From IMG/VR virus record IMGVR_UViG_3300037882_000224, positions 1 to 38,020 of that record: 38,020 bases of DNA. One strand, given 5' to 3'. Numbering within the stretch: the stretch's first letter is position 1; every line of letters starts with the position of its first letter. Of this stretch, positions 1-38,020 are shown in pieces. The notes under the pieces are model-generated. The model did no database searches, had not been told where the DNA came from, and was given only the letters and a program-made list of their open reading frames with translations. A program made the position numbers and the translations under genes. The stretch is from a virus.

Positions 1-39
1 AAACGTTGTAGGTAAGTTTGCTCAACTTTGTAGCCAAAG

Positions 40-225
40 TTACGCATACGCCCCTCTTATGGTTTTATCAGCAATAAAATCATCTTCTGTTTTGCATTCT
101 TGGTTTTCGCAAATCCAAAACTCCATTTCGTCATAATATCCTTTAAATTCAATATAAGTCATTTCTGCGCCACAAGCACAAACAGGACGTTTTTTACCTT
201 CATTTTTTACATTTCTCTGTAACAT
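40..225 (-). CDS. small Cys-rich hypothetical protein (possible zinc ribbon)
   Basis: Unrecognised 61-residue protein. It has two cysteine pairs, C16/C18 (in CACG) and C39/C44 (in CENQEC), about 20 residues apart, which would suit one structural zinc site. It is the last leftward gene before the left edge of the window and follows a 150-nt spacer that contains a long inverted repeat. No catalytic motif is visible. The Cys spacing is seen directly; zinc binding is inferred. Confidence 0.6.
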   Translation of the reverse strand: MLQRNVKNEGKKRPVCACGAEMTYIEFKGYYDEMEFWICENQECKTEDDFIADKTIRGAYA

Positions 226-260
226 AATTCGTTATTTTAAAAAACCTACCTACAACAATA

Positions 261-368
261 TATTGTAGCAATTAAGGCTTTGGTTATTAATTTAGTTACT
301 GTTTTGTACTTTTAAGTTTTGATCTTTAATCGAAGCATAAGGCGTACTTTTCCTTAACTGCTACAATA
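261..368 (-). ncRNA. long imperfect inverted repeat, possible structured leader
   Basis: TATTGTAGCA at 261-270 pairs with TGCTACAATA at 359-368 (10 bp). After one A/C mismatch, TTAAGG at 272-277 pairs with CCTTAA at 352-357 (6 bp). The 16 pairs enclose about 74 nt. A 12-bp palindrome (ACAATATATTGT) sits just outside at 255-266. The element lies between two leftward genes, so it could be a leader or processing structure for the 61-aa gene downstream. The pairing is seen; the RNA role is inferred. Confidence 0.4.
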
Positions 369-375
369 ATGAGCG

Positions 376-693
376 TTATCTTATCCCCACTTTTCTCAAT
401 CTTCCCAACTCAAACACCAAAGCGGAATCAGTAATAACTTGATACTTTTTATTATTATCATTTACTAATCCTTTTAAGGTTAGTATAATATATTCCTTTG
501 CTACTATTTTAGCCTCAAACTCTTTATTCACATTTACTACACTATCGTATTTATGAGTAGTATAAGCATTTATTGAATCGAGGTTAATTTGCTCTTGTTG
601 TAGGTTGTTTGTTGGTTCTTTAGTTTTATCGTAGGATATAAACCCTATAACAAATAAAGCTACTACCAATATAGCTATTATAACATCCTTCAT
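376..693 (-). CDS. small membrane-anchored protein with periplasmic coiled segment
   Basis: Unrecognised 105-residue protein. Residues 3-21 form one hydrophobic segment (IIAILVVALFVIGFISY), followed by a polar, Asn/Lys/Glu-rich stretch likely to be helical. That layout resembles inner-membrane spanins (Rz) or other small phage membrane proteins, but no family signature is visible. The start codon overlaps the stop of the upstream HTH gene as ATGA, so the two are probably co-transcribed leftward and translationally coupled. The membrane segment is clear; a lysis role is only a guess. Confidence 0.65.
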   Translation of the reverse strand: MKDVIIAILVVALFVIGFISYDKTKEPTNNLQQEQINLDSINAYTTHKYDSVVNVNKEFEAKIVAKEYIILTLKGLVNDNNKKYQVITDSALVFELGRLRKVGIR

Positions 694-869
694 ACTTTCT
701 CGTTTACAAAGTTATTAATACTATCTACATACTTAGTAGGTACTTTACAACTCTTTAACCAGTAGCTTAACTGAGGTGGTTTAACTCCTAATACCTTAGA
801 TAAATCTCTTTTCCAAAACTTTACATTTGCTAACTTACTGTTAATCTTCTTTATTGCTTTTGCGTCCAT
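690..869 (-). CDS. small helix-turn-helix DNA-binding protein, likely regulator
   Basis: 59-residue protein beginning MDAKAIKKIN. Residues around LSKVLGVKPPQLSYWLKSC look like a Cro/YdaS-type HTH: helix, turn at GVKP, and a recognition helix with QLSYWL. An in-frame ATG lies 27 nt upstream at 896, but it falls beside or inside the leftward -7 box (886-893), so translation should start at 869. It is the first gene of the leftward operon and faces the rightward early genes across about 150 bp with two divergent promoters. That is the usual setting of a phage early regulator. The DNA-binding role is inferred from the fold-like pattern and the position. Confidence 0.65.
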   Translation of the reverse strand: MDAKAIKKINSKLANVKFWKRDLSKVLGVKPPQLSYWLKSCKVPTKYVDSINNFVNEKV

Positions 870-885
870 ATAATTTAATTTCCGA

Positions 886-917
886 CAAACATACAACCTA
901 TTAATTAATTATCCAAA
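886..917 (-). promoter_or_regulatory. leftward Bacteroidota-type promoter
   Basis: Read on the minus strand: TTTG (917-914), 20-nt spacer, TATGTTTG (893-886), matching the TTTG-N19/20-TANNTTTG pattern. Transcription should begin near 881, upstream of the HTH start at 869. Confidence 0.7.
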
Positions 918-957
918 CAAATATTAATAAATTATTTTAAAAATATTTTACTTTTTA

Positions 958-988
958 TTTGGAGGTATTAAAAATTTAACTACATTTG
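958..988 (+). promoter_or_regulatory. rightward early promoter, consensus Bacteroidota type
   Basis: TTTG (958-961), exactly 19 nt, TACATTTG (981-988): a full match to TTTG-N19-TANNTTTG. It leaves a leader of about 25 nt before the first rightward gene at 1019 and lies divergent to the leftward promoter. Confidence 0.85.
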
Positions 989-1018
989 TGCCGTTAAACA
1001 ATTTAAAAACTAAACAAA

Positions 1019-1402
1019 ATGATTAAAGATTATGTAATAGATATTAAGAACTACAACGGAGTGTTAAGGTTCGATAATGGTACAGGAAAAGGATTTAGTG
1101 ATATAGCTTATGGCTATGGCAAACTATACTTTAAAGGTACTGAGCAAGAGTTAGCAGATTACGAAATGGAGTTAATTAAAAGAGGCGTTAAGATAATAGG
1201 TAGCAGGGAGAATGATATAGTAAATGTATTGGCTAAAGAAATAGGAATTGAAGAGCCAAAAGAACAACCCAAACTAACAGCTTTAGAGGTAATTGAAGAG
1301 GTTGAAAAGCAGTTGCACCGATTAAATATAACTGGCACTCGATATGCGGATAGGTTCTATACTGTGTTATTTGCAATTAAGGATTTAAAAAAAAGAATAT
1401 AA
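1019..1402 (+). CDS. hypothetical early phage protein
   Basis: Unrecognised 127-residue protein, first gene of the rightward early operon behind a consensus promoter. The N-terminal half (residues 1-65) is predicted mixed alpha/beta with several aromatic positions (GYGKLYF). The C-terminal part after a Lys/Pro/Glu-rich linker (EEPKEQPKLT) is strongly helical (ALEVIEEVEKQLHRL). No signal peptide, membrane segment or Cys cluster. The position suggests a host-takeover or early accessory role, which cannot be shown from sequence. Confidence 0.7.
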   Translation: MIKDYVIDIKNYNGVLRFDNGTGKGFSDIAYGYGKLYFKGTEQELADYEMELIKRGVKIIGSRENDIVNVLAKEIGIEEPKEQPKLTALEVIEEVEKQLHRLNITGTRYADRFYTVLFAIKDLKKRI

Positions 1403-1421
1403 CAATTAAAATCTAAACAAT

Positions 1422-1694
1422 ATGAACAACACAACAATTCAGCGAGTACTTGAACTCGAAAGCAAGTTTGAAAGCCTTTACGAATGTGAGGTAATGTTAG
1501 TAATTAACGTACCTTTAAAAGAAATGAATGAGGCTGCAAAGTACTTACAAAGACATTTATACCATCCATTTGAGAGTGGAGAAAGTCAAAACTATTATAA
1601 GTTCTACTTTTTATCTGAGCGTAATAAGCAGTTATCAGTAGAGGTAAGAAGTAGTGAATTATTCAAAAGAGAAACAAAGATAACAGAAATTTAA
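1422..1694 (+). CDS. hypothetical early phage protein
   Basis: Unrecognised 90-residue soluble protein, 19 nt after the previous stop, with the leader aaaatctaaacaat typical of this phage's genes. The N-terminal part is helical (TTIQRVLELESKFESLYE), followed by alternating hydrophobic strands. No motif recognised. Confidence 0.65.
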   Translation: MNNTTIQRVLELESKFESLYECEVMLVINVPLKEMNEAAKYLQRHLYHPFESGESQNYYKFYFLSERNKQLSVEVRSSELFKRETKITEI

Positions 1695-1705
1695 AACCAA
1701 AAACT

Positions 1706-1900
1706 ATGAAAAAACTAACACCACATTTAATTATATTCTTTGTAGGATTAATTATAACCTACATATCATTTGCATTTGTGCAAGGAACATTTAATACTTT
1801 TGCTTGGGGAGAAAGTGTAAGGTTTGGATTTATAGCGTTTTTCTTTTTAATTAATGGAGCAATTCAATTAATTTATTCAGTAAATAAGTATAATTTCTAA
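1706..1900 (+). CDS. small two-helix membrane protein
   Basis: 64-residue protein with two hydrophobic segments, about residues 7-25 (LIIFFVGLIITYISFAFV) and 39-57 (VRFGFIAFFFLINGAIQLI), joined by a short polar loop. Likely an integral inner-membrane protein. No family recognised. It sits in the early operon, away from the lysis genes, so a membrane or superinfection-related role is as likely as any other. Confidence 0.65.
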   Translation: MKKLTPHLIIFFVGLIITYISFAFVQGTFNTFAWGESVRFGFIAFFFLINGAIQLIYSVNKYNF

Positions 1901-1918
1901 CCCTTAAGCCCTAATAAC

Positions 1919-2113
1919 ATGATACCAAAAGAAAAAGCAAAAGAATTGTTTTGGGAATTTTTCCATATTGTAAATAAACGTGAAGCTAAACAATGCGCTA
2001 TAATTGCAGTTGATAAGATTTTAATTGAATTAACAAATATTCCGTATGGCATTGATTATATTAATAGAAGGGATTATTGGCAAGAAGTTAAACAAGAAAT
2101 AGAAAAAATTTAA
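1919..2113 (+). CDS. small conserved-looking phage protein
   Basis: 64-residue protein starting MIPKEKAKELF and ending RRDYWQEVKQEIEKI. From memory, this KEKAKEL... ECAIIAVDEI... YWQEVKxEI pattern recurs in small proteins of Bacteroidota phages, but no function is known to me. Entirely helical by appearance, no Cys pair or membrane segment. Confidence 0.65.
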   Translation: MIPKEKAKELFWEFFHIVNKREAKQCAIIAVDKILIELTNIPYGIDYINRRDYWQEVKQEIEKI

Positions 2114-2123
2114 AAATAATAAC

Positions 2124-2414
2124 ATGACAAAAGAAGAAATAGTAGATGTTTTAGATAATCATTCATTTAAAGTATATCAGCATGGCGATGTAGTTTCAAA
2201 AACTGATTTTAATGCAATAGCCAAAATTATATCCGAACGCCTATCCGAGCAAAAGGAAAAGCACGATAAGGAGATGGAAGATATAAAGCAAAGTTTTGAA
2301 AAGGCATCTTATGGTTGTTGGGATTATATTCCACAATATAAAAGTTGGACTAATTTTGATAGCGGAGAAAAACTAACCACCACCGAACTACTAACCAAAA
2401 TTAAAAACAGATAA
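2124..2414 (+). CDS. hypothetical early phage protein
   Basis: Unrecognised 96-residue protein. The middle (about residues 35-60) is a charged helix likely to form a coiled coil (RLSEQKEKHDKEMEDIKQSF). The C-terminus carries aromatic residues (CWDYIPQYKSW) before a TTTELLTKIKNR tail. Same strand and spacing as its neighbours. Confidence 0.6.
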   Translation: MTKEEIVDVLDNHSFKVYQHGDVVSKTDFNAIAKIISERLSEQKEKHDKEMEDIKQSFEKASYGCWDYIPQYKSWTNFDSGEKLTTTELLTKIKNR

Positions 2415-2415
2415 T

Positions 2416-2556
2416 ATGAGAGCAATCGTAGAAATGACGCAAAAAGAAATAGAAGATACTTTATTGAAAATTGTAATACTGGAAAAAGAGAACCATGCTA
2501 ATAGATGGACTGCTATTTTAGCCGTTATAGCTTTATTCGGATGCTTTTTTGGATAA
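2416..2556 (+). CDS. very small tail-anchored membrane protein
   Basis: 46-residue reading frame starting MRAIVEMTQKEI and ending with a hydrophobic segment (WTAILAVIALFGCFFG) directly before the stop. This is a C-tail anchor topology with a charged helical N-terminus. It starts 2 nt after the previous stop, consistent with translational coupling. Function unknown. Confidence 0.5.
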   Translation: MRAIVEMTQKEIEDTLLKIVILEKENHANRWTAILAVIALFGCFFG

Positions 2557-2564
2557 GTGAATTA

Positions 2565-2711
2565 ATGTACCAAAGGGATGCAGCATTAATCGAAGCAGCT
2601 AATTATAAGGCTATATCCGAAAAGCAAAAGGAGTATTTCAGTACTAAGATAGATACAATGGTATTTTACAACGAATGCGGAATTAGAATTAATTTAAAAG
2701 AAAATGAATAA
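2565..2711 (+). CDS. small hypothetical protein
   Basis: 48-residue protein from the ATG at 2565 (MYQRDAALIEAANYKAI). In-frame upstream ATGs (2505, 2541) exist but fall inside the preceding 46-aa gene, so the start just after that gene's stop is preferred. Charged, helical, no motif. The end overlaps the next gene's first possible ATG (2704). Confidence 0.5.
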   Translation: MYQRDAALIEAANYKAISEKQKEYFSTKIDTMVFYNECGIRINLKENE

Positions 2712-2712
2712 C

Positions 2713-3102
2713 ATGGAAAACAGAGAAATAAAATTTAGAGTTTGGGATAACTTAGCAAAAGAGTGGTATTGCGAGCCAATAAGTTTTGAATCGCTCCTTT
2801 ATAATTATGGGTATAATATTTCAGATAATGGAGAGCATGAAAAAGGGTATGAGTGTACGCAATACACAGGCTTAAAAGATAAGAACGGAGTAGATATTTA
2901 CGAAGGGGATATTGTTACTTTTACAAGAGGGGTAGGCAATTGGACTGGTAAGACTTTAACAACAACGCATGAAGTTTATTATTCAGATGTTATTTGTGCT
3001 TTTGTTTTAAAAGGTCAAGGCGATTATATTAAACTAAGGAGATTAGAAAATAGATATATTTATGAGGTTATAGGTAACATTTACGAAAATAATCAAAAAT
3101 AA
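2713..3102 (+). CDS. YopX-family phage protein
   Basis: About 129 residues from the ATG at 2713; another in-frame ATG lies 9 nt upstream. The start MENREIKFRVWD, the central block QYTGLKDKNGVDIYEGDIV and the end YEVIGNIYEN are the hallmarks of the YopX family, known from SPbeta and many phages. YopX proteins are small beta-rich proteins of unknown function, usually encoded in early accessory regions as here. Family assignment is by motif pattern. Confidence 0.85.
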   Translation: MENREIKFRVWDNLAKEWYCEPISFESLLYNYGYNISDNGEHEKGYECTQYTGLKDKNGVDIYEGDIVTFTRGVGNWTGKTLTTTHEVYYSDVICAFVLKGQGDYIKLRRLENRYIYEVIGNIYENNQK

Positions 3103-3127
3103 TAGTAGGATATTCAAATTAAATTAT

Positions 3128-3135
3128 TAACTTTG
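3128..3135 (+). promoter_or_regulatory. probable -7 box upstream of recombinase gene
   Basis: TAACTTTG matches TANNTTTG. No good TTTG -33 is found 19-20 nt upstream. The downstream GCCTAAACT also occurs after the 35042 promoter. Plausible promoter for the gene at 3160. Confidence 0.4.
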
Positions 3136-3159
3136 CCTAAACTTTAAAAACTAAACATT

Positions 3160-3702
3160 ATGAAATTAAACACACCATTAACAATTAATGAAATAGACTT
3201 TAGAATACAGTCTGTTAACTTAGGCGGTTATGCTACTATTTTAGCATACAAAGATGCCAGAGTAGATATGAACCGATTAGACGCTGTTTATGGCGTTGAA
3301 TATTGGCAAAAAAGATACGATATTATAAACGGTAATTTGTTTTGTTCTATTGGCATCTACAACAAAGAGATAAAAGAGTGGATTTGGAAACAAGATGTAG
3401 GAACTGAAAGTATGACTGAAAAAGAAAAAGGTCAGGCTTCGGATGCTTTTAAAAGGGCTTGTTTTAATATTGGAATAGGGCGTGAGTTATACGATTATCC
3501 AGTAATGCAAGTAAAGTTAAATGCTAATGAGTTTTCGGTAACAGAATACAATGGCAAAAAGTCGGCTAAACAAACGTATGAATTAAAGTTAAAGGAGTGG
3601 GTTTGGTTTAGTCGGTTTACAGAAGATGGTAAGTTAAATTATTTAGCTGCCAAAGATGAGAAAGGTACTTTAAGATTCACTTTTGGTACTTATATTAAGT
3701 AA
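3160..3702 (+). CDS. Rad52/Rad22-like single-strand annealing protein
   Basis: 180 residues. The core matches phage Rad52-type annealing proteins: YWQKRYDIINGNLFCSIGIY, then WIWKQDVGTES, and the helix EKEKGQASDAFKRACFNIGIGRELYDYP. That last block (QASDAFKRACxxxGIGRxLYD) is the most recognisable part of Rad52-family recombinases. Such proteins coat phage ssDNA and anneal complementary strands during replication-linked recombination. The neighbours, a NinB/Orf-like protein and RusA resolvase, fit a recombination module. Confidence 0.8.
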   Translation: MKLNTPLTINEIDFRIQSVNLGGYATILAYKDARVDMNRLDAVYGVEYWQKRYDIINGNLFCSIGIYNKEIKEWIWKQDVGTESMTEKEKGQASDAFKRACFNIGIGRELYDYPVMQVKLNANEFSVTEYNGKKSAKQTYELKLKEWVWFSRFTEDGKLNYLAAKDEKGTLRFTFGTYIK

Positions 3703-3715
3703 ATTTTGTTTAGTT

Positions 3716-3767
3716 GCAAGGTGGGGCTAACGTCTGAAGGTCGAAAGAATGAACTTTTGAGCCTTGC
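3716..3767 (+). terminator. possible structured 3' end or terminator
   Basis: GCAAGG (3716-3721) pairs with CCTTGC (3762-3767). Inside it TCGAAAG (3741-3747) pairs with CTTTTGA (3754-3760) around a 6-nt loop. A T-rich stretch follows. The rest of the 178-nt gap between 3702 and 3881 holds no gene I can support. It could be a terminator after the annealing gene or a small RNA; pairing is moderate. Confidence 0.35.
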
Positions 3768-3880
3768 TTTATAACATTTTTATTTAAAATTCATGCAAAA
3801 ATAACGCTTAACTAATTAAATAACAGATAATTATCACGAATCTAAATGATACTACAAATACAAGTAGAAAGCGTAAGTAA

Positions 3881-4309
3881 ATGAAGCACGAATTTATAAC
3901 CAACGTAAATAAAGGCAAGTTAGGGAGCATTACTTCCCGACAGATTAAAACCACTATTGAAAAATACGAGGGTTATAGGATAATTTTAACTATTGATAAA
4001 TGCAGTCCTAAAAGAAGCAATCAACAAAACAGTTATATCCATTTACTATTTACTATCCTTACCGATGCTTTAAATGACTTAGGAAACGAGTTTAATATGT
4101 TAGAGGTAAAAGATATGATGAAAGCTAAATACTTGCTTGTAGACGTTGTAAATGAGAAAACAGGTGAGATATTAGGGCAACGGATTAAAGGCACTTCTGA
4201 ATGTACAACTATTGAGTTAAACAACTTTTTTGAGAATGTGATAAGATGGGGTGCTGAGTTAGGGATAGTACTCCCATATCCAAATGAGGAATTAGAATTA
4301 GACTTATGA
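3881..4309 (+). CDS. NinB/Orf-like recombination protein
   Basis: 142 residues. The block KRSNQQNSYIHLLFTILTDALNDLG resembles the R-xx-QN-xx-H/W-xx-L region of NinB/lambda Orf-like recombination mediators, which help load annealing proteins or bind ssDNA. The remainder is helical and acidic at the C-terminus (EELELDL). The stop overlaps the start of the HNH gene by 4 nt. Assignment is moderate; position in the recombination module supports it. Confidence 0.55.
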   Translation: MKHEFITNVNKGKLGSITSRQIKTTIEKYEGYRIILTIDKCSPKRSNQQNSYIHLLFTILTDALNDLGNEFNMLEVKDMMKAKYLLVDVVNEKTGEILGQRIKGTSECTTIELNNFFENVIRWGAELGIVLPYPNEELELDL

Positions 4310-4590
4310 AAAAGCACACTAAAATTTACTTAGATTATTTTGGCTATACAACAGCCGACTTTATACCTTGTGAAATTTGCGGTAATAGAGCAGTTGATAT
4401 ACACCATATTGAGGCTCGTGGAATGGGAGGGTCAAAACAGTCAGACTATATCGAAAACTTACAAGCTGTATGTAGAAAGTGCCATATTCTTGTGGGTGAT
4501 TTATCTAAATTTAAAGATGAATTAAAAAGAATACATAAATTAAGAATGAGTAACGATTGGAGTGAGTTTTTTGTTGATAACTTTAGATAG
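4306..4590 (+). CDS. HNH endonuclease-like protein
   Basis: 94 residues with an HNH fold: zinc ligands CEIC (residues about 23-26) and CRKCH (about 60-64), the catalytic pair in DIHHIEARGMGG, and the Asn in ENLQAVCRKCH. Small HNH proteins of this kind beside recombination genes may act as nicking enzymes in phage DNA metabolism rather than homing enzymes. It overlaps the NinB-like gene, so it belongs to the recombination operon. Confidence 0.8.
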   Translation: MKKHTKIYLDYFGYTTADFIPCEICGNRAVDIHHIEARGMGGSKQSDYIENLQAVCRKCHILVGDLSKFKDELKRIHKLRMSNDWSEFFVDNFR

Positions 4591-4622
4591 TCATAATATA
4601 ATACATACGATATTATGACTAT
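4587..4622. repeat. perfect 13-bp inverted repeat before homing endonuclease
   Basis: ATAGTCATAATAT (4587-4599) and ATATTATGACTAT (4610-4622) are perfect inverted repeats separated by 10 nt. The left arm contains the stop codon of the HNH gene and the right arm runs into the -7-like box TATATTTG (4620-4627), 3 nt before the next ATG. It may insulate the homing endonuclease gene from upstream transcripts or be an operator. Confidence 0.7.
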
Positions 4623-4627
4623 ATTTG
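4620..4627 (+). promoter_or_regulatory. -7-like box at the homing endonuclease start
   Basis: TATATTTG matches TANNTTTG but ends only 3 nt before ATG 4631, so a transcript from it would be almost leaderless. No TTTG lies 19-20 nt upstream. Uncertain. Confidence 0.3.
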
Positions 4628-4630
4628 TAA

Positions 4631-5128
4631 ATGGAAAATTTTAAAGACATAATTGGTTATGAGGGGATTTATAGTATTTCTCCAACCGCAAAAATTAAAA
4701 GTAAAAATGGGTATATTTCAAATGGATGGGAACATAGTAAATTAGGTTATCGTAAAGTTAGATTATACAAGAATAATAACTCAAAAGACTTTTATTTGCA
4801 TAGGCTTGTAGCTATGGCATTTATACCAAATACTTATAATAAAACAGACGTTAATCATATTGATAATAACCCAAGAAATAATAATGTTGATAATCTTGAA
4901 TGGTGTACTCATAAGGAAAATGTAGCACATTGCACAAAACATAAAAGGCATAATCCAAAAACAACTAAAGTTATTAATATAATAACAGGAGAAAAATTTG
5001 ATAGCATTAAATTAGCAGCCGAATCTATTGGAATGAAACAAAATACATTAACTTATAAGTTATTAGGTAAAAGAAAAAATAACACAGATTTTCAAACATT
5101 AGATATATTTAACGTATGGCAAAAATAG
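4631..5128 (+). CDS. NUMOD4-HNH homing endonuclease
   Basis: 165 residues with three modules: NUMOD4 at the N-terminus (FKDIIGYEGIYSIS), an HNH_3 core (HRLVAMAFIPN, then VNHIDNNPRNNNVDNLEWCT) and a C-terminal NUMOD1-like DNA-recognition repeat (LAAESIGMKQNTLTYKLLGK). This is a free-standing homing endonuclease of the SPO1/phage type, spreading by cutting related phage DNA. Its end overlaps the RusA start by 13 nt, so it sits tightly inside the recombination operon, preceded by a perfect inverted repeat. Confidence 0.88.
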   Translation: MENFKDIIGYEGIYSISPTAKIKSKNGYISNGWEHSKLGYRKVRLYKNNNSKDFYLHRLVAMAFIPNTYNKTDVNHIDNNPRNNNVDNLEWCTHKENVAHCTKHKRHNPKTTKVINIITGEKFDSIKLAAESIGMKQNTLTYKLLGKRKNNTDFQTLDIFNVWQK

Positions 5129-5424
5129 AAGTTAAACCGTTATCAGTAAACGAATGTTGGCAGGGTCGAAGATTTAAAACAGAAAAATATAAATGGTATG
5201 AATTAGAGGTAATTAGTTTACTACCTAATAAAGTTGATGTAACAAGTAATCTTTGTATTGAGTTTGGAATGAGTAAGTTATCCGATATTGATAATCCTTT
5301 GAAACCTTTTTTGGATATACTTCAAAAGAAATACGGAATAAATGATAGGGATATAAACGAGTTGCTGGTAAAGAAAACAGTAGTAAAAAAAGGGGATGAA
5401 TTTATTTTCTTTTATTTTTATTAG
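5116..5424 (+). CDS. rusA: RusA-family Holliday junction resolvase
   Basis: 102 residues. The start KPLSVNECWQGRRFKT, the acidic block SDIDNPLKPFLDIL and the following KYGINDRDINEL match RusA resolvases; the aspartates in DIDNPLK and LDIL correspond to the metal-binding residues. RusA dimers cut four-way junctions made by phage recombination and replication. It is slightly shorter than the E. coli enzyme (about 120 residues), mainly at the C-terminus, which ends in an aromatic IFFYFY tail. The start overlaps the homing endonuclease. Confidence 0.85.
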   Translation: MAKIEVKPLSVNECWQGRRFKTEKYKWYELEVISLLPNKVDVTSNLCIEFGMSKLSDIDNPLKPFLDILQKKYGINDRDINELLVKKTVVKKGDEFIFFYFY

Positions 5425-5430
5425 TTTTTA

Positions 5431-5462
5431 CTTGCTTTATTGAAAAACATTTTGTAATATTG
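5431..5462 (+). promoter_or_regulatory. promoter of structured RNA / downstream genes
   Basis: CTTG (5431-5434), 20 nt, TAATATTG (5455-5462), one mismatch from TANNTTTG. The 15-nt block TTTTGTAATATTGCA (5450-5464) recurs exactly at 10360-10374 in a promoter with a full TTTG -33. Transcription should start near 5467. Confidence 0.6.
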
Positions 5463-5467
5463 CAGAC

Positions 5468-5590
5468 GTAGAATTAACCACTCTACTTATACTGAAACAA
5501 TAAAAGACATTTAAGCCCTTGTGGGTGTGTTGTAGAGAGTTTCAGCTCTACTACGGTTGGTAACCGAAGCACATCTGCAAGGGTTTTTTA
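5468..5590 (+). ncRNA. candidate structured RNA: three-way junction with loop pseudoknot
   Basis: The 178-nt gap between RusA and the next gene folds well. Basal stem: 5513-5530 with 5569-5586, 18 continuous pairs including several G-U. Hairpin P2: GTAGAG 5532-5537 with CTCTAC 5546-5551, loop 5538-5545. Hairpin P3: CGGTT 5554-5558 with AACCG 5562-5566. The P2 loop sequence GTTTCAG (5539-5545) is fully complementary to CTGAAAC upstream (5492-5498), a possible 7-bp pseudoknot. A run of six T (5584-5589) follows the stem, so the RNA may end there like a terminator. It is either an independent small RNA or a riboregulator in the leader of gene 5603. It matches no RNA family I recognise; not a tRNA. 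Confidence 0.65.
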
Positions 5591-5602
5591 ATTTACAAAA
5601 TT

Positions 5603-5818
5603 ATGGGAAAAAGAATTATTTACACAGAAGATGGCTCAAAGGTAGGAGCTGAAATTGAAATGTTTGTTAACGTAGATGGTAACGTTACAGTTGTTATTAA
5701 ATATGAAGATGATTTAGATGCAGATTTAAGATGTATAACATTAAAGCCAACTGATTTTAATAATATGGTTACAACTGCAAATGAAGAACTAACAGAATTT
5801 TACGAAGATGGCGAGTAA
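5603..5818 (+). CDS. hypothetical protein downstream of structured RNA
   Basis: Unrecognised 71-residue acidic protein. It begins MGKRIIYTEDG and looks like an all-beta small domain (GAEIEMFVNVDGNVTVVIKY) with an acidic helical tail. It starts about 14 nt after the T run of the structured RNA, and its stop overlaps the start of the replication gene. Confidence 0.65.
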   Translation: MGKRIIYTEDGSKVGAEIEMFVNVDGNVTVVIKYEDDLDADLRCITLKPTDFNNMVTTANEELTEFYEDGE

Positions 5819-6551
5819 AGACCCTGCATTTTTGTTCTATTCAAAGGATTGGATTGAAGGAACAGCGGAATTAAGCCCAGCCGAAAAAGGTGTTTATATT
5901 GACTTGTTATGCTACCAGCATCAAAAATCTGATTTGCCTTCTGACTTACACAGGATATGCAGATTAGTTCGTTTATCTTATGATGAGTTTTTAGTTATTT
6001 GGAATGTTATTTCTGATAAATTCTATGTAGATGGGGAGCGAATGTTTAACATAAAACTAAGCGAAGTAATGAGCGAACGCTCTTTAAAAGGTAAAAAAAA
6101 TAAGATTATAGGTATCTTTGCATCACTATTAAGAAAGTCAGATTTAAGTAAAAAGGAATATTCAGAAGTAAGAAGTTCGTTTAAGGCAGATGATTTTATG
6201 CAAATAGATAGCGAACGCTTAACCGAACGCTTAACCGAATGGTATGAATTACGCTTAAAAAGCATTGCAAATGAAGATGCAAATGCAAATGAAGATATTA
6301 ATACTATTAATATAGAGTTTGACGTATTTTGGAATTTATACAATAAAAAGGTAGGAGATAAAAAAGACTGTATTAAAAAGTGGAATAAATTAACCGATAT
6401 TGATAGGCAGAAAATAATTGATACCTTGCCAAAGTTTTTATCGAATATAAAAGATAAACAATTCCAAGCCCATCCATCAACTTATCTTAATCAAGAGCGA
6501 TGGAATGACGAAATACAAATAGAAACAACAGTTAAAAAAATGGTAATGTAA
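5808..6551 (+). CDS. DUF1376-like replication protein / helicase loader
   Basis: 247 residues. The N-terminus (DPAFLFYSKDWIEGTAELSPAEKGVYIDLLCYQH) matches DUF1376, a winged-helix-like domain in phage replication initiators. The C-terminal region (FDVFWNLYNKKVGDKKDCIKKW... HPSTYLNQERWND) matches the helical tail common to phage replisome organisers and helicase loaders. A repetitive hydrophilic linker joins them (SERLTERLTEWYEL, NEDANANED). It overlaps the primase-helicase start by one base, so the two probably work together at the origin. Function is inferred from domain pattern and context. Confidence 0.75.
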   Translation: MASKDPAFLFYSKDWIEGTAELSPAEKGVYIDLLCYQHQKSDLPSDLHRICRLVRLSYDEFLVIWNVISDKFYVDGERMFNIKLSEVMSERSLKGKKNKIIGIFASLLRKSDLSKKEYSEVRSSFKADDFMQIDSERLTERLTEWYELRLKSIANEDANANEDINTINIEFDVFWNLYNKKVGDKKDCIKKWNKLTDIDRQKIIDTLPKFLSNIKDKQFQAHPSTYLNQERWNDEIQIETTVKKMVM

Positions 6552-8290
6552 TGGATGTATACTCAAATTATGGAATAACTATTCCGAACGGTAAATATGC
6601 AGGAGAGGTTACAACTACTTGCCCTCAATGTAGCCATACACGAAAAAAGAAGACAGATAAATGCCTTTCTATTAACTTAGACAAAAGAGTTTGGCGTTGT
6701 AACCATTGCGAGTGGAGAGGGAATTTAAAGACCGAAATAGAGAAAAAGGTGTACGTTCGACCTATTTGGAGAAACAAAACAGAACTATCAACAAACTTGG
6801 TTAAATGGTTTGAAAAAAGGGGGATAACTCAAAAGACGCTATTAGACGCAAAAATATCTGAGGGATTAGAGTTTATGCCACAAACACAAAAAGAATGCAA
6901 TACAGTCCAATTTAACTACTTTAAAGATGATGTTTTAATAAATGTTAAATACCGTACAGCAGATAAGCACTTTAAATTGCATAAAGATAGTGAGTTGATA
7001 TTCTATAATTTAGATGGAATAAAAGACCAAAGAGAATGCTATATTGTTGAAGGCGAAATAGATGTGCTTAGTTTTATGCAAGCTGGGATTAAAAATGTAG
7101 TTTCAGTACCGAATGGAGCAAACTTAAACACTAATAATTTAGGCTATTTAGATAACTGTATTGATTACTTTGCTAATATAGATTTAATACATTTAGCAGT
7201 TGATAATGATATAGCAGGTAGAAAGTTAAGAGAGGAACTTGCAGAGCGTTTTGGTAAGTATAGAACTGACTATATTGAGTTTGATGGATTTAAAGATGCA
7301 AACGATTGTCTAAAAGAAAAAGGGATAAACGGAATTATTGAGGCTATTGGCAAACCAATTAAGTTTCCTTTAGAGGGGATATTTACTATTAACGATATAT
7401 CTAATGAAATAGATGATATGTATGCTAATGGGCTTGATAGAGGGTTGGACTTAAAAATAGATGGATTTGATTTGACTATTGCAAAAGGATATATTACAAC
7501 TGTTACTGGTATTCCATCACATGGTAAAAGTGATTGGTTAGATAATATGTGTTTACACGCTCGAATGAATGGGAATTGGTCGGGTGCTTTTTATAGTCCT
7601 GAGAATAAACCAACGCAATTGCATTTTAGTAAAATGGCTCGCAAATTAATTGGCAAGTATTGGGATGGTAGCAATAGAATAAACGATGTTGAATTAAGAT
7701 TGGCAAAAGAATACTTAGATAAAAAGATGTGGTTTTTAAAGCCTGAGAAAGACTTTAAACTGACAAGCATTTTAAATATGGTTCGTGAGTTACAACAAAG
7801 ATACGGTATTGATTACTTTGTTATTGATGCTTGGAATAAGTTGGAACATAAAGATAATGATACTTATACGGTTGGTAAGAACTTGGATGAACTTGGAATG
7901 TTTTGTGAAGATAACCACATACATAGCTTTTTAGTTGCCCATCCTACAAAGATGCCAAAAGAGAATGGAATATACGAAGTACCAACGCTTTACAATATAG
8001 CTGGTAGTAGTAACTTCTATAATAAAACAGATAACGGTATTTGTGTTTATAGAGATTTTAATAAAGGGATAACAACTATTTACCGACAAAAGATTAAGTT
8101 TGACCATTGGGGGACTGAGGGATTTAGCGAATATACTTATGATATTCCAAGTAAAAGGTATTATAGAGATGGTATTCCTGACACTACCAATTGGATAAAT
8201 AAGTTACAAGTACAGCCTACTATTGACTTTAATCCGTTACCAATAAACAATAACTTTCTAACAATATCAAACGAAGAAGACCCTTTTTAA
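6551..8290 (+). CDS. bifunctional DNA primase-helicase (T7 gp4-like)
   Basis: 579 residues. Order of domains: zinc-binding domain with C24, C27, C50 and C53 (CPQC and CNHC); Toprim primase core with the EGEID motif near residue 165 and a DNDIAGRK motif near 215; RecA-like helicase with Walker A GIPSHGKSD near 318-326 and a following H-rich motif (VAHPTKMP). It would synthesise RNA primers and unwind the replication fork. The domain layout matches T7 gp4 and related phage enzymes. It is directly downstream of the helicase-loader-like gene. Confidence 0.93.
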   Translation: MDVYSNYGITIPNGKYAGEVTTTCPQCSHTRKKKTDKCLSINLDKRVWRCNHCEWRGNLKTEIEKKVYVRPIWRNKTELSTNLVKWFEKRGITQKTLLDAKISEGLEFMPQTQKECNTVQFNYFKDDVLINVKYRTADKHFKLHKDSELIFYNLDGIKDQRECYIVEGEIDVLSFMQAGIKNVVSVPNGANLNTNNLGYLDNCIDYFANIDLIHLAVDNDIAGRKLREELAERFGKYRTDYIEFDGFKDANDCLKEKGINGIIEAIGKPIKFPLEGIFTINDISNEIDDMYANGLDRGLDLKIDGFDLTIAKGYITTVTGIPSHGKSDWLDNMCLHARMNGNWSGAFYSPENKPTQLHFSKMARKLIGKYWDGSNRINDVELRLAKEYLDKKMWFLKPEKDFKLTSILNMVRELQQRYGIDYFVIDAWNKLEHKDNDTYTVGKNLDELGMFCEDNHIHSFLVAHPTKMPKENGIYEVPTLYNIAGSSNFYNKTDNGICVYRDFNKGITTIYRQKIKFDHWGTEGFSEYTYDIPSKRYYRDGIPDTTNWINKLQVQPTIDFNPLPINNNFLTISNEEDPF

Positions 8291-8343
8291 CCAATAAGAA
8301 ACTACACGCTGAAATAAATATTTTAAAAAAAGATTAAAAAAAG

Positions 8344-8374
8344 TTTGGAGTTAATTAAATAATTAATATATTTG
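8344..8374 (+). promoter_or_regulatory. consensus promoter
   Basis: TTTG (8344-8347), exactly 19 nt, TATATTTG (8367-8374). Leader of about 30 nt before the gene at 8409. Confidence 0.85.
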
Positions 8375-8408
8375 CAGAGAATTTAAAACTAATAAAAAAT
8401 AAAAAAAA

Positions 8409-8692
8409 ATGGAAAATCAAATCGGTAAAAAAGTAATTGTTAGAGCTGATAAAGCTGGTGTGTTCTTTGGAACATTAACAAAAAAAGAAGGTAGCGAAGT
8501 TCAATTATCTAATGCACGAAAGTTATACTATTGGAGTGGTGCTGCTGCTGTTGAACAATTAGCAGTTGATGGGGTTGCCGATGCTGGTAGTTGTAAATTT
8601 ACAGTAGTTAATACTGAGATTACAGTAAACAACTATATTCAGATTTTAACTTGCACTGAAAAAGCAATTACTAACCTTGAAAATGTAAAAGA

Positions 8693-8705
<13 letters not shown>
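8409..8705 (+). CDS. DUF6948-like phage protein
   Basis: 98 residues. The block VIVRADKAGVFFGTL followed by NARKLYYWSGAAAVEQLAVDGVA is, from memory, diagnostic of DUF6948, a beta-rich family widespread in phages and of unknown role. First gene behind a consensus promoter, so likely strongly expressed. Its last residues ENVKEWKM are encoded by the first copy of a 17-bp tandem duplication, of which the second copy encodes the start of the next gene. Confidence 0.75.
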
Positions 8706-9419
<714 letters not shown>

Positions 9420-9445
<26 letters not shown>

Positions 9446-9599
9446 TCGATGGTATAGATTCCGAAGGAGTTGGTGTAGTGATGGAACTTATGAATTAACT
9501 TGTATAAGTGAAGAGCCTACTGATGTATTTAATGGACGAAGATTTACAAAAGAGCAGTTAATGAATGGATTTGAAAAAGGAGTAATAAAAATAGTATAA
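9420..9599 (+). CDS. small hypothetical protein
   Basis: 59-residue frame starting MLLDIKVNNRWYRFRRSW inside the end of the repeat-protein gene (26-nt overlap in another frame). It is basic and aromatic at the N-terminus, with a mixed polar C-terminus (FTKEQLMNGFEKGVIKIV). It fills the gap to the HNH gene and has codon use like its neighbours, which supports it as real. No family recognised. Confidence 0.5.
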
Positions 9600-9642
9600 A
9601 CCAAAAACTAAACAAAATAACTAATGGCACAAATTTTTAAAT

Positions 9643-9927
9643 ATGTATAAATTACCAGTTGATTACACAAAACTGCATTACACCGAAAGAAAAGCGGTTA
9701 GGTTGCAGTATGTTGAAGAACAAAAAGGTTTGTGTTATTATTGCGGATGCCCTTTGAATGAAGAAGCCCCACAACACATAAAAGACAAAAAGATAAATTG
9801 GGCGTTATTTCCACAAAACTTTTTACAATATCCAATTCATTTGCAACATAATCACAATACAGAAATGACAGAAGGTGCAGTTCACAACTATTGTAATGCA
9901 GTTATGTGGCAATATGAGGGTCGTTAG
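9643..9927 (+). CDS. HNH endonuclease-like protein (recombination endonuclease VII-like)
   Basis: 94 residues. A zinc-type pair CYYCGCPL at about residues 31-38, then HLQHNHNTEMTEGAVHNYCNAVMW. The H-x-N-H and C-terminal HNYCN resemble endonuclease VII/HNH folds in phages. The end GAVHNYCNAVMWQYEGR seems complete. Probable role: phage DNA processing or junction cleavage. The next gene starts 2 nt after its stop. Confidence 0.7.
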   Translation: MYKLPVDYTKLHYTERKAVRLQYVEEQKGLCYYCGCPLNEEAPQHIKDKKINWALFPQNFLQYPIHLQHNHNTEMTEGAVHNYCNAVMWQYEGR

Positions 9928-9929
9928 CA

Positions 9930-10109
9930 TTGCACTTAACTAAAAGTAAGACAATTAGGTTTACTGAATATCAAATGAATAATTTAGCTATTTTAGAATC
10001 ATACGATGTAAATGTAAATCAATTTATCCGACAAGCTGTAAAAGAAAAATTACAACGAGATTGGAAAGGAATTAAAGAGAAAAAAGAACGAATTAAACTA
10101 CCATTTTAA
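9930..10109 (+). CDS. stand-alone ribbon-helix-helix protein (TTG start)
   Basis: 59-residue frame with no usable ATG upstream of the conserved part; the best start is TTG at 9930, 2 nt after the HNH stop. Pattern: strand KTIRFTEYQ, helix MNNLAILESY, turn DVNVN, helix QFIRQAVKEKL, then a basic tail ending ERIKLPF. This is a ribbon-helix-helix (MobC/CopG-like) DNA-binding fold. It is 46/56 identical to the C-terminal domain of the GIY-YIG protein at 37475-37966, including long stretches of identical DNA. Likely a DNA-binding dimer; target unknown. The start codon is the weakest point. Confidence 0.7.
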   Translation: MHLTKSKTIRFTEYQMNNLAILESYDVNVNQFIRQAVKEKLQRDWKGIKEKKERIKLPF

Positions 10110-10112
10110 ATC

Positions 10113-10322
10113 ATGGCAAAAGAAAAAACAAAGGGGATTAAATACACTAAACTTATTAGCAATATAAAGGTTATGGAAACTATTTTTATGCCATGCTTAA
10201 CAGATATTGAAGAGGATAGGATAAAGTCTTCTGTTCGTAAGTCAGCACATAGATTTGGTTATGTAGTAACCATGCGTAGGCTTTATAATAGCGGTGTAAT
10301 TCAAGTTATTAGAGAAAAGTAA
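10113..10322 (+). CDS. small basic hypothetical protein
   Basis: 69-residue Lys/Arg-rich protein (MAKEKTKGIKYTKLI ... RFGYVVTMRRLYNSGVIQVIREK). The basic helix-strand layout suggests nucleic-acid binding, but no family is recognised. It follows the RHH gene by 3 nt and is probably co-translated. Confidence 0.6.
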   Translation: MAKEKTKGIKYTKLISNIKVMETIFMPCLTDIEEDRIKSSVRKSAHRFGYVVTMRRLYNSGVIQVIREK

Positions 10323-10340
10323 TAATTTTGTGTTAAATAA

Positions 10341-10372
10341 TTTGGTAGAATGGAAAATGTTTTGTAATATTG
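10341..10372 (+). promoter_or_regulatory. promoter sharing a 15-bp core with 5450-5464
   Basis: TTTG (10341-10344), 20 nt, TAATATTG (10365-10372). TTTTGTAATATTGCA at 10360-10374 is identical to 5450-5464. Drives the 47-aa gene at 10399. Confidence 0.7.
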
Positions 10373-10398
10373 CAAATAACTAAAAGAAACTAAAAAAC

Positions 10399-10542
10399 AT
10401 GGAAGATAAATACAAAGGATTTGAAGAGGTTGTAAAACCTGTAATGGAGTGGTTAAAAGCTAATACTAATCCACATACAAAAATTATTATTGAAGATAAC
10501 TCTGCTGAATTAGTAGTAGGCGAAAAAGTGTTGTCCAATTAA
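10399..10542 (+). CDS. small conserved-looking phage protein
   Basis: 47 residues, MEDKYKGFEEVVKPVMEWL..., central NPHTKIIIEDNSAELV. From memory, this VxPVxEWL-xN-xNPHTxIIIxxxxAEL pattern is common in small proteins of Bacteroidota phages; role unknown. It has its own promoter and is followed by a strong hairpin with a T run, so it forms an almost isolated small transcription unit. Confidence 0.75.
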   Translation: MEDKYKGFEEVVKPVMEWLKANTNPHTKIIIEDNSAELVVGEKVLSN

Positions 10543-10578
10543 AGACGCTTATTTCTTACTCATCTAAGCAATTGTTTT

Positions 10579-10617
10579 GAGTAGTGGTGTGGTCACGAAC
10601 GCATCACTACTCTTTTT
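10579..10617 (+). terminator. intrinsic terminator
   Basis: GAGTAGTGGTGT (10579-10590) pairs with GCATCACTACTC (10601-10612), 12 pairs with 2 G-U, 10-nt loop, then TTTTT. Ends the small unit from 10341; genes further on would need read-through or a weak promoter not recognised. Confidence 0.8.
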
Positions 10618-10638
10618 AAAAATTAAAACTAAATAAAA

Positions 10639-10902
10639 ATGAGCGACAAAATTTATATCAAGGCGACTGTTAAGAAATCTAACTACGGTCTTAAATTCTC
10701 TGGTAAAGCAGAAGATGTTATTAATCAGATAAAAGAAAACACAAACGAAAAAGGGTATTTCAATTGGAATATTTCGGAACGTAAAGAAGTTGGTAAGTAT
10801 GGAGAAACGCACTATGTAACAGTTGATACATGGAAGCCGAATACAGATAAAGATGGCGGTCAAAGCGTATCGCAGTTTCAACAAGATGACCTACCGTTTT
10901 AA
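10639..10902 (+). CDS. SSB-like protein with acidic DDLPF tail
   Basis: 87 residues. The body (YIKATVKKSNYGLKFSGKAEDV ... YFNWNISERKEV) is beta-rich and could be a small OB-like fold. The C-terminus is a Gln/Ser-rich linker ending QQDDLPF, the same kind of acidic amphipathic tail by which bacterial SSB recruits partner proteins. The tail is seen directly; ssDNA binding is inferred. Typical SSBs are longer, so the fold assignment is uncertain. Confidence 0.6.
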   Translation: MSDKIYIKATVKKSNYGLKFSGKAEDVINQIKENTNEKGYFNWNISERKEVGKYGETHYVTVDTWKPNTDKDGGQSVSQFQQDDLPF

Positions 10903-10943
10903 TCCTTATTTAGAATCAATCTAAATAGAAATAAATAGAAATA

Positions 10944-11219
10944 ATGGCAAGGCCTAAAGGAATAGCTAAAACAGGCGGAAAGCAAAAGGGTTACACTTCT
11001 GAGCCAGTAAAGAAGGCTCAGGAGTTATTTGTTTCCTTATTAGAGGGAGAAGTAGACCATTTACAGGCAGCTTTTGACTTTGTAAGAAAAGATGACCCAG
11101 CTAAGTATTTAGAGATTTACTCTAAATTTGCTCAATATTTTATACCTAAGAAAACAGAGTTGAGTGGTTCTGTTGATTCAAAAGTAATAACCGTTAAAAC
11201 ACCAAATGATAACAAGTAG
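10944..11219 (+). CDS. putative small terminase subunit
   Basis: 91 residues: a basic N-terminus (MARPKGIAKTGGKQKGYTSE), then helices (VKKAQELFVSLLEGEVDHLQ, FVRKDDPAKYLEIYSKFAQYFIPKK). The ARPKGxxKTGGRQKG start and the DPxKYLxIYxKxxxYxxPK helix are common in proteins encoded just before large terminases in Bacteroidota phages. Probable role: recognise phage DNA for packaging and regulate the large subunit. Small for a TerS; assignment rests on position and the basic start. Confidence 0.55.
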   Translation: MARPKGIAKTGGKQKGYTSEPVKKAQELFVSLLEGEVDHLQAAFDFVRKDDPAKYLEIYSKFAQYFIPKKTELSGSVDSKVITVKTPNDNK

Positions 11220-11430
11220 ACATTTAATAGATTTAGGGTTTATTCCTATGCCATCAACAGTAGGGATAGTTTACTCTGTTAACGAAAAGTGTCAAGGGGT
11301 ATTAAGTGGAGGTGTATTCTATTTTAAGCTGAGTAAAGAAGGTAACTACTTGCAAGCAAAGAATATAAACCATTTGAAGTGGTTGTATAAACGAGAGCAT
11401 AAAGAGAATGTACACAGTAGAATGGTGTAG
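11206..11430 (+). CDS. hypothetical protein between terminase genes
   Basis: 74 residues starting MITSRHLIDLGFIPMPS. Overlaps the small terminase end by 14 nt and the large terminase start by 23 nt. Beta-rich centre (GIVYSVNEKCQGVLSGGVFYFKL). No family recognised; the overlaps suggest tight co-expression with packaging genes. Confidence 0.6.
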   Translation: MITSRHLIDLGFIPMPSTVGIVYSVNEKCQGVLSGGVFYFKLSKEGNYLQAKNINHLKWLYKREHKENVHSRMV

Positions 11431-12853
11431 GTGGAATGAAATAGTAAACGATGCCTTTATTCCTTTTGTAGAGAATAAGGATAGGTATTTAATATTTTAC
11501 GGAGGTCGTGGAAGTTCTAAATCTAATTTTGCAGCTAAGAAGTTAATTTATAGATGCTTAACAGAAGACTATTTTAGATGTATTTTAGTAAGAAATACAT
11601 ACGCTGCTATTAAAGATAGTAGCTACCAAACAATCAAAGATATTATTTATGAGTTGGGGCTTGGGGAGTTATTCGAGTTTAAGTTACAACCTTTAGAAAT
11701 CCATTGTAAGAACGGTAATTTATTTATAGCAAGGGGGTGTGATGATACACAGAAAATAAAATCTATTAAGGATGCTACTTGTGTATGGTGGGAAGAGGAT
11801 ATACCAACAGAGAATGATTTTATCACAGTTACCACCTCGATAAGAACTCAAAAAGCAGATTATTTACAAGAGATATTTAGTATTAATCCCGAAGTTGAAG
11901 GGGATTATAAAGACCACTGGTTTTATAAGCGTTTTTTTGGCGATAAAACAGATAAATCTTTTAGTAGCTCTACTCCGTTAAAGATAGATGAGCAAACAAC
12001 CGTTAATTTAACTTACACAGTACACCATAGCTGGTATAAAGATAATAAGTGGTTGCCACCTGAATTTATAGCCTTTTTGATGGATTTAAAGGTTAAAAAC
12101 CCTTATTACTATACTATCTATTGTTTGGGATATTGGGGTAATAAACAAACAGGAGGGTTATTCTATAAGTTATTTGATAGAGCAAAGAATACAAGTAACT
12201 CAATATCATACAATCCTAATTTAGCATTACATTTATCATTCGATTTTAACGTGAATCCGTACATGAGTGCTACTATTTGGCAAATAGATGGCAAAGTAGC
12301 TTATTGCATTGATGAGATAGCGATGGTAACTCCAAAGAATACAAGTATGGGAGTGTGTGAAGAGTTTACACGTAGATACATGAGCCATAACGCTGGTTTG
12401 TTTATTTATGGCGACCCTTCAGGACGAAACGAAGATACACGAAGCGAAAAAGGACACAATGACTATACTGTAATACGTAACGAGTTACTTCAATTTAAGC
12501 CTGTTAATAGAGTAGACAATTTGCACCCTCCAATAGTAACGAGAGGTAATTTTATCAATACGGTGTTTTATGAAGGATTTGAGGGGATAAACATACTTAT
12601 TAGTGAAAAGTGTAAGTTATTTATAAACGACTTGTTGTTCTTAAAAGAGGCAAGCGATGGTACTAAGTTAAAAGAAAAAGTAAAGGATAAAGAAAGCGGA
12701 GTAACGTATGAGAAGTACGGACATTTTACAGATAACTTTGATTACTTTATGTGTAAAGCATTTGAGAGGGAATTTAGAGCTTATCAATTCGGGCGCAACC
12801 CAACAGTAAGCACATTTGGTAAGAATACATTTAATACAAAACATAAGTATTAA
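11408..12853 (+). CDS. terL: terminase large subunit
   Basis: 481 residues. The N-terminal ATPase has Walker A GGRGSSKS (about residues 32-39) and a Walker B-like CVWWEEDI near 120. The C-terminal RNase H-like nuclease starts at HLSFDFNVNPYM and continues with IYGDPSGRN, the metal-binding aspartates of packaging nucleases. It pumps DNA into the prohead and cuts the concatemer. Length is typical for Terminase_6/PBSX-type enzymes. It closes the unit upstream of the late promoter at 12854. Confidence 0.92.
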   Translation: MYTVEWCRWNEIVNDAFIPFVENKDRYLIFYGGRGSSKSNFAAKKLIYRCLTEDYFRCILVRNTYAAIKDSSYQTIKDIIYELGLGELFEFKLQPLEIHCKNGNLFIARGCDDTQKIKSIKDATCVWWEEDIPTENDFITVTTSIRTQKADYLQEIFSINPEVEGDYKDHWFYKRFFGDKTDKSFSSSTPLKIDEQTTVNLTYTVHHSWYKDNKWLPPEFIAFLMDLKVKNPYYYTIYCLGYWGNKQTGGLFYKLFDRAKNTSNSISYNPNLALHLSFDFNVNPYMSATIWQIDGKVAYCIDEIAMVTPKNTSMGVCEEFTRRYMSHNAGLFIYGDPSGRNEDTRSEKGHNDYTVIRNELLQFKPVNRVDNLHPPIVTRGNFINTVFYEGFEGINILISEKCKLFINDLLFLKEASDGTKLKEKVKDKESGVTYEKYGHFTDNFDYFMCKAFEREFRAYQFGRNPTVSTFGKNTFNTKHKY

Positions 12854-12897
12854 AGTGTTACACTATTGGAATGTAGTTAGCTATATTCTTATTTTTG
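12854..12897 (+). promoter_or_regulatory. late-type promoter 1: palindrome + N25 + -7 box
   Basis: Palindrome AGTGTTACACT (12854-12864), exactly 25 nt, then TATTTTTG (12890-12897). No TTTG lies 19-20 nt upstream of the -7 box; the palindrome ends just before that position. The same layout occurs at 19874-19917 and, on the minus strand, at 19477-19434. Drives the operon 12917-19075. Confidence 0.75.
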
Positions 12898-12916
12898 TTG
12901 TATTCAAAAAACTAAA

Positions 12917-13756
12917 ATGGCTCGTTTATTAAGAAATACAGACTATAATAGGCAAATTCAAGAATCTAACATTTTACAGATAATTGAAGATGATGAGGAC
13001 GTAAGATTGTCAGTTGAACAAGCTGCTCAATCTGAAATGATTAGCTATTTAGCACAGCGATACCAAACGGATAAAGTATTTACAGATACAACTACTTTTG
13101 ACTTCGCTACTACCTACTACGGTAAAAATCTAATAGAATATACTGAGGATGATTTTGTTATTACAACTGCTTATATTGCAGATGATAGAGTTAGCTATAA
13201 GGGTAAAATCTATAAAAACATTTTGGCTTGTACTGGTGTGCTTCCTACTTACGCTACTAATTGGACGTATGTTACAGAAGATAAAAGCCTATATTACGCT
13301 AAAACTCCCAACGCAGAATATTCACATACTACTACATACGATATTGCTGATGTTGTTTGGTACAATGATATATCTTATACAGCACGTGTTGAAACAGTAG
13401 GACACTTACCAACAGAAACGGAATACTGGACTGCTGGGAGTACTTATTCTTTTGATGGTTTTTATCCTGAGAATACAACATATTGGATTAAAGGCGATAA
13501 CCGAAATCAACAAATAGTAACTTATCTAATTGATATTACTTTATATCACTTACATAGCAGAATTAACCCACGTAATGTACCTGAGTTAAGATACGTACGC
13601 TATGATGGTGGTAATGCTTTACAAACTGGTGGTGCTATTGGATGGTTAAAGAAAGTAGCAAGCGGAGATGTAACAGCGAATATTCCTGTTATAATTCCTG
13701 AGCAAGGAGTAAGTATAAGATACGGCAGTAATACTAAAAACACAAACACGTACTAA
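12917..13756 (+). CDS. DUF1320-like head-tail protein with two inserted binding modules
   Basis: 279 residues, first gene of the late operon. The N-terminus (LLRNTDYNRQIQESNI) and the C-terminal helices (VTYLIDITLYHLHSRI) fit DUF1320/Mu gp36-like neck proteins, normally about 140 residues. The excess is two repeats, residues about 83-119 and 138-173, with pattern TxAYxxxDxVxYxxxxYxxxxxTxGxxPTxxTxW. That pattern resembles small chitin/carbohydrate-binding modules (CBM5/12). A third copy occurs in the protein at 17549. Probable role: connector protein displaying sugar-binding modules on the virion. Confidence 0.7.
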   Translation: MARLLRNTDYNRQIQESNILQIIEDDEDVRLSVEQAAQSEMISYLAQRYQTDKVFTDTTTFDFATTYYGKNLIEYTEDDFVITTAYIADDRVSYKGKIYKNILACTGVLPTYATNWTYVTEDKSLYYAKTPNAEYSHTTTYDIADVVWYNDISYTARVETVGHLPTETEYWTAGSTYSFDGFYPENTTYWIKGDNRNQQIVTYLIDITLYHLHSRINPRNVPELRYVRYDGGNALQTGGAIGWLKKVASGDVTANIPVIIPEQGVSIRYGSNTKNTNTY

Positions 13757-14985
13757 TGTATATAGGAAAATATCATATACCATTTACAAAGGTAAAGAAT
13801 GTAACTGCAAATGTACCTAAAAGTGCAAATGTAGCACGTAAGATTACCTTTGAACAAACATTACATAGAACACGACAAGATATTGGTACATGGAGAGCAG
13901 CCGTATTACAAGCTGAATCATTACAATATCCTAATAGAGTTGAATTATACCGACTTTATAAAGACGTAATGAATGATGCTCATTTAACTGGGTTAATTAA
14001 TACACGTAAATACGCTATATTACAGAGTGAGTATAAAGTAGTTGATAAAGCAGATAAAGAGATTGAAGATAAGTCAGAATTAATACATCAAAAGTGGTTT
14101 TATGATTTTATAGACCATGCTATGGATAGTTTGTTTTATGGCTTTAGTTTGGTTCAGTTTGGTGCTTTAGAAAACGATGTATTTAAGACTATTGATTTAG
14201 TGCCACGCCAATATGTTAAACAGGAGTTTGATATAGTTGTAGAAACGCCAAGTGCTATTACAGGAGAGAATTTTTTAGATGCAAAATATAAAGGATGGGT
14301 TATTGGTATTGGAACAAAGAGAGATTTAGGATTATTAGCAAAGGCTGCTCCTTATGTTCTATGGAAAAAGGGAGCATTGCAAGCATGGGCAGAATATACA
14401 GAGATTTTTGGTACACCAATTCGTATTGGTAAAACAGATGTAAGAGATGAGGTTACACGTAGTAACATGGAAGGGTTTTTACGTAATATGGGCGTTGCCG
14501 CTTATGGAGTATTTGATACAAATGATATAATCGAATTAGTTGAAAGCAATAGAACAGATGCTTTTGATGTATTTGACAAAATGATTGAGCGTTGTAACTC
14601 TGAGTTGTCTAAATTGATTTTAGGGCAAACAGGAACAACAGATGAAAAGGCATACGCTGGTAGTTCAAATGTACATGAGAGAGTATTAAAAATGTACGCT
14701 GAACAAGATGAAATGTATATTACTAACATTCTTAATTTACAGTTAATCCCGTTGCTTAATTATCATGGTTTAGGCTTTGAAGGGTTAAGAATAGAGAGTG
14801 AAGAAGAAGATAAATTTAGCTATGAGGAAAAGGCTAAAATTGATATGGAGTTATTGAAATATTTTGATATAGACCCTAAGTATATTGAGGAAACATACGG
14901 AACACCTGTAATTAAAAAAGAGGTTGTAGAAAGTAAGGGTAGTATAACAAGTGTAAAAAATAAGTTAGACGAGTATTATAGCTAA
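13756..14985 (+). CDS. portal protein, DUF935 (Mu gp29-like)
   Basis: 409 residues. Blocks LYRLYKDVMNDAHLTGLINTR, DSLFYGFSLVQFG, DLVPRQYVKQEF and the later EIFGTPIRIGKTD are characteristic of the DUF935 portal family, which forms the dodecameric ring at the capsid vertex for DNA entry and tail joining. Starts on the last base of the upstream stop and is followed by the Mu-F-like gene, the usual order in Mu-like head modules. Confidence 0.9.
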   Translation: MYIGKYHIPFTKVKNVTANVPKSANVARKITFEQTLHRTRQDIGTWRAAVLQAESLQYPNRVELYRLYKDVMNDAHLTGLINTRKYAILQSEYKVVDKADKEIEDKSELIHQKWFYDFIDHAMDSLFYGFSLVQFGALENDVFKTIDLVPRQYVKQEFDIVVETPSAITGENFLDAKYKGWVIGIGTKRDLGLLAKAAPYVLWKKGALQAWAEYTEIFGTPIRIGKTDVRDEVTRSNMEGFLRNMGVAAYGVFDTNDIIELVESNRTDAFDVFDKMIERCNSELSKLILGQTGTTDEKAYAGSSNVHERVLKMYAEQDEMYITNILNLQLIPLLNYHGLGFEGLRIESEEEDKFSYEEKAKIDMELLKYFDIDPKYIEETYGTPVIKKEVVESKGSITSVKNKLDEYYS

Positions 14986-15794
14986 TGTGTAGCATTTGTG
15001 AAATAACAAATAAGAGTGAAGATTTATTAGACATATTTGATGAAAACGAGATAAATAGTTATTTACGTTTAATTCATCAAGGGGTTGTAACTGAATTTGC
15101 ATTAGATATTAATTATTATTACAAGGTAGCACGTAAATTAACTGATGGGATATATCAAGGCTTTGGTAAGGAACTTATTAAGACGCAGTGGGGAACGCCT
15201 GACTATGATATGCTTTATAACCTACGTGAGAATACGTATATATTTAGCGCAGCGAAAAGCTACCAACAGACGAAGGAAATAAGTTCTTTGCTTACTACTG
15301 AAAAAGGATTAAAACCGTTTAGTGATTTTGAAAAAGATGCTAAAAAGGTATTTAATACTTACAATAGGAACTATCTAACTGCTGAGTATAATAGTGCAAT
15401 AGCACAAAGTAGGAGTGCAAGTTTATGGATGGAAGTTGAAAGGGAAAAGAATATTTATCCTCAGTTGCAATATGAAACAGTTGGGGATGGTAGGGTAAGA
15501 CCTGAACACGCTGCATTGGATAATATTGTCAGACCTGTTGATGATAAGTTTTGGGACACAAACTATCCTCCTAATTCGTGGAATTGTAGGTGTGTTGTTT
15601 TGCAAGCGCAAGACTTGGTTAATACTGATTTAAGAGGCAAAAAGAAGATTATAGATGATGCGGTTCATCCTTTGTTTAGATTTAATAGTGGAAAAACAAA
15701 ACAGATATTTACAAAGGAACATCCATACTTCGATGTAGCACAAAAAGATAAAGATTATGCACGAAATAACTTTAATTTACCTTTACCTAAGTAA
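14985..15794 (+). CDS. head morphogenesis protein (Mu gpF-like)
   Basis: 269 residues. The signature near residues 160-205, DGRVRPEHAALDNIVRPVDD followed by FWDTNYPPNSWNCRC, is the conserved C-terminal core of the phage Mu F-like family (PF04233), a minor head protein in the procapsid. Directly after the portal and before the Mu-G-like gene, as in Mu-like clusters. Confidence 0.9.
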   Translation: MCSICEITNKSEDLLDIFDENEINSYLRLIHQGVVTEFALDINYYYKVARKLTDGIYQGFGKELIKTQWGTPDYDMLYNLRENTYIFSAAKSYQQTKEISSLLTTEKGLKPFSDFEKDAKKVFNTYNRNYLTAEYNSAIAQSRSASLWMEVEREKNIYPQLQYETVGDGRVRPEHAALDNIVRPVDDKFWDTNYPPNSWNCRCVVLQAQDLVNTDLRGKKKIIDDAVHPLFRFNSGKTKQIFTKEHPYFDVAQKDKDYARNNFNLPLPK

Positions 15795-16225
15795 TGGCAA
15801 ACGAAGCACGTAAAATACAAATGGCACAGATTAAGCTACAAAAGTCGCTTAATAACTTTGTAGTTGAGATGGGAACGGAGGCTAAAAACCACTTTGTTAA
15901 GTCTTTTAGAAATCAAGGCTTTGAAGATAAAAGTATCGTTAAATGGAAACATCGTAAACGATTAGAGCAAGGTAAAAGTAGAGCGATATTAGTTAAGTCA
16001 GGAGATTTAAGACGTAGTATAAGAGTAATAAATAAAAGTTATAGAAGTATTACATTGGGCAGTGATTTACCTTATGCACAAATACATAACGATGGATTAA
16101 ATGGTAGAGCCTTTGGTAAATACGCCTTTAAAATGCCTAAAAGACAGTTTATAGGACACTCTACAAAGTTAATTGACCATTTGCGTAGTAAGTTAGATAA
16201 ACGAATACAAAACGTGTTTAAATAG
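15794..16225 (+). CDS. virion morphogenesis / tail completion protein (Mu gpG-like)
   Basis: 143 basic residues. NHFVKSFRNQGFEDKSIVKWKHRKR, then ILVKSGDLRRSIRVI, YAQIHNDGLNGRAFGKY and MPKRQFIGHS form the pattern of Mu gpG/HK97 gp10-like head-tail proteins. It probably completes the neck or tail. Overlaps both neighbours by one codon. Confidence 0.85.
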   Translation: MANEARKIQMAQIKLQKSLNNFVVEMGTEAKNHFVKSFRNQGFEDKSIVKWKHRKRLEQGKSRAILVKSGDLRRSIRVINKSYRSITLGSDLPYAQIHNDGLNGRAFGKYAFKMPKRQFIGHSTKLIDHLRSKLDKRIQNVFK

Positions 16226-16704
16226 TGGAATTAGAATTATACATAGCATTAAAAAAAGAGATTGAAACAAAACTACCTGAGATAAAAAAGGTAGGGTTAT
16301 ATAACAATCAATTTGAAAACGAAAGCACAGAAAATGCTTTTGGTTATCCTTGTGTGTTTATTCAGTTTCAATCAAATGGATTTAGAGAGTTAACAAATGG
16401 AGTACAGCAATTCGATATGATTATCACAACCCATTTAGGGTTTGAAAGTTATAAGGATGAAGATACGGATGTATTAAGATTAAAGCAAGATTTATACAAA
16501 GTAGTTAATCGTTTTAGAAATGATAGTTTTAGCAGATTATTAAGGGTTGAAGATAGACCTAATTATAATCACAATAATATTCAGGTATTTGAAACAGATT
16601 ATAAAACAACAGGAAAAGACTTTACAACAGATATTAGACCAAGTACGAATGTAACAGCATTACCAGTTGTTGCTCCTACTATAACAACATTAGCTGATTT
16701 ATAA
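16225..16704 (+). CDS. tail terminator-like/neck protein (GTG start)
   Basis: 159 residues from a GTG that overlaps the previous stop (TAGTG). First residues LELYIALKKEIETKLPEIKKVGLY, then strands (GYPCVFIQFQ, QQFDMIITTHLGF) and a degenerate T-rich tail. The length, helical start and beta core fit tail terminator proteins (Mu gp37/lambda U-like), and the place after a Mu-G-like gene agrees. No direct signature, so moderate. Confidence 0.55.
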   Translation: MELELYIALKKEIETKLPEIKKVGLYNNQFENESTENAFGYPCVFIQFQSNGFRELTNGVQQFDMIITTHLGFESYKDEDTDVLRLKQDLYKVVNRFRNDSFSRLLRVEDRPNYNHNNIQVFETDYKTTGKDFTTDIRPSTNVTALPVVAPTITTLADL

Positions 16705-17549
16705 TGGCAAGAACAATTGCACAGATTCAGTCCGAAATGGACACAGAGCAAGCCCTACAAACAGGGTTAAGCGACTTAAATAGTCCAAGCCAAGTGGCAA
16801 TATACACGCTATGGAAATATGTTATATCTGCTTCTATTTGGGCGCATGAGAAACTATGGGATATTTTTAAATTAGAATTAGAGGCTATTGTAGATGCTGC
16901 ACCAATTGGAACGGATGGATGGGTGCAATCTCAATCTTTATTATTTCAATATAGCGCAACAGACCCTCAAGTAATAACTTTGGTTGACTTTGTTCCTGCT
17001 TATTCGGTTGTAGATACTGATTTGCAGATTATAACACGTTGCAGCGTAAAGACGTTACCAAATAAAACTGTTAATGTAAAGGTTGCTAAGTCAGACCCTC
17101 CATCTGCTTTAACGGCTACTGAATTAAGCTCCTTTGCTGGTTATTTAGATGATATTAGTTTTGCAGGAGTACAATATAATGCTATTTCTTTAGCCTCAGA
17201 TAAGCTATATCTTGATGCGGAAGTATTTTATAATGGTCAATATTCAAGTGTTATTAGCGATACCGTAATAGCTGCTGTAAATGATTATTTAGCTAACATT
17301 CCATTTGATGGTAATGTTAGAGTATCTGCTTTATATGATGCAATACAAAATGTATCAGGAGTAACCGATGTTATTATTAACGATATGGCTATACGTGCAG
17401 ATGCAACAGCATTTGGTAGTAAGACTTATTTAGTACAAAACAATACAACTATCTATAATAAATATCCAACATTTGCAGGATATGTAGTAGAAGAAACAAC
17501 AGTTAGTAATACTTTTGTTGATAAATTAACCTTTACGCCTGAAAGCTAA
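16704..17549 (+). CDS. baseplate J-like protein
   Basis: 281 residues. The N-terminus (ARTIAQIQSEMDTEQALQTG) and the C-terminal VRVSALYDAIQNVSGVTDVII block, preceded by VISDTVIAAVNDYLANIPFDG, match baseplate J-like wedge proteins. It would form part of the baseplate periphery. Its position in the head module, far from the main baseplate cluster at 27-31 kb, is unusual. Confidence 0.75.
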   Translation: MARTIAQIQSEMDTEQALQTGLSDLNSPSQVAIYTLWKYVISASIWAHEKLWDIFKLELEAIVDAAPIGTDGWVQSQSLLFQYSATDPQVITLVDFVPAYSVVDTDLQIITRCSVKTLPNKTVNVKVAKSDPPSALTATELSSFAGYLDDISFAGVQYNAISLASDKLYLDAEVFYNGQYSSVISDTVIAAVNDYLANIPFDGNVRVSALYDAIQNVSGVTDVIINDMAIRADATAFGSKTYLVQNNTTIYNKYPTFAGYVVEETTVSNTFVDKLTFTPES

Positions 17550-18214
17550 TGTTTGATATTTACATTATACAGTTTAGTTTATTGTGGGAAAAGTTATTCC
17601 CACCACACTTACGCAAAACATTACATTTAGTATGGGGTGCTGTTTTAGTTGCTCCATTACAATCGTTAAGAGATTTAATATTCAATGATTATGCTAATGG
17701 TAGTTACGCTTCTAAATATGATAATGCAACGGCTTATGTAGTTGGGGATAAGGTATATCTAAATAGAGTTTTATATAAATGTATTGATGCAACAACTGGT
17801 AATGCACCAACAAATACAACATATTGGGAGGTATTGTTAGATAATAGAATAGGAGTAAGAGAGCGAATAAAATACAATTCAAGAAAGGTTTTATTTGAAT
17901 ACGCTTTAAATAGATGGTTTGAAATAGGGTTGTCATACCCTCAGATATATATAACAAATAATAATATTTATGGTACTGCTTTTTTATTAGGAGCAACAGG
18001 AGAGTATAGTAGTAGTATGGCTAATAGTAGTTATTATCAACAGTATTACTTAGGTAACACATACGACTATAATTCTTATGCCTTTACTATTTATGTACCT
18101 ATTGCCGTATTTAATGCTTTAGCAAGTAATAATACAGATAGAGAGAATATAATAAGAGGCTTTGCAAATAGATATGTAATAAGTGGAATGAATTATAATG
18201 TAATAACATACTAA
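17549..18214 (+). CDS. baseplate-associated protein with carbohydrate-binding-like module
   Basis: 221 residues following baseplate J, where P2/Mu-like phages encode the next wedge or fibre-attachment protein. The N-terminal part is hydrophobic/aromatic (HLRKTLHLVWGAVLVAPLQS). Residues about 58-95 (TAYVVGDKVYLNRVLYKC then TGNAPTNTTYWEVL) are a third copy of the module in the protein at 12917. The C-terminus (YYQQYYLGNTYDYNSYAFTI) is Tyr-rich. Overall identity not recognised. Confidence 0.6.
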   Translation: MFDIYIIQFSLLWEKLFPPHLRKTLHLVWGAVLVAPLQSLRDLIFNDYANGSYASKYDNATAYVVGDKVYLNRVLYKCIDATTGNAPTNTTYWEVLLDNRIGVRERIKYNSRKVLFEYALNRWFEIGLSYPQIYITNNNIYGTAFLLGATGEYSSSMANSSYYQQYYLGNTYDYNSYAFTIYVPIAVFNALASNNTDRENIIRGFANRYVISGMNYNVITY

Positions 18215-18217
18215 CAG

Positions 18218-19075
18218 ATGAAAACAATTTTAACAACTTCAATTAGCGACCCTAATATACAACAACCATTTACTGGTAAGTCGCTTACATTCTTACAAGA
18301 TAATTTAGCAGATGTAGCAGATGGAATATCTAAATTTTTAGTAGGGGATAGAAATTATACTACTTCTGATTTTTATGTAGTAAGTGGATTAAGAGATACA
18401 GGAACACCACCAGTTTATGCAATAGCAGAAGGATGGATATTTTATAACGGAGAGTTATATTATTGTTCAGGTTATGCTGGTAATCCAGCTAATGATGTTA
18501 TAGGCACTATTACAACTACATACGATGCAACTATTGACCCTGTAACATTTACGGATGGTGTGGCACGTAGTGTACATCAAGTAAAAACAATTGTGTTAAG
18601 TGATGGTGTTTTAGGTAGTGGGGATATTGATTATGTAGACCTTATATTTTCTCAAGATGGATTTTATAGAATGTTTGCACAGGGCGAGTATTCGGGTTCA
18701 ACCGCTGCTGGTGCAACTGTTACACCTTTATCATCAAGTGAATTAGACCCTAATAGCTGGTTAAATGGAGCAACAGGACGATTTACACCATTAAAGGCTG
18801 GTTACTATGAGGTTAATGCACATTTTAGAATATCAGTACCAGTAGCTGCTGCTGTAATGACAAGTGTAATGTTTATAAGTAAGAATGGTTCAAGCGTTCA
18901 AACTGTTGGTGGTATGGTAGGGGATGTTGGATATGATAATAACCGTTATGCTTTTAATAGCCATATTGTTTATATGAATGGGACAACAGATTATTTAGAA
19001 TTAACGATAGTTCAAGACGTTGCAACAGCTTGTAGTTATTTTGCAAGTTTTAATGCAAAAAGAATAAGCGAATAG
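18218..19075 (+). CDS. tail fibre/receptor-binding protein with C1q-like domain
   Basis: 285 residues. The N-terminal half contains repetitive strands (VGDRNYTTSDFYVVSGLRDT, GTPPVYAIAEGWIFYNGEL). The C-terminal 130 residues form a C1q/TNF-like jelly roll: WLNGATGRFTPLKAGYYEVN, then VMTSVMFISKNGSSVQTVGG and TTDYLELTIVQDV. Such domains are common at fibre tips that bind host surface glycans. It is the last gene of the first late operon and precedes a terminator. Confidence 0.75.
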   Translation: MKTILTTSISDPNIQQPFTGKSLTFLQDNLADVADGISKFLVGDRNYTTSDFYVVSGLRDTGTPPVYAIAEGWIFYNGELYYCSGYAGNPANDVIGTITTTYDATIDPVTFTDGVARSVHQVKTIVLSDGVLGSGDIDYVDLIFSQDGFYRMFAQGEYSGSTAAGATVTPLSSSELDPNSWLNGATGRFTPLKAGYYEVNAHFRISVPVAAAVMTSVMFISKNGSSVQTVGGMVGDVGYDNNRYAFNSHIVYMNGTTDYLELTIVQDVATACSYFASFNAKRISE

Positions 19076-19097
19076 TTTGTTAGTTTTCTATTTGCTA

Positions 19098-19136
19098 AAG
19101 CCCTCCGCCTTGATTGGTTGTGAGGGCTTATTTATT
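19098..19136 (+). terminator. terminator of the first structural operon
   Basis: AAGCCCTC (19098-19105) pairs with GAGGGCTT (19122-19129), 16-nt loop, then ATTTATT. It ends the operon starting at 12917. The 19076-19454 stretch beyond it has no gene I can support and holds the candidate minus-strand RNA. Confidence 0.7.
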
Positions 19137-19204
19137 ACTCCAAAGAAAAACAAAGAATAAAATTAACAACTATAAAGAATTGTAAATAAGAAACAAAAAG
19201 AAAA

Positions 19205-19429
19205 AGCCCCTAAAAATAAATATTTCCTCTATGTTTTGTTTCATAGAGATATTGACCTGAACCAATACGAGTAGCGTAAAGTTTTGGCTTCGATGTAACT
19301 CAAATACCCTAAAACACAAAACCCCACCAAAATTGAATTTAGCAGAGTCTACGGTAAGGGTTTTGTTCGGTTTCCCGAAAGTATGTTTTAATGTATTTAT
19401 TGTTTAGACTCTGCTAGAAGTATAACAAC
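19205..19429 (-). ncRNA. candidate pseudoknotted minus-strand RNA under late-type control
   Basis: Read on the minus strand. UAGCAGAGUCUA (19416-19405) pairs perfectly over 12 bp with UAGACUCUGCUA (19351-19340). Between them lies a GAAA-tetraloop hairpin (UUCGG/CCGAA, 19379-19366). ACAAAACCC (19366-19358) is complementary over 9 bp to GGGUUUUGU (19324-19316), which would cross the first helix and make a pseudoknot. A last hairpin CUCUAUG/CAUAGAG (19248-19227) is followed by U-rich sequence, as in a terminator. The GNRA loop, U-rich end and upstream promoter (19441-19434) all favour the minus strand. No known family recognised. Start and end are estimates. Confidence 0.6.
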
Positions 19430-19433
19430 ATAG

Positions 19434-19477
19434 CAAAAGTACTTGATTGTGTTTTTATTTAGTGTTAGTGTTACACT
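19434..19477 (-). promoter_or_regulatory. late-type promoter 3 (minus strand)
   Basis: Minus strand: palindrome 19477-19467 (AGTGTAACACT), exactly 25 nt, then TACTTTTG (19441-19434). Same spacing as promoters 1 and 2. It points at the candidate structured RNA; the palindrome overlaps the 3' end of the 54-aa gene. Confidence 0.7.
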
Positions 19478-19619
19478 TTTTATTAATATACTTTATATCT
19501 TTAAAATCTCCGTACTGGTCAAAGATAATCTTAATAGATTGGGTATCGTTAATTTTTATAGTGCCTCCACACATTAGCACGTTTAACTCATCTTCAGTTA
19601 GCTTACTTATTATTTCCAT
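19455..19619 (-). CDS. small hypothetical protein co-operonic with RHH regulator
   Basis: 54-residue frame MEIISKLTEDELNVLMCGG..., overlapping the end of the RHH gene by 17 nt on the same strand, so probably coupled. Residues about 24-46 look like strand-helix-strand (INDTQSIKIIFDQYGDFKDI). The last codons (NTNTK) contain palindrome copy 3. Possibly an accessory partner of the RHH protein; no family recognised. Confidence 0.55.
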   Translation of the reverse strand: MEIISKLTEDELNVLMCGGTIKINDTQSIKIIFDQYGDFKDIKYINKKCNTNTK

Positions 19620-19866
19620 CTTTTAATGCTTTGTAAAGGTCGCAAAACTCTTTGTGCGGGTTAATATTATTTGAATCAATATAGGCGTAATGGAATTTAA
19701 CTATTTCCCTTGCTAATTCACTTTCTAATAGACCTCTTTTTATACAGTCATTTAAGAAACGTGTTTTAGTAGTTCCAGTTAAATAAGTTGTTGTTTTAAC
19801 ACGTACAAGTGTTAGTTTATGCCTTTGACAGGCTTCTAATTCTTCGCTATTTTTTTTGTTTCTCAT
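19603..19866 (-). CDS. ribbon-helix-helix regulator, candidate late-gene regulator
   Basis: 87 residues. After a basic, helical N-terminus (MRNKKNSEELEACQRHKLT), the segment VRVKTTTYLTGTTKTRFLND followed by CIKRGLLESELAREIVKFHY fits an RHH fold: strand, helix, G-turn, helix. It would bind palindromic DNA as a dimer. The gene runs opposite to the structural operons, and its ATG (19866) is 7 nt from an exact AGTGTTACACT palindrome (19874-19884) that also lies at fixed distance from the opposing late promoter. It is a candidate activator of the palindrome-type promoters and repressor of itself. Fold is moderately clear; the regulatory role is inferred. Confidence 0.65.
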   Translation of the reverse strand: MRNKKNSEELEACQRHKLTLVRVKTTTYLTGTTKTRFLNDCIKRGLLESELAREIVKFHYAYIDSNNINPHKEFCDLYKALKDGNNK

Positions 19867-19873
19867 TTAAAAA

Positions 19874-19917
19874 AGTGTTACACTATAAACAATTGGCAAA
19901 TATAATAAATATTTTTG
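19874..19917 (+). promoter_or_regulatory. late-type promoter 2 (capsid/tail operon)
   Basis: Palindrome AGTGTTACACT (19874-19884), exactly 25 nt, TATTTTTG (19910-19917). No TTTG -33. The ATG of the protease gene (19922) is only 4 nt after the -7 box, so the mRNA is probably leaderless or nearly so. Confidence 0.75.
19897..19904 (-). promoter_or_regulatory. -7 box for the divergent RHH gene
   Basis: TATATTTG on the minus strand (19904-19897). An ATTG lies 20 nt upstream (19928-19925). Transcription would begin near 19892, putting the palindrome (19884-19874) about 8-18 nt inside the transcript, a position expected for repression. Confidence 0.5.
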
Positions 19918-19921
19918 TTAT

Positions 19922-21031
19922 ATGCAATTCAAATACATAAAAAATATAGCGGAAGATAATTCAGAAGCTACTATTTTATTATACAATCAAATTGGTAGCT
20001 CAATAGATGCTGAGGGGTGTATAACTTATGGTATTGATGGCAGTTCTTTTGCATGGGAAATGCAATACTTACAAGATAAATGTAAGAAAATTAATGTAAG
20101 AATAAATAGTATTGGTGGCAATGTAATTGATGGATATGCAATTATATCATCTATACTTAACTCTAAAGTTCCTTGTGATACTTATATTGATGGATTAGCT
20201 GCTTCAATTGCTGGTGTTATTGCAATAAGTGGTAAGAAAGTTTACATGGCAGATTATGGAACTTTAATGTTACACAATCCAAGTGGTGGGAATGATACTG
20301 CTATATTAGATTTAGTTAAAGGTACATTGGTTACTCTATTTAAGAATAGAACAGCGCAAAGCGAAGAAGAAATAGTATCTATGATGGATGCTGAAACATG
20401 GATGAACGCAACAGACGCCAAAGCTAAAGGAATGGTAGACGTTATCGTTTCAAGTGGTAAGAAAGTTAAAATTAATTCAACAGAGAGCCTTTATAATATG
20501 GCTCTAATTTATAATAAATTAATCAACCCGAAAAAACAAATGAATTTAATCACAAACAAATTAGGATTAGATGAAAATTCAAACGAAGATGTTGTAGTTT
20601 CTAAAATTACTGAATTGCAAAATTCATTAGAGGAAATGAAGGCTGAAAACGAGAGAATTAAATCTGAGTTAGCTAAAGCTGAGGCTGAATTGACTACTAT
20701 CGAATCTGAGAAAGAGGCACATAAAAATGCAGCTATCGAGGAAATGGTAAACTCTTTTAATGTAAAAGAAGAAGACAAAGCAGCTACAATCGAATTAGCA
20801 AAAGTAAATTTTGATGCAGTAAAAAATATGCTATCAAAACAATCAGTTAAAGAGCCTGTAAAAGTATTTGATTTCAAAAACGTAGTAACTCCAAAAGGTT
20901 CAGAAGACCGTTCATCTTGGACTATTCGTGATTGGGAAAAGAAAGATGCTAAAGGATTAGCTGAAATTAAGAATAACACTCCTGAAGTGTATAATGAAAT
21001 GTATAACTCACACTACAAAAAACAAAAATAA
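19922..21031 (+). CDS. ClpP-type head maturation protease fused to scaffold
   Basis: 369 residues. Protease domain: INSIGGNVIDGYAII, nucleophile S95 in YIDGLAASIAGVI, H118 in TLMLHNPSGG, as in ClpP/S49-like prohead proteases. From about residue 195 the protein turns into a Glu/Lys-rich coiled coil (LEEMKAENERIKSELAKAEAE) that resembles an internal scaffold. Such fusions build the procapsid, cleave the scaffold and head proteins, then self-destroy. First gene of the second structural operon; the capsid gene follows. Confidence 0.9.
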   Translation: MQFKYIKNIAEDNSEATILLYNQIGSSIDAEGCITYGIDGSSFAWEMQYLQDKCKKINVRINSIGGNVIDGYAIISSILNSKVPCDTYIDGLAASIAGVIAISGKKVYMADYGTLMLHNPSGGNDTAILDLVKGTLVTLFKNRTAQSEEEIVSMMDAETWMNATDAKAKGMVDVIVSSGKKVKINSTESLYNMALIYNKLINPKKQMNLITNKLGLDENSNEDVVVSKITELQNSLEEMKAENERIKSELAKAEAELTTIESEKEAHKNAAIEEMVNSFNVKEEDKAATIELAKVNFDAVKNMLSKQSVKEPVKVFDFKNVVTPKGSEDRSSWTIRDWEKKDAKGLAEIKNNTPEVYNEMYNSHYKKQK

Positions 21032-21034
21032 AAA

Positions 21035-21373
21035 ATGGCAACTTACTTAAAAGCACCATTTGGTGCAATCGCAACTGCTTCAATCTCTGCTGATGCTTCA
21101 GATGATGCAATCACAATTAATGCTTATGAAACTTACATCACAACTGCTACATTAACAGCTAATGCTACATTAGATTTAACTGTTAGTTCTGAGGTTATTG
21201 CTGGTGCAACACTTCATATTAAATGTACTACAAATGGTACTGAAACATTTACATTCGGAACTAAAATTGATGCTCCTGTTGTAACTGGTTCTGCTGGTAA
21301 AACATGGTGTCAATCATTTGTTTACAATGGTACAAATTTCTACCCAATGGGAGCAAAAATTCAAATTGATTAA
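21035..21373 (+). CDS. probable head decoration protein
   Basis: 112 residues, 3 nt after the protease stop and before the capsid gene. Thr/Ala-rich, all-beta in appearance (ITTATLTANATLDLTVSSEV), with a C-terminal TFTFGTKIDAP then GAKIQID. The place between protease and capsid and the beta composition fit a capsid-stabilising decoration protein (lambda D/Hoc position). No sequence signature. Confidence 0.55.
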   Translation: MATYLKAPFGAIATASISADASDDAITINAYETYITTATLTANATLDLTVSSEVIAGATLHIKCTTNGTETFTFGTKIDAPVVTGSAGKTWCQSFVYNGTNFYPMGAKIQID

Positions 21374-21405
21374 TCCAAATAATAACAATTAAATAAAAAG
21401 AAACA

Positions 21406-22329
21406 ATGGCATTACAAAAAGAAGTTTGGATTTCAGACATCCAAGAAAATCTATTCGCTAATAACGAATTTATTAATAGAGCTACTGACCACTCAATGTG
21501 GATTAGCAACAAAACAGTTCACGTTCCACAAGCAGGTGCTAACCCATCTGTAAAGAAAAATCGTACAGTATTACCTGCTGCGATTTCTCAAAGAACAGAT
21601 ACTGATTTAACTTATGATATGGCAGAATATACAACTGACCCTATCTTATTGACTAACTTAGATGAGTTACAAATTAACTACGCTAAACGTCAATCAGTAT
21701 TATCGCAACACATTGCAACTTTAGGAGATGTAATTGGTAACCAAACACTTTACGCATGGGCGCCAGCAGGTGCAGGCACTTACCGTAAAACAACTGGCTC
21801 TGCTGTATCAAGTGCATTAGCACCAACAGCTACATCAACTCGTTTAGCTATCACATTAGCTGATATTGCTGCTGCAAAAGGTATTTTAGATTCTCAAAAT
21901 GTACCTCAATCAGGTCGTGTTTTGGTTATGCCTTCAGATATTTATAACGCTCAAATGTTAGCAATCTCTGATTTCGTACAAGCACAATCTTATGGTACTT
22001 CAGGGTTACCTTCAGGTGCAGTAGGTCGTATCTTCGGATTTGACATTGTATTACGTCCTTCAGTAGTTGTTTATGATAACTCAGGTACACCAGCATTAAA
22101 AGCTGTTGATGCTGATGGAACTCCAACAACTGAAGCAACAACTGATAACATGGCTTGTTTAGCATTCCATCCATCATTTGTTTGTAAAGCAATGGGTACT
22201 ACTGATGTATTCTATGATGAAGACAAACCTGAGTATTATGGTTCTGTATTCTCTGCATTAGTAATGCACGGAGCAGCGAAGTTACGTACTGACCAAAAAG
22301 GTATCGTAGCAATCGTACAAGCTAACTAA
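21406..22329 (+). CDS. major capsid protein
   Basis: 307 residues following the protease. N-terminal MALQKEVWISDIQENLFANNEF, E-loop-like region with VPQAGANPSVKKNRTVLPAAIS, and the P-domain helices (LADIAAAKGILDSQNVPQSG then RVLVMPSDIYNAQML) match HK97-fold capsids of DUF935 phages. A strong terminator hairpin follows, which would make this one of the most abundant transcripts. Confidence 0.85.
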   Translation: MALQKEVWISDIQENLFANNEFINRATDHSMWISNKTVHVPQAGANPSVKKNRTVLPAAISQRTDTDLTYDMAEYTTDPILLTNLDELQINYAKRQSVLSQHIATLGDVIGNQTLYAWAPAGAGTYRKTTGSAVSSALAPTATSTRLAITLADIAAAKGILDSQNVPQSGRVLVMPSDIYNAQMLAISDFVQAQSYGTSGLPSGAVGRIFGFDIVLRPSVVVYDNSGTPALKAVDADGTPTTEATTDNMACLAFHPSFVCKAMGTTDVFYDEDKPEYYGSVFSALVMHGAAKLRTDQKGIVAIVQAN

Positions 22330-22339
22330 TAACAAATAA

Positions 22340-22374
22340 AAGCACACCTAATTAAGTTTAGGTGTGCTTATTTA
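22340..22374 (+). terminator. partial terminator after the capsid gene
   Basis: AAGCACACCTAA (22340-22351) pairs perfectly with TTAGGTGTGCTT (22358-22369), 6-nt loop, followed by ATTTAAAA. The T run is short, so it may be leaky, lowering tail gene expression relative to capsid. No new promoter was found before 22387. Confidence 0.75.
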
Positions 22375-22386
22375 AAAAACTAAACT

Positions 22387-22635
22387 ATGACACAAGAACA
22401 AGCACAAAGAGAAGCTACTAAGCATTTAAACAATCCTGAAGTTAAAACATTATGTGTATTATCTGATGGCGGTGTTTATATCAACAACGACTTAGAAGTA
22501 ATGAAGCAAAACGCTTTAGACAGAGGAAAGAATATCTTTATTTTTAAAGGAGAAACTGAAAAACTGGATGAGGTAGTAGCAGAAAAGGTTGAAGAAGTTA
22601 AGACTGAAGAACCTAAAAAACCAAAAAAGAAATAA
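22387..22635 (+). CDS. hypothetical protein with Lys/Glu-rich tail
   Basis: 82 residues between capsid and sheath. N-terminal MTQEQAQREATKHLNNPE then strand-helix (TLCVLSDGGVYINNDLEVMK); the last 25 residues are a charged tail (EVKTEEPKKPKKK). Location suggests a head-tail or capsid-associated protein. No family recognised. Confidence 0.65.
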   Translation: MTQEQAQREATKHLNNPEVKTLCVLSDGGVYINNDLEVMKQNALDRGKNIFIFKGETEKLDEVVAEKVEEVKTEEPKKPKKK

Positions 22636-22654
22636 TCTTAAAAATATTTTATAA

Positions 22655-24157
22655 ATGAACGATGTAATTTTTAATAAAGGTCAGGGAGGTTTAGGACGTC
22701 CATTAGCTGGCGAAGACCATATTTCTGCTCTATTATTTTACACTTCAGCAACTTTACCAACTGGATTTAGTTCTAACGATAGAATTAAGCAAGTGTTTAG
22801 TGTTGCGGAGGCTGAGGCATTAGGTATTACTAATGTAGGTACAGGAGCAACGGCTTCGACTGCTACATTTGAAGTAACAAATAAAGGTGCAGTAGCTGAT
22901 ACCGTTAAATTAGTGGTAACAGGTATTGAAGGTGCAGTAACAATCGCTGAGTATGCACAGGTAACTGCTGACGTTGTTTCATTAACAACTTCTGCAACAC
23001 GTTTAGCTGCTGAGATTAACTTAGGTACACTTATTCATGGATATAGTGCAACGTCAAACGTAGCAACTGTTACTATTACAGCACCAAAAACGGAGGGCGT
23101 ATTCTTAAATAGTGGTACTCCTTATGTAGCTACATTAACAGGTACAGTAGCTGGAACGCTTACACAAAATGTTGTAGCAGGTGTTGCAAGCACGATTGAT
23201 ATTATGTATTACCATGTATTAGAATACTTTAGAGTACAACCTAAAGGTAATTTATATATTGGTATTTACGCCGTATCTGCTGACTTTGCAGAGGTAACAA
23301 CAATGCAAAACTATGCTTTAGGTGCTATACGTCAATTAGGAGTTTATACTCAAGCTGCTTATGCAAGTGGAACAGTAACATTGTTGCAAACACAAGCAAC
23401 GGCTATGGAGGCTGCACATAAGCCTTTAGAAATTCTTTATAATCCTGACTTTCAAGGTACGGCTGACTTAACTACATTGTCAAGTTTACACACATTAACA
23501 GCACAAAATGTTTCTGTTATGTTTGGGCAAGATGGTGCAGCAAAAGGGTATAAACTTTGGAAAGCAACAGCAAAAAGTATTGGATGTTTAGGTACTTGTT
23601 TAGGTGCTTTATCTTTAGCAAAAGTAAGTGATTCAATTGCTTGGGTAGGTAAATTTAACATGGCATCTACTGAATACGATACATTAAACTTTGCAAACGG
23701 TCAAGTGTACAATGTTATTTCTGATGGTGCTATTAGTAACTTAGATGGAAAAGGGTATGTGTTTTTACGTAAGCACATGAGTATTAGTGGAAGTTATTTT
23801 AACAATCCTTATACAGCTATTACAATTACTTCTGACTATTCAAGAATACCAAACAACAGAACAATCAATAAAGCGATTAGAGGATTAAGAACATTCTTAT
23901 TACCAGCTTTAGCAAGTCCTATCAGAGTTAATTCAGATGGCACATTAAGTGATGATGTTATTGCATACTTTGAAACATTGTGTAAACGTGCATTAGATGT
24001 AATGCAAAGAGATGGAGAAATGAGCGCATTTAGCGTAACTATTGACCCTTCACAGGATGTTTTATCTACTTCAAATTTAGAGATTGCGGTAAGCATCGTA
24101 CCTATTGGAAGTGCAGATAATATCGAAGTAAACGTAGGATTTGCAGTTAGTATTTAA
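22655..24157 (+). CDS. contractile tail sheath protein (DUF2586-like)
   Basis: 500 residues. N-terminus NDVIFNKGQGGLGRPLAGED; later ILYNPDFQGTADLTTLSSLH and the C-terminal sheath core (YVFLRKHMSISGSYFNNPYT then LRTFLLPALASPI and LVVEINVGFAVSI-like end). From about residue 66 to 175 there is a Thr/Val-rich beta insertion (FEVTNKGAVADTVKLVV, later YSATSNVATVTITAPK), probably an Ig-like or tube-exterior domain. It forms the sheath that contracts on infection. Tube gene follows. Confidence 0.85.
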   Translation: MNDVIFNKGQGGLGRPLAGEDHISALLFYTSATLPTGFSSNDRIKQVFSVAEAEALGITNVGTGATASTATFEVTNKGAVADTVKLVVTGIEGAVTIAEYAQVTADVVSLTTSATRLAAEINLGTLIHGYSATSNVATVTITAPKTEGVFLNSGTPYVATLTGTVAGTLTQNVVAGVASTIDIMYYHVLEYFRVQPKGNLYIGIYAVSADFAEVTTMQNYALGAIRQLGVYTQAAYASGTVTLLQTQATAMEAAHKPLEILYNPDFQGTADLTTLSSLHTLTAQNVSVMFGQDGAAKGYKLWKATAKSIGCLGTCLGALSLAKVSDSIAWVGKFNMASTEYDTLNFANGQVYNVISDGAISNLDGKGYVFLRKHMSISGSYFNNPYTAITITSDYSRIPNNRTINKAIRGLRTFLLPALASPIRVNSDGTLSDDVIAYFETLCKRALDVMQRDGEMSAFSVTIDPSQDVLSTSNLEIAVSIVPIGSADNIEVNVGFAVSI

Positions 24158-24176
24158 TATTTAAAATTAAGAAAAT

Positions 24177-24602
24177 ATGACAAATTTAGTACCATTAATT
24201 AACGGTAAAAGCTACGAATGGAGCGACATTGTAATGAATGTTATGGGAGTTCCAGTTGTTGGAGTAACGTCAATTAAATATGATGAAACGCAAAATATGA
24301 CAAATATTTACGGTGCAGGTCGTAGACCAGTATCTCGTGGGTATGGTAATATCGAGCCGACAGCATCTGTAACCTTACTTATGGAAGAGATAGAAGCGTT
24401 ACAGGCTGTTGCTCCAAATGGTTTACTTATGGATATTCCTGAGTTCGATATTGTAGTATCTTTTTCAGATTCTGCATTAACACCAAGAGTACATAAGTTA
24501 CGTAATGTGAGATTTAAGAAAAACTCAAGAGAATCAGCAAGTGGCGATACTTCAATACCTGTTGAATTAGAGTTGATTATTTCTCATATAGAGTGGATTT
24601 AA
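24177..24602 (+). CDS. tail tube protein
   Basis: 141 residues right after the sheath. INGKSYEWSDIVMNVMGVPV, then YGAGRRPVSRGYGNIEP and VTLLMEEIEALQAVAP, ending VELELIISHIEWI, match inner tube proteins of Mu-like contractile tails (gpM-like). Forms the rigid inner tube through which DNA passes. Confidence 0.8.
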   Translation: MTNLVPLINGKSYEWSDIVMNVMGVPVVGVTSIKYDETQNMTNIYGAGRRPVSRGYGNIEPTASVTLLMEEIEALQAVAPNGLLMDIPEFDIVVSFSDSALTPRVHKLRNVRFKKNSRESASGDTSIPVELELIISHIEWI

Positions 24603-24626
24603 TAAAAACAAAAAACTAAAACTAAA

Positions 24627-24956
24627 ATGAAAACTAAAGAAGAATTAACAGAAGATTTACAACTATTAAAGAGTAAGCATAAAGTAGTTTATACTATTGA
24701 AGCACCTTTAAATGATGAGGAAACGGAATTTGCAACTATCTTTTTAAAGAAGCCAGACCGTATGATTTACGCAATGGTAAGTAAATTGGCAGGAGGTAAT
24801 GACCCATTAAGAGCAGTTGAGGCTTGTTTAAAAGCGTGTTATATTGGTGGGGATGACTTAAATGTAATCACATCAAATGATGAGGCCTTAATGTCTTGCG
24901 AATCTTCAGTAGTTGAAATGTTAAAGAAAAAAGAGGCTGTTTTAAAAAAAAATTAA
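24627..24956 (+). CDS. tail assembly chaperone, short product
   Basis: 109 residues between tube and tape measure, the standard place of gpG-type tail assembly chaperones. N-terminus MKTKEELTEDLQLLKSKHKV; middle EFATIFLKKPDRMIYAMVSK. It ends at TTAAAAAAAAATTAA, a slippery run that should permit a -1 shift into a second frame reaching 25132. The short and long forms act together in tape measure assembly. Confidence 0.85.
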   Translation: MKTKEELTEDLQLLKSKHKVVYTIEAPLNDEETEFATIFLKKPDRMIYAMVSKLAGGNDPLRAVEACLKACYIGGDDLNVITSNDEALMSCESSVVEMLKKKEAVLKKN

Positions 24957-25132
24957 AAGAGTTTCAGGAAGAAATAGCGCAGGACGAAATCGGCAAGAAC
25001 GATGCTCTCCTGCGTTTTTATTATCCACAAATTAAGGTTGAAAGACTAAGCGATACGGCTTATTGTAAGTTAATATCTGAGTTATTTTGGGTATTAAAGT
25101 TTAACGGTACACTACAAGAGAAAAATGAGTAA
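24941..25132 (+). CDS. -1 frameshift extension of the tail assembly chaperone (gpGT-like)
   Basis: The heptamer T-TTA-AAA (24941-24947), within nine A, sits in the zero frame 8 nt before the stop; a second slippery heptamer A-AAA-AAA overlaps it. After a -1 shift the frame continues LKEFQEEIAQDEIGKNDALL... to LQEKNE and stops at 25130-25132, overlapping the tape measure start. This gives a product of about 168 residues. The second frame has no start codon of its own and a coding-like composition, which supports programmed frameshifting, as in lambda G/GT and Mu gp41/42. Confidence 0.8.
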   Translation, partial: FKKKLKEFQEEIAQDEIGKNDALLRFYYPQIKVERLSDTAYCKLISELFWVLKFNGTLQEKNE

Positions 25133-26651
25133 TCAGAATTTAAAATATACCCTTTCACTTCAGGACTTATTTACAGGTAAGATGAATGCTGCTATAAAGC
25201 AAACGCAGCAATTAGATAACTCGTTTAATAGTTTAGGAAGTAAGTTAAAGACGCTTGCGGTTGGATTAGGTGTAGGTGCTTTAGGTAAGTCTATTTTAGA
25301 TACTGGGGTACAGTTTGATTCAATGCAAGTACGTCTTACCACTTTATTAGGTAGCGCAACTGAGGCGCAAAGTGTATTCGCTCAAATTAAAAAAGATGCA
25401 ACTACAACCCCATTTGATGTTGGTAGTTTAGTACAAGCAAATTCATTGCTCATTAGTGCTGGAGTAAGTACATCACAAGCACGAAAAGACATATTAGGAT
25501 TAGGAGATGCTATTGCATCAACTGGCGGTGGTGCTGATGAGTTAAGCCGAATGGCGGTAAATTTACAACAGATTAAAACATTAGGCAAAGCAAGTGCAAT
25601 GGATGTTAAACAGTTTGCATTTGCCGGTATTCCTATTTATCAAATGTTAGCAAAAACAACAGGTAAAAGTGTTTCTGAGTTAAGGGAGATGGATATAACC
25701 TATGAGCAATTAACAAATTCATTTGCAAAGGCAAGCGAAAAAGGAGGTATGTTTTTCGAGGGTATGTTAAACCAAAGTAAAACTGTTGGAGGTCAAATAA
25801 ATAACTTAAAAGACCAGTTTACTGAGTTACTTTATGACGTGTTTAATAAGCTAAAACCTGCTATATCTTCTATCGTTAAGGGTTTATCAATGCTATTAAG
25901 TGTTGTAAAAACATTAATGCCTATAATAAAAACGGCTGTTATATTATGGACTGCTTATTGGGTTAAATTAAAATTAGCAACGATTGAAAGTTATTCGTTT
26001 GCGGTTGCTCAAAGAGCGATGGCTATGGGTATTAGTAAAACAACTATTGCAACTACATTTTTACAAAGAGGGATAAAAGGAATAGGTGCTGCTATTAAGT
26101 CAGTACCAATTATAGGGTGGGTATTAGCTTTAGTAGATGCTATTAAATACTTATGGGATAACTTTAGTGGATTTAGAGAGAGTGTTTATTCAATGATTAA
26201 TGTATTAAAAAATTGGGGCGATGTATTAAAACTTCAATTTATGGGAGTAGGGCAAATGTTAAAAGCCGTATTAACTGGTAATACAGAAGAAATGAAAAAC
26301 GCTTTAATGAATTTCAGTAAAGCAGATGGAATACAAAAGGGTGCTGCATTAAGTGGAATAATTAAAGGTAAAAAATCTTTTAATGAAGATAATGGAATAG
26401 CAGGAATGGCTGGTAAAGGTGCAGACGCTTTAGGTGGTGGTGCAACAGGCGAAGGTGGCAAAGGTGGTATAGGTAGTGGAACAGAAGTAAGTGGAGCAAG
26501 ACCTCAAAACCTTACTATTAATATTGATAAATTGATTGAAACTTTAGAAATAAAGGCAGGTAATATGAGTGAAAGTTACGCTAAGATAAAAGAGCAAGTA
26601 ACTAAAGCATTGTTAGAAAGTGTTAACGACTTAAATATGATTACTCGATAA
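25125..26651 (+). CDS. tail tape measure protein
   Basis: 508 residues. N-terminus NQNLKYTLSLQDLFTGKMNAA, then FDSMQVRLTTLLGSATEAQS and PFDVGSLVQANSLLISAG, as in tape measures of short contractile tails; hydrophobic helices around 250-310 (LSMLLSVVKTLMPIIKTAV) and Gly-rich region near 430-450. Fixes tail length; at 508 residues the tail would be short (roughly 75 nm by the usual 0.15 nm per residue). Confidence 0.88.
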   Translation: MSNQNLKYTLSLQDLFTGKMNAAIKQTQQLDNSFNSLGSKLKTLAVGLGVGALGKSILDTGVQFDSMQVRLTTLLGSATEAQSVFAQIKKDATTTPFDVGSLVQANSLLISAGVSTSQARKDILGLGDAIASTGGGADELSRMAVNLQQIKTLGKASAMDVKQFAFAGIPIYQMLAKTTGKSVSELREMDITYEQLTNSFAKASEKGGMFFEGMLNQSKTVGGQINNLKDQFTELLYDVFNKLKPAISSIVKGLSMLLSVVKTLMPIIKTAVILWTAYWVKLKLATIESYSFAVAQRAMAMGISKTTIATTFLQRGIKGIGAAIKSVPIIGWVLALVDAIKYLWDNFSGFRESVYSMINVLKNWGDVLKLQFMGVGQMLKAVLTGNTEEMKNALMNFSKADGIQKGAALSGIIKGKKSFNEDNGIAGMAGKGADALGGGATGEGGKGGIGSGTEVSGARPQNLTINIDKLIETLEIKAGNMSESYAKIKEQVTKALLESVNDLNMITR

Positions 26652-27316
26652 TGGCAAGTGAATTTACACTAAACGAAGGTTTTAATCCTAAAGGGCAAGC
26701 TGAATTAATTATAAAAGGATTTGGATTAGCAAATGTTAAACCGAAGTTTTATAATATACAGGTAAATAGCGATGAAATAGAACAACAAGGAATAGGGGAC
26801 TTAAATAAATCTTTGTCTTTGTTTGGGTTGCCTGTTTTTGATGTATTAGACTTTGACCAATTAAAATACACGACTGCTGACAATAAAAATATTACTGTTG
26901 AGGCTTTGAGTATGGCTACTGTTTTAATTGATGTAACACAAACAAAGAATATAGTAACAACACCAATACAAGGGCGAAACGGAACTGTAAAGGAATATAT
27001 TAGTGATGGGGATTATGCTATAAACATTAAAGGCGTATTAGTTGGTAATGGTAATGAAGTAAGACCTGAAGATAAATTAGGTGTTTTATTGGGGTTTTGT
27101 CAAGCACCAGTACCTATTAATGTAGCAAGCAATATTTTAGCTTCATTCGGTATTTATACTATTGTAATTGATAGTTATACGTTTAATCAAATGGAGGGGC
27201 AACGAAATGTGATACCTTTTGAATTAAATTGCTTAAGTGAAACACCTTTTGAGATTAAGGCACAAACACAAAACACAACGGCTGGACGTACAACAACAAC
27301 ACCAAGATTTATATAA
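26651..27316 (+). CDS. tail/baseplate protein (DUF6046-like)
   Basis: 221 residues after the tape measure. The block VLIDVTQTKNIVTTPIQGRN then GTVKEYISDGDYAINIKGVL is, from memory, DUF6046. The position before the hub suggests a role at the tail tip like LysM/gp53-type proteins. C-terminus Thr-rich (TAGRTTTTPRFI). Confidence 0.7.
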   Translation: MASEFTLNEGFNPKGQAELIIKGFGLANVKPKFYNIQVNSDEIEQQGIGDLNKSLSLFGLPVFDVLDFDQLKYTTADNKNITVEALSMATVLIDVTQTKNIVTTPIQGRNGTVKEYISDGDYAINIKGVLVGNGNEVRPEDKLGVLLGFCQAPVPINVASNILASFGIYTIVIDSYTFNQMEGQRNVIPFELNCLSETPFEIKAQTQNTTAGRTTTTPRFI

Positions 27317-28299
27317 TGTTAAGGCTAAATAGTAAGATAACATTTACTGGTAAGGATAGTGGCGATGAAATAGTATTTGATTTTGTTAATGATATTTCTA
27401 TCGAAACGAGTTACGAAAACTTAACAGATACTGCAAAGATTATTATTCCGAGAAAGTTAAATTTTGATGGTAAACCAATAGCCTCAGGAGTAAATAGTAT
27501 ATTTAAAAGAGGGGATAGTGTTAAAATTGAATTAGGCTATTTCCCTGACTTAAGAACCGTTTTTAATGGTTACATAAGCAAGGTTAATCCTAAAACACCA
27601 ATTGAGATTGAGTGTGAAGATGAAATGTTTGTTTTAAAGACTAAGATAATACCAAAGTATAGCAAAACAACGGTAAGCCTAAAAACATTATTAACTGATA
27701 TTATAGGTAGTACTGTACCGTTTAGCACTCTATTAGATGTTGAATTGGGGAGTTTTAAAATAAGTAATGCAAGTGTAGCAAAGGTATTAGACACGTTAAA
27801 AAGTGATTATGGGTTTTATAGTTACTTTGTTGATGGTGTTTTAAGAGTTGGTTTAGCCTCAGATGCAAGCGATACACAAACTATTGAATATAAGTTTGAA
27901 GAACAGATAATTGATGATAGTTCTTTAGAGTACCAAAGAGCAGAAGATATGAGGTTAAAAGTTCGTGCTGTTTCTTTGAAGTCAAGTGATAATAGTAAAA
28001 TTGAAGTTGAAGTTGGGGATGATGATGGAGCATTAAAAACATTCCATACTCAAAACGCAACAGAAACAGCATTAAGAGAGTTCGCAAATTTAAAACTAAC
28101 CGAGTGGAAATATGAGGGCTTTAGTGGTTCGTTTACAACTTTTGGAGAACCTTATATTAGACATGGGGATACAGCACAATTGATTAGTACAAAGTTTCCT
28201 GAAAAGAATGGATTATATGAGGTTGTAAGTGTTAAGCGTAGTTTTGGAATGAACGGATATAGACAGGATATAGAAATAGGAATAAAACAAAATGGCTGA
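27316..28299 (+). CDS. baseplate hub protein (gpD/gp27-like)
   Basis: 327 residues. KRGDSVKIELGYFPDLRTVF and the NGYISKVNPKTPIEIECED stretch at the N-terminus, with GDTAQLISTKFPEKNGLYEV and VSVKRSFGMNGYRQDIEIG near the end, fit late control protein D/hub proteins, which hold the spike and form the tube end. Followed by the spike gene. Confidence 0.8.
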   Translation: MLRLNSKITFTGKDSGDEIVFDFVNDISIETSYENLTDTAKIIIPRKLNFDGKPIASGVNSIFKRGDSVKIELGYFPDLRTVFNGYISKVNPKTPIEIECEDEMFVLKTKIIPKYSKTTVSLKTLLTDIIGSTVPFSTLLDVELGSFKISNASVAKVLDTLKSDYGFYSYFVDGVLRVGLASDASDTQTIEYKFEEQIIDDSSLEYQRAEDMRLKVRAVSLKSSDNSKIEVEVGDDDGALKTFHTQNATETALREFANLKLTEWKYEGFSGSFTTFGEPYIRHGDTAQLISTKFPEKNGLYEVVSVKRSFGMNGYRQDIEIGIKQNG

Positions 28300-28810
28300 T
28301 AATAAAAGTATAAAAGAGGCTATAAGAGATTTAGTTAAAACTGATGACGTTTTATACTCTGTTTTGTGTAAAGTTAAGTCAGTAGATACTACTAATAATA
28401 TTTGTGATTGTGAACCCATTAATGGGGATGCTGATTTATTAGAGGTAAGGTTAATGGCTCAAAATACTAATGGGTTTTTGATTATACCTTCAGTTGATAG
28501 TGTGGTGGTGGTAACGATGCTAAACAAATATACAGGATATGTAGCAATGTTTAGCGATGTAGATGAAATACAGTTAAATGGTGATAATTACGATGGATTA
28601 GTACGAATAGGTGAGTTGGTTGACAAGTTGAATAATTTAGAAAATGCTTTTAATCAGCATATCACAACTTACAATACACATACACACGCTGGAGTAATAG
28701 TAGGACCTTATACAACAGCACCTCCAGTAGTACCAGACACGCAAGTATTAACACCAACACAGCAATTAGAATTAGAAAATTTAACTTGTTTGCATGGTAA
28801 TGGAACTTAA
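28292..28810 (+). CDS. baseplate spike protein (gpV-like, HxH tip)
   Basis: 172 residues. N-terminal OB-like domain (VKSVDTTNNICDCEPINGD ... FLIIPSVDSVVVVTML), then a short helix and the metal-binding tip motif NTHTHAGVIVGP, as in P2 gpV/phi92 spikes with an iron-binding HxH. The trimer pierces the outer membrane. Overlaps the hub gene by 8 nt. Confidence 0.8.
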   Translation: MADNKSIKEAIRDLVKTDDVLYSVLCKVKSVDTTNNICDCEPINGDADLLEVRLMAQNTNGFLIIPSVDSVVVVTMLNKYTGYVAMFSDVDEIQLNGDNYDGLVRIGELVDKLNNLENAFNQHITTYNTHTHAGVIVGPYTTAPPVVPDTQVLTPTQQLELENLTCLHGNGT

Positions 28811-28814
28811 TTTG

Positions 28815-28822
28815 TATATTTG
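28815..28822 (+). promoter_or_regulatory. -7-like box before the GIY-YIG gene
   Basis: TATATTTG, directly after the spike stop and 10 nt before the GIY-YIG ATG. The nearest TTTG upstream gives a 22-nt spacer. May let the homing gene be expressed independently. Confidence 0.4.
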
Positions 28823-28832
28823 ATAAAAAAAG

Positions 28833-29357
28833 ATGAAAATATATTACTTATGTACAAATGAGAGCAACGTGCCAGTGTACGTTGGCTCAACAAGTCAAGA
28901 CTTAAAATTAAGGAGAGAAAACCATTTAAGTGATTTTAGGGTTAAATCTAAAAAAACAGAATGGATAAAGAAAGAAAAAAATGGTGGTCGTGGTAGGAAT
29001 ATTAGAATTGTTTTAATAGAAAATTGCAGTAATGATGATAGGTATATTAGAGAAAATTATTGGATAACCCATTATAGAAACATGGGAATAAAACTTCTTA
29101 ATATCACAGACGCAATAACAACGAGCGACAAACAAAAGCGTATAGCAAAAAAAACAATATTAAAAACAATGGAGAACCCATTAGTAAAAGAAAATATAAG
29201 GCTTGCTTTATTTAAAAGAAGAAAAGGTGTGTTTGTAAATGGCGTTGAATATAAAGGAGTAAACGAGGCGTCAAGAATTACAGGAATATCTGCTGGTTTA
29301 ATATCATCAATTGCTGGCGGACGCAAAAGTAATATGTATAAGGTACGTTACGTTTAA
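28833..29357 (+). CDS. GIY-YIG homing endonuclease with NUMOD1-like tail
   Basis: 174 residues. The GIY-YIG core starts KIYYLCTNESNVPVYVGST, with R-rich helix (LKLRRENHL) and the conserved Glu in RYIRENYWITHY. The C-terminal VNEASRITGISAGLISSIAG then GRKSNMYKVRYV is a NUMOD1-like DNA-binding repeat. Inserted between spike and the next structural gene, with short flanks on both sides; a typical mobile homing gene. Confidence 0.85.
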   Translation: MKIYYLCTNESNVPVYVGSTSQDLKLRRENHLSDFRVKSKKTEWIKKEKNGGRGRNIRIVLIENCSNDDRYIRENYWITHYRNMGIKLLNITDAITTSDKQKRIAKKTILKTMENPLVKENIRLALFKRRKGVFVNGVEYKGVNEASRITGISAGLISSIAGGRKSNMYKVRYV

Positions 29358-29361
29358 TATA

Positions 29362-29826
29362 ATGGTTAGAATAGTAGATAAAAGAGGTGTATCAACAACA
29401 GAAGCGGAAATACTATCAAGTGTTGGTAGTTATGCTGAAAGAGATGTAATTTATTGTGCTGACACTAAAAAGACGTACATAGTAATTGATGGTGCTTGGA
29501 CGCAATTAAAAGATAGTACTGATAATGTTTTAAGCCCATTAGTTACAGGGAATAAAAAGATGGCTTATGATGATTACAACGTAGCCGTTCAAACTGGAAG
29601 TAGTGAGGTTATTATTACGTTACCTGATGCTGATTTAGCCTACTATACAGAAAATGGAATAACATCAAGCAAGTTGTATTCTATTTATAAAACAGATACA
29701 GGTTCGGGCAGTGTAAAGATAGTACCCCCAACAGGTAAAGTGATAGGCGAAGATTATATTTATCTTACACAAAAGGATGAGAATATAACAATTTATTTTA
29801 ACACAATAAACTGGATTGAAAGATGA
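29362..29826 (+). CDS. hypothetical virion protein
   Basis: 154 residues from the ATG at 29362, which lies 4 nt after the GIY-YIG stop (an in-frame ATG at 29311 is inside that gene). MVRIVDKRGVSTTEAEILSS then ERDVIYCADTKKTYIVIDGA and a C-terminal GSGSVKIVPPTGKVIGEDYI. Beta-rich; baseplate or fibre-related by position. No family recognised. Confidence 0.65.
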   Translation: MVRIVDKRGVSTTEAEILSSVGSYAERDVIYCADTKKTYIVIDGAWTQLKDSTDNVLSPLVTGNKKMAYDDYNVAVQTGSSEVIITLPDADLAYYTENGITSSKLYSIYKTDTGSGSVKIVPPTGKVIGEDYIYLTQKDENITIYFNTINWIER

Positions 29827-30941
29827 CGTTAATACGAGGGCAAAAAGTAAGCACAGTAAACAGTAGTGCAACTCCATTAAATGCTGGTGCTACATTTACA
29901 GGAACAGGCGAAGATGTAAGTGGTTTTAATTCGGTTGTAGTTGCTGCAAAGACAGACCAAGATGGGACAATGTATGTAGAATTTAGTCCTGACAATACTA
30001 ACTGGGATAGTTCACTGTCACAAGGCGTAGCAGCAGGAACAAACGAGGTGCATAGGTTCACAATTACACGTAGATACTTTAGATTAAGGTTTACAAATAC
30101 AAGTGCAAGCAACCAAACATACTTTAGGAATCAAGTGATGTATGGCAATCAAACACAGCTAACAAGTGGATTGAGTTCAGTAGTACAACAAGATGCTGAT
30201 GCTTTAACAGTTAGAACCGTAGACCCTGAGATAGCTATTTCAAAAGGATTATTTGAGGGCTATTCGGTTGTAAATAAATTCGGACGCAATAGCGATATAG
30301 ATACAGGTAGTGTACCCGAAGATGTTTGGAACGGTGGCGGAGTTTATACTGGTTTTCCAACAGGTAGCCCCGAACAGTTTGAGGTTTTTAGTTCAAGTGC
30401 AAGTGATACAGGAGTATTAACATTTACATATTTACCTACTTCAACAAGTACGGCTTATGTAACGGCAACAGTAACGCTTAACGGAACTACTCCAGTAGCA
30501 ACAGGAGTAACAGGGTATAGAATACATACGGCACAATACAATAACAGTAACGCTACTACATTTAACGTAGGAGAGATAACAGTAAGGCACATAACAACTA
30601 CGGCTAATATATTTTGTAAAATGCCAATAGGACGTTCGCAAACAAACGTAGCATCATACACAGTACCTTATGGATATACGGCTTACATACGTAGATTATT
30701 TTGTAGGGTTATTGGTGGTACAAGTGGTATTGCAGATGGTGCTTTATGGATAAGGGGTAATGGGATGAGTCCACGTTTAAGAAGACCATTTTCGAGTGCA
30801 ACGGCAGATGCCTTTGAAGAGTTGCCTTATGGAGGTATAGCAGTATCGCAACAGAGTGATATTGTTGTAAGGATAACAGGCGTAAGCACTAACAACCTTG
30901 ATATAATTGCAGGATATGATTTGATTTTAATTAAGAACTAA
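29823..30941 (+). CDS. hypothetical virion structural protein
   Basis: 372 residues, Thr/Ser/Asn-rich and beta-dominated. VSGFNSVVVAAKTDQDGTMY followed by VEFSPDNTNWDSSL is a motif seen in phage virion proteins of unknown position; the C-terminal part (ASYTVPYGYTAYIRRLFCRV) looks like a second beta domain. Located in the baseplate cluster, so likely tail-tip or fibre-associated. Confidence 0.65.
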   Translation: MTLIRGQKVSTVNSSATPLNAGATFTGTGEDVSGFNSVVVAAKTDQDGTMYVEFSPDNTNWDSSLSQGVAAGTNEVHRFTITRRYFRLRFTNTSASNQTYFRNQVMYGNQTQLTSGLSSVVQQDADALTVRTVDPEIAISKGLFEGYSVVNKFGRNSDIDTGSVPEDVWNGGGVYTGFPTGSPEQFEVFSSSASDTGVLTFTYLPTSTSTAYVTATVTLNGTTPVATGVTGYRIHTAQYNNSNATTFNVGEITVRHITTTANIFCKMPIGRSQTNVASYTVPYGYTAYIRRLFCRVIGGTSGIADGALWIRGNGMSPRLRRPFSSATADAFEELPYGGIAVSQQSDIVVRITGVSTNNLDIIAGYDLILIKN

Positions 30942-31237
30942 TGGTTAAAGATATAGATTTAGAAAGCGACTTAGACCTACGAATAGTAGGTGGGGATTTT
31001 GTTATCGCAGATAGCGACCAAAACCATGTAATTAATTTAATGAAGGCTAATACAGGGGGATTTAAACAGTTCCCTTTAGTTGGAGTAGGTATTGATTATT
31101 ACATAGCGTCTTCAGGAACGCAACAGGTATTGAAACGTAACATTACTGTTCAATTGGGTAGTGATGGATATGAGGTAAATAAAATCGAAGTATTAGGAGA
31201 GGCAAAATTTAGTATTGACGCAAAACGAATAGAATAA
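30941..31237 (+). CDS. baseplate wedge protein (gp25/gpW-like)
   Basis: 98 residues. VGGDFVIADSDQNHVINLMK then FKQFPLVGVGIDYYIASSGT match the gp25/lysozyme-like wedge family (GPW_gp25), which starts sheath assembly. Overlaps the previous stop by one base. Confidence 0.8.
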   Translation: MVKDIDLESDLDLRIVGGDFVIADSDQNHVINLMKANTGGFKQFPLVGVGIDYYIASSGTQQVLKRNITVQLGSDGYEVNKIEVLGEAKFSIDAKRIE

Positions 31238-31519
31238 ATGGCAACTAAAAGTGTAACACTAAAGGATGGTCAAACCTTGTTTGATATATCTTTACAACTG
31301 TATGGTAGTATCGAATATGTTTATAAAATCATTGAAGATAACCCTACAATAACTAATATTCATTATCCTAATTTAACTGGATTGAGTATTACTTATGATG
31401 AACAAGGATTTGATTTAACGAATTATTTTAAAACAAACGGAACGAGTATAACAAATGGTTATCCTGAGATTAACACAGGTAATTCTTTTGATGAAAGTTT
31501 TGATTTATCTTTTAACTAA
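31238..31519 (+). CDS. LysM-like tail protein (gpX-like)
   Basis: 93 residues. TLKDGQTLFDISLQLYGSIE then YVYKIIEDNPTITNIHYPNL fits LysM-like domains in gpX tail proteins. The early codons (Ser-Val-Thr-Leu) contain a fourth copy of the late palindrome, in the opposite orientation (31250-31260). Confidence 0.75.
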   Translation: MATKSVTLKDGQTLFDISLQLYGSIEYVYKIIEDNPTITNIHYPNLTGLSITYDEQGFDLTNYFKTNGTSITNGYPEINTGNSFDESFDLSFN

Positions 31520-32070
31520 TGGCAGTAAAAAATAGAGCAGATTTAAGCACGTTACTAACAGATAATATAACGGATGCTTTAAATAGACAAAACACAGCCG
31601 CAAAGGTTCGTGAGGTAATACAGGATGTTATTGATAGCTGTTTAAACTCTATTGATGATGCTGCAAGCCCTACAACTGTATATAATACTACGGTATCATT
31701 ATCAAATTTAGAGGTTGCTAATTCAAACGCTACTCCTATTTTATTAGTCGCAAGTGCTGGCTCAGGTAAAGCAATTGTAGTTTTACCAAGCACAACTGTT
31801 ACAAGTGTTTTTGGAACTACTGCATGGGCTACTAACTTAACAATGGCTATTTACACAGATACAGCAACAGATGTTCAGTTGCAATTCCAAACTATATTAA
31901 ATAACACAGCAACACGTACATCAATGGGGTCGGTTCAAGCTGCCACAAGTGCAGCAGATACTCAGATAATTGCAAATAAAGGTATTTACATTCAAACAAA
32001 TACAGGTAACCCAACAACAGGGGATGGAACTGTTACTGTTAATATCCAATATATTATAATTGACTTATAA
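31519..32070 (+). CDS. hypothetical virion protein
   Basis: 183 residues. Helical start (AVKNRADLSTLLTDNITDAL then NRQNTAAKVREVIQDVIDSC), beta-rich and Thr/Ala-rich C-terminal half. Its place before the fibre suggests a baseplate-fibre adaptor. No family recognised. Confidence 0.65.
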   Translation: MAVKNRADLSTLLTDNITDALNRQNTAAKVREVIQDVIDSCLNSIDDAASPTTVYNTTVSLSNLEVANSNATPILLVASAGSGKAIVVLPSTTVTSVFGTTAWATNLTMAIYTDTATDVQLQFQTILNNTATRTSMGSVQAATSAADTQIIANKGIYIQTNTGNPTTGDGTVTVNIQYIIIDL

Positions 32071-32462
32071 TGGCAGTAGAAAAGGTATTACAGGGTACTG
32101 ATGTTTTAATGCGTACTTTCCAAGTAAAGGATAATGCAGGGGTTAATATTGCTATTGCAGATATTGAAGATTATAATATTTATGTGTACTCATTATCTAA
32201 TGGAGTAAAAATACACCACTTTAATTTTAAGAAAACACCAGTAGGAGATGATAATAGTATAGTTGTTGTTGATGCAAATACTATTGGATTTATTGTAAAT
32301 AGAAATTTAACTAAAACTTTAGAGCCTTGTAGATTGTATGCAGAAATTGAGGTTAAGTTAGATGCGAGTGCAAGTTATGTATCTTCATTTATGAATGTAG
32401 GTAATGATGCTTATATTATTTGTGATATAGTGGAGAGTTCAAACCCTTTAGTATTATTATAA
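32070..32462 (+). CDS. hypothetical baseplate/fibre-associated protein
   Basis: 130 residues. KVLQGTDVLMRTFQVKDNAG at the start, then IADIEDYNIYVYSLSNG; this resembles the N-terminal part of BppU-like upper baseplate proteins, but weakly. Beta-rich. Overlaps both neighbours. Confidence 0.6.
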   Translation: MAVEKVLQGTDVLMRTFQVKDNAGVNIAIADIEDYNIYVYSLSNGVKIHHFNFKKTPVGDDNSIVVVDANTIGFIVNRNLTKTLEPCRLYAEIEVKLDASASYVSSFMNVGNDAYIICDIVESSNPLVLL

Positions 32463-32641
32463 TGCAGTTTGTTTTTAGTACACCAAGTGCAGCAACTACA
32501 TTTGTATTTGCTATTTCTAATGTTACATTACCAAGTGGTAGTGCAGGAGGCGATATAGAAATATACTTAGATGGTGTATTAATTGATACACAAACAACAG
32601 CAGATTTTAACACAGAAACAGTAAACGTAGAATGGCTTTAA
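32462..32641 (+). CDS. small hypothetical beta-rich protein
   Basis: 59-residue frame MQFVFSTPSAATTFVFAISN..., beta-rich, filling the space between two virion genes with TAATG-type start overlap and a 10-nt overlap with the fibre gene. Codon use is like neighbouring virion genes. No family recognised. Confidence 0.5.
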   Translation: MQFVFSTPSAATTFVFAISNVTLPSGSAGGDIEIYLDGVLIDTQTTADFNTETVNVEWL

Positions 32642-33912
32642 CATTTAACTTACCAAGTCAAATAGTAGTACAAACGGCAGCACAATGGGCTGTTGATGCA
32701 ACTGTATATTCAAACAAAAGGATATTAGTAACAAGTGATGTTTACTATGGTAGTACAGACCAGCGTAAATTTAAAATAGCAGATGGTACTCAAACGTGGT
32801 CGCAATTAGATTATACTCCTATTGCGCAAACATTGGCAGAGGTTTTAGCTAATGGGAATACAACAGGCGGTGCTATTATCGAATCAGATAATGGCTATTC
32901 AGATGTTAAGCTAAACAATTCAGAGGCTACCTTATCACATTCCAACGGAGTGGATTTTGGACGTGTAGTAAATAACACTACAAAAACGGCTATTGAACAT
33001 ACGGCTTTAATTGAGTTGAATGCAACAGACGTTAAGTTAATGTCTAATAGTTTATCGAGCGATAAGGCAAGTCCAACGGACTATACTAATTTGCAGTTAG
33101 CTGATGGGCAAGCGTCTTTAATTTTTACGAACTCAAACATATCTACTGGAATAACTACCAATCAAACAAAATGCGATATAGCTTATTACAATGGAGGTAG
33201 TGGTACTTATGCTTTTTTCAGAGCAACAGATGCAAATTCATCAATAGAGCATCCTACTTTATTAGAGATTAATAGCCCTACTATAAATTTAGGTAGTGCA
33301 ACTCCAAGTACTATTGTTGAGGTTAATGGTAGTAATAACCTTACCTATGCAGCAAAGGCAACAGGATATAATTTAGCATTAGGTACAACGGCAGGAACGG
33401 TTACTGAGGGCAACGATAGTAGATTAACAAATAGTAGAATACAGACTATCTATACTGATATAACTCCATTTACAAGTGCTACAACAGGAGCGGATGAATT
33501 AGCGCAATCTAAACTAATTGCAGGCGGTACACTAACGACAGGCGATTTTTTTGATGTTTATAATTGGGTTTCTAAAACAGGAACAGCAGGGAATAAAACT
33601 ACTAAAGTATGGATTAATACAAGTGCAACTTTAGCAGGAGCGACTCAGATAGCTCAATTTGAAAATACAACGGCAGCAGGTAGTCAGTTATTCTTTAGAA
33701 CATTTGCAATTAAAAGTAATACGTCAATAAGAAGCATTACAACAGGTACGGCTTTGGCTGCTGGTTTCATTTCAGTAGGTACTTTGGGTGTTGATATAGC
33801 TATACCAACATTAGCAAGCGATGTTTATATTATGATAAGTGTAAGTAGAACAAATGGAGCAGATACACATATTTCTGAGGCATTAAAAATAGTACCACAA
33901 AAAGCAGTATAA
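32632..33912 (+). CDS. tail fibre / receptor-binding protein (Mtd N-terminal-like)
   Basis: 426 residues. The N-terminal VVQTAAQWAVDATVYSNKRI then SDVYYGSTDQRKFKIADGTQ resembles the Mtd_N-type trimer-forming N-terminus of phage tropism determinants. The centre is a repetitive Thr/Asn-rich beta shaft and the C-terminus a compact beta domain (IRSITTGTALAAGFISVGTL). No hypervariable repeat or reverse transcriptase is present in the window. Confidence 0.7.
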   Translation: MALTFNLPSQIVVQTAAQWAVDATVYSNKRILVTSDVYYGSTDQRKFKIADGTQTWSQLDYTPIAQTLAEVLANGNTTGGAIIESDNGYSDVKLNNSEATLSHSNGVDFGRVVNNTTKTAIEHTALIELNATDVKLMSNSLSSDKASPTDYTNLQLADGQASLIFTNSNISTGITTNQTKCDIAYYNGGSGTYAFFRATDANSSIEHPTLLEINSPTINLGSATPSTIVEVNGSNNLTYAAKATGYNLALGTTAGTVTEGNDSRLTNSRIQTIYTDITPFTSATTGADELAQSKLIAGGTLTTGDFFDVYNWVSKTGTAGNKTTKVWINTSATLAGATQIAQFENTTAAGSQLFFRTFAIKSNTSIRSITTGTALAAGFISVGTLGVDIAIPTLASDVYIMISVSRTNGADTHISEALKIVPQKAV

Positions 33913-34064
33913 TGATAACAATAAAAAAGAAGTTTGGCGATAATAATGGAGAGCCATTTTGCGAGCCTGAAAGACAATTAACGACAGAAGAGAAAGCCAC
34001 TGTAACAAGTAATGGAGGCGATGAATTATATTATTATTTCTATCAAGGCGATGAGCCAAAATAA
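33912..34064 (+). CDS. small acidic hypothetical protein
   Basis: 50-residue frame MITIKKKFGDNNGEPFCEPE..., ending ELYYYFYQGDEPK. Starts on the fibre stop (TAATG) and ends 2 nt before the holin-like gene. May be a fibre accessory protein. Not recognised. Confidence 0.55.
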   Translation: MITIKKKFGDNNGEPFCEPERQLTTEEKATVTSNGGDELYYYFYQGDEPK

Positions 34065-34066
34065 TT

Positions 34067-34267
34067 ATGCCTAAATTTATTCAAGACCATCACGATATAT
34101 TCCAAGTATTATTAGCACATTTAGGGGCTATAACGGTAACATTTTTAAATGTAGAAAGTACATTAAAGCTAACAAGTTTAATTTTAGCAATAGGATACAC
34201 TTGTTGGAAGTGGCGAACGGAATATGTTAAAAATAAAAAGAATGGAAAAGATAAGCGAACACATTAG
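34067..34267 (+). CDS. small holin-like membrane protein
   Basis: 66 residues with two hydrophobic segments (about residues 10-26, VLLAHLGAITVTFLNVE; and 30-48, LKLTSLILAIGYTCWKW) and a basic tail (NKKNGKDKRTH). Size, topology and place before the peptidase suggest a holin. The stop overlaps the endolysin start by 26 nt. No direct family signature. Confidence 0.6.
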   Translation: MPKFIQDHHDIFQVLLAHLGAITVTFLNVESTLKLTSLILAIGYTCWKWRTEYVKNKKNGKDKRTH

Positions 34268-34640
34268 TTATAAAGAGGCAACAGCAACAAGTAAGAAATT
34301 ACCAAATATCCCAAGTGATAAAGAACTTGAGGCTATGAAATTAGTCGCTCTATTATGCTTTGAGCCTATGCGTAAATGGTACGGTAAACCATTAAAGGTA
34401 AACTCTTTTTTCCGTTCTAAGGCGGTTAATAAAGCAGTTGGAGGGGCAAGTACAAGCCAGCATACATTTGGAGAGGCGATTGATTTAACAACAGGAAATA
34501 GAGAGGATAATAAAAAGTTATTTGAGTGGGCAAAAGAGAATATAACTTATGACCAGCTTTTAAATGAATATGATTATAGTTGGATTCACATAAGCTACCG
34601 TAGTGGAAAGAATCGTATGCAGGTTTTAGCTATAAGGTAA
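34242..34640 (+). CDS. M15-family peptidase endolysin
   Basis: 132 residues from MEKISEHISYKEATAT (another in-frame ATG at 34224). Zinc ligands H74 and D81 in SQHTFGEAIDL, H116 in WIHISYR, and the upstream VNSFFRSKAVNKAVGGAS mark the M15A/VanY-like D-Ala-D-Ala carboxypeptidase domain. Such small endolysins cleave peptidoglycan stem peptides at lysis. Between two holin-like membrane proteins. Confidence 0.9.
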   Translation: MEKISEHISYKEATATSKKLPNIPSDKELEAMKLVALLCFEPMRKWYGKPLKVNSFFRSKAVNKAVGGASTSQHTFGEAIDLTTGNREDNKKLFEWAKENITYDQLLNEYDYSWIHISYRSGKNRMQVLAIR

Positions 34641-34681
34641 TATACTGAAAGGTATAAAATAAAATAAGGTTATAGCATTAA

Positions 34682-34698
34682 GTTCCCAAAATGGGAAC
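34682..34698. repeat. GTTCCCA-AAA-TGGGAAC hairpin
   Basis: Perfect 7-bp inverted repeat with 3-nt loop in the 125-nt gap after the endolysin. Not followed by a T run, so more likely an operator or RNA hairpin than a terminator. Confidence 0.55.
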
Positions 34699-34716
34699 AG
34701 TTGATTAAAGCAACAT

Positions 34717-34767
34717 ATATGTTAAATATGTTGAAAAAACACGATAAATTTAACACGTTTAACATAT
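34717..34767 (+). promoter_or_regulatory. inverted repeat covering the start codon of a holin-like gene
   Basis: ATATGTTAAA (34717-34726) is perfectly complementary to TTTAACATAT (34758-34767). The right arm includes A and T of the ATG at 34766. Pairing in the mRNA would hide the start codon. Confidence 0.5.
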
Positions 34768-35017
34768 GAAAAAGATAAAAGAAGTACTTAGCGATATTAT
34801 CAACTCTTTTAAAACTGGTAAGGATGGCTTTAGTAGTCGCAAACTTGCAGCTTTTACTGTTATCGTATTGGTTATTATTACTCATATCAAATGGTTTAAC
34901 TCAGATAAATGGGAGTATTTAGGCGAGGTATTGGCTTTTGATTTTACCTTTGTATTAGCTTGTTTAGGATTAACTACATGGCAAGCGGTAAAGGAAAGTA
35001 ATAGTACAAAAGAATAA
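34766..35017 (+). CDS. second holin-like membrane protein
   Basis: 83 residues. Two hydrophobic segments (about residues 30-43, LAAFTVIVLVIITHI; and 56-75, VLAFDFTFVLACLGLTTW) between a basic N-terminus (MKKIKEVLSDIINSF) and a charged tail. Two-helix small membrane proteins after endolysins are often holins or antiholins. Start codon may be hidden in an RNA hairpin. Confidence 0.65.
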   Translation: MKKIKEVLSDIINSFKTGKDGFSSRKLAAFTVIVLVIITHIKWFNSDKWEYLGEVLAFDFTFVLACLGLTTWQAVKESNSTKE

Positions 35018-35018
35018 A

Positions 35019-35049
35019 TTTGATTTCTATTAATTATTTACTATCTTTG
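35019..35049 (+). promoter_or_regulatory. consensus promoter
   Basis: TTTG (35019-35022), exactly 19 nt, TATCTTTG (35042-35049). Drives the metallophosphoesterase gene at 35070 as an early-type unit separate from the lysis genes. Confidence 0.85.
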
Positions 35050-35069
35050 CCTAAACTAAAACTAATTTC

Positions 35070-36158
35070 ATGCCTAAAAAACTTAACTTTGGCGAATCTG
35101 ATAGCTTAAATAGACATCGTTTAACAGTAGATGAGGTTGATTTAATAAAAAACTATCGAATACAAACATCTCTTTTAGAGGCTGAATGTGAGCAGGCTGG
35201 AATAGATAAAACTACAATTAAACATTATTGGTATAAGTCTAAGGTATTTTCAATATTTGCAAAGCCTAACCAAAAGAGCCTATTAGACCTTAAAAACCAA
35301 TTAATGAAGGATATGGCTAAACACAGACCGAAATATCCTACAATCAAAAGAAAACCATTAAAAGATAGCCATTGTTTGGTTATTGACCCTTGTGATATTC
35401 ATATAGGTAAATTAGGAAGCGAATTAGAAACGGGCGAAAAATACAATACAAGTATTGCAATAAAAAGAGTACACGAAGGAGTTGATGGGTTATTAAGAAA
35501 ATCTCAAGGATTTAACTTAGATAAGATTGTTTTAATTATTGGTAATGATATATTACATACCGATAATACAAAGCGAACTACAACAAGCGGAACGCCTCAA
35601 GATACAGATGGAATGTGGTATGATAACTTTTTGTTAGCACGAAGATTATACGTCGATATTATAGAAAAATTAACGGCTGTTGCCGATGTTCATGTAATAC
35701 ACAATCCATCTAACCACGATTTTATGGCTGGCTGGTATTTAGCAGAATCATTACAAAATTGGTTTAGAGTATCAAAGAATATTACTTTTGATATTGATAT
35801 GAAGCATAGAAAGTACTTTGTTTACCACGATAATTTAATAGGTAGTACTCATGGAGATGGTGCTAAAGACTCTGACTTACCTCAGTTAATGTCTATTGAG
35901 TGTAAGCATTGGAGCATGGCAAAGCATAGGTATATCTATACACACCATGTACACCATAAGAATGCAAAAGATAGAATAGGAGTAACAATTGAGAGTTCAC
36001 GTTCTGCAAGCGGTTCGGATGGGTGGCACGATAGAAATGGTTATAAAGGAGTGCCAAAAGCAATTGAGGCTTACTTACACCATCCAAAGCAAGGGCAAAT
36101 CGCACGTTTTACACATATTTTTAATATAATTTCAATTATATTTTTAGCCTTATGGTAG
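35070..36158 (+). CDS. metallophosphoesterase/DNA-repair-like nuclease with HTH N-terminus
   Basis: 362 residues. N-terminal HTH-like region (LTVDEVDLIKNYRIQTSLLE then YWYKSKVFSIF). Phosphoesterase motifs: DPCDIHIGK (metal-binding D and H), IGNDILHTDN, HNPSNHDF, GSTHGDGAK and YTHHVHH. Probable role: Mre11/SbcD-like or calcineurin-like phosphoesterase acting on nucleic acid. Homologous phage proteins, from memory, end at about ...IARFTHIF, so the last residues here (NIISIIFLALW) may be an extension read into the flank of the inserted GIY-YIG gene that overlaps the stop. Confidence 0.8.
   Translation: MPKKLNFGESDSLNRHRLTVDEVDLIKNYRIQTSLLEAECEQAGIDKTTIKHYWYKSKVFSIFAKPNQKSLLDLKNQLMKDMAKHRPKYPTIKRKPLKDSHCLVIDPCDIHIGKLGSELETGEKYNTSIAIKRVHEGVDGLLRKSQGFNLDKIVLIIGNDILHTDNTKRTTTSGTPQDTDGMWYDNFLLARRLYVDIIEKLTAVADVHVIHNPSNHDFMAGWYLAESLQNWFRVSKNITFDIDMKHRKYFVYHDNLIGSTHGDGAKDSDLPQLMSIECKHWSMAKHRYIYTHHVHHKNAKDRIGVTIESSRSASGSDGWHDRNGYKGVPKAIEAYLHHPKQGQIARFTHIFNIISIIFLALW
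36123..36142. repeat. 9-bp inverted repeat before GIY-YIG gene
   Basis: AATATAATT (36123-36131), 2-nt spacer, AATTATATT (36134-36142), 10 nt before the GIY-YIG ATG. May hinder expression of the homing gene from upstream transcripts, like the element at 4587. Confidence 0.55.
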
Positions 36159-36820
36159 GTATATATAAAATAACAAATCCAACTGGTAAAATTTATATAG
36201 GGCAAAGTGTTGATATAGAAAAAAGATTTTATAGGTATAGGATATTAAGTAAAAACATACAACTCCAAGTTATATTATATCGTTCATTTTTAAAGTATGG
36301 AGTAGATAACCATAAGTTTGAAATAATAGAAGAGTGTAATGTAGATTCTTTAAATGAAAAAGAAAGATACTACCAAGATTTATATAACGTAATTAATGGA
36401 AATGGGCTTAATTGCGTATTAACAAAGACAAACAATAAAAGTGGAAAAGTTTGTAGTGAAACATTAATAAGAATGAGTAAAGCTCAGATTGGAAATAATA
36501 ATTGGCTTGGTAGAACTCATAGTCAGGAATCTAAAGATAAGATGTCTGAATCGAAGAAAGGTAAAAGATTTTCTAAAGAAGTTAATCTAAAAAAAGGAAG
36601 AAAAGGTAGGATTAGTAATAGGAAAGGGATTATATCAAAAGATAATCCTAAAAGCGTCAGAGTTGTGCAAATAACGAAAGATGGATTATTTGTAAAGAAT
36701 TGGGATTGTTTGATGGATATTAAAAGAGAATTAAATTATCATATTGGTAATGTTAGTTCGTGTATGAGTGGTAAACTTAATACATACAAAGGTTATAAAT
36801 GGAAACGTCTAATAGATTAA
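36152..36820 (+). CDS. GIY-YIG homing endonuclease with NUMOD3 region
   Basis: 222 residues. VGIYKITNPTGKIYIGQSVD core, then RYYQDLYNVINGNGLN; a basic middle with NUMOD3-like motif (SKAQIGNNNWLGRTHSQESK) and a C-terminal NUMOD1-like helix region (DIKRELNYHIGNVSSCMSGK). Overlaps the phosphoesterase stop by 7 nt. Its first 31 residues share 23 identities with the minus-strand GIY-YIG at 37475-37966. Confidence 0.88.
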   Translation: MVGIYKITNPTGKIYIGQSVDIEKRFYRYRILSKNIQLQVILYRSFLKYGVDNHKFEIIEECNVDSLNEKERYYQDLYNVINGNGLNCVLTKTNNKSGKVCSETLIRMSKAQIGNNNWLGRTHSQESKDKMSESKKGKRFSKEVNLKKGRKGRISNRKGIISKDNPKSVRVVQITKDGLFVKNWDCLMDIKRELNYHIGNVSSCMSGKLNTYKGYKWKRLID

Positions 36821-36825
36821 CTAAC

Positions 36826-37107
36826 ATGGAACTAATAAACGGAATACAGATAGAGGTAACTCAGATACAGATTAAGAAAAACCAGCTATTAGGTAAACGG
36901 TCTATATTTAAGTTTAAGCGACTTATTTTTGTTTCAAGTATATTATCTATTAAACAGGATAACTACATGGTAAATCAAAACTATGCAGACTGTACTACTT
37001 TGGTTTTAGATACTAATGAATGGGTGAAGGTAGCAGAATCGTATGATGATATAAATCCTATCTTTGTTCATTGGTGGAAAGAAGCAACCGAAAAACCTAC
37101 AGAATAG
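36826..37107 (+). CDS. hypothetical protein
   Basis: 93 residues from ATG 36826, 5 nt after the GIY-YIG stop (another in-frame ATG at 36799 lies within it). MELINGIQIEVTQIQIKKNQ then FKRLIFVSSILSIKQDNYM, ending HWWKEATEKPTE. Beta-rich, basic centre. Not recognised; last rightward gene before convergent minus-strand genes. Confidence 0.6.
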   Translation: MELINGIQIEVTQIQIKKNQLLGKRSIFKFKRLIFVSSILSIKQDNYMVNQNYADCTTLVLDTNEWVKVAESYDDINPIFVHWWKEATEKPTE

Positions 37108-37130
37108 TGTTCACTAATCGAAAATTTTAT

Positions 37131-37523
37131 CTAATTCTGAACAGTATTATAAATAAACAATCCACCCAACACTCCACTAATTATTTGCCATAGCGTCTTT
37201 CTTTTTTTCTCAGCTATAACCTTGCCTTGTTCACTCTCATAAGCCTCTCGGTAACTATTAAGCATTCTATCTTGCATAACTGAAAGAGTATTACAGTTGA
37301 ATAATACTAAACTATCATTATTGATAATATTACGCTGGTATGCTATAATACTATCTTGCTCAACTATTGTGCTATCTAACACAGGAGCGTTCGTGTAATC
37401 CCTTAAAAAGCATCTTAATTCATGCTTAGTTATATTTATACTATCCTGAGAATAAACTGAGATAGGGAATAGTATTAAAACGGCAATTTTATACGTTCTT
37501 TTTCTTCTTTTATTTGTTTCCAT
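37131..37523 (-). CDS. exported protein with N-terminal signal and C-terminal membrane segment
   Basis: 130 residues. Basic start METNKRRKRTYK, hydrophobic segment IAVLILFPISVYS followed by Q, typical of a Bacteroidota signal peptide with Gln after the cleavage site. The middle is Ser/Asn-rich and probably helical; residues 108-126 (WQIISGVLGGLFIYNTVQN) are a second hydrophobic stretch. Could be a spanin or envelope protein; no clear family. Overlaps the GIY-YIG-RHH gene end by 49 nt. Confidence 0.65.
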   Translation of the reverse strand: METNKRRKRTYKIAVLILFPISVYSQDSINITKHELRCFLRDYTNAPVLDSTIVEQDSIIAYQRNIINNDSLVLFNCNTLSVMQDRMLNSYREAYESEQGKVIAEKKRKTLWQIISGVLGGLFIYNTVQN

Positions 37524-37966
37524 TCTTTTTGTAATTTTTCTTTTATTGCTTGTCTTATAAATTGGTTTACATTAACATTGTATGATTCTAAAATAGTTAA
37601 ACTATTCATTTGAGATTCAGTAAACCTAATTGTCTTGATTTTAGTTAGTTGCTTAGGATTTGTTTTATCTCTTTTTGATACAATATATCCACCTCCCTTA
37701 TTCATATTTAATCCGTTTTCAGAAAAACTATTATATTCTTTTATATAAAAAATTTCCCTTTCTTTTAAATACTCGTCTGAAAAATCTCCATGCTCTAAAA
37801 TACTAGTAAAATGGTTTTCAAACCCATATACACAAATTGAATCATATAACCTTTTTTGAGTTTTGCAATTTTTAGTTTTATATAAATAAAACCTTTTTTC
37901 AATATCCTTAGATAAACCTATATAAATTTTATTTTCAGGATTTATTATTTTATATATTCCTTTCAT
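37475..37966 (-). CDS. GIY-YIG endonuclease fused to RHH domain
   Basis: 163 residues. N-terminal GIY-YIG core (MKGIYKIINPENKIYIGLSK, conserved Glu in KEREIFYIKEYN). A short linker (YIVSKRDKTNPKQL) leads into a C-terminal RHH domain, residues about 107-163 (KTIRFTESQMNSLTILESYN then VNVNQFIRQAIKEKLQKEWK, ending RIKLPF). The RHH part is 46/56 identical to the stand-alone protein at 9930-10109. The fusion may direct cleavage to a chosen site or be a recombination product. A mobile or chimeric gene. Confidence 0.85.
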   Translation of the reverse strand: MKGIYKIINPENKIYIGLSKDIEKRFYLYKTKNCKTQKRLYDSICVYGFENHFTSILEHGDFSDEYLKEREIFYIKEYNSFSENGLNMNKGGGYIVSKRDKTNPKQLTKIKTIRFTESQMNSLTILESYNVNVNQFIRQAIKEKLQKEWKQIKEEKERIKLPF

Positions 37967-38020
37967 TTTAAGTTAATTATATTGTTTTGGATTACATTTA
38001 TTACTCTTAGCCAGTAGTTA
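37967..38020. other. right edge, no gene seen
   Basis: 54 nt upstream of the leftward GIY-YIG gene. No TANNTTTG on the minus strand. It does not repeat the left end, so terminal redundancy is not visible. Confidence 0.4.

Follow-up and report, generated by a model that had tools for sequence, protein, structure and literature searches.

A palindrome upstream of the -33-less virion promoters of a phage related to the Winoviridae is the probable operator of a phage-encoded late activator

A palindrome located at a constant distance from the -7 box of three promoters in a 38,020-bp viral contig from IMG/VR is probably the operator of a phage late activator, most likely an 87-aa predicted ribbon-helix-helix (RHH) protein, which would recruit the host RNA polymerase at promoters devoid of a -33 element. 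This proposal is based on sequence comparison and structural modelling, with no binding or transcription data. The contig, analysed over its full length (the window), corresponds to a Bacteroidota phage related to the Winoviridae of Flavobacterium, with a contractile tail and head genes of the Mu type, and domain matches were found to Portal_Mu (2.6e-74), Phage_Mu_F (1.3e-19), Terminase_3, CLP_protease and DUF2586. About 160 related loci were collected by terminase and protease searches, and in many of them the order TerL, promoter P1, connector and, further downstream, RHH gene (leftward), promoter P2 (rightward) and protease is preserved.

An exact-match scan of the record has located the composite AGTGTNACACT-N25-TANNTTTG at exactly three places, 12854 (plus strand), 19874 (plus) and 19477 (minus), which are the positions named in the initial annotation. 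The composites extend over 12854-12897, 19874-19917 and 19477-19434, respectively, with the N25 spacing observed in 3/3. P1 (12854) is situated 3' of the terminase stop codon and 5' of the connector/head operon, P2 (19874) precedes the protease, capsid, DUF2586 (sheath) and tail genes, and P3 (19477, minus strand) is upstream of a region without clear genes. The coordinates of these elements and of associated features are listed in the table.

Table. Coordinates of the promoter elements, the candidate regulatory gene and the putative noncoding RNA.
Feature	Coordinates	Strand	Proposed role	Evidence or context
P1 palindrome AGTGTTACACT	12854..12864	+	Proposed activator operator, -48 to -38	Exact match; palindrome and N25 conserved in L125
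P1 -7 box TATTTTTG	12890..12897	+		Upstream of connector/portal/head operon 12917-19075
P2 palindrome AGTGTTACACT	19874..19884	+	Proposed operator of the protease/capsid/sheath operon and of the divergent RHH gene	
P2 -7 box TATTTTTG	19910..19917	+		Upstream of ClpP-like prohead protease (19922)
P3 palindrome AGTGTAACACT	19467..19477	-		Within 3' end of 54-aa ORF (19619-19455, minus)
P3 -7 box TACTTTTG	19434..19441	-		
Gene for 87-aa predicted RHH protein	19603..19866	-	Proposed late activator	Divergent position conserved; fold; co-variation with operator
Minus-strand -7 box TATATTTG	19897..19904	-	Proposed RHH gene promoter	Conserved in P2 regions of relatives
Putative noncoding RNA from P3	19213..19429 (ends approximate)	-		Folding z -3.3; terminator scan

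The earlier claim that such a composite is unlikely to arise by chance was borne out, as the window was shuffled 300 times without producing a composite match, with a mean of 0.04 copies of the palindrome alone per shuffle, and 7 composite matches were obtained versus 0.85 expected when up to 3 mismatches were allowed. A fourth copy of the palindrome, overlooked in the initial annotation, is present at 31250-31260 inside the CDS 31238-31519 (codons K-S-V-T-L), where the same scan found no -7 box at the N25 spacing; it is probably a coding coincidence. This isolated copy could suggest that the other three also reflect chance or coding constraints, an explanation that hardly retains any credibility because it is already contradicted by the shuffles, by the fixed distance to the -7 box in many phages and by the within-phage matching described below. 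In the relative L125 the palindrome and its spacing are retained and the spacer has diverged. When viral contigs were scanned for the exact pattern with N20-30, the matches listed were mostly chance matches inside genes, and no frequency can be inferred from them.

The -7 element of Flavobacterium johnsoniae, determined by RNA-seq, comprises T-12, A-11, T-8, T-7, T-6 and G-5 (PMC6847099). With these coordinates applied, and TA at -12/-11, the palindrome is centred at -43. The palindrome promoters had been described as lacking the TTTG -33 element that the early-type promoters possess, and both parts of this description were confirmed. Each early-type promoter (958, 8344 and 35019) contains TTTG-N19-TANNTTTG, and TTTG was found at -33 in 0/3 palindrome promoters and in none of the 58 distinct late promoters of related phages. 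TTG alone was observed in 7/58 late promoters, inside the range of slid controls (0-13). The TTG located 21 nt before the P1 box is there because the P1 spacer starts with ATTG, and nothing similar was found in the P2 and P3 spacers. No sigma-70 region 2 domain match, as expected for a phage sigma factor, was obtained in the record, and the -7 box corresponds to the host consensus. The elements also fit the positional definition of a class II activator site, which is fixed at about -41 to -43 and overlaps the -35/-33 position, with the dyad centre 31-32 nt before the TA of the -7 box in the relatives that carry the RHH gene.

The corresponding positions in the relatives, one following TerL and the other preceding the ClpP-like protease, hold a dyad element at nearly equal spacing from the -7 box, N25 in most of them and N26 in some. 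The element differs between phages and is matched within a phage. P1 and P2 carry ACTGTTACACT and ACTGTTACAGT in L126, both promoters share AGTGTTACAGT in L131, TAGTAACAATA in L212, TTGTAACAACT in L270 and AGTGGGTCA in L262, and TAGTAACAA and its reverse complement TTGTTACTA are found at the two promoters of L156. With no motif preselected, the maximum of dyad symmetry lay 31-32 nt ahead of the -7 box at both virion promoters of phages that have the RHH gene, and phages without this gene showed no such peak. The agreement between P1 and P2, scored over positions 38-22 nt upstream of the -7 box in 14 representatives, was 8.57 of 9 within a phage versus 7.28 +- 0.23 with other phages (0/2000 permutations, in which shared ancestry was only partly controlled). 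Within-phage matching was null in the same permutation test for the flanking regions on either side of the element. An unanchored comparison of P1 and P2 11-mers was too noisy, and anchoring to the -7 box resolved the comparison.

A sequence that differs between phages and matches within each phage is what a phage-encoded cognate regulator predicts. The initial annotation had proposed an activator that substitutes for -33 recognition, a proposal favoured by the 0/58 count for TTTG, by the dyad at the same -7 distance in phages with the RHH gene and by the observed within-phage matching, in the absence of data on activity, binding or late timing. It had also considered that related phages with the same gene order and without the motif and spacing would refute it. 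Taken literally this occurs, since the exact letters change; the spacing and the matched pairing are kept, and to that extent the refutation fails. Binding by a host regulator such as a CRP/FNR-type protein would be compatible with the position and symmetry of the palindrome, which fit a general class II activator site, but is very improbable given an element whose sequence changes from one phage to the next, agrees between the promoters of each phage and is associated with a phage gene.

The gene with which the dyad element is associated is the conserved RHH-like gene, divergent from the protease in the relatives and represented by about 45 distinct homologues. Searches of sequence families (Pfam, PHROG and PDB sequences) gave no match of its product to an RHH family. 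The family pattern consists of a short strand-like stretch (VRVTTYL) followed by GxxKNxF...DC and ESxLAxxIIxxHY, with an extra N-terminal HTH-like segment in the proteins of L156, L254 and L282. Structure was modelled for the monomer only, poorly from 7 sequences and better from 34; the model contains an extended segment (residues 20-30) and two helices (31-44 and 48-65), with pLDDT block means of 92-97 over residues 21-60. Its fold matches were mainly RHH proteins, including CopG (44/44 residues, 1.6 A), NikR, the RHH of PutA, AtaR, KacA and SvtR, with Z scores of only 4-5, moderate values that are expected because the domain has about 45 residues. A few non-RHH matches of low Z (RhlR and Antennapedia) were taken as chance. 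An RHH fold is predicted for the 87-aa protein on the basis of this model.

Co-variation between operator and protein was observed at both virion promoters, again with only partial control of shared ancestry in the permutations. The P2 element, which adjoins the RHH gene, tracks the RHH core beyond ClpP relatedness (partial Mantel test, r 0.34, 0/2000). In the same type of test, the P1 element, 7 kb from the RHH gene, tracks the RHH core (partial r 0.38, 8/5000) and not the protein encoded beside P1 (r -0.13), a result that hitch-hiking of adjacent DNA cannot account for. It is unlikely, although worth keeping in mind, that a different phage protein, encoded in the early region, acts as the activator at -43, with the RHH protein as a mere co-regulator or autorepressor on the same site. 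Early ORFs of unknown function do exist (for example 10113-10322) and RHH proteins are often repressors, but most relatives yielded no counterpart of the early ORFs that were tested (many loci stop short of the early region), whereas the RHH gene recurs and its core is tracked by the P1 element. No cultured phage with the RHH gene was found, the protein being without a match in the phage collection, and this is the main obstacle to testing the RHH protein as the activator.

The RHH gene may be transcribed from a divergent promoter within the P2 region. A minus-strand TANNTTTG was found in 35/42 distinct P2 regions, in 34 of them 11-12 nt from the palindrome edge, which would put the palindrome approximately between +9 and +19 of the RHH transcript. 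This divergent promoter is mostly without a clear -33, so basal expression is presumably weak, and how the gene is first expressed remains unaccounted for.

According to the mechanism proposed, an RHH dimer (or dimers) is inferred to bind the palindrome from -48 to -38 and would contact the host RNA polymerase, probably through sigma region 4 or an alpha subunit, in place of the absent TTTG. This contact, also inferred, would switch on both virion operons (P1, P2) and, in this phage alone, the putative noncoding RNA of P3; both the activation and its late timing are inferences. With the P2 palindrome inside the initially transcribed region of the RHH gene, binding should restrain RHH synthesis, an inferred autorepression, and a single binding event at P2 would both push rightward transcription and block the RHH gene. 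The putative P3 RNA contains both a perfect inverted repeat of 12 bp, TAGCAGAGTCTA, and, at 19249-19226, a hairpin resembling a terminator, and gave no Rfam match at gathering score, no tRNA/tmRNA match and no match in related phages.

RHH proteins are most often repressors, and this usual role, the low fold Z and the lack of a library family count against the proposed RHH activator. The RHH protein could accordingly be a repressor that silences P1, P2 and P3 early or in the lysogen, late expression being derepression. A protein bound to the palindrome, which extends into the upstream portion of the promoter, could exclude the polymerase, and the relative L285 sits in a host (Bacteroidetes) MAG contig, so some relatives may be temperate. 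However, promoters without a -33 should be weak unaided, and the maintenance of the N25-26 spacing, with the site at -43, resembles the arrangement of Mor and other class II activators. Repression as the main function is considered quite improbable, and activation by the RHH protein remains the preferred interpretation.

Several known systems resemble the one proposed here. Most known RHH proteins are repressors or antitoxins. The candidate is similar to the RHH (MetJ/Arc/CopG-type) regulators CopG, NikR, AtaR and SvtR in its predicted strand-helix-helix of about 45 residues, inferred short palindromic site and likely autoregulation, and differs from them in the lack of a sequence-level family match and in its proposed role in late-gene activation. 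In phage Mu, the element of Mor at the middle promoter Pm consists of two 5-bp inverted repeats centred at -43.5 that replace the -35 (PMC4390567), and the C protein of the Mu late promoters is related to Mor (PMC4461284). The present elements meet this arrangement, an inverted repeat near -43.5 instead of a -35-type element, with 5-bp arms centred at -43, no TTTG at -33 and inferred use of the host RNA polymerase. Unlike Mor, the proposed protein is a predicted RHH encoded divergently from the protease, with a site also in its own leader, and it would serve virion operons and not a middle promoter. No Mor/C domain (PF08765) was matched in the 38-kb record, which is possibly incomplete, and a control search matched one in Bacillus subtilis. 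By analogy, the late activator would be functionally nearest to Mor, without having been shown to be a Mor. The early protein p4 of phi29 activates the late promoter A3 and represses adjacent early promoters (PMC3100819), comparable to the proposed control of a late promoter and a neighbouring one by a single phage protein; p4 differs in working with p6 and shaping DNA across a larger region.

The cultured Winoviridae lotta8-1 and FPSV-S1, which infect Flavobacterium, share the gene order and have, divergent from the protease, a small ORF of DNA-binding type, which unlike the present one is HTH-like. They carry a direct repeat, AAAGAC-N5-AAAGAC, at the protease promoter only; it was not found after TerL, and the two-promoter rule is not shown for these HTH-type cultured cousins. 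Other phages without this RHH family also often have a different small DNA-binding-like ORF at the divergent position. This occupant is RHH-like by eye in L154, L155 and L158, in which P1 and P2 share TTGGCACAAA/TTAGCACAAA; the P1/P2 elements are GATAACCTAAA/GATAACCTACA in L157 and TTTTAGCATAA/GTTTAGCATAA in L169. HTH-like occupants are found in L280, L284 and L185, in addition to the two cultured phages. For L157, L158 and L169 the RHH-like assignment finds no confirmation in the family libraries, and the anchored within-phage statistic was not significant in phages lacking this RHH family (248/2000). Replacement of the activator is consequently a lead and not a result.

Only tentatively, the position divergent from the protease in these Bacteroidota phages may be regarded as a plug-in site for different and possibly unrelated late activators (small DNA-binding proteins of at least two RHH types, HTH and HTH-RHH fusions), with the operators at both virion promoters rewritten to match, so that each phage would have its own late-gene code, here also driving a structured noncoding RNA. 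Searches of the open-access literature found no description of a late-gene activator in Bacteroidota phages and no report of an RHH protein with this function in any phage. If true, these findings would make the late promoters of uncultured Bacteroidota phages recognisable by a simple sequence signature. They would also supply many protein/operator pairs for the study of the evolution of RHH specificity and, in a phylum where genetic tools are scarce, a class of orthogonal inducible promoters.

The two late-type promoters located upstream of o12917 (first gene of the connector/portal/head operon) and of the ClpP-like protease gene have GTTACAAAATC in common in the related phage loci L230 and L285, and no ORF for the ribbon-helix-helix (RHH) protein, the proposed late activator, was found upstream of the protease in either locus. 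The cultured Flavobacterium phages lotta8-1 and FPSV-S1 (L290 and L289) carry, upstream of the protease gene and divergent from it, a small HTH-like ORF, together with a direct repeat, AAAGAC-N5-AAAGAC, which was found only at the protease promoter. A fourth copy of the window's late-promoter palindrome is probably a coding coincidence.

Features located in the window and in L290
Feature	Position	Strand	Description
Palindrome, copy 4	window 31250-31260		Start of gene, codons KSVTL; without -7 box
Small HTH-like ORF	L290 9742-9924	minus	Divergent from protease
Canonical promoters, back-to-back	window 917 and 958	minus; plus	TTTG-N20; TTTG-N19
Putative structured noncoding RNA, driven by late-type promoter P3	window 19213-19429	minus	Inverted repeat and folding z

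The putative noncoding RNA includes a 12-bp perfect inverted repeat and has a folding z of -3.3; neither an Rfam match nor a relative was found for it, and a small lipoprotein-like ORF takes its place in the close relative L205.

A protein carrying a long GDGSGSGYG repeat tract, open in several frames, is encoded at 8693-9445. An RHH-like tail (KTIRFTE.QMN.L.ILESY.VNVNQFIRQA.KEKLQ..WK.IKE) occurs twice, at 9922-10110 and 37475-37966, one copy ending a GIY-YIG-like ORF, and a recent duplication is possible.

L285 lies within a 182-kb Bacteroidetes MAG contig, suggesting that it is an integrated prophage. In the window, a small HTH-like ORF (690-896, minus strand) and the early operon flank the back-to-back promoter pair, an arrangement similar to that of a lysogeny-type switch region.
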